This document shows positions 1 through 64,000 of a DNA stretch of 64,000 nucleotides, piece after piece. The notes below the pieces were generated by a model. It worked only from the letters and a program-made list of their open reading frames with translations, had not been told where the DNA came from and searched no databases. The position numbers and the translations under genes were made by a program. The DNA comes from Glaciozyma antarctica PI12. Lineage: Eukaryota > Basidiomycota > Microbotryomycetes > Kriegeriales > Camptobasidiaceae. The stretch is taken from NCBI GenBank assembly GCA_002917775.1, contig KZ627157.1:11650-75649 (forward strand), written 5' to 3'. Within the stretch, counting starts at the first letter, position 1. The number at the start of each line of letters is the position of its first letter.

Positions 1-286
1 TTGCCCGACCTGCCTGCTTTGAAACCTGCCCGTGTCGAGTACGGGGGCGCTGAAGGAAGCAAACCAGCTCTGCGCAGGTGCGCTGATTCAGGAGTGAGAA
101 CAGGAAGCGACGCCGCGGAGGCGTGAGGTGTTGGCGCTCCCCCACCTCGTGCACTTAGCCTAGGATTTTGAACTTTTGCGCACCCACTCTCGCACCCATA
201 GACACAGCTCAACGTAGCCAATGCATTGCAAACACTTCTACCCAAACGCAGGCAAAGAGCAGAGACGAGAGGACGGCGAGAGCAAG

Positions 287-1351
287 TCAAGGCACGACGC
301 GAAGCTCCCGCTCGACCTTTGAGAGTGACAGCTGCAACGAGCAATAGTCAGCGGGAGTACGGTGGGGAAGGAACGACGGGAATCACCCCGAGAGTCGAGC
401 AGTGCGGCCTTGTTGGCGCCGCGAGGGGCGAGCTGCCAGTCAGTCGGACGAGGGACGGGAAGAACAAGCGACGCGGGTCTCCAACGAGCTCGAGGTCTCG
501 CGTGCGAGCGTCCCGGGGAGCAGCTACGTGAGAGTGAGGAGTCAGTAGCTACGAGAAGCGAGGACTGACGCAGCTCACCATCGAGCGTGAGTTCTGCGGG
601 CCAGCGACGTCAAAAGTGGCTGCGAAGAAGCAACGGTTCAGTCGTGGCGAGGAAGAGAGCGCGAGCAGCTCACCACCAAGCGTGAGGGTCTGCGCGTCAA
701 CGTGGTCGAAAGCGGCTGCGAGCGAGCGAGGGTTCAGTCGTGGCGAGGGAGGGAGGGCGAGCGAGCTCACCACCGGGCTTGAGGTCCTGGTCGCCAGCGA
801 GGTCGAAGATAGCTGCGAAGGTGCGAGGCTTCAGTCGTGGCGAGGAAGGAAGAGCGAGTGAGCTCACCAGCGAGGTCGAGATCCAGCGAGTACGGAAGCG
901 GCTGCGAAGGTGGGAGGCTTCAGTCATGGTGTGGGAGAGAGAGAAAGCAGGCTCACTACCCAGCTCGAGGTTCCGCTCGCCGACGATGTCGAAAGCAGCT
1001 GCGAAGGTGCGAAGGTTGAGCCGCGACGAGCGAGGGAGGAACGAGCAGCTCACCAGCGAGGTCGAGATACCGCCGGCCAGCGAGGCCGAAAGCAGCTGCG
1101 AAAATGTGAGTTTCCAGTAACTGGAGCGAGCGAGAACCCAACTGACTCACCAGCGAAGTCGAGATCCTGCTCGCCAGCGAGGTCCGAAGCGGCTGCGAAG
1201 GCGCAAGGGTTCAGCAGATGCCTGGGTAGATGACCGACGCAGCTCACCACCGAGCTTAAAGTCCTGCTTGCCAGCCTTGTCGAGAGCAGCTGCGGAGGAG
1301 CAAGGCTTCAGTGCGGGCCATGTGGGATGAGAGATGAGGGTCGAAGCTCAC
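287..1351 (-). repeat. Tandem array of ~97-bp units, each an exon plus an intron
   Basis: A degenerate unit recurs with anchors at 331, 432, 523, 619, 715, 812, 901, 998, 1095, 1192 and 1289, so most steps are 96-97 bp. Read on the minus strand, each anchor is a 3' splice site (CGCAG or CGTAG followed by C). About 42 nt further on there is a GTGAG 5' splice site. Introns lie at 332-386, 524-578, 620-673, 716-770, 813-867, 902-956, 999-1053, 1096-1150, 1193-1247 and 1290-1351. Eight of the ten are exactly 55 nt. Exons are 42 nt at six sites plus 482-523; 579-619 is 41 nt and 868-901 is 34 nt. Most introns keep a CTGAA/CTGAC branch-like element. The donor after 482 is lost (GAGAC in place of GTGAG). 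The periodicity and splice sites are seen directly; splicing itself is inferred. Confidence 0.9.
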
Positions 1352-1579
1352 CACCGAGCTCGGGACTTCACCACAGCGTGGCCACAGCAACGACTCCTAC
1401 GGCCCGTCTCTCACTCCCTAGTCAGCACTACCGTCTACCTGCAAAACGACACGTTTAGCTACCGCGAGCTGGGGTCCTGTGACGAGCGCGCGGTCTCCTC
1501 CCCTCATCCGACGCGTAGACGACTCACCGAACGCGTTGTTGTCTTCCTGACTGGGGGCCTCGACTTGATTCGGTTCCAT
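287..1579 (-). CDS. Putative micro-exon gene built from a repeated 14-residue exon
   Basis: Most exons of the array are 42 nt with the same phase, so splicing adds 14 residues at a time. Translations include AALDKAGKQDFKLG (1248-1289), AASDLAGEQDLDFA, AAFGLAGRRYLDLA, AAFDIVGERNLELG, AIFDLAGDQDLKPG and AAFDHVDAQTLTLG (674-715). Codons in this frame are C/G-ending, as in neighbouring genes. A possible first exon begins at ATG 1579 and ends at a GTGAG donor near 1528, but no clean junction to the array was found. The 34-nt exon breaks frame unless skipped; skipping it keeps phase. The 41-nt exon also shifts frame, giving a stop near 440; otherwise the frame ends at TGA 287-289. No known family was recognised. 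It could be a functional variable protein, a decaying gene, or an amplified exon with no product. Start and end are uncertain. Confidence 0.35.
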
Positions 1580-2500
1580 CACGCGGGGAGACTTGTGCTA
1601 GTCCAGAGAGAGAAGAATAAGCACTTGCGAGCACGCGACGAGGGGGGAAGCGAGAGAGGGGATCACACTCACTCTTTCGCGCTGCCAATCCGCGCTCGTT
1701 AGATGGCCGTCTTCCCGTATCCTGTTGAGGGGGAAGAGCGCGTCTCTGTCGAGGGGGACTCGAAAGGGTGACGGTGGGAGGGAGAAAGGCGAAACGAGAG
1801 AACCGGGAGCTCAAACAGGCAGCGCTCGTGCCTCCCTTCCATCCTTGGCTTCCGCGCTCCGCAGCTTCCCACGAAAAAGGGCTACTCGCACGGTGGGGAA
1901 CGAAGCAAGAGCAGCTTTGTGCATCATCCTGGAGAGGAGGCCGGCGAGACACGATCCTTGCGGGTCGCCTCTCGCTCGCTGCCAAGTGCGAAGAGCGGAC
2001 AGACGCCGCTGTATGAAGCAGAACTAGGGGGCCAATCCGTCCTGCGGTTCGCAAAAGGAAAAGCTTAGAGCAGGAAGCGCTTCTTGTCGTCCTGTTCGAC
2101 CGTAGAACAGCTCGCGATACACCTTGGGGGGCAGGCGAGGGACGAGCTTCGTGCGTGATCTATGCACCGGAAAAAGCTTCCGCCTTGTCGCCGAGGAAGG
2201 TGGCGGTTCGAGAGGGAGCAGGCTGCTCTGTGAATCGAGTTTAAAGGGTACTGAGCTGAGCCGTTCGAAGAGGCTGTGGGCACGCAGGCCTGCCAGGTCG
2301 CTCGAGTCGGCGGGCGCGAACGGCCACAGCTCAGTCCACCTGCGAGGCGTTACCTACCGGAAGCGTAGGTCCGTTTGCGGGACTGGAACGAACGGGGGGA
2401 GGGGGCCAGGGGAGCAGGGAGGGAACAAGCATCTACCCACCAGCCTTCGCCCCCCGCCTGTCCCGCCAACTCCAGCTGCTCCGTCGGCGACGCCGGGCAC
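1580..2500. other. No recognisable gene between the array and the next gene
   Basis: Both strands hold only low-complexity open frames rich in R, S and P, with no codon bias, domains or ordered splice sites. It probably carries the upstream regions of the minus-strand array gene and the plus-strand gene at 2501, which point away from each other. Confidence 0.5.
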
Positions 2501-3489
2501 ATGCCTCCGCCGACTCCCCTGTCTCCTTCCTCCTCCGACGTCTCTCTCCCGGCCTACATCGACAGACTGCGGCAGTACATCCACGCCCGACTTGGCCCAG
2601 AGTACTTCGCGTCCTGCGCCTGGCGGGACTACAAGCTGAAGCTCGCGCAAGACGCACCGGGCGCCCCCGACGACACCTTGGACTCGCTCAAGCCCTTCTG
2701 GATGGATCGCGTCCTGATGGAGAAGGGAATAACGCCGGCGGAGGTGGAGGAACGTAGCTGGTCGCGTTTGACGGGAGGCTGGGCGGAAGCAGCAACACTG
2801 CGTGAGCGGTTGGCTGCAGGGGAGTACACGGAGCTGTTCGAGGCGCGGGCGGGCTTGGACGAGGCGAGAAGGGAGCCCGGGGTGGAAATGGAGGCAGAGG
2901 AGACTGGGTTGATCAAGGAGGAGGTGCGTTCTGAGGCCTGTTGAGGAAGGGAGTCGTCGAGCTAACTTCCTCCCTTCTCGTCGCAGGCGTGCGACGACGT
3001 GGGCTTTTATTCTTTCACAGAGTTCACCGAGTAAGAAGCGATATTGGTAGACGTGAGTCTGAGCATGCTGCTTTCGAGCTCGCTAACGTTCGTCCACAGA
3101 AAATGGCGCAGGAAGCGATTGACCGTCTAGCGAGCTACGCTGCCGAGGCGGCCGCGAAACAGGTCAGGAACTTCTCAGACTCGCCTAAGCTGTACTGACC
3201 TTGTACCTCCCTGCAGAACTCATCACCTGTACGCAGGAAGCGCGTCGCCGCCGAAACTCCTCGCTCGTCGCGGACTCTTCGCTCCAAGACGATCCTCACC
3301 CCCGGCAAGAACACCGCACGACCTCCTCCCGCTCTTCAACGAGAAGTCTTTCCACCCGATGAACACTCATTCCCCTCTCCCTCGCCCTCTCCAAATGACA
3401 GACACGAGCTCGAACGGGATAGGAGCTCCTGCGAAGGCAGCGCGAGGGACGCTTGGTTGATTCGATGTTGTTTGCAGCCGATGTTGTAG
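2501..3489 (+). CDS. Unrecognised protein, multi-exon
   Basis: I do not recognise this protein. The start is set at ATG 2501, giving [13 protein letters not shown], because the longer upstream frame is low complexity. Exon 1 (2501-2923) encodes a helical, charged stretch including [20 protein letters not shown]. The clear later exons are 3100-3162 ([21 protein letters not shown] region) and 3217-3489, ending at TAG with a basic S/P-rich tail that includes TILTPGKN. Between them, 2987-3030 has good splice sites and a plausible peptide ([15 protein letters not shown]) but is 44 nt, which throws exon 3 out of frame. Either this exon is skipped, with exon 1 joined directly to 3100, or a base is missing. 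The tail suggests a nuclear protein, but this is only inference. Confidence 0.55.
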
Positions 3490-3709
3490 CTTGGTTGAAT
3501 CCTTGACGGCGTTGATCTGTTCTAACGCCTCGAGAGTTGCGACGAGTGGGGGAGGGGAGCGCAACAAACGACGCAAGTTCGGATCCTCTGATCACCTCCC
3601 TCCTCCCTCACCGTCGCCAACTCAGCCCTCCTCAAACACGACTTTCTTTCGTACGGCACTCTGCCGCGCACTGCACCGACTGCCAAGCGCCACTCCGATC
3701 CGCCGCACG

Positions 3710-5768
3710 ATGGCCTCCTCGACCTCTGAACCCGCCCCCATCGCATCAACCTCCGCCCTCCCAGTCGCCTCTCCGCCCGCCAAGCTCGAAGGAAACGAGT
3801 GGTGGGACAGCATCGGGAAGCCCAAGTATGTCGTGGCGCCCATGGTGGACCAGAGTGAGCTGGTGAGTCGCGCTGCTCTCTTTTTTCGTTCAGCTGTAGG
3901 GGAGGACTGGGGCGAACGCGATGGGCCGATCCTGCCGCTGGGGGGATTTAAGCCAGGTGTGGGAAGACTAGGAGCGCGATTTGGGACTTGGGAGCACGAG
4001 CTGACGCGCTCACCCCGCAGGCCTGGCGCATCCTCTCCCGCCTGCACGGCGCCACTCTCGCCTACACCCCGATGTTCCACGCCCACCGATCACTCCTCCA
4101 CCGAGCACTCACGTTACGCCCAAGAGCAGTTCGACACCTCGGCCCTTTCGCTCGAAGGCAAGGCGCCGTACGATCGACCTCTCGTCGTCCAGTTCTGCGC
4201 GAACGACAAGGATGCCTGGCTAGGTGCGGCGAGCAAGGTCGTAGGGCACTGCGACGCGGTCGACCTCAACCTCGGCTGTCCGCAAGGAATTGCGAAGAAG
4301 GGAAAGTACGGAGCGTTCCTGATGGACGAGTGGGAGCTCATCGGCGACATGAGTGTGTTCTCTCTCCTCCTGGCGTTCTGTCGCCCCCAAGCTGACATTT
4401 CCCGCTCACAGTCACCCATCTCCACACCAAGCTCCCTATCCCCGTCATCGCCAAAACCCGCGTCTTCCCTTCCCTCGATCGCACTCTCGCCTACGCCTCT
4501 CATCTCCGCGCCGCAGGCGCTCAGCTCCTCACCATCCACGGCCGTACGCGCGAAGCGAAGGGACAACAAGCAGGACTCGCGTCGTGGGAGAAGATTGCAG
4601 CCGTCGTCGCCTCCCAGGAAGGCATCCCCGTCCTTGCGAACGGCGGAGTCCCAAGCGCCGAGGAGGTGGAGCCATGCCTGGAATCAACGGGAGCGGTGGG
4701 AGTGATGAGCGCCGAAGGGAACCTCTACAACCCTATGATCTTCGCGCCGAGCAACGTGGGAGGTGGCAAGGTTTACGGTCGCTGCCTCCCCGTCGAGATG
4801 CAGGACGCTCTCCGTGCGTGCGACGACGAGCTGGAGGGCAGCTGGGCCGAGGATGCGGCGTACGGCCCTTCGACCTGGCTCGCTGCGCAGTACCTCGCCA
4901 TTGTTCGAACCCTTCCCTCGACGCGGACGTCTTCGTCGGCGATCAAGAGCCACCTCTTCAAGCTCTTCCGACCGGTGTGGGCGACTGGACGGCATCTCGA
5001 CTTGCGTGAGGCGCTGGGAAAGGCTGGAGCAGGGAAGGAGACGCAGGCTCAGCGAACGGAGCAGTACGCAAAGGTGGTGGTTGAGATGCTGAAGAAGCTC
5101 AAGGTGCGTCGTTTCGTTGCGCAAGTGGAGGGAGGGAGAGCTGACGGGGATGCCTTTGCGCAGGCGGATCTCGCGGAAGGACTTCTCCCTCCCAACTCGT
5201 TCCGACCGCTCACGCACGCGGAGGTCGTCAAGGACTTTGGCGGCGTCATCCCCTACTCTCACGCTCAGCCGTACTTCCGCATCGCGCCCAACGAGCCCGT
5301 CGCTGCTCCCTCGATCGCCGACCGCAAGCGTGCTCTCTCCAGGGATCGTCAGTACGCTTCTCCTTCCTCCTTTGATCATTGCTGACTTCCTCTCTCTCTC
5401 ACGCAGCTGCTAGCTCCCCCGAACCCGCCCCCGCCGAGAAGAAGGCGAGATTCGACCCCACCTCCATCCCCGTCGCACCAGTCGTCACGACGCCCTGCGT
5501 TCGCTCCACCGCCACTCCTCCATGCAGCAACGCCTCGGCCAGTCGCTGCGCCTTTAGCGCCTGTATCACATGCTGCTTGCTGCTCAGCGAGGACGACGCC
5601 GTCGAGGGAAGCTCGTGCGAGTTTCACGAGAGCAAGCGGATCAAGACGAAGGAGAAGCAGGACGCGAAGAAGGCTGGCGGCAAGACTCGCAGGGCGGAGT
5701 CCAAGGCGAAGAGGACGTCGAACCTGAAGGAGCAGGAGGGAGCGGCCCAGGACGAAGCTTCGCTGTAA
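3710..5768 (+). CDS. DUS1: tRNA-dihydrouridine synthase 1 (DUS1)
   Basis: This FMN enzyme reduces uridines 16/17 in the D-loop of cytoplasmic tRNAs. The N-terminal motif [19 protein letters not shown] and the active-site stretch [19 protein letters not shown], with the catalytic cysteine, identify the Dus1 branch. [11 protein letters not shown] and VLANGGV complete the TIM-barrel phosphate-binding parts. Exons: 3710-3862, 4021-4352, 4412-5103, 5164-5347 and 5407-5768. The last exon encodes a Lys-rich tail ([17 protein letters not shown]). Inside exon 2 the frame moves by one base between about 4081 and 4110: YTPMFHA is in one frame and [10 protein letters not shown] in the next, with no GT-AG intron available to explain it. 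Conservation on both sides points to an assembly error more than a dead gene. Confidence 0.9.
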
Positions 5769-5950
5769 CTCGGGTACCTCGTTCAGCTGCATCCGAGGCT
5801 CTCGTAGAGTCTTGTCGTGCTTTCAGCTTCGAGCTACCGTCGAGTGGATCGGCACCGCCAGCGTCGAAAGTCAAACAGCACGTCCAGCAGGAGCATCAGC
5901 AGAGGTCTCCGCCGCCTCTCCCAGCTGCACGACAGAATCCATACAATGCG

Positions 5951-6610
5951 CTACGCTCCACCCGCTTGAATCGCCCGTCCAGTCCCCGCCTTTGCTGCTC
6001 CCGCACCTTCCTGCGCCGCCGCTTGTCGCTGTTGCTGCACCAGCGTTTGAAGGTGTACCAACTGCTTGCGCGCGAATCAGCTCACTGCTGGCTCTCTCCA
6101 AGCAAAGGCTGGAGCGTACCTCCATCTTCTTCGCCTCGAGCTTGCCGTCCAGCTCGGCCAGCTGCGTCTCGACGCGCTTACTGCTCAGCACCTCATCAGC
6201 TCCCCTCGCGCCGCGATCCCAGCAGAAGAGCACGCACATCTCGCCGGCAATGAACTCTAACCGCTTGCTGACGTTCGCCTTGGCCTCGCTCTGGTCCTGC
6301 TTGAGTAGCACGGGTCCGACCTGCTTCCACACCTGGTTCGTCGGCAGCAAGAGGGCGAACTCCTGCGCTTGAGCGTTAGCCAGAGTCGGCCCCAGGCGGA
6401 CAGGACAGGGACGAGCCTTCTGTACACTCTCATTCTCCGACTTCTGCGCATCCAGGCGCTGGCGGCTTTCGACGCAGACGGCGTAGTCTGCAGGGAAGAC
6501 GCGGAACGAGGTGAGCTCGGGAAGCGCTAGGAGGACGAGCGTAGAGCCTTACCGGATTGTAGCTTCTGGTACACCTTAGTTCCAGCCTGAATCTGAGCTT
6601 CCAAGGACAT
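5951..6610 (-). CDS. YKE2: Prefoldin subunit 6 (beta-type)
   Basis: This is a subunit of the cytosolic prefoldin hexamer, which passes unfolded actin and tubulin to the CCT chaperonin. It begins MSLEAQIQAGTKVYQKLQS (exon 6553-6610) and continues from 6487 with RQRLDAQKSENES. A beta-hairpin core follows (EFALLPTNQVWKQVGPVLLK, then RLEFIAGE), then the second helix (KRVETQLAELDGKLEAKKME) and a Q/A-rich tail ending at TAG 5951. This order of helix, hairpin and helix, and the ~130-residue length, fit the family. The intron after SENES can be read as GT-AG, dropping VQK, or as GC-AG, keeping VQK as homologues suggest. It lies downstream of ISWI on the same strand. Confidence 0.9.
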
Positions 6611-6920
6611 GGCGACGGAGGGACAGCGAGGGAGAGGCGGAGGAGGTGGCCGGAGGAGGAGCTGAGTAGCGCGATGGGGACTTGAGTGATCGTCGGGACT
6701 GTTCCTGGGCGATTCGGCGAGAGGAAAGCTGTACGGAGGAGAGCTGAGTTCGTGCGGAGTGTTGCGGGAGCAAGAGAGGGAGCAAGTCGAGCACGCGTCC
6801 TCGCTGCCCGCCTCCTCCTCGCGAAGTCCCCTCTCCTCGCTCTCAAAAGTCATTTCCCGATCAACGTCCATGCGAAAGGTAATCTGAAAGCGCACAGAGC
6901 ATCGTACATTCATCTCCAAC
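6611..6920. other. Spacer between ISWI and the prefoldin gene
   Basis: Both neighbours are on the minus strand, so this should hold the ISWI 3' end and the prefoldin 5' region. Nothing else is seen. Confidence 0.5.
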
Positions 6921-9900
6921 CTATCTCCTAGCCTTCTTACTCGCCCCAGCCGGCGTCGAAGCCCGCGACGTGTTGGACTGCTCCTCGGCGGGCCTCTTCT
7001 TCCCCTTCCCCTTCGCTCCGTTCGCCGGCTTCCCCTCCTCCACGTCAAGCTCCTTCTCGACAAGCGCCACCAGAGTGGTGCACCTCCGACCGATCTCGAC
7101 CGGCGTGCGACTCTTGAGGAACCAGTCGAACCTGCGACATTCACAAGTCAGTAAGGTCGTTACGTGCGCGTCGTTGGGCTGCTCACCTGAAGGCGGGGAA
7201 CTCGGCAATGTCGCGCTTGATCTGCTCGAACGTGTCCTCCTTGCCGACGCCGTACTTGGCGACCTGGCAAAGGAGGAAGCGGTCCTCTTCCTCCGAATAC
7301 GACTTGCCCTTCGTCTGGTTGGCGTACTGGACCCTGAGGAGCTGGAGCGGGAACGAGACGCTGTCGACCTTCTGCTTGACGAGAGCCCATTGACGCTCAT
7401 CCTTTTCGCGACGAGCTTCGGCGTCCTCGATCTTCTTGATCTGCTTCTCGTGGTCTGCGAACGTGGCGAGCTCAGTCTCGGTACAGATGGCAACGTCGGC
7501 AAAGCAGACGTACCGTCGATCTCGGTGTAGCGGTCCCAGAAGACGCTCGCGTACTCCTTGATCTCCTCGACCGACTTGGAGGGAACTTCGATCTGGATCG
7601 CCTCGAAAGCGTTCCTGCGACGAGCGACGACATCAGCGGGGCTCGTCAGCAAGTGAGCTGCGACAACGCTCACCTTCCGTAGAACTCGCATCCTCGAATG
7701 AAGCCCTGGTACTCGCGCTTGTTCCAGTCGTGGAAGCCGAGATCAGCGAGCGCCTCCTTTTCTGCAGCTTCCTCCTCCGTCAAAGGCTCGGCTGAAAGCA
7801 CGAAAGGCGATCAGCGAAGGAGCAATGCCAGGAGGACATGAGCGAACCATTCTCGATGAGCTCTTGTTCCGCAGCCTGTTCAGCTTCGAGATCCTCGGGC
7901 GAGACGGCAGGATCTTCGCGAAGGGGGACGACGTAGCCTTGAGTTTTCTGCGGACGGCAGACGTCAGTACGGCGGAGCGGGGAGAGCTCGTGCGGAAGAC
8001 GCACGCGGAAGTGAAGCGACTCCTTCTCCTGGAGCTCAACGAGACGAGGAGGGAAGAACTGGAAGTCGTTCCTGAAACGAGACACGTCGTCAGCAAGATG
8101 CACTCAATCCAAAAAAGACGACGTACGCAGAGAGCTGCTTGGGAGCACGAGGTGCCCTGGGACCCGTCGCACGACCCGGTCCAGTCTTCAACGTGTCGCG
8201 ATAGTAGCTATCGACCGAGTAGTTGGTCTTGCGTTCGCGCTTGGAGGGCTCGATCCAGGCGAGACCGATCTTCTTCTTGCCGCCGTAGTCCTCGCCCTCC
8301 CAGTTGGTTGTCGTCTCAGACTTGAAGATCTGGAGGTCGTCGAAGTTGAGCTGCGCGTACTTGGAGTTGAGCTCTTGCGTGCGAGCCTCGCCGCGCGTGA
8401 TGATGTCCTCGATGTCGTCCTGAACGAGCATCGATTCGCTCGAGTTGATGATCTTCTCGGCTCCATGCTGAATCATATCGACGAGGTCGTCCTTGTTCGC
8501 AGCTGCGAGACGAACCGCGTCAGCCGTGCTGCGGAAGAAGCTCGAGACGAGAGGACGCACTCTTAGTGCTCTGCTGAGCACGACCCTGCTGAATGACGAG
8601 CTGGTCGAGACGCAGCTTCTGAGCAGCCCGCTCAAGGACCTTCTCCTCGACGGCGTTCTGCAGATTGAAGGTCAGCAGCGCTTCTCACAGTCTGCGCACA
8701 CAACTGCGCACCTCCGTGACGAAGCGGAAGACGTAGACCTGCTTGGTCTGGCCGATTCGGTGAGCTCTGCGCGTGGAGAGCGGTCAGCGTCTGTCCAAGG
8801 CGCGCGAAGCTCTCGATGTACCGATCCATGGCCTGCAAATCTGCTTGAGGGTTCCTGAAGAAGGCGAAGGCATCAGCGAAGCCGCGCAGAATCGACGGAC
8901 GCGCGCGACGACGTACCAGTCCGAGTCGTACAAAACGACAATGTCGGCCGACGTGAGGTTGATGCCGAGTCCTCCAGCGCGAGTCGTGAGGAGGAAGATG
9001 AACTTCTCCGATCCGGGCTTGTTGTACGCGTCGATCGCCTCCATACGGTCGTCGTGCGCCGTTCCTCCGTCCAGTCGGCAGTATTCTATCGAGTCGTGAG
9101 GTCAGCACGCGGAGCTTCCGGCGCAGGAGGCAAGAACGCACGGTATTCGCGGAACATGCAGTAATCCTCGAGGATATCGAGAACACGACTCATCTGGGAG
9201 AAGATGAGGACGCGCGATCCCTTGGCCTTCATCGACTTGAGGAGCTTGTCGAGGATGAGCATCTTGCCCGAGCTGTCGATAAGGTGCTCGTCGGTCGTGA
9301 AGGGAGGTCCGGGTTCCTAGAAGCCAAGGTCAGCTTGAGGAGAGGGATGAGCGAAGAAGACGACGTACCGCGCCATCGAAGAGGTACGGGTGGTTGCAGC
9401 ATTTCTGTGGGCACCAAATCAGCACACGCTCGAACGACAGCTGCCAGAAATAAAGAGACTCACGCGAAGCTGCATGACGATGTTCTGGAGCCTCGTCTTG
9501 CCCTCCTTCTTCCCTCCAGCACCTGCGAGCAAAGCGAGTCGTCAGATGCGCCTCACCGCCTCAAGCCCACGAAGAGCAAACGCACCGTTAACCGCATCGA
9601 TGTCCTTCTCCAAGATCATCTTGTACCACTTGCGCTGCAGCGCGGTCATGCCGACGTAGACGTTGATCTCCTTCTTGGGGAGCAAGCTCTTCTCGACGTC
9701 GGCCTTGACGCGACGCAGCAGGAAGGGACGGAGAACGGCGTGGAGCTGCTTGACGACCGAGTTGGACGCCTCCTCCTTTTCCGCCGCCGACTGGTCGGCA
9801 ACTTCTCCGTCGGCCGTGAGCGCGGGCGCTTGGCGCTCGAACCAGGCGTCGAAGTCGCTAACGTCGGAGAAGACGTCGGGAAGGAGGAAGCTGCGGGCGA

Positions 9901-11942
9901 AGAAGGTAAGTAGACGTCGCGCTAGTCAGTTGCGAGAGGATAACGCACTTGAGGAGAGCCCAGAGCTCGTGGAGGTTGTTCTGAAGAGGCGTTCCGGTGA
10001 TGAGGAGCCTCGCACGCGAGTCGAAGACGCGGACGATCTGACTGAGCATAGAGTCGACGTTCTTGATGCGATGAGCCTCGTCGATAATGATGTACTCCCA
10101 TGCGAGCTTCTTGAGCGCGCCCTTCTCGCGAAGGCAGAGCTCGTACGAGGTGATCAGGACGTCGAACGACTGCGACAGGATCTTGCTCTGCACGACTTCG
10201 GCCTGCGCACGGTAACGCAATCGTCAGCTTTCATCGGGAAGGGAGAGAAAAGCGAGAGCGAGAACGTACGCGTTCCTCCTTTCCACCGCGAAGCATGACG
10301 ACGTCAAACCCAGGGACCCAGCGCTCGAACTCGCGAGCCCAGTTGTCCAGAGTACTCTTCGGAACGATGACGAGATGAGGGCCATGGACGCCACGGTGGA
10401 ACTTGAGGTAGCCGAGGAAAGAGATCGTCTGGAGAGTCTTGCCGAGTCCCTGAAACGCGCGATTCGTTAGCGACAACGTCGCGTGAGACAGTTGGAACGC
10501 AGAAATGCACCATCTCGTCGGCGAGAATACCGTTGATACCGTTGTAGTGGAGTCCGACCATCCAGTTGAGTCCCTGGACTTGGTAGTCCCTCATCTTGCC
10601 GCCCTTGACATCTGCGACGTGCGAGTCAGGACCGGCGTCGTCGACGAGCAACCGAAAGATAAACTCACAAGGCGGGGATTCGGTGAAGACAAAGGGTCCA
10701 TCGCCCTCAGCAGCAGCGTCGGCCTCCTTGGACTCGGCGAGAAGCTCATCGTCCTCCTCCTTCTCGGTCTTGCGTCCTCGCGAGGTCGTCGCCTTGCCCT
10801 TCCTACCGCAGTGCACGTATCAGCTCGGTTCTTCGGTCCTCAATAGCAGCGGAATGACTTACTTGGCCTTGCCCTTGCCGAGGGCCTTCTCCGACTCGGC
10901 GAGCATGGCGGCGAACTCGGGATCACGCTGCGCCTACGAATCCACAATGCGTTAGCTTTTCATGTCTCCCGAACGAGTGCGCGCGTACCTTGAGATCACA
11001 GAAGTGGCGGAACAGGTCCGTCTGCCCGAGCAGGTACGAGAACCGCTTGATCGAATCGGCCGACTTGAGCGTTGCCTGCTTGGCCCTCTTCGACGCAAAC
11101 TGTACCAGCCAGGCATTAGCTAACTTCTCGTAGCCGTGCAATCGTCACAGAGAAACGCACCTGGTCCTCCATCTCCTTCTTCGCCTCCTTCTTCTTGCTG
11201 ACCGCGACCTTCCTCTCCTTGGCAGCTCCCTCCCTCTTGAGCACACTCGGCGCCTTCCCCTTCATCTGAACGTCACCATCGTCGTCCTCTTCCTCCTCCT
11301 CCTCCTCCTCTTCCTCCTCCTCCTCCTCCTCCTCCTCGTCGGACTGGGTAGGCTGGCGCGAAGGGACGCGAGAGACTTCGTTGGAACCGGGGATGTAGTC
11401 GGAGAGCTTGTCGGCGTCGTCGGGGAGGGAGAGAAGAGGGTTGGGGGCTTTGCTGCTGGACTGCTAGACTGAAGGAGGAAGGAGTCAGTGCAAGCTCGCT
11501 TGAGGGCAGTTTGAGGGAGGGAGGCGCGACGCCTCCGCACCGAGCGTCCTCGTCGGGACAAGAGCACAACCGCACAAGCTCCCAGGTTCTTCGTCAAGAG
11601 CTAGCGCTTCTGTTGAGACGCCGTGTCGAGGGAGGCTTGCGTTGCCCGTCGATCCCCTCCTCGCGCGGGCTGTTTCGCGCCCGCCTGCCAGGCACCGCGC
11701 CGAACGACTCCGCCATGCCCCACTCAAGCGCGTATCACGGCGTACGAGGTGTCGCCCATTCTTGGCGAACGAGCAGCGGCCGGCCTGGGCGAGGCTCGTT
11801 GAAAGCAGGAACGCGTTGCGCCCTTTAACTAGTCACACTCCGCCAGGAACGCCTCAGCATGCCACGCCACTGGTTCCCCACTCCCCTACAGCCACGAAAA
11901 CTTGTTCAAGCCATCTCAAAAGGCACGGCGACTTACAGCCAT
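6921..11942 (-). CDS. ISWI-type chromatin-remodelling ATPase
   Basis: This is the catalytic subunit of an ISWI nucleosome-spacing complex. The first coding exon is only ATGGCT (11937-11942), followed by a 473-nt intron. Exon 2 (11161-11463) starts QSSSKAPNP and carries a long Glu/Asp run. Further exons are 10989-11099 ([14 protein letters not shown]), 10863-10933 and onward. SNF2 motifs appear in order: [15 protein letters not shown], Walker A with an intron between DEM and [27 protein letters not shown], then the helicase C half with [24 protein letters not shown] and DRAHRIGQ. HAND, SANT and SLIDE follow ([51 protein letters not shown]). It ends in a basic tail at TAG 6921. No frame break was noticed over more than 1000 residues. 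ISW1 and ISW2 are not distinguished. Confidence 0.95.
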
Positions 11943-12339
11943 GTTGATACCGCGTTCCTCTCGAGATGAGTGAGACGCGACGGGCGAGGTTGCGAGTTGC
12001 GGTGCTCGACCGAGGCTGCTGGGGTTCGGCGGAGGGGTTTGCGAGTACAGAGGGCGAGGGGGAAGGGTAGTGGTTCGCGTTGAGTGGCGGGGGGCGGAGA
12101 GGGGGGAGGAGGAAGAGAGACAGAGGAGAACTTCGCCCCCAAGTCATTCTCCTGGGCCTGAGTGGGCTTGAGCCTCAACCACCTGCTTCGAAAGCTCAGG
12201 ATCGCTACAGGAACTCGGTGGAAGGACTAGGAGACTCTGCGGAGCAAATAGGACGCGCGGGAACGACCACCCTCTGCTTCGGAACTACCACCACCCTCGC
12301 GTCGTAGCTCTCCGAGTGGGAGCTCGCCAGGCAGCGACG
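11943..12339. promoter_or_regulatory. Divergent intergenic region between ISWI and TEL2
   Basis: The start codons of ISWI (-) and TEL2 (+) are separated by 397 bp, so this must contain both promoters. It has alternating purine- and pyrimidine-rich tracts but no TATA box or operator that I can support. Confidence 0.5.
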
Positions 12340-15300
12340 ATGGACCAGCTCGGCTCACCACCCATCGCGACACTCCTCTCCACGCCCATATCTTCCCTTC
12401 CAGCCCTCCTCGCCCTCCTGACGCCGCCTCTCGCCGCCCTATTCCTCATCCCTGATCGACCTGACCTTGTCGCTCTCCACCCTTCCTCCTCACCTCCCAT
12501 CGACCCCCGCGTATTCCTCAAACGCCAGCTCGGACTCGTGCAGAAGGTCCTCGTCGAAAAGGTCTGGCCGGATTGGGAGCATGCGCTCGAAGAGGAGGAG
12601 GAGGCACTCGTGGACGTCGTTCTCCGTCGATGGTTCGTTCCCCCTACGGCTGGGACGCCTGAACAGCAACAATGGGCCGTCGAAATCGCCCAATCCGCCT
12701 ACGCGGTTCTTACGTCCCTCCTCTCTCGCCGAACGACTCCCTTCCACACATCCGTCCTCACCATCACCGTCCTCACCATCATCTGCGGACCTCTCGATGA
12801 ACTACAGCCTCGCACCGCTATATCTCACCCTATTCCCCATCACCAGCGCTCCCACGGATGCGCGCGACGAAGCGAAGGCCGTTGCAAGATGGGACTCGGC
12901 ACTCAAGGACGTCTTCGCAGTGCCGGCCAAGGTCGCCAACGCGTTCGGTGCTTTGTCTCTCATCCAAAGCATCCCAGCATCATTGACCGACTCGTGCGCC
13001 TCCCCTTACCACCTGCGCTATTGTGCGCTGACCTGATTCCCGCAGAAACTACACTGCGACCCTCATCACCTCCTACCTCGCCCTGCTCACGACTCTCGCC
13101 CTCTCCCCTCCCTCCTCCCTTGCCGCTCTTACCACCCCACTCCAGCTCCTCCCCATTCCTTCCCCCACCTTCTTCCCCGACCTGATACCCCTCCTCCTTC
13201 CGCCTGCCTTCCCCGCCTCCTCCGATGCCCTCCTCCATCGCAGAGCATTCGTTCAACTCTGGCGGTCGCTTCTCTCCGAGCTTGGCGGGCGCGAACAGCG
13301 GAGGATCGTTCGTGCGTTCTTGTTGGAGTTGGAACGGAAGGTGCACGAGGTGCAAGGAGGAAGCTGGTTGATCGGAGAGGTGGTGGGATCCGATGAGGAG
13401 AGTGCGATGGTGTTGCTCGATGTGGCGCTGGAGAAGGGCCGAAGTTGGGATCCGCGCGTTGCGAAGATGGTGGTGGGATGGGCGAAGGCGGCAGACTATA
13501 TCGCTGGAGACGACGCGCGGAGGACGGACTTGCTGCAGCGAACGCTGAAGGGCTGGGCCGAGCCCTCGGCGATCAAGAACGGAAGCGAGCAGATGCGCCT
13601 TTGTGAGTCGTCCTCCGCTCTCCTGCCTTTCGATTTGGCTAATCGAATCCGCAGATCTCACGACTCTCCTCCTTTCGACACTCTACGCCCTTCCGGTATG
13701 CCACCCTACCGCCATCGTCATCTCCCGCTCCTCCCCCTTCCTCGCCGCTGTCAGCGCGCACCTCTCCCTCCTCCGCCCAACGCCTCGCCTCCTCGGAATG
13801 CTCGTCGTTGAGCTCCTCTCGGTCCGAACGCTCGAGCCAGGAGGGGCAATTGAGCCCCTCAGCTTTGGGAGCGAGATCTGGGGCGGCGACGAGGAGGGGA
13901 AGGACGTCGTGCGTGCTTTGCGAGCTTCGCTGGAGACGAACGAGACCCCGACGGAGAACTGGCAAGAGGCTCTTCGCGAAGCGTGGCAGTTCGAGACGGT
14001 CCCGGCAAAGCAGGCAGCTCCTCGACGCCGCGCAGTCGCTACTCCTGTCCTTCCGCCCTCGCCACCTACCAAACGGCCTCTCATCTCGATTATCGACGAC
14101 CCGGACGACCTTGCGCCGTACCCGCTCCCTCCAGCACCTTCTGAATCCTACCTTTCGACCCTCGCATCCGACGACCCTTCGCTGTACGCGACAGCTCTCC
14201 CGTCGGGCGCAGCGACGGCGACGCGTCGACGAGGCAAGCTCAGGGCTCCGGTGTACATTCCCGAGCTCGTGGCGTATCTCAAGGGGAAGGAGCCCGAGGG
14301 TGGGAAGGATCAAGCGGACGAGGAAGCCGAGCGGGTGGAGATGGCTCTGAAGGAGGGCGAGGCGCTGGTGCGAAGGAAGCGAGGATGGGGAGGAGAGCTC
14401 GGTGAGTCGATGTTTTGCTGGACAAGAGGGAGAACGAGCTGACGAGTAATGCAGAGGAGAACTCGGTCGATTTGGCGTTCGCGTTGATGGGTTTGCACGA
14501 CCAGTTTGAGCTCGAGGGATTCGAACAAGCGAAGCAGCAGATCCTCACTGCGCTCGTCGCATCGTGCCCGACGAAAGTGGCTCCGTACGTCGCCGCTTCT
14601 CCTCTCGCCGCTCACGCTAACGCCTATCAACAGAGCTGTCATTGAACAATACTTTGTTCAGCAGTACTCGACCACTCAACGCTACACAATGCTCACTTCG
14701 CTCGCCCTCGCCGCACGCGAGCTCGCCCTCCTGCCGGCCCTCACTCTTCAAGCCCCCGCCGCCGACACCTTCCCCTCGAAACGACTCCCTCCAGCCCTCC
14801 ATCACCGACTCGTCGGCCCCGAGACTCCTTCTCCCTCCCTTCCGCCAGGCGCCCTCGAATCCCTCACGGCGTCCCTGACCTCGTCCGCCCTCTCCTCAAC
14901 CAAATCGGAAACCGAGGCATCCCTCCCCCTCGCCTCTCGCACGAAACTCCTCTCCGTCCGTCGATTCGCCTCAGCTCCGGCGCCGACCGAATCTGGAGGA
15001 TCGTACCCCTCTCTCGCCGCCTCGACGTTCGTCCTCCCCCTCATCAACCGATTCTGGCTTCACCTCCGCGACACGTCCACGTCTCGATCCTCGGACGTCT
15101 CCGCCCTCCTTTCCCCTCTCACCCTCTCCAAATTCCTTTCGACGCTGTCGATCCTGCTGCACGCGGCGAGGCACGCACCCGAGTTCCTTCACGTTCTCGT
15201 TCCGGAGACGATCGAGCTGGTCCTATCGCTACGTGGACCGGCAGGAGAAGGAGATCCGGTCGTGCTGGAGAGCGAGATGGAGATCTTGCTGGTCGTGATG

Positions 15301-15510
15301 GATGCAATGGTCGAGATGGACGGCGGGGACGCGTTGGTGCGAAGGGTGGAGCGAGGAGGGGAGATGTTGGGCGAGGTGAGGGAATGGGCAGAGGAGGTGT
15401 TTGTCGAGGAGGAGAGGGCTGGAGTTGGGAGAGCAGGGAGGTCAGCTGCAGGAGTTTTGTTGAGGGTCGAGGAGGTGGAGCGAAGGTGGAGAGGGAAGGT
15501 GGGATGGTAG
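12340..15510 (+). CDS. TEL2: Telomere length regulation protein Tel2
   Basis: Tel2 is a HEAT-repeat protein of the TTT (Tel2-Tti1-Tti2) complex that stabilises PIKK kinases such as TOR, ATM and ATR. It starts MDQLGSPPIATLL at 12340. The conserved Tel2 domain lies in exons 13655-14401 and 14455-14584: RAPVYIPELVAYLKG, ALKEGEALVRRKRGWGGEL, then DLAFALMGLHDQFELEGFEQ and QYFVQQYSTTQRYTML. The last exon runs 14634-15510 (TAG). Around 12785 the frame moves by one base, from TVLTIICGPL into MNYSLAPLYLTLFP. At the next junction (12947/13046) the phase is again off by one, in the compensating direction. The middle exon therefore reads well only in a frame its neighbours do not supply. This may be two assembly indels or an intron model I have missed. 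Confidence 0.88.
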
Positions 15511-15721
15511 GAATCAACGCGTTCCTGTTCGAGATTTCTCGGCCTGAACGCTCTCGTTCGCCTTCCCTTCTGTAAATCTGCTTTATCGAGTCCTCATCTT
15601 CAGCATTCGTTCAAGGCGCGCGACAATCAATATCAACAAAATCGAACAGTTGTACTTCGGGGAGCGACCGATTTTGGCATAGAATCGCGGGGCCCTCCCC
15701 TTCTCGTTCTCTCTCCTCTCA

Positions 15722-17168
15722 ATGGCTTCGCTCAACAACTTGAACCGCGCCCTTAAGAGTCTCCCTAACCTCACCCGCTCAGTATCCTCTTCCACTCCTC
15801 AGTCAGCAGTCCGCACAGCAGTCTCCGTACGCCTCAATCCTCTCCCTCCAGGACCCATCACCTGACGCTCGTTCGTACGCAGGCTCTCTTGCACGGCTCC
15901 CAGGACGCTCGTCAGGAAGGCGAGCAGCTCCTGCAGCAGCACAGCCGCATCGTCGGACGAGGGGTGAGTTCATTCGCTGGCTCCGGGAGGTGGGGAATGG
16001 CCGTAGGAGGACGGGATCGGATGCGGCGGAAGAGGGCTAGGAGCAGCCAGAGGAAGCTGCAGGGAGGACTCTAGCTGACCGCGCTCTTTCCACTCTTGCA
16101 GAAATACGTGCACGAGTTCCAGAGTAGGCCCGCCGTCGCCTGACCCTCTCCCGACAACCTTCTCACCTCGTCCTCCCCCGCGCAGAGCACCGCGTCGCCC
16201 CGCAACACGCCCAGCTCTACAAGCAGCTCATCGAAGGGTACTACAAGGGGATCGCCGAGTCGCCCGAGTTTGACTGCCGCCTGACGGGGAGCTGGGAGAT
16301 TGTCGTTGGAGAGGTGGACACCTTTGGTGAGTCGTGGAGGAGCGCAGGGGCGGGCGGAGGAAGTTAACAAGGGACCGCACAGTGCACATTTGGGAGTACG
16401 AGGGACTGCCAGGCTTTGAGGCCACCAAGGCTGCCGTTCGCGCGTCCAAGGTGCGTTCAGCTCGTCCTCTCCTCCCGTGTCAAGGCTGACGATACTCGCA
16501 GGGTCACCTCGAGTTCTTCAACCACGAGATCCTTCCTCTTATCCAGTCTCGTACCTCTCAGGTGAGTACTCGCTTCCTGCCCGCTCGGACCTCTCCCTAA
16601 CGCCGCCTCGTTTAGCTCAACCAGGAATTCGCGTTCTGGCAAGCCGCACCTCCCGCCGTCAAGGGCGGGATCTTTGAGCTTCGTTCCTACGCTCTCAAGC
16701 CGGGATCGCTTCTTGAGTGGGAGCACGAGTGGTACGTTCATTTCTCCTTCCACACTCGTCCTGCGTCCTTCGATCCTCCCCGCACTCCCTCCTCGCTCCT
16801 CGCTCCTCACCACTCCGCGCCCCCCGCTCCCTCTCCAGCGCCAAAGCTAACCCTGAATCACAGGCGCGTCGGACTCGAGGCACGACTCGCCTCTGGCCAC
16901 TCTCCCGTCGGCGCGTGGTTCAGCCAGCTCGGACGCCTGCACGAGGTGCACCACATGTGGCAGTACGATTCGCTCGAGCAGCGTCGGGCGACGAGGAAGA
17001 AGGCGTGGGAGATTGATACCTGGTCCGGAACCGTCTCCAAGGTGAGCTCGTTTGCCGTCGTTGTCGTGCGGGGAGGGAGCTGACGAATTCGCGACGCAGA
17101 CGGTCAAGCTGGCGATGCACATGGATTCGAGCATCCTCAAGCCTCTGTCGTTCAGTCCTTTGCGTTGA
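15722..17168 (+). CDS. NIPSNAP family protein
   Basis: NIPSNAP proteins are small dimeric alpha-beta-barrel proteins, usually mitochondrial; in animals they mark damaged mitochondria for mitophagy. Their fungal role is unclear. Nine exons were traced: 15722-15826, 15883-15963, 16102-16123, 16186-16326, 16383-16450, 16502-16561, 16616-16732, 16864-17041 and 17100-17168. The N terminus (MASLNNLNRALKSLPNLTRS) is basic and Ser-rich, fitting a mitochondrial presequence. Two NIPSNAP repeats follow: HVAPQ-type start with SWEIVVGEVDTFVHIWEYEG, then GGIFELRSYALKPGSLLEWE, VGAWFSQLGRLHEVHHMWQY and ILKPLSFSPLR at the end. All phases agree and no break was seen. It is about 270 residues, usual for the family. 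Confidence 0.9.
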
Positions 17169-17258
17169 GCACCGCGTGATCGTGGATAGGGCAGTACATG
17201 TAGTCAAGTAGTGCGGCAATCCAACACCAACACCGATGTAACAAGCTCGTAGCTAGGT

Positions 17259-17574
17259 TCAATCTGCGCGGTCGATCTCTGCCTGCGACATGCAGTTCCA
17301 GCCCGTGCGAGCTGGGAGCTTGAAGGAGTAGGGGAGCAGCGTCTGTGGGGCGAGGTCGAGAGCGGGAGAGAATTGTGCGAGCATCGCAGCGGCGTCGATG
17401 GCGGCAGTTCAGGTGCGCTGCTCCTCGCAGGCCACGTTTCGACGACTTCGCGAAGCTGAGGAGCAGTCAGAGAAGCCGTTCGCTTGAGCGGGAAGAGGGA
17501 GCAGGCTGAGTGGGCCGGCACTCGAGCGACATTCCTCGGAGCAGTTTGTTCGACGTCTCCTCAGACGCCAACAT
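17259..17574 (-). CDS. Possible small spliced gene, family unknown
   Basis: Between two convergent genes the minus strand shows a coding-like exon ending at TGA 17259. It reads AAIDAAAMLAQFSPALDL and LLPYSFKLPARTGWNC, with codons mostly C/G-ending like real genes here. Upstream sits LREVVETWPARSSAPEL after a good acceptor (CTGAC then CTCAG). Before that is a possible start, MLASEETSNKLLRGMS, from ATG 17574, ending at a GTGCC donor. The frame slips by one base near 17405, between APEL and AAIDA, and the first junction phase is not settled. The product would be about 85 residues and largely helical. I do not recognise it. It could also be part of the 3' UTR region of VTI1 or the NIPSNAP gene. 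Confidence 0.3.
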
Positions 17575-17686
17575 CTTCCTGTGCCGCGAGAAATGCCCTC
17601 CATAAAGATTAACATGTCTACAACATGGACGACGAGAAGAAACCTGTCCAAGGATAACCCAAAGTCGCTGCGAAACCGCTCCTCAC

Positions 17687-18866
17687 TCAGCGGAACTTGT
17701 TCCACAGAACGAGCAAACTGCCGAACGACGAGTCAGTGCTAGCCTTCCGCATCAACTGTGAATGAACGTACATCAACCCAACGAGAACGGTGATGATCCC
17801 GACCGTGATCACTCGTTGCTGGTACATCCTGATCGCTCATCGCATCAGCTCCGCACGCCGCACCTCGCACGCGCAGCTCACCTCCTGACCATCCCCTTGA
17901 GCGTCCCAGACGCCCTTCCAATGTTGCCCTCGGCTTCGCCCAGCATATCCCTCGTCTCCTCCATCCTGGCCCTCTGTCCCTGCAGCCTCCCCAGTACCGT
18001 CCCTCCAATCTCCTCCGATTCAAGTGCGAGACGTTGAGCGTTGTCGAGGCGGTTATCTGAGGTCTTGAGCGTCTGCGTGGTGGAGAGGAGTCGGGTACGT
18101 TGGGCTTGAGAGGGGGAGAAGGTGTCGTCGTCGTCGGCGTCGATGGTGTAAGCGGAGTGAGCGGGAAGGGAGAGGAGAGTGTCGCGGTCGGAGGTCGTGG
18201 GGATGGTTTTCTGAGGAGCAAGAGTGGTCAGCAGCGTACCAATGATGGCTGGATTAGTTGAGCAGGCCGCAAACAGCTTGCGATAGCCATGCACGAGCGG
18301 AGCAGTCAGGGAGCTCCCAACGCTGGCACAGTCCCGCACTCGAGAAAGGATCGGACAGATCCCACTAGCCACCGCCTGAATCCTTCCTCCTGCGCGCGCT
18401 TCCCCCAGCAGGCGTACTCCTCCCTCGACGTTCCTCGCCGCCGCCGACGCCAAGCACGTCGACTCACCACCTGGTTCTTCCACACCTTGACCTCGCCCTT
18501 ATACTTGCGCACGAGAATCATAAGCTTTGCCTTCCCCTTGGCCTCCATCTCCATCTGGTCGACCTGCAGCGCCCGTCGTCGTCAGCAACCATCGCATCAA
18601 CAGGGAGTGGGGGGTCTCGAGGGCCACGCACGATCTCGTCCGCCTCCTCGAGCTCCATCGTTATCCGCCTCAGGGTCGCCTTCTTCTGTTCTGCGCGGCA
18701 GGAGAAGGAGTCAGCGTCGAAGAGGCCGACGGGAGGGAGACCAAGTGCGCGCACCCCCTTTCTGCTCGCGGCAGTCCTTGTCGAACCGACTCTGCACACT
18801 CGCCTTGATCTGAGACCACTCAGATTCGTACGCCAGAAACGCTTCGGAGGCTTGAGAGGCAGCCAT
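17687..18866 (-). CDS. VTI1: v-SNARE Vti1
   Basis: This Qb-SNARE acts in fusion at the Golgi, endosome and vacuole. It starts MAASQASEAFLAYESEW at 18866 and continues with the N-terminal Habc-type helices (KKATLRRITMELEEADEI; VDQMEMEAKGKAKLMILVR; YKGEVKVWKNQV). An acidic linker (IDADDDDTFSPSQ) comes next. The SNARE helix runs through LALESEEIGGTVLGRLQGQR, MEETRDMLGEAEGNIGRAS and LKGMVRR. The C-terminal membrane anchor (RVITVGIITVLVGLI, then LLVLWNKFR) is encoded by two small exons and stops at TGA 17687. The intron before KTIPTTSDRD is about 265 nt, long for this genome. Confidence 0.9.
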
Positions 18867-19088
18867 CGTTCAGGTCGACGGGTGAGGGAGGAAGTGGGAA
18901 GAGCCAAGGAGCGCGTGAGCTTTCGACGGCCGACTTCGATCCACGTCCGCCTTCGCAACGGCAGTTCAACAACCGAGTCTCTTCAGAAGAAGCTGAGAAG
19001 CAGGGAGACACTCTCTGGAAGCCAGTACAGAAGCTCTCGTCGCACCGAATTGTGATCTCGTCGACATCTTTTGCAGCTCCACCTTCGT

Positions 19089-20513
19089 CTACCTCCCCTT
19101 GAGGTTCTTCTCCGTTCCCCTCGGCCTCTCGCGCACGACAAACTTGTTGCCCGTCTTGCTCTTGGGGCTCCTCGTCCGTGCTCCCTTGGAGTGGTTGCCC
19201 CAGGGATCGACGGGATCGCGGTTACCCTTCGACTTACCACGTCCACCTGTTTAGGAGTGCGAGCGTCAGTTCTGCGCGCACAGAGAGGAATCGAGAAAGA
19301 AAGAGCGCACCTCCATGAGGATGGTCCGTCCTGCAAGGAAAGGGCACGTCAGCGGCGTCCGACGAGAGGTTTAGAACGAAAGGGAGACGCACGCATTCAT
19401 GGCGACTCCACGACTCTGCGGCCTGAATCCGAGCCACCTCATCCTTCCCGCCTTTCCAAGGTTACGGTGCTGGTGATCGGCGTTGCTGACGGTCCCGACG
19501 CTCGCCATGCACTCCAATCCAATGTACCGCACCTCGCCGCTGTTGAGCTTGACCTGCGCGTGCTTTCCGTTCGGACTACTCGCGCTGATGATACGCGCGC
19601 TGGACCCCGCCGAGCGCGCGAGGATCGCAGGACCGGTAGGGGAGAGGGTGATGGCATGGATGAGGGTTCCAGGAGGGATGAGGCGGAGGGGTAGGCAGTT
19701 CCCGGGGCGAATCGCGATGGAACGGAGGACTCCGAGGTCGATCTGCGACGAGGAGAGCTTGGTGCTCATAGTCGCGGGGGAGGGGGAGGTCGTGGGAGGA
19801 AGGACGGTTTGCGGCGTGGAGGGGTCGGAGTAGGTCGAGGCGAAGGCGCTGAGGGGGGTTTCGGCGCCCGCCTCGGAGATGATGGGTGCGGGGGTTGAGG
19901 GAGCCACGTCGAGAGAGGCGGTGGCGAAAGAAGCGGGGATTCCGGCGCGGAACGACTGGACGGTGTCGCCCTCGCGAAGCGTTCCAGGCGCGAGGATGTA
20001 GCTCAGGTCTCCCGACTCCTTGTGCTTGATCAACGCGATGTGCGCGCTCCGCCCCGGGTCATACTCGATCCGAACAACCTCCTGCTCTCCAGGCTCGTTG
20101 CGCACAAAGTCGACGAGTCGAATACGACGCTTGTGTCCTCCTCCGCGAGCGCGAACGGTGATCTTGCCCGAGTCGTTACGTCCTCCAGTTGAGCGCTTTG
20201 CGATCGTGAGCGCGCGAAGAGGATCTCCCTTGTGCAGGTGCTCGGAGATCGGCTGGCGAAGTTGACGGAGGGAGGGAGTGACGGGGAGGAAGGTCTTGAA
20301 GTGCGAGGTGCCCGACTTGGTCGCAAAGGTGAGGATTCGGCGGGGCTTCTCGGTCGATCCGGGCGGAGGCGCTGCTGCTGCTGCGGCGGCGGCAGACCGG
20401 GCGGAGGGCTTAGAGGGCTTGGAGACGACAGAGGAGGTGGAGAAGGAGTGGGATTGGGAGGGGATGGAGAGGCGGAGAGGGAAGTGGGCGCGGGCGCGCA
20501 GGAATTGGGACAT
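19089..20513 (-). CDS. RML2: Mitochondrial large ribosomal subunit protein uL2m
   Basis: This is the mitochondrial homologue of bacterial L2, which sits near the peptidyl-transferase centre. It starts MSQFLRARAHFPLRLS, a basic S-rich presequence followed by an Ala run. The first exon is long and carries KSTGGRNDSGKITVRARGGG, HKRRIRLVDFVRNEPGEQ and IEYDPGRSAHIALIKH. A species-specific linker rich in S, T and P separates this from the second domain (LRLIPPGTLIHAI, GKAGRMRWLGFRPQSRGVAM). A short exon gives ATDHPHGG, the L2 signature, and the last exon GRGKSKGNRDPVDPWGNHSK, ending at TAG 19089. Phases fit. Confidence 0.95.
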
Positions 20514-21007
20514 GGTCTGCAGGAGAGCTGTCGTTAGTCCTAGTCTCTAGTTTGCGCAGACTGTGCGAGAGGGCGAGGGCAGATCGGAACTCTGCGGGGA
20601 GAGGAGGAAGAGCGCCTTCTCCCCTGCTCGGCCACGAGCAACGGCTCAGCACGGCGCGCGTCCAGCCTCCCAGTGCTTTCCGAGTCCTCCTAAGCACCCA
20701 ACGCACACCGCCAAAGACTCACTGTCTGTCCCAGAGTCCACACTGTTGCTCGCTTGACGCTCGAGCTTTTCGGGTCGAACCTTTGCGGTGTCGGCAGAGT
20801 CGAGTTGGTGTGCCCAGCTACTCGCGTACCTTGTGCCGTATGTAAAGAGAGAGCGTCCTTTGGACTGCTGGCAGTGGTGCGAGGTGACTGTTGGGAGGAG
20901 GGCAAAAGAGAGGCCGCGAAGTCGTCGTGCCCAAGTCACCTCCCCGCCCAGGGTCTGGGTCGAAAGCTTCTCTCCTCCGTTCCTCTCCTCCTCTCCGAGC
21001 AGCAAGC
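20514..21007. promoter_or_regulatory. Divergent intergenic region between uL2m and the Ies4-like gene
   Basis: These 494 bp separate two start codons that point away from each other. No gene or clear regulatory motif is seen. Confidence 0.45.
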
Positions 21008-22287
21008 ATGGACGTCGACCCTCCAGCCCCGATCCCCATCGCTTCAACAGCCGCTCCGCTCAAGCTCACGTTCCGCCTGGGCGCCTCCATCGCTTCTGCC
21101 ACCGCTCCCTCCCTTGCGCCCTCCTCCAGCTCGGTACCTATGGACGCCAGCCCTTCTATCGCCTCATCCGTAGCATCGGAGCAGTCTTCCGCTCCTCCCA
21201 TTCCGCTCTCAGCGGAAGACCGCTCGTTCGGGGTTGGCACGGGAGGAGGCATTCCGGCCAAGGGCGTGGCAGTTGAGGGTGTGGGAGAGGAGGCGTCGGA
21301 GAAGCCTGCAAAGCCGAAGAGGAAGAGGGCACCCAAGCGGCCTGCAGGCGAGCCAGGACCTGGCAAGCACTGGAGGAAGGGACTAAAGGGGTACGTCGCG
21401 TCGTCCTCGTTGGCTGGGTTGCTGCTGACCTCTCACTGGTGCCGCAGAAACCTTGCCGGCGTAGGGCTTGGGACCGCAGCTCGTACGTCCTGGTTCTGCT
21501 CGTCCTCTGCCCCGCTAACGACCTCCTAGCCTCCTCCCCCTCCTCCTCGCAGACGTACTCTCCAGGACACCACTCCCCCGCAGGCGTCGCGCTGCCTCCT
21601 CCCATCCCCTCGTCGCGCCCTTTCCCCATCGGACCGGCACCTAAGATTGCCACCGCGTTCCTTCCCCCTCTTGCGCTGGAGACCAAGACCCCGCGACCGA
21701 GGAAGTGGGGCAAGGTCGACAAGGTGCTGATCAGCATCTCGGGGCTTCCATTGCGGTTCAAGAGCTGGCAAGGACGTGCGTTCCCGTTCCTCGGTTCTTT
21801 TGCTGCGCTCGTGCTGACCTGCTCTTTTGGTGTAGGCTCACACTCGCCCTACCTCTCGTCCCTCCACCCCGTCTCTCGTTCCCCTTCGCCCGTCGACTCG
21901 CCGTACCCTCCTCACCCTCAGCATGCGCACTATCCTCCTCCTCCCCCAGGCTACCCACCCCATTTCTCTCACGCTCCTCACCCTTCGCATGCTCCTCACC
22001 CTTCGCACCCTCCGCACCCTCTGCACGCGCCGCATCCCGCCCACCCCGCCCATCCTCCTCACCCCCCGCATCAGCAACCCCACCCCTCGCACCAGCAGCA
22101 ACCCTCTCCTCCTCTCCAGTTCGCTCCCCCGCATTCGACCTCGCCGCACTTCTCGCCCCCCGCACCCAACAGCGATCCTCGCGCTGGAGCCGAGGCGGCA
22201 TTGGCGGCATTCAGAAATGCGAAGGCGGCGGGGACGGCGATCGGTGGAATCGTGTCGGGAACGAGGGAGGAGGCGATGGAGATGTAG
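21008..22287 (+). CDS. Ies4-like protein (INO80 complex subunit candidate) with His-Pro tail
   Basis: Four exons were traced: 21008-21390, 21448-21482, 21530-21775 and 21836-22287. The N-terminal half is S/A/P-rich and then basic (KPKRKRAPKRPAGEPGPGKH, ending in HWRKGLKG). Exon 3 carries PRKWGKVDKVLISISGLP followed by LRFKSWQG. This layout (basic region, RKW-x-K, then an S-x-S/T-G-x and KSW/RW element) resembles the fungal Ies4 domain, a small INO80 subunit; the match is by eye and moderate. The last exon encodes a long His-Pro tail (about 21890-22110) with repeats such as HAPHPSHAPHPSHPPHP, then EAALAAFRNAKAAGTAIGG and stop TAG at 22285. A PIN-like or HIT-type alternative was not supported. 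Confidence 0.6.
21900..22110 (+). repeat. Low-complexity repeat coding for His-Pro runs
   Basis: The sequence repeats variants of CACCCTTCGCATGCTCCT-type units, giving alternating H-P, H-A-P and H-P-P peptides within the Ies4-like frame. It is seen directly. Such a run may bind metal or form a flexible extended tail. Confidence 0.75.
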
Positions 22288-23762
22288 GCGGTATCTGCGA
22301 CGGAGGGACCTGTGTTTTAAGTAGCGATTCGCGAATGCGTTGATTTTTTCTTCGTGGATCTCGTATCCTGCTTCATATTCCTGGCGCGAGAACGACGGAA
22401 TAATGGAGCGATAGCGCGGACTGGGAGAGAGTGGCTTTGCTGGGTCGGACCTGGTCAGCGCTCCCTCGCCCTCTTCGTTTTCGTTCGGCGTTTTTCTTTC
22501 CAAGGCTTCTGCTCTCTGCCGTGTTTTTCCTCCCGGCATTCAGTTGCCCTCTACCGCAGGAGCGAGTCGACTGTGCTTCGCGCGAGCTCGATCTGTCCCT
22601 GGCGGCAGGTTCTCCGCACGACGCCTACCGTTGACACCCTGAAGCACACTGATCAAAGATGACTTCTTTAGGTACATTTGTTGAGCTGCTTTGAACCTGC
22701 AGCTGGGTTTTTGCGGGAAAGAAGTGCGTCCCCCTCGCCCATCACCTCCGCCACGGTCCAGAATCGAACCGGAGAGTGTGCTTCTATCGCTTTCCTTTGA
22801 GCTCGTTCGATGAGCTCCTTGACGCCCTTGACTCTCGATAGAGCTGGTCCCCTCAGCTGCGCAGCTCGACAGCACTTTGTCGAGACGGATCCTTGCGACG
22901 CTGCCTGCTGACCACTTCCTCGCCTGCACGCTGCTCGCCTTTGCACTAGGGTCGTCGATTAGAAGCGTTCTCAGCCGTTTATTCTCGCGTTTCAGACCTC
23001 GATACGCGCTCCTCTTCCCAGCGGCTTCGGCGGACACCTTCGCAGCACGAGCGAGATCCTTGGCTCGAAGTGGCCTGTTCGCCACCCAGACCGTCGGAGA
23101 TTCGGACGGGCTATTTCTTCACTTTCGAAGCTTCCTAGTGACGAAGTTTCTTCAGCGCAAACTAACGGACCTTGCCATCGAAACCTGTCGAGCGTGCGAC
23201 GGTGCAGAGGACTTGGTTCGCGACTCCTCCACTTCTCGCTCTTTATGGGGCTCGAAAGAACAAAGCTCGTTACTCGCCGTACGTTTGCCTTCTAGAGGTC
23301 GAGAGCCGTCCGTCATTCGAATCGCATCTGCTCGCTGCCTTGGAGAGCGAGCGAGATTCAAGCACCACCGCGCCTTCCTGCTTCCTTCCGCGTCCCAAGT
23401 GCTCCTGATACTCTTAGTTAGCGCTGAAATTTGAATAACTGTTGCTACCTTCGTTCCAGCAAGGAATCAGGCCACCAGGTCCCGGGGAGACATCGCTCGC
23501 TCCCTTGTGGGGCAGCAGACTGACTTCCCGCCTTCGCTATCCTCGTTCACTTTCTTCGAATATCTCACTAGCTCGTTGTTCCTGATTAGCGCGTTCCAGT
23601 TCTGCAAGAAAGAGGGAGAAGAAGGGAAGAAGGAAGAGCGGCCCCTCTTCAGCCAAAGCGCGCGACATTCAGCTCCTGCACTACGACGCTCTCCTTCAAC
23701 CCCAGCCAGCTTCAAGCCAACTCGCAGCTCGCCTTACGAACTATCGCCAGCAGCACCACCAG
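22288..23762. other. Long intergenic stretch with no supported gene
   Basis: About 1.5 kb between two plus-strand genes. Open frames exist on both strands (minus near 22540-23085, plus near 22877-23434), but they lack ATG starts, C/G-ending codon bias and family motifs. A tRNA-like T-arm at about 22755-22776 has no matching 5' half. The right end is likely the UAP1 leader exon. Confidence 0.5.
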
Positions 23763-23994
23763 GTGAGTCGACGTTCGTTGCGTAAAGTTGAAGCTGCCGG
23801 CACGTTGGAGGATCAGGGCGTCCACAGCTGGGGAGGAACGGGGAGACAGCTAACGCGCCACGCTCCACGCTGGGAAGAACTACGATCACTGCTACGTTCT
23901 GCGGCGTGTAGTCCCGGCCCTGCTGTGCCCTCAACCCACAGCTCCTCCCACAAACCTCCCTCGAGCGTCACTGACCCCCCGGTCCCATCTGCAG
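23763..23994 (+). other. Probable 5' UTR intron of UAP1
   Basis: CCAG is followed by GTGAGTCG at 23763. A CACTGACC branch-like site and CTGCAG acceptor end at 23994, seven bases before the UAP1 ATG. At 232 nt it is longer than typical introns here. Splicing is inferred from the site consensus. Confidence 0.55.
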
Positions 23995-24001
23995 CTCGAA
24001 C

Positions 24002-25522
24002 ATGGCCCCGACTTCCAGCGAGGTGGCCCTTCTCCGCGATACGTACGCAGCTGCGTCGCAGGAGCACGTCTTCCAGTTCTTCGACACCCTCTCCCCTGCC
24101 GACCAAACCACGTTCTTCGCTCAACTCTCCGCCATCTCCCCCTCGTTCATCAACCAGATCTACACCTCCGCCATCACCGCCTCCGACCTCGAAGCCTCCT
24201 CTCCTCCTACGGATCTCTCAGCTCCGCCCGCAGCGCGCGTAGGGAGCGTCGTCGCGAACCCTGAGCTCGCGGCGGGATGGAACGCGCTGGGACTCGAGGC
24301 CATCAAGGAGGGCAAGGTCGCCGTGCTCCTCATGGCGGGTGGACAGGGGACGAGGCTTGGGAGCGCGGATCCCAAGGGCTGCTACGATATTGGGCTGCCG
24401 AGCGGGAAGAGCTTGTTCCAGCTCCAGGCGGAGAGGATTGGCAGGCTCGCCAAGGTCGCTGGAGGAGCGGGCATCCCCTGGTACATTATGACTAGTGGAC
24501 CGACGAGGCGGCCGACGGAGGAGTTCTTTGAAAAGAACGCGTTCTTTGGACTGAGGAAGGAGGACGTCGTCTTCTTTGAGCAGGGTAAGTCGCGCTCGCT
24601 CCCAGCGCCTTCGCAGCAGCTGACGAACGATATCGAAACAGGCGTTCTCCCTTGCCTCTCCAACGAGGGCAAGATTCTCCTCGACACCCCCTCGTCGGTT
24701 GCCGTCGCGCCCGATGGCAACGGCGGAATCTACGCCGCCCTTCGCACCCCTCTCTCCCCCTCCTCCTCCACATCCGTCCTTTCCAACCTCGCCGCTCGCG
24801 GCATCTCCTTCCTCCACGCCTACTGCGTCGACAACTGCCTCGTCCGCGTCGCCGATCCCATCTTCCTCGGCTACTGCATCGAAGCAGGGGCGGACTGCGG
24901 CGCCAAAGTCGTCAAGAAGACGGAACCCGCCGAAGCGGTCGGAGTCGTCGCGCTCAAGAGCGGCAAGTTTGGCGTCGTCGAGTACTCGGAGATCCCCGTC
25001 GAGTTGTCGGAAGCGAGGGAGGCGAACGGCGACCTTGTCTTCCGCGCCGCCAACATTGCGAACCATTTCTACTCGCTCGACTTCCTCCACTCGGTCGCCT
25101 CTTTCGAGCCCCTCATGGCGCACCACATCGCACGCAAAAAGATCCCCTATGTCGACCTCACCTCGGGAGAGCTCATCAAGCCTACCAAGCCGAACGGGAT
25201 GAAGCTCGAGCTCTTCGTATTCGACGTCTTCCCCTTCACCAAGACGATGGCGGTCCTTGAATCGGCTCGCTCGACCGACTTCTCGCCGCTCAAAAACGCG
25301 CCGGGAACGGGAGCGGACGACCCTGGAACGAGTAGGAGGGACCTCCTCGCTGAGCAGAAGCGATGGATCGAGGAGGCTGGAGCGACGATTGCGGAGGGAG
25401 TCGAGATCGAGGTCAGCCCGACTGTGTCGTACGCTGGGGAAGGATTGGAGAGCATCAAGGGGTTGTCGTTTACGAAGAGCGGGGTGGTGGAGAGCGTCGA
25501 GGACTTTGCGAAGCTCCTTTGA
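24002..25522 (+). CDS. UAP1: UDP-N-acetylglucosamine pyrophosphorylase
   Basis: This enzyme makes UDP-GlcNAc from UTP and GlcNAc-1-phosphate, the precursor for chitin, N-glycans and GPI anchors. The start is MAPTSSEVALLRDTYAAAS. The uridyl-binding loop LLMAGGQGTRLGSADPKGCY is the family signature, followed by SGKSLFQLQAERIGRLAK, WYIMTSGPT, and later ISFLHAYCVDNCLVRVADP and NGMKLELFVFDVFPF. It is about 485 residues, the usual length. Exons are 24002-24584 and 24642-25522. The single intron (24585-24641) is 57 nt, divisible by three, with no in-frame stop, so retention would insert 19 residues after FFEQ without breaking the frame. Confidence 0.95.
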   Translation: MAPTSSEVALLRDTYAAASQEHVFQFFDTLSPADQTTFFAQLSAISPSFINQIYTSAITASDLEASSPPTDLSAPPAARVGSVVANPELAAGWNALGLEAIKEGKVAVLLMAGGQGTRLGSADPKGCYDIGLPSGKSLFQLQAERIGRLAKVAGGAGIPWYIMTSGPTRRPTEEFFEKNAFFGLRKEDVVFFEQGKSRSLPAPSQQLTNDIETGVLPCLSNEGKILLDTPSSVAVAPDGNGGIYAALRTPLSPSSSTSVLSNLAARGISFLHAYCVDNCLVRVADPIFLGYCIEAGADCGAKVVKKTEPAEAVGVVALKSGKFGVVEYSEIPVELSEAREANGDLVFRAANIANHFYSLDFLHSVASFEPLMAHHIARKKIPYVDLTSGELIKPTKPNGMKLELFVFDVFPFTKTMAVLESARSTDFSPLKNAPGTGADDPGTSRRDLLAEQKRWIEEAGATIAEGVEIEVSPTVSYAGEGLESIKGLSFTKSGVVESVEDFAKLL

Positions 25523-25752
25523 GGAGGGATTGGTGATGGACACTTTTGAGATTAGGGCAATCGGCTTGCGGGATTCGACGAGGTGAATGGCTTGATCTTT
25601 TGCCAGAAATCTGCTCTCAGGAGAACAGCGAATATCGAGACGAGGGAGAGGAAGGGGGGGTCGGACGTCGGTCCCAGCCCCCTGCCAAATCCTTCGCGGG
25701 CACTTTCGCCTGCGCTGCTCTCCTCAGCTCAGCTACCTCCCACCTTAACACG

Positions 25753-27426
25753 ATGACCAAGTCAGCTTCAAAGAAGAAGAAGGCTCAGAAGACTCAGTCC
25801 TGGTGCTGGTACTGCGACCGCACCTTCGAGGACGACAAGGGTGAGTCTCTCCTCCCTCTCAGCGAACGAACGACTGCTGACCCTCCTCCCCAGTTCTCCT
25901 GCAGCACCAAAAGGTAGCTTCAGTGCAGCTATCCGCGCAGATAGCGCTGACAAGCTCTCTCTGCCCAGGCAAAGCACTTTCGATGCCCTCACTGCCCCAG
26001 GAGGCTGAACACTGCTGGAGGACTCGCGGTGCACATTGATCAGGTGCACAAGCTGGGAACAGACAAGTGAGTCGCTTTGTGCTTACCTTGGGATGGTCTG
26101 TGGGGTGGGAGACGGGCTGGCGGCGGGTGGAGGGGAAGGAGGACGGGCGCGGAGGATGGCACGTCCTTGTGCTCAGCGACGAGGGGACTGGAGCAGGACA
26201 CAGGGCTTTACGCAGGAAGGGGAAGCTTATGCGCCGGCCTGTGGAGTCATCGCGCACTCTCGTGTGTCGCAGCACGTCGAGCGGTCTCGCGGGCGTCGGC
26301 ACTCAGCTCTCAACACGAAGGGAGCGGCAGCTAACCTTCCTCCCTCTAGGATCGAGAACGCTCTCCCGGGTCGCACATCGTTCGACGTTGAGATCTACGG
26401 CATGGAAGGTATCCCCGCCTCGGACCTCGCAGCGTGGAAGCGACGGACGGCAGAGTCGAGCGGACAGGTGCCTCAAGACCCGCGCCCGAAGAAGGCGAAG
26501 TACTCGACCGCACCTCTCACGGCCGCCGAGATCAAGATCCAGCTCGCCGCGCACAAGGCACTCAGTGTCGGGACTGCCTCTCGCTGGAGCTGCGTTGCCA
26601 TTCCCCCCGCCTGGTTTCCCCATGCCGCCGATGGGATTCCCTGGACCTCCTCCTCCTCCTGGCTTCGTGGCTTCGTCGGTTCATGGGCATGCCAGGACCT
26701 CCCGGATCTGCGCCCTTCCCCTTTCCTCCTCCTCCCTTCGCCGGCTTCCCTCCAGGGTACGTTCCTCTCCCGCAGGCTCAACCCTCCCCTCTAACCTCGC
26801 TTCGCAGAATCCCTCCTCCTCCCGGAATGGTCTTCCCTCCCGGCATGCCCTTCCCCCCCGGTATGCCTTTCCCACCCGGCATGTCCTCCCCCTTCCCCCC
26901 TCCCGGCTCCCCAGGGTTCTCCTTCCCTCCTCCTCCCCACTTTGCTCCTCACTCGCCTTTCGCCGGCGGACTCAGGTTTCGCCGGCGCACCAGGGTTTTG
27001 GATTCATCCCGCCGCCTCAGTTCGTCGCACCGCCTGTGGGAGCACCGACGGGACCAGCGGCGATGAGAGGCGCGCCGAAGGAGACGGTCGAGGTCGTCAA
27101 GAGTTCGTCGGTCATGCTCAAGCCTGGAACGTTGTTGGTGTACGGGGATAACGAGGTGTCGCCTGTGCGTTCTCTTTTTTTTGTGCGGTGGAGGAACGGG
27201 AGCTGATGCCTTGATGCGCATGAGCGAAAAACGAGCGAAGCTCTCGCAATACGTCGTCGAGGACGTCAAGGTCGGGGACGAGGTCACCAAGGACGCCATT
27301 CCTGCCGCTGCCGACGCACTGGCTTCTACCGAGGACACGTCGATGGTTGATGTGGCTGGAGAGGGAGCGGGAGAGTGGGCAGCAGAGGGATCGAAGAAGC
27401 GTGGTCGGGCGGCGGATTTCTTGTAA
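25753..27426 (+). CDS. BuGZ/ZNF207-like C2H2 zinc-finger protein
   Basis: BuGZ proteins bind microtubules and the checkpoint protein Bub3. Two adjacent C2H2 fingers lie at the N terminus: CWYCDRTFEDDKVLLQHQKA then KHFRCPHCPRRLNTAGGLAV followed by HIDQVH. Next comes the family block ENALPGRTSFDVEIYGMEGI. Exons: 25753-25840, a 20-nt exon 25894-25913, 25969-26066 and 26350 onward. The middle is a Pro/Gly/Phe/Met-rich low-complexity stretch (FPPGMPFPPGM repeats), the kind that phase-separates in animal BuGZ. The C-terminal exons carry a GLEBS-like Bub3-binding motif (DNEVSP, then KRAKLSQYV) and end at TAA 27426. One-base frame slips occur near 26570-26600, 26660-26685 and at the A-run near 27225. 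They lie in or next to low-complexity DNA and probably reflect assembly errors. Confidence 0.85.
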
Positions 27427-27675
27427 ACGTTGGGGACGGCGAAAGTGGACCTGGGTAGAATCCTATCATTCGGTTTGAATGTACTGGAGTTGCGACGACG
27501 CGGGGCGACGACGCGGGGTTGCGGAACGAGAGCGGCGACGATTCTGCTCGCAAAGTCTCCCCTCGCCAACTTGCTTCTCAGAGTCGCGCGCCCTTCCGTT
27601 TCGCTGCTCGCTGAGAAAACACCACAACGCGGACGTTCGATAGCGTCCTTTGATTTTGACAAGATCCAACTCCAA
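27427..27675. other. Convergent 3' spacer
   Basis: Short spacer between two genes that end toward each other. A direct repeat of GCGACGACGCGGGG-like sequence lies near 27490-27520. Nothing else is seen. Confidence 0.4.
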
Positions 27676-29457
27676 CTACGCCTCGACCGCCTCGGCACCA
27701 GCGTCAGCCTTGCGCTTCTTGACCGCCTTGGGCTTGAGAGGACGAGCGAGAATGCTTTTGACCTCCTCGTCCTTGATCTCGACGTCGCTCTTGACGCGCT
27801 CCTCGGAGAAGTACGTGGGGGCGGCGGAGAGGCGGACGGCGCCAGTCTTGGTGACGGCGAAGGTGAGGAAGACCTGAGCGGAAAGGTCGGTGGAGCGATC
27901 GGTGGTCCTATCGTAGTCAGGGTTAGAACGTTTGTCGCGTCGCGTAGGAGGAAGGGAACGCACTGGACCTCGAAAGGCTTCAACAGACCGTGCTGAACGC
28001 ACTCGCGGACACCCATGCGGGCCTTGGACTCCTCCTCGAGCGTACGAAGGGTGAAGGGGAAGCTTCCGGCCTTCTTGGAGATCTCCGAGAAGGTCGCGCG
28101 CGAGGTCTTCATCTTGAGGAGGTAGGTGGAGGTGGTCTTCTGGTAGATGGTCGTGCGAGCCTCGTCGGCCTTGGGCTGCTGTGGGCGTCGGAAGGGGCAT
28201 ATGAGGAGGGATTGGATGAGGGGAAAAAGGTACGGAGGAGTCAGAAGGATCGCAAGAGGACTGGAGGAAGGACGAACGATCTTCTCTCCGTTGGTGACGA
28301 GGATGTTGAGTCCGTAGACCTCTCCCTCCTCAAAGGTGAAGGCGTTGTCGCCATCTCGTCGCTGCTGCTCACTGGGGAACGCAACGATGCCCTTCTTCGC
28401 CTCGATGGAGTTTTGCTCGTGCTGCAGAGCATCGAAATCAGCTCCTCCCCCCTCCTCGCTCGCCGTCGACACCGCAAACGCACCTGGTGCGAAAGAACAC
28501 CCTCGACACCCTTGACTCCAGCAGCCTCGTACTCGGCAAGGACCTTCTTGATGCCGTCCGTGACCTCCCAGTTCTTTCCTCCGGGCTGCACCAGGCGGAT
28601 CGCGACCTCGGCGGCTTGGTGGGCGGCGGCGAGGAGGGAGGCGCGGATGTCGGTGACGGGAAGAGCGGCGGGGGGGACGACGATGCTGGGGGGGGGAACG
28701 TGGGTGTCAGCGTGCGCTCCTCTGTGCTCTGCGCGAGCTCGCTACGAAGCTTGAGCTCTGCAACGCAAGCCTCCCTTCCCTGCTTCTGCCAGAACGAGGG
28801 ACGCGAGGGGAGAAAGGACGGAACTGGAGAGAACACTCACGTCTCGGCGGAAATAACAGCGTAACCGTCAATGTGAGCACCGAGAGCGATCTTGACGAGG
28901 TCGTTTGCGGCGAGGACGGTGGAGGCGGTAGGGTCGGAGGGGAGGGGGGAGAAGTTCTGGAGAGTCGAGTTGACCGAAAGGCACGTAGGGAACGCGATTC
29001 CTGCGGCAGGGAGAGCGTCAGCGCTGTTCACGAGGAGGCTGGAGGAGCCGCGACGTCGGCAAGCGCAGGTCCTTCTCCGCCGTTCTTTGCAGGAGCGCGA
29101 GACCTGACCCCACCGCGTGCTGTTCCCGTTCCCCAACTCACCCTTCGGCACGCCCTTGACCTTGTTGTACAAGGAAGCGGTTCCAGCCTCGATGAGGCGG
29201 TCTCCCTCTGCGCAAAGCTCGAGGATGTTGGCGCCCTCGACGGCCTTGGCGATGAGAGCCTGGAGGACGGAGGAGGCGACGCCGGCAGCTGTCTTGTACT
29301 TGTCCAAAGTAGCGGGGGCGACTGGACGAGGAGTTGGTCGTTAGTTAGGTCGCTGACAGCAGGTGACCTGGTGCGAGAGAAGCGAGGACGTACTAGGGCC
29401 CTCGACGACGGCGTTGGCGTCGCTCTTCTTGTCGTTCTTCTTGTCGGATGGGGCCAT
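27676..29457 (-). CDS. PA2G4/Cdb4-like protein (catalytically dead methionine aminopeptidase fold)
   Basis: Members (human EBP1/PA2G4, fission yeast Cdb4) have the type 2 methionine aminopeptidase fold without activity, bind RNA or curved DNA, and associate with ribosomes. The start is MAPSDKKNDKKSDANAVVEG at 29457. The core includes KYKTAAGVASSVLQALIAKA, GIAFPTCLSVNSTLQNFSPL, DLVKIALGAHIDGYAVISAE, then EVYGLNILVTNGE and TSTYLLKMKTSRATFSEISK. LRTLEEESKARMGVRECVQH and GLLKPFEV follow. The C terminus ends with a basic tail, PLKPKAVKKRKADAGAEAVE, as in homologues, at TAG 27676. It is about 390 residues and interrupted by several short introns. Confidence 0.88.
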
Positions 29458-29926
29458 TTCAGTTAAGCTTGGGTGTAGGGCGGGAGAGGGGAGGAGGAGG
29501 AGGTGCGTTGGAACTGAGCCAGACGACTTGGCCGCGAAAAGGGCCCAAGGTGAGCTCGGACCTCAAATCTCGCTGGCCGAGGTCCTTTCACAGAACGGGG
29601 TCCGTACGCTTTAAATCTCCTTGTTCTTGAGCGCGAGCCAACCTACCGTCGAGAGATAAACGAAAGCAGACGAGCTTACGCGCAACTCCGGGCCTTTCAG
29701 CCCAACTTGTTCCTACCTTCGCTCCCTCCCTCTTGCCGCTCCTTCTTCGAGATCCCAGAGTCTTCTTGCTTGCGCATCGCTGCTCTGCTCTCACCCCAAA
29801 GCCTCAAGCAGCTCCACGACGTTGGCAAAACCGTGGGAGATCCCCAGAACGCGGAGTTCGGAGACGTGGGCCTCTCTGCTTTCTCCTCCCACCTCACACC
29901 ACCTCCAGCTTTCCTATCCTGTCAGA
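29458..29926. promoter_or_regulatory. Divergent intergenic region
   Basis: These 469 bp separate the starts of the PA2G4-like gene (-) and the MAPEG gene (+), so both promoters should lie here. No specific element is supported. Confidence 0.45.
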
Positions 29927-30685
29927 ATGAACTACAGCCTCTACGCCATCCCCGCCGCCTGGGTCGGCTCCATCGCCACTCACCTGTGTACGCCTGCTCC
30001 CCTCCCTTCCCCACACAAGCTAACGGACGAGCTCAACAGACGCGGCGAGCTTGACGATGCAGTCGAACGACCTGGACGACTTTGACAACGTGTCTCCTCG
30101 CCAGTTCCTCGCCAAGTGCACCGCGCAGGAGAAGCAGTCTCCCGTGAGTCCCCCTCGTACGATCGCTGGAGGAGGAGGAGCTGACGCGCCGTGTTGTTCT
30201 CTCCTAGATCGTCGCCAAGGTACCTTCTTCCTCTCTCGTTCGTGCTCCTCTACTAAATACTCTACAGTACCTCCGCGCTGAAGCAGCGCAGCAGAACGGC
30301 TTCGAGAACATCGGTTCGTTACTCCACCTCTCCCCCGCCTCGACCTTCACTCACTCTGCACTGCGTGCAGGACTCTTCGGCGTCGCCGTCCTCGCAGGAA
30401 ACTATGCTGGCCTCCCCACCACCACCCTCAACTACTGCTCGGGAGCGTACCTCGTCTCCCGCGCGTTGTTCACGGTGGGTCTCGCTCGCTCGTCCCTGTC
30501 CCCATTCTCCCCCTCCACCTTCATTCTCCTCAAAATCTCAGCTGATTCAACGTCCTCAGATCCTGTACATTCACACGACTTCCGAGACGTGGTCGAACCT
30601 CCGCAGCATCGTCTTTGTCGGCGGAGTAGGGGTGTGCTTCACCCTGATCATCCAGGCGGGCAACCTCCTCAACAACCTCAGGTAG
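29927..30685 (+). CDS. MAPEG family membrane protein
   Basis: MAPEG proteins are four-helix ER or mitochondrial membrane enzymes, often glutathione transferases or peroxidases. The start is MNYSLYAIPAAWVGSIATH at 29927. Typical elements follow: NVSPRQFLAKCTAQEKQSP, YLRAEAAQQNGFENIGLFGV, AVLAGNYAGLPTTTLNYCSG, YLVSRALFTILYIHTTSETW and a last hydrophobic helix SIVFVGGVGVCFTLIIQAGN ending at TAG 30685. It has six exons, including a 12-nt one at 30208-30219 (IVAK). About 150 residues is the family's usual size. The substrate cannot be told from sequence. Confidence 0.88.
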
Positions 30686-30893
30686 ACTAGAGCTATTACG
30701 CAATATAAACCTCCCGGATGCCAAACGAAAGCGAGACAAAACACCTGCTCGTTGTCAAGTCTACTCCTCTCCCTTCGAAAATCGTACAACAAACCCCTCC
30801 TCCCCTCGACCAAGCAAATCCCTTCGTCCTGCGTCCGATCCTGCACCACAAGCCCCCCATCTATAAGCTCCCAGCTCCCCCAAGCGACGACTT

Positions 30894-31459
30894 CTACGAT
30901 CCGCGGTAGGTCGAGTAGGCGTACGGCGACAAGAGGAGAGGGATGTGGTAGTGCTCCTCGGCGCTCTTGACCTCGAACGGGATCTGTACCATGAGCATGA
31001 GCTAAGTTGCCAGAAGCGAGAGAGCGAGGAGCGTACCTCGACAAAGGGGTAGAAGCTGAGGATTCCGCGCTTCGTAAAGTATCTGTGATAGACGCGTTAG
31101 CGGAGCAGCGAGGTGCAAGGAAGCAGGAACGACGCACTCGGAGGTGAAGAACGTGATCTTGAAGATGCCAACGTCGAGCTTCGAGCCAGCAGGGAGCAAC
31201 GTCCCGCAGCGTCCATCGAGGTCGGTCACTCTGCGATAGCCCCGCGATCAGCTTCCCTCGCTCCCTCGATAGCAACCCAACGCACCCAGAAGCGAGAAGC
31301 GCGAAGCCCGACGTGTTGAGCCTATCGAGACGAATGCGCATGTCGGGCGCGGGCTTCCCCGAGGTCGAATCGAGCACTGCGCAGCGAGTCAGCGGGAGCT
31401 TTGCGCGAGGGAGGAGCCAGCGCACCATGGCAGGTGATGGGTGAACGGACAGTAGACAT
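30894..31459 (-). CDS. 5-hydroxyisourate hydrolase (transthyretin-like)
   Basis: This enzyme hydrolyses 5-hydroxyisourate in uric acid breakdown. It is short (about 115 residues). The start [15 protein letters not shown] holds the first catalytic His. MRIRLDRLN supplies the Arg, [19 protein letters not shown] ends the protein with the second His and the diagnostic YRGS tail at TAG 30894. Five exons join in phase. The presence of this gene suggests that the fungus can use purines as nitrogen source. No peroxisomal targeting signal of the SKL type is seen at the end. Confidence 0.93.
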
Positions 31460-31598
31460 GGTTCTGCGCAGGGGGGAGATAGGGGAAGGAAAGAAAGCGG
31501 AATCAGCTCGAGTACTCCGCCATGTCCGAAGACGACGTCTCTCCTGCGCGTCCTCTCCTCGCTGTACATCCTTGCCACAATCTCCAACGAAACGAAAC

Positions 31599-32298
31599 TC
31601 ACTTGAAAGCTCCAGAGTCCTTCTCCCTCTTGACCTTCTTGTTCGGCACCTCGCCGCCCTCCTCCTTCGCAGCCCTCTTGCCCTCCTTCGCCGCCTGCCA
31701 CGCCTCGAGCTGCTGCTTCTTATCGTCGGAGGTCCCGGTACAGCCCGCTACGTGCGCGCGCATACGGAACGCCTTGGGGTGGTCCGTCTTCCACGAGCAG
31801 TGGCGGCACTTGGCGAGGTCGCGGTTGCCTGCGCGACGAGGTCAGCAGACTTAGGGCGCGGCGGGGACCTGATAGGGAAGAGCGCACCATCGAAGAGATC
31901 CCAGACCTTGTCTCGAGGTCGTCCACCTGCAGAAGCCTGTACGAGAGGACGCGAGAGAGGAGTCAGTGCTGTTTAGGGACGCGAGAGCGGGGAAGGCCGC
32001 AACGTACCTTGGTCACAGGCGTCTCCTCCTCCTCCACCTCGAGGTTCTCCACATTCCGAAGCTGCTGCTGAAGCTGGTGGCCAAGCTGTTGATCGTGCAC
32101 CTGGTGATCTTGCTGGTGCGCGCCAGGGTACACGGGGATCCCATTGTCATGGCTTCGGAAACCTCCGGGAGAGGCGTTGCCCACCGAGGTGCTGGGGTTG
32201 CCGGAGCCGAGGCCGTTGTTCACGAGCGAGTTGTTGTTGTTTTGGTTGTTGCTGCTCCCGCTCCCGCTGCTCGATGCGCCGTAGAAGGACGAGTACAT
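31599..32298 (-). CDS. BED-type zinc-finger protein
   Basis: The start is MYSSFYGASSSGSGSSNNQN at 32298, followed by Asn-, Gly- and Gln-rich low complexity (HDQQLGHQLQQQLRNVENLE). Then comes one BED finger: RPRDKVWDLFDGNRDLAKC, with CRHC, and later RMRAHVAGC (C-x2-C ... H-x4-C). The C terminus is basic (GKRAAKEEGGEVPNKKVKRE) and ends at TGA 31599. BED fingers bind DNA and are often relics of hAT transposases, but no transposase domain is present here, so it is probably a small transcription factor. An intron (GTACGTCG donor, CACGCAG acceptor) ends exactly at the ATG. Confidence 0.8.
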
Positions 32299-34124
32299 CT
32301 GCGTGGAGGTCAGCTTGGGTAGTCCCTGGAGCAGCGCTGGAGGACGACGTACTCTGGTGCTTGTTGTCGTGCGCTGTTGCTGGAGACGCGTGGGAGAAGT
32401 TTGGGGGCGAAAGGGGGTCGGGAGAGAGGAAAAGAACGAGAGGGCGGAAAGATTTGCACCAGCGCCCGGATGCGAGCGGACGACTTGGCTCAGCGGGGCC
32501 GCTCTCTCACTTTCCTCACAGGCTTCAGAGTGTATGGCCTGCAGACTGCTCGATGAAACCAGCTCGCTCGTGAACAGCAGTTGGCTGCTCCGCCGCTGCC
32601 TGCGTCGACCACGCCTTCGCGCTGTTTCTCCCCTCGATCGCACTCTGTTTAGTTTCTTCCGAGCCTGCCGGTTTTGACCGTCGCAAGACACTCTCCTTGC
32701 AACAGCTTCTACTCTGTGCTAGTCGGGGAACTCCCTCTGGAGGAAATCATTTTCCATCGGCCTGGTGCGCTGAACGACGCGATGGAGCGACGCCAGCTCG
32801 GGCTTGCAGAGCTCGCTCTGCAACACAGTGGAGTTGCAGGGAGAGGGCGAGTGCTGGAGTAGACTAGAGGGTTGCAAGCAGAGCTGGAAAAGGCGAGAAG
32901 GAAGCTGGGAGGCAACGAGGGAGCAGCGACGAAGGAGCAGCGACGAAGGAGCAGCGAGAGAAGAAATTTCGAGCTCGCTTTCGTGCCGTACGATCGTAGA
33001 TGCAAGAACCTTATTCATTACAGGGTTACGACAGTCTTCGCTGGCTGTGGTGATGCTCGAAATCTGCGCGAGAGGAAGATGAAGTCAGCGATCCATCCTC
33101 GAGAAGCGATGCGGTGCGCGTGTGTTGGGCTCAGGATAAAAATGAAGTGTCGGCTTGGGCTGCAATTCTTGATTGCAGTCTTCGAAAGACTAATCGTGTA
33201 TAACATCACTGCCCGAGAAGGATGGAAGAGAGACTCACGTTCAAGTAGGCAGGGGGGAGCGAGTTGAGGACGGTTGCTGGGAGATTGGCGGGGTCGCGGC
33301 GCGTCGAGGGCGGAGCTTGGGCTACACAAGCGCCGAAGACGTTTGTGGTAGCCTGTGGAGCTGAGGACACGCTCGGGAAAGAAGCAGGAGCAGAAGGACG
33401 AAGGACCTGATGGACTCGACTCCTCAGCTCCCTCCCGCCTCCCGTCGCGCGTCCTCCATCCTCAACCAAGCGCATCCCGACGCCCTACCCCGCCCGAATC
33501 CACAGTCACATCCCTCGCCAGCGAACAGCATCTGTGAACATCTGTGCATCGGAAAGAAAAAAAGTGTGGTCAGCGCGCTGTTCCAGCTCTTAATGGGTGC
33601 GATGCACGGCAAGCTGAGCTCAGGATTTTCAGTGTATTTTGTTATACCCACAGAGGCACTGACCGTCATACGGTGCAGTGCCTAAGGACAAAGTAAGGTA
33701 TCATCTCTGCTGCAGCTTTGCCGTGGAGATGGGGAGGGGGGATCGAGACGAGGACTCACGAGTACAAAGAGGCGGGCTGGGTCCTTCTAATGGGTGATAT
33801 TAGGACGCCGAGCAGCCGGTAGGACGTGATGATGCTGGTTCAAAAGGTCGACATGGTGCAGAGTAGAAAATCGAAAATTTGCGGAGCTGGACGAGGTTCT
33901 GCTGCATGGCGAGTCGAGCGAGAGTGTAGGATAGGCGGGGTAGGTGCTTCTGAGCTGTCCTGTGGGTCTAATCGTTGTCGTTGAGCTGGGCGAAGGTGAT
34001 GGTGGAGGAACAGCTTCGCCAGGCGCGAAAATCGCAAAGTCCTCTGCGGCCCAAGCCGGGTGGACCTCTCCCTCCTCCCCCTCCCAACACCTCCTCACTC
34101 CACCCCCTCCATCCCTCTCTCAAA
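32299..34124. other. 1.8-kb divergent intergenic region
   Basis: It separates the BED-finger gene (-) from ATP20 (+). On the minus strand, a possible exon ending near 33236 (with LNSLPPAYLN before a GTGAGTC donor) could splice to an exon at about 33070-32719, which stays open to TAG 32719. Codon use there is not gene-like, so I treat these as leader exons or chance. No family was recognised. Confidence 0.4.
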
Positions 34125-34911
34125 ATGTTCGCCGCCCGCACCTCCCTCCGCGCCGTCCGCTCCGCCCGCCCCCAGGTCCAGTCCCGCCTCGCCTCGACCA
34201 CGACCGAGTCGGCAAAAGAGGCCGCTGTTTCTGCCGCCGCAAAGGCGCAGGCTGCTGCTGGCCCAGCGCTCGAGAAGGGTGCTGCTCTCTGGAAGACGGC
34301 GAGTGACACGGCGGGAAGCGCCCTTGGAGGTGAGTCCGGGGGATGGGCAGCGTTGGAGGAGCGGGAGCTGATTGTGGTTTGACGCAGCTTACAAGGAGCC
34401 CATTCTCGGAAACGTGAGCTACGATAGACGCCCTTTGATAATAGCAGGGTGCTGATGGACTGGGTGGTGTCGGTCTGCAGGCCGCCGTCGCTCGTGAGGT
34501 CCTCAAGCAGGTCTACGTCGGCGAGAAGCTCTCCCCTCCTTCCCTCGCCCAAGTCACCCACACCTGTGAGTTCCTCTCCGATCCGCCAGCGCTGTGCAGA
34601 TCGCCGTACCTCCGCCCCTCCTCCTCACATCCTGCTGCCACTCGCCGCTGGACCAGCCCACTCCAGACTCCCGCACCTTCCCACCACGCCTGACGCACGC
34701 ACTAACGACGCGTTCCCCCGCAGACTCCTCCTTCTTCAACTCTGCCAAGAACCCCTCGTTCTGGAAGACGCTCCTCGAGTCGGGCGAGTGGAAGCGGTAC
34801 GGAATCTACGCCATCGAGGCGTACGGTGTCTTCAAGATTGGCGAGATGATCGGTCGCCGGCACATGGTGGGGTACAAGCTTGACGAGAGCAAGCCCGCCG
34901 CGGTGGCATAA
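34125..34911 (+). CDS. ATP20: Mitochondrial ATP synthase subunit g
   Basis: Subunit g sits in the membrane part of F1Fo ATP synthase and supports its dimers and cristae shape. Exons: 34125-34329, 34388-34413, 34481-34565 and 34724-34911. The protein starts MFAARTSLRAVRSARPQVQS, a basic presequence, then has an Ala-rich helix. YKEPILGN, AAVAREVLKQVYVGEKLSPP and FWKTLLESGEWKRYGIYAIE follow. The C-terminal membrane helix has the glycines YGVFKIGEMIGRRHMVGYKL typical of the family. All phases agree. Confidence 0.92.
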
Positions 34912-36405
34912 GCTGGACAAGGGGTGGTTATGTGGAGGGAGCTGGGGGCGGGGTGGAATAGACTCGCGCTCTGTGATGCGTATCGATAGGCGTTGGTGGG
35001 GTCGGCGAGCTGCTCCGGTTTCCTTGGGTGCGCTCCATGCTGCTGTGATTTCTTTCGACGTCTTGTATTGTGCTTTTCAGGGAGCTAGGCTGATACGGCC
35101 CAGTGCGGACTCGTCGACGCAAGCTTCTCCACTCCACCCTCGCTTCCTCTGCTCCTGTTTACCCAGTTCAGCCAGCTCACTCGTTTCCACTATTTCTGCT
35201 TCTGCTGCCAGCCGCGCTCATGCAGGCGTCGATCTGCAGCAGCTGCGGCGTTGCGACGACGCTTCTACTCCCCGAACTCGTTCCTCGGGCTCAAACAGCG
35301 GTTTCTCCTTTGCTGTGCTCACGCTGCTCGTCACAGCTTCCTCAGACGACGCCACGAGCTTCCAAGTCACAGTTCTTCATTCGTTCGCAGCTCGCGAACG
35401 AACGACTGCGAGCGCAGAGACGGTCTTCGCCCCTCGCCACACCCCTTCCAGGCCTTAAGCTATGCGCTGCAGATCACTCGCCTATGAATACCCTTTGCTC
35501 GTCTAGAATCTGCAACTTCAGCCGCGTTTGTGAGCATCCAAGTCTCTGTCTCGCCGATTGGACTTGTTGCGGTGCGAGCAAGGCCAGCATTTGGGACTGA
35601 TGGCAAGCTCGCCCGTAGAATATGCTCGAGTCATCGCTTTTAGGTCCTTGTGCGGAAGCTTTGCTCGAATGGGGAGGATGCGAGGGAGGAACTTGAGATG
35701 GGAGGAGCCGTCTGATCGTTCGCATCGGCCGCGCCTTCGCTTCTCTTTGATAAGTTTCTGCCTCGCTTCTTTGCCAGCCTAAACCTCCTTTCTTACGAAT
35801 CGGCAGAGGAGTACTTCAGTTGAAGCGAAGGGAGTCCTGTCGCGGCGCCTTCGCTGCCGAGTCCCTTCCTGAACTTGGAATGCGGACAGTATGGACCTTT
35901 CCACTTCTTCACGGCTCTGAATCCACCCCGATGTGCTTTCTTTCGGTACCGTCACTCAAACGCGAGAACTCGGGGGCTGCTGCAGGAGCTCGCATCACTG
36001 CGACGCTCGACGTGTGCTTCCGTCCGCCTTTCAGTTTGCTCCGTTCAAAGCACGTCCGCTGCATAACAGCACGTCTTGTGGCAAATGCAAGAACAATCAG
36101 GTGGTAACTGGCTCCACTGGGGATCTGGCGACGGACTCGACCTCTTGCAAGATTGGAATCCGCTATTAATTGCAGCCGCTCGCGCTCTTCCGTCTTTCTC
36201 AGACCGAGGGCAGCGGTCCGAACCCTGAATTCGTACTTGTCCTTTATATCTGAGCAGCTTGTCCTCTGTGAGCTTGGATTCCTTCCGAGGAAGGGAGAGC
36301 ATTAGGTCCCCTGTCTTCGCCCGGCAACTTCCTCGCCGCCGCTCTTTTCGTCGTGCAAGATCTCGAACGAGCTTCGTACTCGACCGCTCCTCACTCGACA
36401 CAGCA
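34912..36405. other. 1.5-kb intergenic stretch with no supported gene
   Basis: It lies between two plus-strand genes. It is lower in GC and rich in pyrimidine tracts. Open frames on both strands are short or antisense to the GST exons. The right part should hold the GST promoter. Confidence 0.45.
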
Positions 36406-37452
36406 ATGGCACCCAAGATCGCCCTCCATTGGTCAGTCTCGCCGTCCTCCTCCCCACGACAGCCCGGGCACTGACATCTCCTCATGAGGCTCGAGAACTC
36501 GCGTTCGCAGAGGATTCTGTGGCTACTTGAAGAGGTGAGCTTACGGCTCCGGGCAGGAAGCGCAGTGGTGGGGGAGAGGAGGACAGAGGGCGCTGCACTT
36601 GGTGCGCACCGCAGACTCGAGATGGAGCTGACCACGCCTCACGCCATCGCAGCTCGACCTGTCCTACGAGGTCAAGGAGTACAAGCGCAACAGCAAGACG
36701 ATGCTGGCTGGCCCCGAGCTCAAGGCTGTCCACCCTCTCGGCAAGGTAGGCCGCTTCCTCTTGAGCCCCCACCACCGCTCACCGCCGTTCGTTCTGCAGA
36801 GCCCCGTCATCACTATCGAAGAGAGCGGTAACACGATCACACTCGCCGAGTCTGGAGCTATTTGCGAGTTCCTCATCGAGAGGTACGGAGCCGGAAAGCT
36901 CTCCGTCGCGGCGACTGGGGATGCGCAAGAGCGGGCGAGCTACTTGTACTGGCTTCACTGGGCTGAGGTACGTCCCTCTTTCGCTGACACTACCTATCCG
37001 AGAGCAGCACGCTGACAATTTGCGCAGGGAACGGCCATGTACCCCCTCATGCTGTCGATCGTCTTCGCACAGATGCCTAAACAAGCCCCTTGGATCGTCC
37101 GATTCCTCGTCTCCATCATCGCAGCCCAAACGATGGCGGTCTACATTCGCCCAAAGCTCAAGGAGAACTTTGATTTTGTCGAGTCGGAGCTCGCGCAAGG
37201 CGACTTCTTCGTCGGCAAGCAGCTCAGCGGTGCCGATGGTGCGTTTGGCCTTTCTTCTCGCTTTCAGCCGACATACGCTGACGATCGGACCCAGTCATGA
37301 TGATCTTCCCTCTTGAAGGACTGGAGAGTGGTCTGGGCTTCGACAAGTACCCCAACAGCAAGGCGTGGCTGGAGCGAATGCGCACAAGGCCGGCGTACAA
37401 GCGCGCGGAGGCGAAGGGCGGCCGTCCCAACCTCAAAATGTTCATCGAGTGA
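36406..37452 (+). CDS. Glutathione S-transferase, Gtt1-like
   Basis: This GST conjugates glutathione to electrophiles. The N-terminal thioredoxin-like domain starts MAPKIALHWLENSRSQRILW, then LLEELDLSYEVKEYKRNSKT and HPLGKSPVITIEESGNTITL, AESGAICEFLIERYG (the glutathione gamma-Glu site, ESGAI). The helical domain includes YLYWLHWAEGTAMYPLMLSI and the later SGADVMMIFPLEGLESGLGF, ending NLKMFIE at TGA 37452. Exons: 36406-36431, 36489-36534, 36653-36745, 36800-36967, 37028-37238 and 37295-37452. The first intron ends in TGAG, less usual than CAG. Confidence 0.92.
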
Positions 37453-38106
37453 TGGAGTAGACGCGAGTGATGGATTATATGTATTGGAAACTCAGCTCGC
37501 GCCTGCGTGGTAATTCTCCTGCGCGTCGCTACTCTGCTTCGGAAATTCCGCCTCGCTCCAAATTTCGCTCCGCGCTCAGCCTACACTGCGAGCTGCTGCC
37601 ATCCTCCCCGAGCCTCCTAGAATCAACACTTAGCCACACCGTCGCACTTTTGATGACTTGCGTGCCATTCTGGCTACCGAGTGGGGCTTCGAAGTTGCGG
37701 TCCTCGGAGCAGCTGAGCGAGGGTCATCCTGACGTTCCCAGCAGCTCGACACTTGTACGACCGCAAGCCAACGTTCCGCGTTATAGGTACGCGTTCTCTC
37801 CTTTGCTTCCTCCAGCCTCTCCCCGACCAGCGATGCGATTCTCAATCTCCCTTTCTGCGATCCTTCGCGCGACGTTCGATCCCGCCCTTCACTCCATCGA
37901 GCTTCGCACCCTCCAGCAGCGCGAGCTGACCTGCGAATTGCGTTTCAAGACCGACACGCTCTCCAACATCATCAACAAGCTCGGGAGCCTGTTCCCTCGC
38001 TCTCGCTCTCCTCTCCTCTCCCCATCGCACAGAGGCTGTCAGCCTTTTCCGCATCTCAGCAGAACCCTCCGTCTCCCAAACTGATGAACGACAATTGCTG
38101 CGCAAG
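37453..38106. other. Convergent 3' region holding a short coding-like frame
   Basis: It lies between the GST (+) and an unrecognised gene (-). The only coding-like part is the frame at 37833-38084, listed separately. Confidence 0.4.
37833..38084 (+). CDS. Possible short protein or gene fragment
   Basis: From ATG 37833 the frame reads MRFSISLSAILRATFDPALH, IELRTLQQRELTCELRFKTD and TLSNIINKLG with mainly C/G-ending codons, as in real exons here. It then degrades into S/P/R-rich sequence to the stop at 38084. A possible upstream intron (GTACGCG donor near 37789, GACCAG acceptor at about 37830) would add an exon. No family was recognised. It may be a small gene, a fragment of a lost gene, or chance. 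Confidence 0.3.
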   Translation: MRFSISLSAILRATFDPALHSIELRTLQQRELTCELRFKTDTLSNIINKLGSLFPRSRSPLLSPSHRGCQPFPHLSRTLRLPN

Positions 38107-39992
38107 CTACTCGCCCCACTCCTCCCTCCTCTCCCTCCTCACCACCTCTCCCCACCTCACCACCCCCTCCTCAAGCATCTCCTCCCACCCCTCCTCCCGC
38201 CTCGCAATCGCAATCGCATCAAACCGCTTCCCCGTCTTGGGATCATCAAGAGCGATGAGGTAACGAAGCTTGAGGGCTCTGCGAAGGCAATCAGTAAGTG
38301 TGGAAGGGCGGAGAGGAGGGACGTACGCGGCCCAGAGTCGGAGGTTCTCGACGCGCCGGAAGGTGGCGCCGACTTTCTCTTTCGACTTGTCGCCGTCGAT
38401 GATCTCGTGAATGCTCGTCGAGGGAATGAAGGCGAACGGTCGGGCAGATGCGCGGAGAACGGCGTTGTACGTCGTGCAGAGGAGGGCGCCGCCACTGTTT
38501 CGTTTGTTAGGGAGGATGTGGAGCGAAAGGAGGAATGAGAACGCACGAGAGTGAAGCAAGAAAATCGCTCCTCGAGCTTGGGTCCCCCAGGCGCTCCAGC
38601 ATCGTTCCATCGAGATGGGCCGCCAGAACCGCATGCACGCGTTCTGCCCACTGAATCAGCACGGCCACTCTCACACGAAGCAAACGAACGCACCTAGGAC
38701 TCCTCCCTCCTCCCTCGCCCACACCGGCACCTCCTCCTCCTCCTCCACAACGACTCTCACCACCCTCTCCATCTCAGCACTCTCCTCCCTCAGCCCCCTC
38801 GTCCTCCCTCTCGACAAAACCTGATCCACCACCTCCACCCACCCCCCGACAGCCTCTCCCTCCTTCCTCATCTCCTCGAGCCCCGCAACACGATACTCGT
38901 AACCCTCTCCTAGCTCTCCTCCAGACATAGGCGTGTCGTCCGACGCACACGTCAGTCCTGGAACGTCGTTCCCGTCCGACGATTCCGACTCCATCGATGC
39001 GAGAGTGTGTGGAGAAGGGAGGCGGAAGCGGGATTCGAGGTCTGCGAGAACGCCTAGGACTAGGAGGGTGGATTGGCGTAGGGTGACGAGTGGATCGGTG
39101 GAGGTGGATTTGGAGGAGGTTGGAGGTTGGAGGGGAGGGGAGAGCGAGGTTGAGGAGGTTGAGAACGGGCGAGAGGGAGGGAGGGACGAGTAGGGCCTTG
39201 AAGGGGGAGAGAAATTCAGGGATGATCCGAGGCGATTGCTCGAGTTTGGAGGAGGAGGAGCGAGCGAGGTTGGGGGAAGACTTGCGACGTAGCGTTGAAC
39301 GCTTCGGATCGCCGCTGTCGTGATTTGGAGGAGGTCGAGGACGAGGGATGGGGTCTCTTCGGATAGTGGCGAGAACGGGCGGTTGATAGCTTCGGGAGGA
39401 GAAAGGAGAGGGTCGGCCTCGGAGTAGGAAGTGCGGGAGGAGGATCGGCGTGGATGCGAGAGCTGCGTAATGAGACCCCACCTGTTGTCGTTCTCGTTAG
39501 CGGAGCTCCAGGACAGGTAAAGCAGACCACGCACTTCTCGCACACGTCCTCTAGGCAAGCCAGGATATCCCTTCGTAGCTCTCGCTCGCCCTTGACGCTC
39601 CTCCCTCCTCCCTCTTCGCGCTCCCAAGGCATCCGGTGATCGACCTCAGGCTTCACCGGACTCGGCGGCAGCTCTTCCTCCTCCGTCAGCAACCCCCCCA
39701 CCAACCCCATCTTGAGCTTCCGAGGTCGCTTCTTCCCCGCGTCCCCCACTTCCATCACCTCGGGCTCCTCGACGACCGCTGAGACTCCTCCACTCGGTCG
39801 AAGGGGTGCCGTTCCAGCGATTCCTAGCTTCGTGTACTGGTGCTGAAGGTGCTGGATGGACCCTAGCGCCATCACGGAGCTTCGTTTGGCGGCCGAGCGG
39901 GAGAAGGGCTGGAGAGATGGTGAGGCGTAGAACGTCTTGCGAGAGGGTTTCGCGGGGGATGGTTCGTCGGAGGGGAAGGGTATGAAAGACAT
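38107..39992 (-). CDS. Unrecognised fungal protein
   Basis: I do not recognise this protein. It starts MSFIPFPSDEPSPAKPSRKT at 39992. Exons are 39535-39992, 38694-39481, 38547-38643 and two more, ending at TAG 38107. The N-terminal part has SIQHLQHQYTKLGIAG, then RRDILACLEDVCEKWGLITQ. A long S/P-rich middle follows, with LVLDLLQITTAAIRSVQRYV and LRQSTLLVLGVLADLESRFR helices. The last three exons look most conserved: AERVHAVLAAHLDGTMLERL region, TTYNAVLRASARPFAFIP, EKVGATFRRVENLRLWAAAL and the acidic helix ARREEGWEEMLEEGVVRWGE. All phases agree. Length is about 520 residues. A role in cytoskeleton or signalling is possible, but there is no motif to prove it. Confidence 0.75.
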
Positions 39993-40449
39993 GCTGGGCG
40001 CGTAGGGTGTGGTGGTGATTAGGAGAGTCGATGCGGAGGGATGAGCTGCGTAGGGGGGTCGGCCTTGAGTGCTGAGAAGGAGGTGGCGTTGGCGCTGGGG
40101 CTTGGAGGGAGCGATAAAGCTTGACTATACGAAGTTGCGGTCGGTATTTGGGACTCACTGGATGCTGTCGTGAAGCTGTCGTGAGGTTGTCGTTGAGCCG
40201 AAGCGGGGGGGTTCGTGCGTGATTCGAGTCGTGTTCGTGAGCAGCTCTGGCGCGGTGGTGTTGGCCAGACCGTGCAGACCCTTTGAAGAAGGTTTAGTTT
40301 GAGATGGAGAGAGACGAATGCCAAAGGGAGACCCAACTAGGCCCACGCGCTGTTCGCTGCCGATTTCTCGAATTGTGGTCCGTGCACTCAGCGAGAAGGA
40401 GAGAGGAGCTGCTTGACCTTGTCGCCGACTCGAACTCCCTCACCTTAGG
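39993..40449. promoter_or_regulatory. Divergent intergenic region
   Basis: These 457 bp separate the starts of the unrecognised gene (-) and SYO1 (+). Nothing specific is seen. Confidence 0.4.
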
Positions 40450-43215
40450 ATGCCTAAAGCTCGCCACAGGAAACGAACTCGCCCTAGCCCCCTCGCTACC
40501 GCCGCCTCAAACGCTCAGGCCGAGGAGGGCAGCTCTGCTGCTGCCAGCACAGCACCAAAGGAGCCCAAGGTCGGCAAGAAGGAGAGCGAGGTGACAAACT
40601 TGCTCGACAAGCTCAGGAGTGACAAGGTAGAGGAGAGGATCTGGGCCAGCGTGAGTCGTTCCCGTCTACGAGCTGAGGCGGAGGGAGGAGCTAACGCGTC
40701 TTGCAGTCGGCTCTGTCTTCGCTCCTCCTCACTCTGCCCCCCGTCACTCTACGCCTACTCCTCTCCAAGAACCTCATCGGACTCCTCATTGAACGCCTGG
40801 CCGACACCGAAGACGAGGTCGTCGTTGAATGCCTCGGTTCTCTCCGGTCAGTCCAGCTCACGTCCGACTCTCCGAGACTTTCAGCTCACGCGCGTCGCAC
40901 GCACAGCAACCTCGCCGTCTCGAGCCCTCCTTCCGTCCTGTCCGAGATGCACAACAAGCGCCTGCTCCTGCCCCTCACCACGACGCACCTTCCCCTCCTC
41001 CTTTCCCTCCTTCCCTCCCTCCTCGGACCCGCTCCCGCACCCCACGTCGCTCCTCTCCCTTCGACTCCCGAACAGCGCGTAGCGGCCGAGATCCTCAACT
41101 CGCGGAATGAGAAGCGTCGGCGCCTCTTCTGGGACTGGAGCGAGAACGTCCTCATGCTTCTCTGGTGCCTCGCCGAGAGCAACACCAAGATCCTCGCGAG
41201 CTTGAACGCGACTGGAGACAAGCTAGTCGAGTTTACGATGGCGTTCTTGGATGCCAAAGCGATGGGACTTTCCGAGGGAGATACCGATGGGATGGATGTC
41301 GAGGGAGCTAAGAAGGGGAAGAAGGGGAAGAAGGTCGCAGGAACCAAGGAGCGAGTGCCGCTCTTCGTTGCTCTCGCAGCAGGTACGTTGTCCAGCTTCT
41401 CATACGCATCTACCGAGCTAACGCGCTTGACGCAGCTCACACCCTTCACGCCTTCATCTCCTCCAACACTCCGGCCTGCACTCTCCTCCTCGCTCACCCC
41501 TCTCTCCCTTCCCTCGCTCTCCTCCTCACAACTCCCACTGCACCTCCCACGACGACCCAAGTCGAATCGCACCACTCCACTCCCGCCTCGGATGCCGACG
41601 ACTTCCTCACCCTCCGCGTTTTGTCCTTTGGAATCCTCCTCGAGGTGTCCAAGGGGAAGAAGCAGAGCGAGATGCGCGAGGTGCTCAAAAGCTAAAAAGT
41701 AACATTCTCATGGGATTGCTCAAGAGCGATCTAGCAGGTGTCGCTGCTGCCAGCATCGAAGTCGTCAAAGAGCTCGTGCGTCCTCTCTCCTGCTCGTTCA
41801 TTCTCACTCGCCAACTCGCCTCGCAGCCCGCAACCGAAACTCCTGGCGCAATCTCTGCTCCCGCAACCAAGCTCGCCTCTTACGAGAAGAAGCTTTCGAC
41901 TCTGCAGCTCTCGCTCGAGATTCTCGGAGAATGGTGCGCGACGCTCGACGCGGATGCGCTGGGCGATGCGGCGGAGGAGGAAGAGTGGGGTGGAATCCCG
42001 ATGGAGGATGGAGAGGAGGACGTCGAGATGGACGAGGGAGAGGAGGGAGACGACAATGGCGGCGCCGACGAGGGCTCGATGGACGAGGAGAGCACGAGCG
42101 ACGCAGCCGTCGAGCTCAGCTCCTCCGCATTAACGCTCTTCGCCTCCCTCCCTTCCCTCCTCCTCGCTCTCACCACTCCCACTTCCCTCTCCTTCCACAT
42201 CGCCCCTTCCACCGCTTCCACCCCGGGCCTAATCCCCACTTCCACCACTTCCGCCGACCTCCCCATCCCCCTTTCCGCCGTCGCCGACCTCCTCACGACG
42301 ATCCACGTGCGCGCTCTCGAATGCCTCAACAACCTCTACATCACTCTCGCGCGCGCCCTCGCCTCTCCCTCCGCAACGACCGCAGCGTTCTTGAGCGACA
42401 AAGTCCGGATCGCAGATCTGCAAGCGGGGTGGGAGGGAGTGCTGGGGATGGTGCAGGGGGCTTTGGTGGGACAGACGGGGGCGGAGAGGAAGGAGGATGA
42501 GGGGGAGGATCGAAGGATGGAGGTCGTCATGGCTGGCGTCGGAGCGGCATGGGGTATGGCGCGCGTCGGGCTCGGGGAGGGAGGTCGTTTGGTGAGTCCT
42601 TTCCGTCGTCGTTTCGTTGAGCAGCTGCTGATGAGTAAGGACGCAGATGGTTGGTCCTTCGGCAACGCCGTTCCTCGTCGAGGTCTTCTCGCACCCGTTC
42701 GCTACGGCCGCCACACCTGCTGGCGAGGCTATTCGTGTCAGGATCGCCGGAGCTCTCGGGTGGATGGGTCGTCGCAAGGGCATCAACGCCGCCGAGAACG
42801 AGGTGCGTCCATTCCTCCCTTCATCGTGCGCAGGTACTAATTCCTCGCGAGCAGATGATCGGAGCATTCCTTCTCTCCCTCCTTCCGAGCGGGAAGACCC
42901 CCTCTCCTCTCGCTCCTACGCCCGAGGCCCTTCTTCAAGCGATCGACTCACTCATCGACTTGTACTCGGACGAAGAGTCTTCCTACGATGCTGCCGTCTT
43001 CCGCGCCAAGGGGTTCTTGGAGCGACTAGAGAGCGCAGTGACGGGCGTTCGCGCTGCTGTGCGTTCCCTTTATACTCTCGTGGTGGTGCGAAAGCTGATG
43101 AGGGGTGCAGTTGAAGAAGATTGATCGAAAGAAGTTCCCCGAGCTGAGGAGTCGTGCGGACGGAGCTCTCGAGAACCTCGAGGCGTTCGTGGAGTACCGC
43201 AAGGACATCGTTTGA
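40450..43215 (+). CDS. SYO1: SYO1/HEATR3-like ribosomal protein import adaptor
   Basis: Syo1 escorts newly made uL18 (Rpl5) and uL5 (Rpl11) together to the nucleus for 5S RNP assembly. The start MPKARHRKRTRPSPLATAAS is a basic, PY-NLS-like N terminus. ARM/HEAT repeats begin with VTNLLDKLRSDKVEERIWAS, IGLLIERLADTEDEVVVECL and GSLRNLAVSS. A long acidic loop (PMEDGEEDVEMDEGEEGDDN) lies in the middle, as in the family. Later repeats include ALECLNNLYITLARAL, IAGALGWMGRRKGINAAENE and LIDLYSDEESSYDAAVFRAK, ending FVEYRKDIV at TGA 43213-43215. Exons 1-3 are 40450-40650, 40707-40846 and 40907-41382. In an A-rich stretch near 41690-41700 the frame breaks by one base between SEMREVLK and SNILMGLLKSD, fitting a lost A. 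Confidence 0.85.
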
Positions 43216-43229
43216 GCGGAACGTAATGT

Positions 43230-43990
43230 AGTCCGGTCCAACGAACCCTGATTCCTCACTGCTCCCAACCTCCTCCTCGCGTCTTCCAACTCCCGCTTCA
43301 CAGTCCCAAGCTCTCCCACCAAATTCTTTTTCTCTCTCTCTCCCACCCCTCCCGTTCCCTCTCCCACCGCTCCCGCTCCTCCTCAACCTCGCGCGGTCTC
43401 TCAACACCATCACACTGCGCCACTCGACCCCTGCGTCCGAAGCGAGTAGGATGAGTCGCCAGAGCCGGAAGAGGACGACAAGTCTCGCTACCTCGCTTCC
43501 CCTTCCCTAGCGCGAGAGGAATCAGAATGCGTTCTCGCGGAGGAGAGAGAGGAGTTACGTGGAGGAAGAGCTCGAGTGCGAAGGTTGCGAGGATGACGAG
43601 AGCGTCGAAGGCGTCCAAACCTGCGTGCTCGTCGGTCGTGTAATGCCTGAACCCAAAGGCCCAGAGTGCGAGCGGAATCTCGAGCACGAACACGCCTGCG
43701 AGACTCGCGAATCAGCTCCGCTCGCGCAGCGATAATGCCGACGTACCGGTGATGAGGAGGGACAGCGTGGTGAAGATACTTAGGATTACAGTAGGGGGAG
43801 GACAGCTGTCGTCGCAGATGCACGAGGGAACTTGGGAGGAAGTTGACGAGCGCTGTGAGAGGCTGCGAACGCGCGAATTCGTTAGCCTAGTCAAGGCAGA
43901 CCAAGCAGGACGTAATCCACTGGAAGGAACGACTGTTTAGAGCCTCTGCGAGAGAGTGAGAGAGTGAGAGCGTTCGAGGCGACGAGCTCG
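43230..43990 (-). CDS. Voltage-gated proton channel-like protein (Hv1/HVCN1 type)
   Basis: Only a voltage-sensor domain and a coiled coil are present, the Hv1 layout. S2 reads TVILSIFTTLSLLIT then GVFVLEIPLALWAFGF with an acidic residue mid-helix. S3 reads LDAFDALVILATFALELFLH with the expected Asp. S4 is ARLVVLFRLWRLILLAS with the RxWR signature. A charged coiled coil follows (VEEERERWEREREGWERERK, GELGTVKRELEDARRRLGAV), matching the dimerising tail of Hv1. S1 is less certain (FQWITSCL, LVNFLPSSLVHL). Junctions near 43695, 43630 and 43550 are GT-AG. The frame slips by one base between S1 and S2, after S4, and at an A-run in the coiled coil, so the gene may be decaying or mis-assembled. Its 3' end approaches or overlaps SYO1. 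Both ends are approximate. Confidence 0.6.
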
Positions 43991-44312
43991 TCCTGCGCGC
44001 GAAGAGGGAGAGGGCCAGTTGTCTCGAGGCAGGCTACCGCTGATAGAGGGAAAGAGGGACGTTGATTCGTCTAGCTCTGCGATGATGGAGGACGGGGGAA
44101 GAGAGGGGGAGCGAGAGAGCGTTTCTTCAAGTCCGCGGAACTTGAGCCTCTCGCAGCGCCTCGATTTTCTTTCTCATGGGTACAAGTAACGTTGCTCTTG
44201 TATTGGGGTATAGGGTATCACTATCAGCTGTATCTGCTCCCTCACTCAACGAATCCGACAAAGTCCCTCTCGTCGACCCACCTCCCTCGACCCTCCTCCT
44301 TCAAACGACCCC
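43991..44312. other. Spacer upstream of the channel-like gene
   Basis: It holds the likely 5' region of the channel-like gene, including a possible ATG at 44177 (minus), and the 3' end of EPT1. Nothing else is seen. Confidence 0.35.
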
Positions 44313-46279
44313 TCAATCCCTCTTCGCAGCGCCCCCATTCGCGATCCTCCCATTCGCCGCACTCCCCTTCGCCAACTCGGCCTGCAACTTCTTCTCCCCT
44401 CCCTTATGCTTAATCGTCAAGCAGCTGCACCGCCCTCATCAGCCCCATCCCCATCAACAAGAAAGAAGCGAGGACATACTTGATATCAAAGTACTCGCAG
44501 ATATCCCCAATCACGTCCGTCACAAAGTGCGCGTACACACCGACCGCCACTACCACGCTCGCTCCAACGACCCACTTCTCGTGCCCTCGAACGACGCTCT
44601 CCCACCATCCGAACCTGTACGCATTCGCATCCACGCTCCCGAGTACCGAGAGGATAAGCAGCGGGTGCTTGTACGTAGCCGGAAAGGGGGATTTCGTTAG
44701 ATGGGCGAGGATGAGGAGGCCAACGTGGTGCGCAAAGGCGATGCCCCAGAAGGTGATGAAGGGGATGAGGAGGGTGGAATGGAGGATGTTGGGAGCTGCA
44801 GCGAGCCAGGTGACCATGGCGGTGGTGTGGATAAGGTAGGGGAGGAGTCGGGAGAGAGGGGCGAGGAGGGAGAGAGGCGTGCGAGGGGCGGGGAGGGAGA
44901 TGTAGACGTTGTGAGCGGCGCTGATGACGTTGAAAGCGAGGCCGACGGTCGAGAAGGTGAGGAAGAGGTCGTTGAGAGGGATGTCGGGGAGAGGGAGGGA
45001 GGTGAGGTGGAGGAAAGAGAGGAGGCCGGTGTCCCAGAACGTGGGGCCTGCGAAGGTCGTTAGGCGGAGCGAGGTAGGAAAAGGGAGCGGGACGCACCTG
45101 TGAAGCCGGTGATCGTAAAGACGGCGACGATGAGAAGAATGCCTTCGACAGGTCCAGAGAAGGCGGAGAGGTAGAGCGTCCCCGTGTGATACTCCTCCCA
45201 AGTCGTGAGGTAGAAGTTGGCGTTCGTTGCGACGAGCGAGGCGACTGCGAGTTCGTGCGATCAGCGGCGTTCTCTTCAGAGATCCGGGAAGCAAGAACGC
45301 ACCAGTCCACCAACTTAAACCGAGGTTCAGTGCTGCAGCAGTGATGATGACCTCGAGCTGCGAGGGACCTACATCAGCTCCCCATCTCTCGCTTCCTTCT
45401 CGCACTCAAACTCACCGTCGTGTTGAGCGCGTCGCATCCATGATCAAACAGCTCTCCCAGAGGTCCACTCGTTCCTGTCCTCCGCGCCTGCTTGCCGTCA
45501 ATCGCGTCGAGACTCTGGTACACGAAGAGCCCGATTGCGAAGGTGAAGAAGAGCCAGCGAGGAGCGCAGGGTTCCACGACGTCCTTGGAAGCTGCGCGTA
45601 CACCATAAGCTCTACCTCCACATACCGCCAGACGCCCAGCCGAACGTACCGAAGCCGAACCAGCTCCCCCATCCGTAGAAGAAGTGCTGGACGTCCACTG
45701 GAGGGAAGATGGGAGCCCAGTCGCCGCCTTTGCTGATGTGGAGGGGTTTGGGACCGCAAGCGAGCGTGGGGTTGTAGTAGAGCAGCATGGAGAAGTTGAC
45801 AAGGACGCAAAAGAGGCCCTGCGTACGCGGGAATCAGCTGTCTACACCGAGGCTCGCGGGAAGCTGGACGAACGAGGAGAGTGATGGCGTTGGGAGCCAT
45901 GTTGCGGGGGAACCAGGTGACGAGCCATGTCCAGTATGGGTTGAGGATGTATTTCTGTAAGAGGCTCCACGAGTTAGCTCTGGCTCAGCCGGAGAGGAGG
46001 GTTAAGTAGGTGGGGAGGTCGTCGAGCAAGGAGAGCGGCGGCGAGGGCTCTGGCCGGCCGGATTAGCTCCCTGTACCACCAGAGCGCGCCCTCCAGCCCC
46101 GGTAACGTCCTCACACGCTGTGACGGCTCTGGTTGACCTCGCCGGGCTGTTTTTTTTTGAGACGCGAAAGAGGAAGGTGAGCTGCTCACGCTGGTCAAGC
46201 TCTTGTCGGTTGATGAGTACTTGTACTTGGACAAGTTGGTCCTCCGCTCCTTTGGGATATAGTACCCATGGTAAGCCAT
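44313..46279 (-). CDS. Ethanolamine/choline phosphotransferase (CDP-alcohol phosphotransferase)
   Basis: This ER membrane enzyme performs the last Kennedy-pathway step, moving phosphoethanolamine or phosphocholine from CDP to diacylglycerol. The start is [20 protein letters not shown] at 46279. After a ~230-nt intron, [20 protein letters not shown] follows. The active-site motif DG-x2-AR-x8-G-x3-D-x3-D is complete (DGKQARR ... [10 protein letters not shown]). Several membrane helices follow, e.g. [19 protein letters not shown] and [20 protein letters not shown]. The end is reached by splicing from YFDIK into [20 protein letters not shown], stopping at TGA 44313. Without this intron the frame would stop at 44410. 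Whether it is Ept1 or Cpt1 cannot be told from sequence alone. Confidence 0.9.
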
Positions 46280-46517
46280 CGTCGTCGTTGAAGTCGAGCG
46301 AGAGGAAGAAGCGGAAGGCGGAGGTCGTCACTTTGGCCGAGAGAGCGTGTTTCGTCCGCTTGGGGGAGATCGTCTCAAGCCGAGAGAGAGCAGAGGTCTC
46401 CTTCCCAACTCTCGCCCGTGTCGACCTCGACCTCTAGTGTTACTGCTCTTCGTGCGCGCCTTACCTCGACCACAAGCTCACACGAACCACCATCAACCAC
46501 TCACGAAACCCGCTACG

Positions 46518-47737
46518 ATGATCAAGGTCCGTCCTCCCTTTCTCCTGGAGGCCACACTGACCTCGCACCTCCAGATCTGGTCGATGAAGAAGAACGAGGA
46601 CGCCGCAGCGAAGAAGAAGCCCAAGACGAGCGCAGCCCAGATCCGTGTTCAGAAAGGTACGCGAGCCAGGCTCACTCGTCTTCGTGTCCAACCTCGGGGC
46701 TTCGCGCGCTGGGATACGGCGGCGTGGAGTGCAGTCGGAGGAAAGGGAGGCATGGTCAGAGAGGAGTGGTTTGGTGGTGCGACGGCCGTTCGCTGCGAGC
46801 CGGTTGGGACGACAGCGCTCGAGTCGCGCGACCCCACAGCTCACCACCTGCTCTACCACAGCACGCTAACCTCTCGCTCCCCACCAACGCAGATCTCACC
46901 GAGCTCGACCTACCTTCGACGATGAAGATGAACTTTCCGAACGCGGAGGACCTCCTCAACTTTGAGCTCACGATCACTCCGGACGATGGTGCGTTCGCTT
47001 CAGGCTGGCGGAAGGGAGGAGAGAAGCTGATGAGCGTGGTATTGCAGGCATGTACAAGGGCGGAGAGTTCAAGTTCACGTTCACGATCAACTCCAACTAC
47101 CCTCACGACCCTCCGAAGGTCAAGTGTATCCCCAAGGTGCGCACGCGTTGTCTTCAAGAGCTGCTCCTCCTCGCGACTCCCGCTAACCTGCTCCGCTCCA
47201 CCCTCTCCTCTCCCCGCCACCCGATACCTCTACACGTCCATCCTCCTCTCCTCCCGCCGCCTCTCTCTCGCCTCACCACCACGAACCTCGAACCTCCTCC
47301 ACCTCTCTCTTCAAAACTGCGCCGCGCAGATCTACCACCCGAACCTCGATCTCGAAGGGAACGTGTGCTTGAACATCCTGCGCGAGGACTGGAAACCCGT
47401 TCTCAACCTCAACGCTGTCATGGTCGGATTGCAGTACCTCTTCCTCGAGCCCAACGCCGATGACCCGTTGAACAAGGGTACGTTCTCGCTCTCCCTCCCT
47501 TGAAGCGTCGTCGGGGGTCCCTTTGCACGACCTCGTCTGAAAGCCATCGAGTCATCACCTCCCTGCCGACTGCAGCCTCTCTCGCACGCAAGTCCAACGC
47601 TAACCCTCTTCCTTCCCTCTGCAGAAGCCGCCAAAGACCTCCGCGAGAACCGCACCCGATTCGCCCAGAACGTGCGTACCTCCATGCGAGGCGGGTACGT
47701 CGGAGACGAGCAGTACGCGGACGTGAGGCCCAAGTAG
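46518..47737 (+). CDS. UBC12: NEDD8-conjugating enzyme Ubc12
   Basis: Ubc12 is the E2 that passes the ubiquitin-like protein NEDD8/Rub1 to cullins. The first exon is only nine bases (MIK, 46518-46526). Exon 2 gives IWSMKKNEDAAAKKKPKTSA, the Ubc12-specific N-terminal extension that binds the NEDD8 E1. The E2 core follows: LPSTMKMNFPNAEDLLNFEL, YKGGEFKFTFTINSNYPHDP and IYHPNLDLEGNVCLNILRED with the catalytic Cys, then DPLNKEAAKDLRENRTRFAQ. It ends at TAG 47737. Six exons join in phase. Several introns lie in the E2 core. Confidence 0.95.
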
Positions 47738-48026
47738 TTCTCCCTCGTCGTAGCTTGCCCATTCCCGCAGTGCATGAATCCGCTGTTCCATCATACCTTC
47801 TCTCTACAACCCCCTCTTTGACCCTCTCTGGCTTAACCTCCCTGCATACCCTTACTCGCAATGATTCGATGTAGACAAGATGGCGCTCGACGGGTTCTCT
47901 CGCGCCTGCTCGTGCGAACGAACCCACTGCTCTCGTTGCGAATGAAGCAACTGCTCTCGTTGCGAAACAGCTCCTCTCGCAACTCAACGCGCTCGTACAA
48001 CCCCCACTCTAATTGCCAACGCCCTC
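47738..48026. other. Convergent spacer with a short direct repeat
   Basis: The 16-mer ACTGCTCTCGTTGCGA occurs twice, about 20 bp apart, near 47928-47970. The spacer otherwise holds only the 3' ends of UBC12 and RRP1. Confidence 0.5.
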
Positions 48027-49361
48027 CTACTCCTCATCATCCCCCCACTCGCGGTAAATCAAGTACATCTTCCTCCTACTAACCTCGTTCGTCCCCGCCT
48101 TCCCACCCTCCTCAAACACCGCTCCCAACACCTTCTTTCCCAGCTCTTCCTTCCCCTGCACTCCCTCCAAACACCCTCCAACAATCCCCTCGAACCCGTC
48201 TACCACTTTGTCAACCTTGCGTTTCTTACTCTTAGGCTCCTTCTTCTCCAACGTCGCTTCGAACAAAGGGAGGAAGACGTTTGTGGAGATGCGGACGAAG
48301 ATGGGGGCTGAGGGAGCGAGAGCGAGGGTGTGGAGGAAGGGAGCTAGGAGGAGGAGGAGAGGGGCGGTAGGAGGAGAGGAGGAGGGGAGGAGGGAACGGT
48401 TGAGTTCGGTGAGGTAGATGTCGGCGAGGTGATAGCAGAGGGAGTGGGGGATGTGGTGGTCCAAGACGCTGTGGAAGGGGTTGCGAGGTTAGTTCGTGTG
48501 TAGAGGGTGCGAAGGGGAGGAGGACGCGGACGTACTGGAGAGGACCGCCAGGACCGGTGAGGAGGAGGTTGTACTCTGCGATAGCGCGAGGGTCCCACTC
48601 TTCGCGAGCGAGGAGGAGGAACGCGGCGTGTACGAAACGACGGATAAGGAGGTAGAACTTGTCGAGGCTGCGTGGGCGTGCGTTCGGAGTCAGCTTCCGA
48701 TCGAGGTGCCGTAAAGCGCAGTGGAAGAGGGGGGAGAAGGAAGGAGGAACGCACCGAAGACGATCAAGTCCTTCCCATTCCCGCACGACGGCCTCCCAGA
48801 AACCACGGAGGTAGCACATGGCGCTCCTGAACCTCGCGACTCGTCCCAGCGGTCGCTCGGGACCCTTCTTGGGCCGGACCGCCAGTGTGAGGAGGGCGAT
48901 ATCGCTCGCCAGGGCCTGCTGCACGAGAGGTTTGTCCGACATCCAGAAGCCTGAGTTCCTCCTTCGTCAGCTGGGGTTGGGAGGGGAGGAGGAAGAGACG
49001 AACAGAAGAAGATTCCCTTCCATAGCTTGGCCATCTCACCAGGTGCAAGGCGCGCATCGGGCGACGTCTCCTCGTCCCAGTTGAGCTCTCCGACCTCGAG
49101 CACCTCCTCCACTCCTTCAACCTGCTTGGCGCCTGCGAGGAAGCGCGCGAGAGAAGCGACCGCCTTGTCCCTGATAGGCTTCTCACCTGTTATCGCTGGT
49201 CAGTTCCTCTGCTGGGAGAGGGAAGGAGGGGGGAACTAACTGGAGGCGAGGAATTTGCCAAGGGGAGGGGTCGAGGAGGAAGGCTTTTGGGAACCCTTCT
49301 TCGGGCGAGGAGCCTTGGGGCGGGGGAGAGGTACGCTGTTGGCTGAGGTGGAGGCCGACAT
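48027..49361 (-). CDS. RRP1: Ribosomal RNA processing protein 1 (Nop52 family)
   Basis: Rrp1 is a nucleolar protein needed for 27S pre-rRNA processing to the 60S subunit. The start is MSASTSANSVPLPRPKAPRP at 49361. The Nop52 domain is clear: KPIRDKAVASLARFLAGAKQ, GEMAKLWKGIFFCFWMSDKP, LVQQALASDIALLTL, YLRGFWEAVVREWEGLDRLR, LDKFYLLIRRFVHAAFLLLA and HIPHSLCYHLADIYLTELNR. The C terminus has the basic KKEPKSKKRKVDKVVDGFEG stretch, likely a nucleolar signal, and ends at TAG 48027. It is about 365 residues; phases look consistent. Confidence 0.92.
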
Positions 49362-49672
49362 CTGTAGCTGAATCTGCTGTGCGGAGGCGAGGAGCGGACA
49401 GCAAAAAAGGAAAGGCGAAGCTGCAGCAGGCCAAAGTTTGAGCTCGGACCCACTTCGGCCAGCGAGAAGGGCGCGCAGAGTGAGGCTTGGAGTCATCTTC
49501 CTTCTTGAGCTGCTGATAGGCTTGATAGACTTGACTGAACTCGTGTCGCCTTGGGAACGACCCCGTACTCTCTTAGGAGCACTCTCTCGTAAGGCACTCC
49601 TTGTCGCGCTTCCGCCCCGGCTCCCTCTCCGGATCAGTCGTCTGACACGCTCCTTTCCCTCAGCAGGGGAAC
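49362..49672. promoter_or_regulatory. Divergent intergenic region
   Basis: These 311 bp separate the starts of RRP1 (-) and the zinc-cluster regulator (+). No element can be named. Confidence 0.4.
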
Positions 49673-52600
49673 ATGGCCACTACCCTACGCGCTTCATGCA
49701 GCTTCTGTCGACGGAGAAAGCTGCGCTGTTCGGGCGAACGGAGTGGCTGTCGCGCGTGTGTCGGACGGTAAGAGGTTCCCCCACTCTGCTGGCGGATTAG
49801 GCTCACCCAGGCGTTTACCGCAGTTCTGAGCCGTGTATCTACGAGGCTTCAGCACCTATAGGGCGACCAAAGCGTTCGGCAGCAACAGGAGGAGAGGGAG
49901 GAGAGGTCAAGGCGACCTCAAGTGCTAGTGGGGGTGCGAGCGGGAGTGGAGAGTCGGGCAGGCCAGGACGAGCGAAGGGAGTGGGAAAAGTGGCGAGGGA
50001 CTCTGAAGCTGCTGGAGAAACAGGTGAGTGCACTGGGTGGCAGGAGGGGCGGCTAGCTGACTTGTTGTGTGTGCGTCGAAGGATGTGGGGCAGATGAGCT
50101 CGCGACGGGGATGCTCAAGCTCCGCCTATCGAGTAGCGTACGCTCAGCCTTCTCCGAGTTCTCAAACGACTCCGTTGGGACGATCGCGCAGTCGTTCTTC
50201 GGGTCGGTCCTTTCGCCTCCCTCCTCGCCGACGTGAACTCACCTTTGTACCCCGACAGCCTCGTCTCCTCCTCTTCCACCAATCCTCTCTCCTCTCCTTC
50301 TCACCCACCATATCGATCTCCTCAAGGCACACGGTTTCTCTACGAGCTCGCTTTTCAGGCGCAGAGCAAGTCCAAGGTCAAGGATCCCAAGACGTCAAAG
50401 CTCGCTCTCGCGGCGCAATCGGACGAGCTCTGGGAACGCTTTCCAAGCGAAATCATGAGTCTCGCTACCGCAGGAATTCCCAGCAGCTGGGACACTACCC
50501 GAGAGGAGCCACTCGTGCGTCTCGGTCTCTTCCTCTCTCCCGAGTTCAGAGCTAACGACGGCTCTTCCAGTTCGTGCGACTGCTGCAGGAGGACGAATCG
50601 CGGCCTTTTGAACACGTCGCCTCCAAGGAAGCTCCGACGCTCACGAACCCCTTGCTGGCTCTTCCACCGTGCGTTCCTCACCTCTCCTCACCAGCGCCAG
50701 TGCTGACCTCCTCCGCAGACACGAGATCCAACAACTCCTCTCGACCTTCTTCACTCGAAATCCCCTCTCCTTTATCCTCAACGACGCTCTCCTCCTCGCA
50801 GCTATCGCTAACAACTCACACGACCCCGCCCTCCTCGCCATAATCATCGGCATTGCTCTCTCCCTCCCCCCTCTACCCACTTCGCCCCTCCTCCCCCAAT
50901 CCCCACTCGCCATCCCCGCCTTTCTCCCCCCTTCCGCCTTCTCCAACCTCCCCCTCCACTCACCCGACCCAGAACCCTTCCTCGCCTACGGCGAACAAGC
51001 TCTCTCCGCACGCTCCGCCGAATTCTCAGCAACGTCGATCGAGACGATTCAGGCGCTCCTACTCCTCGGTGCGCATAGGGGGAGTCATCATCGAATACGG
51101 CAGAGCTGGGCTTTGATGTCGTGTGGATCGGCGCTGACGAGGGAAGGAATGAAGAGGATGGAGGAGAGGAGCGCGAAGAAGAGGAGGGAGCGTGGGGAGA
51201 TGGGAGCTATTGAGGATGAGATGCTCGTTGCGATTTGCTGGATGTTTGGTAAGTGCGTCTCACCCGAACTACGATACTGGGATTGACGAGGCGTCGTTGT
51301 CGCAGCCATCTTTGGTTCATGGTCGTTCCTCTCTCTCGGATTACCCCACTCGACTCTCGCAGGCACGTTGTCCTTTCTTGGCACCGCACGTAGCTAACAC
51401 TCCTGCGCAGACGTTACGGACGCCCTCCCACTTCCACCCTTCCACCCCTCCGACTCCCTTTCCTACCTTTACCGCTCTCGCACGACCCCCAACCTCCCCT
51501 GCTCCTCAGCCCTCGAGCACGGAATCAAAGGATTCAACGAGACGTGCCGCATCCTCTCCCTCGTCGTCAGCCTCTCAGTCAAGACCGCCCCGTCCGCCAC
51601 CGATATCATCGCGCGTTCACCGGCGCCGTCACTACCCCTCTTCATCTCGGACGGTCGACTCGCTCATTCCAGCGTCTTCAATCTACACGTCTCGCACTGG
51701 CTCGTCGGATTGGCAGAACAGCACGCGTCGCCTGTCCCGCAGAACGGGGCGCAGTACAGCATGTTCCTGTCGAGCGTGCACGCGATCATGGCCGTCCATC
51801 GACTGGCGCCGTTCGACGAACCGTCGAATAGCGTCGAGCTGGAGGCGCCGGCGCTGAAATTGGCGTTGAGGGCGATGGAGTTGGTCGTTGGGGCGTCGAT
51901 GGAGAGGGTTCGTACGGCGGTCGTCGAGGGAGGTGGGAGGGTACCGCCTGAGGACGCCAAGAATGGTCTGCTACGGCTCGTTGGAGATGGTGCGTTCCTT
52001 CTTTCTTATGCGCGCGATGAACGGAGTTGACAAGGATCGCAGCGTTGCCGCATTGCCTTCGCCTGATGGACCACCTCGCCGAAACGGCTCCTACCTCGGT
52101 GGACGTCTACGCCCTCGTCTACTCGCAACAAGAGCGGATCTCAACACTCCTCGAAGACCTCATCTTCCTCACCAACGCGGGTCTAGCAGTCGCCGACCGA
52201 ACCGTCGCTGGGAAACCTGTCGACGCGAAACGCCCTCGCTCACCCTCCGACGACGACGACACGTCCTCCCCTCCTCTCATCCGCATCCCTCTTCCTCCGT
52301 CCTTCATTCCAGCAGCGCAGTACCACCCCTTCCCGCCTAATCCGCCACATGCGCGCGAACGAGCGACCTCGAACGCCTCACTCTCCATCCCTTCTCCAGC
52401 CTCTTTCAACTCCTCTCTACCCTCTCTCACTTCCTCTGCCTCCTCTTTCGACTCTACCCTCACACCCTCTTTCGACTCTCCCTTCTTCGACACCTCCTTC
52501 GACTCATATCGCAGCTCGGGCAGCTCGCTACCCGCGTTCCCCCTCCCGCCAACGAACGAGTGGTCCACGCATTCGAATGATGCCTTGTACGAGCTGGGAT

Positions 52601-52695
52601 CGTACGACGAGGAGTTTGTGGTGCCGAATTGGGAGGAAGGACTGGGAGAGAAGGGGTTGTGGGATTCGGCGTTCGAATTTTATGAGGCGACCTAA
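49673..52695 (+). CDS. Zn(II)2Cys6 fungal transcription factor
   Basis: The start is MATTLRASCSFCRRRKLRCS. The zinc cluster is canonical: C-x2-C-x6-C-x6-C-x2-C-x6-C, with an intron between the fifth and sixth cysteines (after CRACVGR). A linker rich in G, S and A follows. The middle homology region typical of fungal_trans proteins includes LLSTFFTRNPLSFILNDALL, AIANNSHDPALLAIIIGIAL, SIETIQALLLLGAHRGSHH and GMKRMEERSAKKRRERGEMG. The last exon carries MDHLAETAPTSVDVYALVYS and a Ser/Phe/Asp-rich repeat (SFDSTLTPSFDSPFFDTSFD), probably an activation domain, ending at TAA 52695. The target pathway cannot be told from sequence. It is convergent with nothing and lies upstream of SER3. Confidence 0.87.
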
Positions 52696-53168
52696 GGAGG
52701 GTTTCTTGGGTACTTTGATTGCAGTGTTGTATTCTACTCGTTGATTCCCTGGCGTTCGGATTCGCAGAGGGGGCGGGGGGGGGAGACCGAGATTGCGGGG
52801 GAGTCCGAGATCTCAGCTCCTGCTGGCAGTGCCTGCTTCGCTTTCAGGAAGGCTTCACGGTGGGTTCAGATCTAGCTCTGATTCTCTGCCAGACAGCCTG
52901 AGCGAGAAAAGATAGCATCTATTCTCCGGCGAACTCGATCGGAAGACCTCGAAGAAAGGAGATGGGGACACCACCGCCAGGATCGCAACCAGGCACAACG
53001 CAGGATCGTGTGGTCGTTGTTTGCACGTCCAGATCTGCTCGTACAAGCCTCGAAGATTGACTTGAAAAGCGGGGACACGCGAAGGAGCGAGCGAGCTCGG
53101 TTGAAAAAAGACAAGACGTGCTTTCGGCTGTGTTTGACTCCTCACCAAGCTCCTCCCACCAAGCTCCC
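52696..53168. promoter_or_regulatory. Upstream region of SER3
   Basis: It lies between two plus-strand genes. It contains a G-run near 52775 and no gene. The 3' end is the SER3 leader. Confidence 0.45.
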
Positions 53169-53179
53169 TACTCGCAAAC

Positions 53180-54819
53180 AGTGAGCTCCACTTGAAGAAC
53201 TGCAGATCTGAGCTCAGCTAACGAGCGCCATTCGTAGTGGGACCTCAGGCTCGCCGCGCGTCTGTCACCGTCTCCCCCATCTCCATCGCCAGCGTCCTCT
53301 CCAGCTCTCCTCCCGCCAACAACGCCACCTCCCCTCTCTCCTTCGGCTCTGCAGGCTTTGGCAGCCGTTCCATCGGCTCCTCCACCGCCTTCCCTGCGCA
53401 GGGCAAGGCCCTAACACCGTTCCCTCTCGACTCGACTCCCGAGATCAAGATCCTCCTCCTCGAGAACGTCAACACGGCGGCGGTCGGCATGCTCAAGGCG
53501 CAGGGTTACCGCGTTGAGGAGATCAAGACGGCGCTTGGAGAGGAGGAGCTTATCGCGAAGCTCAAGGCGGGACAGTTCCAGGCGGTCGGTATTAGGAGCA
53601 AGACCAAGATTACCGCTCGCGTCATTAGCGAGGTCCCTTCCGTGAGTTCTTCGCGTCTCCTGAGGGGGAAAGAGGGACAGCAAGCTGATGGAACGCTCCT
53701 GCTCAGCTCCTCGTTATCGGTTGCTTCTGCATCGGTACCAACCAGGTCGACCTCCTCGCTGCCGCACGTGCGGGTATCGCCGTCTTCAACTCCCCCTTCT
53801 CCAACTCTCGCTCCGTCGCCGAGCTCGTTATCTGCGAGGTCGTCGCCCTCTCGCGTCAAATCTGCGACCGAACCATCGAGATGCGACAAGGGATTTGGAA
53901 CAAGGTCTCCAAGGGATGCTGGGAGATTAGGGGCAAGACGCTCGGCGTGAGTCTTTGTTTTCGTTGCGGTGGAGCTGGGAACGAGGGTTGAGAGCTGCTA
54001 GCTGACGCGCCTTGGCTCCCGCAGATCGTAGGATACGGCCACATTGGATCTCAGCTCTCCGTCCTCGCCGAGGCGATGGGAATGACCGTCGTCTACTTTG
54101 ACGTGATGCCCATCATGCCCCTTGGATCCGCCAAGCAGGTCGAAACCCTCGACGAACTCCTCGGCGTCGCCGACTTCCTCACCCTCCACGTCCCCGAACT
54201 CCCCGAAACGACCAACCTCATCTCCACCGACCAACTCGCCAAGATGAAGGACGGCTCCTACCTCCTCAACAACGCGCGCGGCAAGGTCGTCGACATCCCC
54301 GCACTCGTCGAGGCGCTCCAGTCGGGCCACCTCGCCGGCGCCGCCATCGACGTCTACCCCTCCGAGCCCGCCGCGAATGGCCCCCACTTTGGCGACAGCC
54401 TCAACGTCTGGTCCTCCGCCCTCCGCGCGTGCCCCAACCTCATCCTCACTCCCCATATCGGAGGATCGACCGAGGAGGCTCAGCGCATGATCGGCGCAGA
54501 GGTCGGCGCGGCTCTCATTCGGTACATCAACTACGGCTCGACCGTCGGCGCTGTCAACTTCCCCGAAGTGACGCTTCGCCCGATCCTGCACGAGGGGACC
54601 GTTCGGCTCTGCCATGTCCATCTCAACCAGCCGGGAGTCCTCAAGATTGTCAACTCGATCCTCGGAGAGCACAACGTCGAGAAGCAGTTCTCCGACTCCA
54701 AGGGCGACATCGCCTATCTCCTCGCCGATATTGGAGACGTCGATGAGAAGGAGATCAAGGAGATCTACGAGGCGATCGCAGCGACGAGGTCGAATGTGGC
54801 GACTCGGGTGTTGTTCTAG
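53180..54819 (+). CDS. SER3: D-3-phosphoglycerate dehydrogenase
   Basis: This enzyme opens serine biosynthesis from 3-phosphoglycerate. The start codon appears split by an intron: A at 53180, then GTGAGCTCC ... CTAACG ... CGTAG, then TG at 53238-53239, giving MGPQARRASVTVSPISIA. No other in-frame ATG lies near. The S/A-rich N terminus precedes PEIKILLLENVNTAAVGMLK. The NAD fold shows IVGYGHIGSQLSVLAEAMGM; catalytic residues lie in NNARGKVVD and LTPHIGGSTEEAQ. A C-terminal ACT domain, VRLCHVHLNQPGVLKIVNSI, allows serine feedback, and the gene ends RSNVATRVLF at TAG 54819. It is about 470 residues, of the yeast Ser3/Ser33 type. Confidence 0.94.
53181..53237 (+). other. Intron inside the SER3 start codon
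   Basis: A 57-nt intron with GTGAGC donor, GCTAACG branch site and CGTAG acceptor lies between the A and the TG of the start codon. Confidence 0.65.
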
Positions 54820-55364
54820 AGGAGGAGGAGTGGGATGGATATAATGGCATCCATGTGTTTTGAAGTACTCGAGGAGTGTCGTCTCTTCGTCGTGTGTCTG
54901 CTCTCCACAGCCTCGCTCGTCGATTCCGGGTTCTTGCGCCGACGCCAAGTGCTTGCGAAACCGGCTTCAGCTCCGTCGAGAGAGTGGCTGGCGCTTCGAC
55001 GATGAGCTCAGTTCCAGAAAGACGAGGAGCTCAGGGAGGAGAGGAGAGGAGCGGAGAGGAGGAGAGGAGAGGAGAGGAGAGGAGAGGAGAGGAGAGGAGA
55101 GGAGAGGAGAGGAGAGAAATCTAGCGATATCCTGTCGAGACTTGCGAAGGTGGCGAAGCGAAGGGCGTGAGCGCGTGAGCGTTCGCAGCCCTCGGTTCGT
55201 CGATCAGCGAGAGGCGCACCTTGACGCGGAATGCGCAGGCAAGAACGGCGGCAAGGCCACACGGTCGCGGACAAAGCAGAAGGTGGGCGAGCAGGTGCCG
55301 AATGCACAACTCGACCTGAACTCCCAACGGCACGACACGAAAGTCACAAAAGCCCTTCTATTCC
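54820..55364. other. Convergent 3' region with a purine microsatellite
   Basis: It holds the 3' ends of SER3 (+) and BIO2 (-). Apart from the repeat at 55035-55116, nothing is seen. Confidence 0.5.
55035..55116. repeat. Microsatellite, (GGAGA)n
   Basis: About 80 bp of near-perfect 5-bp GGAGA units, with a few interruptions at the left end, seen directly. All-purine on one strand. Confidence 0.95.
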
Positions 55365-56956
55365 TCAGGCCGTCTCCTGAACGGCAGCGGCCCTGCGCGC
55401 CTCAGTCTCCTCCATCGCCTCCTTGGTCTCCTTGGCGCGCACCGTCGTGCTCTCGAACGAGCCCATACCCTTGAGGCCCCAACGACCGAGCATCGCCTTG
55501 TCGTCGTCCCAGCCCGAAGTGGGAGTCGTGAGCATGCGCTCGCCCTGCGTATGAAAAAGTTCAGTACGGCGTGGGAGCAGGAGGGAGGAGGGACGAACGG
55601 TGAAGATGGCGTTGGCACCGGCCATGAAGCACATGGCTTGCTCGGGCTCAGTGTAGCTGATGCGACCGGCGGCAAAGCGGATGATGGAGCTGGATAAGCA
55701 CGATGTTAGCGGGGAGCCTAAGGCGTTGCCGAGAAGGGACGCACGTAGGGAGGACGATACGCGCCGTCGCGATGCACCTCAAGAGCTCCTGCACGCCTAC
55801 GCGCTCGTTGCCCTCGAGAGGAGTTCCAGGAATGGGCACGAGGGCGTTGACGGGGAACGACTCGGGCGCCTCGGGGAGCCTGCGAGATTCGTCAGTCCTG
55901 CGAACAAAGGGAGACGGGAACAAACACACTGGCTCATCTCCCAAATCAAACCGACGCGATCTCCATCGTCCTCGCCGAGGCCGATGATACCACCACTGCA
56001 GACGCTGATGCCTGCGTCACGAACAGCGGAGAGCGTGTCGAGACGGTCGTCGTAGTTGCGAGTGGTGATGACCTGGAAGAGGAGGGAAGGGAGGTATCAG
56101 CTGAGATTCGCTGCAGCGAGATGAGAGGGACAGAGAGGAGCTAAGCGCACCTTAGGGTAGAACTCTCGCGAGGTGTCGAGGTTGTGGTTGTACGCTGTTA
56201 GGCCAGCGGCCTTGAGCTGAATCGCCTGCTCGGGAGAAAGCATACCGAGGGTCGTGCACACCTCCATGTCGAGGGCACTGCGTTGGGAGCTCAGCTGGGC
56301 GTTTCCAGCTTCAGGAACTGGACGAGAACGTACCGAACACCCTTGACCATCTCCAGGATACGCTCAAAGCCACGCTTGCGGCCGCTCAGGTCCCTCCAAG
56401 CTGCTCCCATGCAGAACCTCGTCGAGCCGTTTGCCTTGGCCTTCCTCGCCTCACTGTAGCATAACCAGCATGTCAGCTTCGCTCCCTCCACTCCACTTGG
56501 CTCAAAAAAGGAACGTACACGAGAACGGGCTCGACCTCACTGAGCTTCTCCGCCTTCAATCCGACCTTGTCCGCGTACCGCGCACTCTGAGCACAGTACG
56601 AGCAGTCCTCTCCACATCCTCCCGTCTTGATGTTCAGCAGCGTGCAGAGCTGGATCTGGTCCGGCGGGTGGTTGAGCCTGTGTACAGACGCCTGTCCCAA
56701 CCAATCGATCAGCCTGGATTGCGGGGGGTGTTTCCTCCTTGTGAGTAGGGAAAGGACGTACAGCGCGGAAGATCAAGTCCATCAAAGGGCTGTCGTACAC
56801 CTCCTGCACCTCCTCGCGCGCCCAGTGCTTCCCCGAAGGAGGCTCGACGGCGGTAGCGTTTCCGCGTCGAAGAGATGGGGCGAGATAGCGGGGTGCTGAG
56901 GAAGGAGAACGCAGAACGCGCGTCGCCTGGCCAAGGTACCTCAAGCTGGAGGACAT
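55365..56956 (-). CDS. BIO2: Biotin synthase
   Basis: This mitochondrial radical-SAM enzyme inserts sulfur into dethiobiotin. It starts [20 protein letters not shown] at 56956, an Arg/Ser-rich presequence with no acids. The radical-SAM cluster C-x3-C-x2-C is in [20 protein letters not shown]. Further family blocks: [88 protein letters not shown] and [20 protein letters not shown]. The C terminus ([20 protein letters not shown]) continues to stop TGA 55365. At least seven introns; phases look consistent. Confidence 0.94.
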
Positions 56957-57116
56957 GCTGAAAGTTTGAGTAGGTTGGGGGAGGGATGAGGGAACGGGCT
57001 GGAGCCGTCGGGTCCAGCCAAGTCGCGGGGAGGTCGAATCTCGAGCCGCCTTCTCACCGAGGGATGGCTCTCCCTTTGACCAGACTCCGAAGCAGCTCGA
57101 ACCAGTCGATTTACTC

Positions 57117-58475
57117 CTACGAAACTCGCTCAGCGAGAGCTGGATCCAACGCGCCGCCCAAACGGACCCCAACAGCAACGCCGCGCCCGCCCCACCGCGA
57201 CAAGCCTTCTCTTCCCCGCTGATCATATCGACGCCAAACACTCCGAATCCGCTTGCGCTAATGGTTGTAGCTGCTCCACTCGGTTTGCCATCCGAGCCGG
57301 TTGGGATCACGAGGACGATGGAGGAGCTGGAGCTGATGAGGGTTGGAATGGAGGTGGTGAGGATTTGGGGGAAGGCGCCGCTGGTGACGAGGGTTACGGA
57401 GGGTGCGAAGGAGGGGCTAACGATTTCGAAGCTGTGTGTAGAGGGGTGGTAGCAGCGTGGATCCATTTTAAAGATGGAAGCACTTGCGTGACCGTTGCGA
57501 AGCCGCTCGTCCTCGCGGTTGTCGGCGCAGGATCCACCCCTGCTCCAAACGGTGCAGCGTGTTTCAACGTACTGCTCGAGGAGATAGAATCGACGACGGA
57601 AGCCACCGCTTCGGGAGTTGACGCCTGCCCTACACCGCTCGTCTCCGCCGCGTTCCCCCTCGCGGTCGCCACCCTGCTCGTCGCCACCTCGTTCGCACTG
57701 CTCGACGTTTGCGCTTCCACCGCCAATCTAGCGCCCGTGCTGAGGGAGAACGCCGCCTTGCCTCCTCCGAGAAGCGGCGCAACTGGGCTACGTGAATCCG
57801 CCTGGGGTCGGGAGCGAGGCGTCGTTGCGCTGGCACCGCACGAGTCGAGGCAGCGACGAGGTTCGAAGATCGAGAGATGCTGATGGGGAGAAGGGAGACG
57901 GAGAAGAAGCGGACGGAGTTGATGAGGGAGATGAGGGAGAGTTCGTAGAACGTGAGCTGCGAAGGAGGTGGTCAGCTGGTGGAGAGGAGCGAGAGGAGGG
58001 ACGAACGTCGTAGGACCCTCCCAGAAGGCAGCCTGGAAGTGCAGCATTGAAGTGCTTGAGCGTGCTGCCGCTCTCCTGCTCCAGCAATCTCTTCCCCTCC
58101 GACAAGGGCAAGTTCATCAAGTCCGACACGAGGAAGATCTCGACTCGGAGGAGCGTTGTGGCTAATCCTGCGTTTGGTTGAGGGAGAAGCCCGCTCCCAG
58201 CAGCGTCCATCGAGATTTCTCCCGCTGAAAGAGGCGTCAGCGCACGGGAGAGAGAGAGGAGTCGCCGGCGAACGCCTTCGCCAGGACCTGCGCTCAAAGT
58301 CCTCGAGAGAGCAGCGCACCTTGGAGAGTAGTCCGAGGTTGAGGAGTGTTCATGGCGAGTAGCCCGCTCCAAGCAGCTGTCCGTTGACGTTCTTGAACTG
58401 AGCTCGAGCGACCGGCGCTCGAGAAACCGCGAAGAGAAGGAGGAGGGCGGGCTGCCACCGCCAGATCCACCTCAT
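57117..58475 (-). CDS. Putative secreted or membrane-anchored Ser/Thr-rich protein
   Basis: I do not recognise this protein. ATG 58475 starts a good signal peptide: MRWIWRWQPALLLLFAVSRA then PVARAQFKNVNGQLL. A second exon, after an acceptor near 58222, gives ATTLLRVEIFLVSDLMNLPL, SEGKRLLEQESGSTLKHFNA and LPGCLLGGSYD. A third gives LTFYELSLISLINSVRFFSV, SLLPISISRSSNL. Next is an S/T/A-rich stretch (QTSSSANEVATSRVATARGN, SVVDSISSSSTLKHAAPF). Near the end is VTLVTSGAFPQILTTSIPTL, and a hydrophobic GGAGAALLLGSVWAA that could be an anchor. Frame slips occur near the first exon end (58385-58400) and in the S/T-rich part, so the exon model and stop (57117) are tentative. It may be a cell-wall or plasma-membrane protein. 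Confidence 0.4.
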
Positions 58476-58785
58476 GGTGTAGGTGCTGGGCGTTCTGAAC
58501 GAGGAACTGGAGACGGGAGACTAGCGAAGAGAGAGAAGCATCGAAAAACGAAGCGCGACAGGAGCAGCAGGGGAGAGGTCCGTGGATCGGGTCGTCGACC
58601 TTCCTCCTCAGCATTCGGCGATGTAAACCACGACTGGCCACTGGTGAGCGAGATCCACATAGAGAGGAGAAGCCTCCGAGTCTCCACCTCGCTTGCTCGT
58701 TGCTCGCTCATTCCTCTCGAGGCTCTTTCTTTCTCTCCTCTCCGTCTCGCTCCCAAATAATCGCCCGATAGTTGATTGCCCCACT

Positions 58786-60835
58786 CTATACGACGACCTG
58801 CTCCTGCCTAACCTTGATACCGCTCACTCGCAAGTGCTCCTTGACATCCGCAATCCGCAATCGGCAGCCGGTGGAAGATCCCCGCCGCCAACGCCGCCTC
58901 GACGCCCGTGGCATCAAAAACCTCGCTAAAGTCCTCGACCTTGCCCGCTCCGGAGCTAGCGACGACGGGAATTGACACGGCCGTGCGAACGAGGTTGACG
59001 AGACGAAGGTCGAACCCGGCTTTGCTCCCATCCCGATCGACCGAGTTGAGGAGCACCTCTCCCGCGCCGAGCTTCTCGCACCCTTGCGCCAGCTGAACGA
59101 CATCGAGGTCCCTCGACTCGCGCCCTCCGCGAACGGTACACTGGTACCAGCAGTACCGCTCGCCGTTGGGTCCCAAATCGGGCTTGAGGAATGCGGACGA
59201 TCCGGGGAGGGGTCCAGCGAGGTCGACGGCGGTAGGACGGTGGGTTTCGGGAATGGCGGTGAGGGAAGTGGCGTAGACTCGTCGAGGGTCGACCGAGACG
59301 ACGACGGCCTGCGCTCCGTACGCGTACGAGATGGTCTCGATCCCCGTCTTGCCCATCGGGACTCCTCCGTTCGCGAGCATCTCCTCGACGGCGAAGACGG
59401 CGTCCGAGCCTATGCTGACTTTGTCGGCTCCGCAGCGGAAGTACGTTCCCGCGACTTCGAGGGCGCTGCGAGAGGTTCCGTCCGGGTCGACCGTGTCGCG
59501 GATTCCGCCGCCGATGGTGAGGGGTACGAAGACGGTTTGTGCGGATTGACGAACAACGTCGAGCATGGGTTGGTCGTGGAGGGGGCAGGAACGGAAGGAG
59601 GTGATATTGAGGAAGGCGATCTCGTCGGCTCCTTCGGCAAAGTATCGACGAGCGAGGTCGACGGGCTTGCCGAGATTACGGACGTCGCGAGGGGCGGGAG
59701 TGGCGGGATCGTCGAGGGAGGGAGGGGTGGAGGAGTCGTTGTTGGTGGAGGAAGAGGTCGAAGGGGAGAGGTGGAAGGGACGTGGGTTCCGATTCGCGAA
59801 CGTCGTATTGGTCGCCCTTGGTTACGACGAGGTCGCCAGCGTCGTTCGCTCGGACGTCGAGGCAGGCGACGATACGCTTTGTGAAGCCCCTGCGCTCGAG
59901 ATCCGCGTTCAGCGCCTCCTCGCTCCGCTTGACGACCTTGGAGACGTCGATCGTGCCGGTCTGCGAGAGCCAGGCGTGAAGAACATCGAGTCCCGCCTTG
60001 CCCGATTTCTCAGGGTGGAACTGAGTCGCAAAGACGTTCCCCTTCTGCACGCTCGAGACGTACACCTCGTCCCCGTACCGCGTGACGGACAGCGCCCAGT
60101 CCTTGACCGCCTCGTCGTAGTTGACGCGGTACGAGTGGACGAAGTAGTAGCTCGAGTCGTCCCCAAGACCGTACTCGACTCCCTCGCCCTTCGCTCCTCC
60201 CTCCTTGAGCAGCGTCGCGCCGTTCCAGCCCATGCAAGGTACCGCCTTGCCCTCCGTCGAGAACTTGCCGACATGCGAGGGGATAACGCCGAGTCCAGGG
60301 ACGTCCGACTCGTCGGAGGACTCGAATAGTGCCTGCATGCCGACGCAGATTCCCATGTAGGGGCGGCCGGAGGCGATGTAGGCCTTGAGAGGTTCGGCGA
60401 AGCCTTTGGCGCGAAGGGAGGTGAGGGCGGATCCGAAGGCGCCGACGCCGGGGAAGAGGAGTTTCTGCGAGGAGTAAAGGGGGTCAGCTGTGCACTCGAG
60501 AGTCACCAGCCCTTGTGTAGTCCGCTTGGAGCTCCCGCGTTGGCAGCTCCAACCTCAGCTGAGGAGGCGCGCTTCAGCTCCACCCCTCCGCTCCTGGCCC
60601 CATGTCCAGCTACCCATACAGTCCTACACCCTCCTTGTCTGTGAGAGCTACTCACGTCGGCCTTGTCGAAGTCCTCGACCGTCTCAACCCACTTGAAGTC
60701 GAAGCCCAGTGCACGAACCGAGTTTGCTGAGCGATGAGAGCGCGCCGTCAGCTCACAAACCTCCCGAGAAGCACTGCAGCTAAGCTCACCTAGCGAGGCG
60801 ACATTTCCTGCTCCGTAGTCGAGGATGTAGATCAT
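58786..60835 (-). CDS. HIS7: Imidazole glycerol phosphate synthase (HisHF fusion)
   Basis: This bifunctional enzyme makes imidazole glycerol phosphate and AICAR in histidine biosynthesis. The glutaminase half starts [15 protein letters not shown] at 60835, with [19 protein letters not shown], the nucleophile Cys in [14 protein letters not shown] and the His-Glu pair in [13 protein letters not shown]. The cyclase half starts [20 protein letters not shown] and holds the second catalytic Asp in [13 protein letters not shown]. Two defects are visible. A frame slip of one base lies in a P/S-rich insert (59700-59800) between GDQYDVRE and [15 protein letters not shown] 7-bp tandem duplication at 58848-58861 shifts the last ~15 codons (PIAD then CGCQG in place of [16 protein letters not shown]) and gives a stop at 58808 in place of 58786. 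Confidence 0.9.
58848..58861. repeat. 7-bp tandem duplication in the 3' end of HIS7
   Basis: CCGCAAT occurs twice in a row on the plus strand. Removing one copy in thought makes the conserved HisF C terminus continuous, which is why I call it a duplication and not a native sequence. Confidence 0.8.
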
Positions 60836-61376
60836 TGCTGACGGAGGATGGAGGGAGCTGAAGCGGCGAGATCAGCTGGAACTCTAGCGTCGGGGGAAGG
60901 CAGGCGGCGCGACTGACCTGAGATGAAAGCTAACGAAGCTGTCCCTGGGGTCAAAGCTGAGCTGGAGGGCGCGTGAGGAGTCAGTCTCGAGTCAACTCCT
61001 CGAGAAAAGTTGGGCATACACTGACTTCCCTTCCTCTTTGAGTCAGACGCTCCTTGCTCCAGGAGACGGCTGAACACACTTGGAGCAGTGCAAGCGAGTC
61101 TCTGGAGCTCTACAGAAAACCGGACACGCGAACGCCTGCAGCAAAGTCGAGATTGCTTCCTCTCCGAGGAGAAGGTCTCTCTCTCCTTGCGAAGCCCACT
61201 GGTTCATTCCAAGTCCTCTGCTCACAGTCCTAGACCCTAATCACCATCATCTGGCCCAATCGGGGCGACCCGTTCCCTGCGCCGTCAACGCCAGCGTCCC
61301 ATCCACCTCTGTCGCTCCTGCTTCGCAGCATCTCCCATATCCTCACCCTCCCACTCCAGAGACACAAAGAGCGCGA
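60836..61376. other. Upstream region of HIS7
   Basis: Nothing recognisable lies here on either strand. It should include the HIS7 promoter and perhaps the 3' end of the candidate gene to the right. Confidence 0.4.
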
Positions 61377-62000
61377 TCAGCATCCTGCAATCCCCTCCTC
61401 TGTAATCCTCGTGGTTTCCACTGGAATCACACGAGCGGATTCCCAAAGAGGATGGAGGGTGAGGGTGATGGTGGCGGTGCCGGGATTTGGCGCTGAGATG
61501 ACCTCTGGTTGAGCTGAACAAGACGCGGTCTGCGGAGCGAGCAAGGTCAGCTTGTGAAGCGAGGTTGAGGTGCGAGGACAACGCACAGCTTTCCAGGGCA
61601 ACTAGGAGGTCTACCAATGGTCATGATCAGCACTTGAGATCATCTGCTACAAGGGAGAAGGGCGTACCGAACAGCCGGACAGCGCAACGCGCGCCGAGCG
61701 ACCAAGTCTGCGGTGCGTTACGTACGTTGGCCGAATCAGCAGCTCAAGCGGCACGTGCAAGGCAACGCTAAAAGGAGCAGCACCAGGGCGACAACGCGGG
61801 GATCGTCGATAAACAAGAGGAACGTCGACCCGAGGTTGGGAGAACGCCTCGCTCGCGCCGAGTCCTCCCTTCGAACGACGCAGGACCCCTGGCTTAACCG
61901 CACCTGAGAAGCGTTCGCAAGAGAGCAGAGAGGGAGGAAAGGTCGCGGGAGGAACCAAGGACAGCGCGCAGTTGGTCGTCGAACTTTTTGCCTAGGCGCG
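61377..62000 (-). CDS. Possible small spliced membrane-protein gene
   Basis: Five exon-like pieces on the minus strand join in phase with good splice sites. They read GKKFDDQLRAVLGSSRDLSS with LSALLRTLLR, then REDSARARRSPNLGSTFLLF running into IDDPRVVALVLLLLALP, TLGRSARVALSGCS, a 15-nt exon LPWKA, and TASCSAQPEVISAPNPGTAT, ITLTLHPLWESARVIPVETT, stopping at TGA 61377. The hydrophobic run could be one membrane helix. No ATG is seen in the first piece, and the 5' end runs toward the NMD5 start on the other strand. I do not recognise a family. The freedom in choosing junctions means it could be chance. Confidence 0.3.
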
Positions 62001-62046
62001 CGTCGGCTCTCTCCTCCTCACGACCAGGCACGCACGACAGATCAGG
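62001..62046 (+). promoter_or_regulatory. NMD5 leader
   Basis: Immediate 5' region of the importin gene. No element is named. Confidence 0.3.
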
Positions 62047-64000
62047 ATGGCCAGCAACTTGGAAGCGACTACGCTGTTCCAGATCTTCACCGCCAGCTTC
62101 CACCAGGGTGAGTCCGCCTCGCGCAACTCCCACTGCCAGTCCTGACCTCTCCCGCGTCTTGCAGACCCCAACGTCAGGATCTCAGCGGAGCTGGAGCTCA
62201 AGAAGGTGCGCCTTGCACAACGCGCCTTTGTACCTAGCTAACCAGAACTACGCCAGCTCGAACCGTGCGAAGGCCTCATCCCTACCATCCTCCAACTCCT
62301 ATCTCCCACTCCGACCTCCTACAGCTCCGTCGTCCGCCTTGCTGCCGCCATCTACCTTAAGAACCGAGTCACCAGCTCCTGGCGCCAACCCTCGGCACCT
62401 TCCGCTCACATCTCTCCCGCCAAGGCCTCGCCCTACACTCTCATCCCTCCTTCGGACCGTCAGGCGCTCAAGACCAACATCCTCCCTCTCGTCGCGGCGC
62501 TAGCCCAAGATCCCGAGAGTGGAGCTGTCAAGAGTCAGATTGGAACGGTACTGAGTCGGGTCATCGACGCGGACTACCCTGGGGACTGGCCTGGATTGGT
62601 GGATGAGATTGTTGTGTTGCTCGGAGGGGGAGAGGGGAGAGATTGAGGCTGGCCTACGCGCCACGGTCGAGGTCCTACGCGGCTTCCGGTACGTGTGGAG
62701 CATCTGGTGCAGGAGAGGGGAAGCTAACGCGCCATCTTCGCAGCTACAACCGCTCCGCAGACCGCGCCGCACCTTCCCTCCCTACCCTGATCACCCACCT
62801 CTTCCCGACTCTACTCGCCCTTGCCCAGCGCATTCTCGCCACTACTCCCACCGATGCCGCTTCCACCACCCTCCAAGGCACCCTCCTCCACCTCATTCTC
62901 AAGTCCTACAAGCACAGCATCGCGACCCACCTCTCCGCCGACCTCCAAGCTCCCGACTCGATCGTCCCTTGGGGCACCCTTTTCCTCTCCATCATTCAAC
63001 GGTCGGTTCCCGTCGAGCGTCTCCCTTCCGACCTGGATGCTCGCGAGAAGCACGCCTGGAGCAAGACGAAGAAGTGGGCGCTGTACTCGCTCAACCGCCT
63101 CTTCATGCGCTACGGAAACCCCAGCCAGCTGCCGAGCAACATGAAGGTGCTCTATGGGCCGTTCGCAGAGCGCTTCATCGCGCAGTTCGTGCCCGAGATC
63201 CTCAAGGCGTACTTTGGTCTCGTCGAGCGAATCGTCGGGGGCGAGTGGAGTTCGAGCAAGACGAAGCACCACTTGCTCGTCTTCTTTGAGGAGTGGTGCG
63301 TTTTCTTCAGGCTCGATCGAAGGCGAAGAGCTGATACGTGACTTGCTGCAGCATCAAGCCCAAGGCGACCTGGACCCTTCTCAAGCCGCACGTCCAGCCG
63401 CTCATCGAGCAGTTCGTCTTCCCCCTCATCTGCCTCACCGAGGACGAGATCGAGATGTTCACCGAGGACCCAGCGGAGTTCTCTCGAACCCACTTTGGCG
63501 GTGTGTGATTCCTCAATTCCTTCGCGTCGCTGGGCTCACCCTCGCATCTACAAAGACTTTATCGAGGACTCGTACTCGCACCCTTGCGCCACTTCGTTGA
63601 CGTTTGTTGCTGCCTTGGTCGATACTCGCAAGAGTGCGACTCTGCTGCCGCTTCTCAACTTTATTCAGACTGTCGTCAGCAAGTGCGTCGCCCCTCACCG
63701 CGGAGTGCGATAATGAAGCTGACGTCGACCGCAGGTACCCCGGTGAGACGACTCCCCGCCAAAAGGACGGCGCTCTGCGCATGCTCTCGAGCCTAGCGTC
63801 TACCGCCACCAAGACTGTTCGTTCGTTCGCTTTGCTTCCCGACCTGCACTGACGTCTTCGCATGCTTGCAGAAAAAACTCGCTCCGATGATGGAGGCCTT
63901 CTTCCAAGCTCACGTTCTTCCCGAGTTCAAGAGTCCTCACGGCTTCCTGCGCTACCGCGTTCGTCGCTTCTCCCTCCCCCCCTCCGAATTCGACGCTGAT
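62047..64000 (+). CDS. NMD5: Importin-beta family nuclear import receptor, Nmd5/importin-7 type (5' part)
   Basis: This karyopherin carries proteins such as ribosomal or stress-signalling cargo into the nucleus. The start is MASNLEATTLFQIFTASFHQ at 62047, typical of Nmd5/Sxm1/importin-7/8. The importin N-terminal domain follows: DPNVRISAELELKKLEPCEG, SSVVRLAAAIYLKNRV, and AQDPESGAVKSQIGTVLSRV with IDADYPGDWPGLVDEI. HEAT repeats continue through MRYGNPSQLPSNMKVL, LTEDEIEMFTEDPAEFSRTH and QKDGALRMLSSLASTATKT, KLAPMMEAFFQAHVLPEFKS, where importin-7 aligns well by eye. At about 62619-62640 the frame moves by one base in a G-run between VVLLGG and GEIEAGLRATVEV. The gene runs off the right edge; roughly half is present. 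Confidence 0.9.

Follow-up and report, generated by a model that had tools for sequence, protein, structure and literature searches.

A tandemly multiplied exon-intron unit in a probable orphan gene of Glaciozyma antarctica with decaying coding capacity

Near a contig end of Glaciozyma antarctica PI12 lies what is probably an orphan gene that contains a tandemly duplicated exon-intron unit and whose coding capacity is decaying. This assessment, made from the sequence, draws on splice signals that stayed nearly constant while the introns around them diverged, on exons that vary less than the intron interiors, and on a module frame that is now broken. The array is located on the minus strand of the window, which here means the whole analysed stretch of 64,000 nucleotides on contig KZ627157.1 (referred to as C12); coordinates of the window copy are window positions. 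The units of the window array are numbered u1-u11, and c7, c8 and c9 designate units of a second copy on contig C14.

Layout of the array and its surroundings

When read by its splice sites, the minus strand from 1396 to 332 comprises eleven units of about 97 bp, each consisting of an exon and an intron (Table 1). Tandem Repeats Finder reported a repeat at 570-1102 with a period of 97, 5.6 copies and 71% matches. Adjacent copies align over exon plus intron at this period, which characterizes the array as an internal tandem exon duplication. Both the splice-site reading and the repeat finder thus bear out the first-pass annotation, which had proposed about eleven tandem units of this size. Its count of ten GT-AG introns, eight of them 55 nt long, likewise stands, with the doubtful intron after exon 10 left aside. 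The annotation had also described an exon of about 42 nt in the same phase for each unit. This holds for six of the eleven exons (2, 3, 4, 5, 7 and 8), all of which are 42 nt long and in phase 1, but not for exons 1, 6, 9, 10 and 11, whose deviation the annotation left unmentioned.

Table 1 Features of the window copy. On the minus strand, each exon starts at its higher coordinate.
Feature	Position in window	Strand	Description
Exon 0, candidate first coding exon	1528..1579	-	ATGGAACCG...GCGTTCG; ends in phase 1; donor GTGAGT
Candidate intron 1	1439..1527	-	GTGAGT...GCTAAAC...TTTTGCAG; GT directly after acceptor
Unit 1 exon	1352..1396	-	45 nt; degenerate; TGA in module frame
Intron after exon 1	1290..1351	-	62 nt
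Exon 2	1248..1289	-	42 nt; AALDKAGKQDFKLG
Intron after exon 2	1193..1247	-	55 nt
Exon 3	1151..1192	-	42 nt; AASDLAGEQDLDFA
Intron after exon 3	1096..1150	-	55 nt
Exon 4	1054..1095	-	42 nt; AAFGLAGRRYLDLA
Intron after exon 4	999..1053	-	55 nt
Exon 5	957..998	-	42 nt; AAFDIVGERNLELG
Intron after exon 5	902..956	-	55 nt
Exon 6	868..901	-	34 nt; unit minus 8 nt; frame broken
Intron after exon 6	813..867	-	55 nt
Exon 7	771..812	-	42 nt; AIFDLAGDQDLKPG
Intron 7	716..770	-	55 nt; same as corresponding C14 intron (comparison by eye)
Exon 8	674..715	-	42 nt; AAFDHVDAQTLTLG
Intron after exon 8	620..673	-	54 nt
Exon 9	579..619	-	41 nt; 1 nt short; frame broken; C14 unit of equal length
Intron after exon 9	524..578	-	55 nt; acceptor CGTAG
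Exon 10	486..523	-	38 nt (or 42 nt); in-register donor lost (GGAGAC); GT 4 nt upstream
Doubtful intron after exon 10	433..485	-	53 nt with the upstream GT: GTTGGA...GGCAG
Exon 11	387..432	-	46 nt; unit strongly diverged
Intron after exon 11	332..386	-	55 nt; GTGATT...GCTGAC...TTGCAG
Last exon	287..331	-	possible end ...RVVP-TGA

Contig C12 reads N from position 1 to 11649, up to window position 1. These 11,649 N before the window are either a gap or withheld sequence, so that the array is only presumed to lie near a chromosome end; the gene near the contig end is probably subtelomeric. Among the open frames scanned, the first neighbour of the array recognised by Pfam is a dihydrouridine synthase (Dus) gene at 3461-5382. 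Two of its introns, identified by eye (GTGAGT...CTGAC...CGCAG and GTGTGT...CTGAC...CACAG), have splice signals arranged much as in the array. Elsewhere in the window, a GAGGA pentanucleotide array with 16.6 copies occupies positions 55036-55116.

Splice signals and coding evidence

Variability was compared column by column in nine well-aligned units, namely u2-u9 and c7 from C14, the intron of which is identical to that of u7. The strongly diverged units u1, u10 and u11 were omitted, as were c8 and c9, which are near copies of u8 and u9. The nine signal columns, defined as GTGAG and the final four intron positions, exhibited a mean pairwise difference of 0.025 compared to 0.411 in the remaining intron, a contrast that was reached in none of 200,000 permutations. 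The window units u2-u9 alone gave 0.028 and 0.439, respectively. All five donor columns (GTGAG), the CT of the branch motif CTGA and the acceptor AG were invariant in the nine units. The earlier claim that the signals were kept while the interior varied is well founded on these values.

At the edges of the array, agreement with the consensus falls to 17 (u1) and 14 (u11) of the 42 exon positions, yet both units have kept the GT in register and the terminal AG. Unit u10, with a match of 28/42, has lost the in-register GT, and its terminal AG is out of register and so not in the shared column. Over the whole array, GT occurs in register at 10 of the 11 donors and AG precedes all 12 exon starts, although the latter count is partly built in because the splice sites were used to define where each unit begins and ends. 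The introns show the features of spliceosomal introns, with a GT donor, a CTRA-like branch and an AG acceptor. Chance does not account for the pattern: a combined GT-branch-AG expression matched seven times in the 1.1-kb array, compared to densities per kb of 0.49 for the remaining minus strand and 0.52 for the plus strand. As the densest other stretch of 1.1 kb on either strand reaches five matches, this density carries less weight than the even spacing of the sites.

Since the signals were kept while the intron interiors drifted to a pairwise difference of about 46%, the array would have been spliced unit by unit in the past. We infer that it belongs to a spliced transcript that was formerly coding. 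The array is a natural mutation-accumulation record, in which eleven copies of a single intron within the same gene directly reveal the positions that splicing needs in this fungus.

The exons themselves are less variable than the introns. With 18 signal columns set aside, exon columns differed pairwise by 0.318 and non-signal intron columns by 0.463 in the nine units (permutation p 0.00055). For codon usage, a score was trained on three conserved genes from the same genome (UDPGP, Dus and a methyltransferase domain); of the ten open frames scanned for their selection, five contained Pfam domains. When each was left out in turn, the training genes scored 0.22-0.31 in frame and gave negative values in the two alternative frames on that strand. 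In the module frame, AAFDLAGEQDLELG, exons 2, 3, 5 and 7 reached 0.49, 0.41, 0.29 and 0.39, while exons 4, 8, 9 and 10 scored 0.05, 0.15, 0.00 and 0.08 and exons 1, 6 and 11 were negative. As the exons derive from a common ancestor, these scores amount to roughly a single observation; a score of 0.39 is also attained by 10% of random 42-mers when the best of their three frames is taken. One antisense frame also scored 0.20-0.36 in exons 2, 3, 5, 7, 8 and 10. Because this is close to the module frame, codon usage leaves the strand unsettled, and it is the splice signals that settle it.

At the level of substitutions, seven exons (u2-u5, u7, u8 and c7) gave a pN/pS of 0.78 in the module frame and of 0.78-0.99 in the other five frames (reverse frames 0.78-0.82). 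The third-position excess in the same exons was not significant (p 0.23). Exon 0 differs from its counterpart on C14 by six substitutions in five codons, all of which change the residue and none of which is silent, so that no purifying selection is visible in this exon. There is moderate support for past coding of the AAFDLAGEQDLELG frame, which would then have been under weak protein constraint.

The first-pass annotation had each exon add an in-phase module of 14 residues, a claim that is unsupported: clean modules are present in only 6 of the 11 exons, and the annotation had missed the breaks in the frame. The frame is broken by a TGA in exon 1, by the loss of 8 nt in exon 6 (34 nt) and by the loss of 1 nt in exon 9 (41 nt), and a transcript of all exons is closed. 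Starting at the ATG at 1579 and including all exons, translation ends at the TGA in exon 1. Without exon 1, translation runs on into exon 6, where the missing 8 nt change the frame, with stops following in exons 8 and 9. From this ATG, no reading frame remains open across the exons as it would in a micro-exon gene, the first stop lying in exon 1 or, with exon 1 skipped, in exon 8. The minimal change that reaches the last exon is the skipping of exons 1 and 6, which yields 157 residues from the ATG at 1579 to the TGA in the last exon. As 640 of the 2048 possible exon combinations can be read from this ATG into the last exon, a single open subset proves little. Read in the ATG frame, the intron 1 acceptors common to both copies (window 1438, C14 820) are followed by stops within ten codons.

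Another frame, frame 0, was considered and rejected as coding. It is open through the eleven exons and the last exon up to the TGA of the latter, but has no start codon available in exons 1-8. Within exon 0, the matching frame contains a TGA that overlaps the ATG, and no further ATG comes after it. Taken exon by exon, the codon score of frame 0 is negative in seven of the eleven exons; since exon 6 is 34 nt long, frame 0 coincides with the module register in exons 7-9 when it is read continuously.

A second copy on contig C14 and searches for relatives

Contig C14 begins inside a paralogue of the array in the same orientation, which is shorter, degraded and cut by the contig end. It aligns with window positions 308-887 over 580 bp at 96% identity and with the region around exon 0 over 246 bp at 81%. 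With the upstream part of C14 as query, the second match extended to 362 bp of C12 at 77% identity. The array on C14 has five GTGAG donors at 657, 560, 463, 366 and 271, spaced by 95-97 bp. Its upstream part is also derived from the array, as indicated by an alignment score of 121 compared to at most 80.5 in 300 shuffles. Within this paralogue (C14 1-1100), the last units are near-identical to the window copy and the upstream units are degraded: one acceptor is gone and the donor of exon 0 reads GC, while the ATG and the length of exon 0 are the same as in the window copy. Splice sites thus also decay in this array, albeit less rapidly than the sequence around them. Compared by eye, intron 7 does not differ between the copies, while exon 7 shows agreement at no more than 30 of its 42 positions. 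The near-identity from intron 7 to the contig end, adjoining this poorly matching exon, suggests a recent exchange with its edge at that donor.

In both copies, a GT directly follows the acceptor of intron 1 (window 1438, CAG/GTAGAC; C14 820, CAG/GTGAGC; the slash marks the border). The acceptor together with this GT may be likened to a zero-length exon or a ratchet site, and clear homology between C12 and C14 ends there.

Array-wide and sub-array searches of this genome revealed no further copies beyond those on C12 and C14, counts that are lower bounds. A pattern search of the genome gave six places, all within the C12 array. The expression GGTGAG-x-GGTGAG-x-GGTGAG had 29 matches, seven of them in the two arrays; as the reversed control had 14, the remaining 22 do not stand out clearly from chance. 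On these results, the genome was judged to contain no large family of such arrays.

Protein searches yielded no homologue at E <= 1, either for the module translation (452 candidates) or for the unspliced frame (296 candidates). As a control, the methyltransferase protein encoded on C14 returned 93 matches, including Rhodotorula, so that fungal proteins were covered. The best organism-named relatives of this methyltransferase belong to the Microbotryomycetes, with identities of about 40-45%, among them R. toruloides with 44% over 61%; the nearest match has 94%. The host is thus a relative of the red yeasts, probably other than R. toruloides, and the mention of red yeasts in the first-pass annotation is roughly right. 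A comparison of the array with plasmids gave no match.

Origin of the array and comparison with known systems

According to the favoured reading of a decaying orphan gene, one 97-bp unit, consisting of a symmetrical 42-nt exon and a 55-nt intron, would have been repeatedly duplicated in tandem to form the middle of the gene, with unequal exchange as the putative means of multiplication. The transcript would have been spliced unit by unit as the copies diverged, and its exons would have encoded 14-residue modules in the AAFDLAGEQDLELG frame, giving a repeat protein under weak constraint. The frame of the window copy would have decayed later, by the TGA in exon 1, the 8-nt loss in exon 6 and the 1-nt loss in exon 9. 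As the module frame is broken, a gene that is losing its coding function is the likeliest present state. A transcript may still be made and spliced.

A working micro-exon gene, in which the skipping of at least exons 1 and 6 leads to one or more open isoforms of 14-residue modules, appears unlikely. Exons 2-5, 7 and 8, being all 42 nt long and in phase 1, would fit such a gene, as would the 157-residue frame that opens when just exons 1 and 6 are skipped. However, with 640 of 2048 subsets open, openness is not rare, the ATG frame meets stops within ten codons of the shared intron 1 acceptors, and a protein homologue at E <= 1 was not found. Exon skipping of the schistosome type, though conceivable, is unsupported. 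It is likewise unlikely that the locus is a probably subtelomeric orphan micro-exon array in which splice signals are selected above the protein, and in which the number of units and their skipping set the modules and the frame that are translated. Splice signals that are near invariant, clear protein constraint in no frame and the broken module frame would also agree with a spliced non-coding transcript, with the array being kept for splicing (intron-mediated expression or RNA stability) and the exon content free to change. We regard this as distinctly unlikely, as exons vary less than intron interiors (p 0.00055) and four exons have a gene-like codon score in the module frame.

The 97-bp tandem period with 71% matches and the position of both copies near a contig end are reminiscent of an ordinary untranscribed minisatellite, the unit of which would resemble an exon and an intron by chance. 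Yet the column pattern tracks the splice signals (0 of 200,000 permutations), and u1 and u11 keep GT and AG at less than half exon identity to the consensus. A plain minisatellite was rejected by the signal-column and exon-intron column tests, and we consider this origin highly unlikely. An assembly artefact is barely credible: 11,649 N directly precede the window and a contig end truncates the second copy, but the units differ from each other at about one third of positions and the second copy is divergent.

In schistosomes, the coding region of micro-exon genes (MEGs) is mostly made up of very small symmetrical exons, and the genes are expressed with alternative splicing that leads to protein variants, according to the excerpted text of PMC4350168. 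The excerpt of PMC9168663 describes the bicycle effector genes of aphids as fast-evolving, with many unusually small single-phase internal exons, nearly all of them in phase 2, and a mean of about 17 exons. Compared by description, the array may resemble MEGs in having very small symmetrical exons, although just six of the eleven are 42 nt long and in phase 1, and it resembles bicycle genes in its small single-phase exons. Unlike MEGs, it consists of tandem copies of one unit, has mostly 55-nt introns and is broken in frame in several exons; unlike the aphid genes, it has phase 1 exons in tandem copies and a fungal host. Both animal gene groups are, in these excerpts, expressed and open, whereas the module frame here is broken. 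This raises the question of whether micro-exon arrays of the kind seen in animal parasites arise in fungi, and what their fate is once the frame breaks.

Introner-like elements insert as introns alone, at dispersed sites, in unrelated genes. Here, exon and intron were copied jointly in tandem, and instead of dispersed copies in unrelated genes we found only two loci, the C12 array and its C14 paralogue (a lower bound). The multiplication of related introns by introner-like elements of fungi is described in the excerpt of PMC4457414. The Xlr2 microexon of Trichoderma virens provides a functional fungal microexon and in this respect a likeness, but it is single and regulated and forms no array. 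The abstract of a 2024 study states that functional microexons were previously undescribed in filamentous fungi. For the SP7 effectors of Rhizophagus and the wtf drivers, the source excerpts describe within-gene repeats and mention no exon-intron array. While internal tandem exon duplication is already known, the open-access matches listed included no description of a fungal gene in which a 97-bp exon-intron unit is present in about eleven copies, and a search for literature linking Rhodotorula toruloides and microexon found none.

In fission yeast, one new intron per gene is reported for SPOG_01682 and SOCG_00815 at 24-nt repeats with cryptic sites, according to the excerpt of PMC3629103. This is also a case of fungal introns arising with tandem repeats, and may be regarded as a smaller relative of the process behind the array. 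Unlike in fission yeast, a finished unit of exon and intron would have been multiplied about eleven times here.
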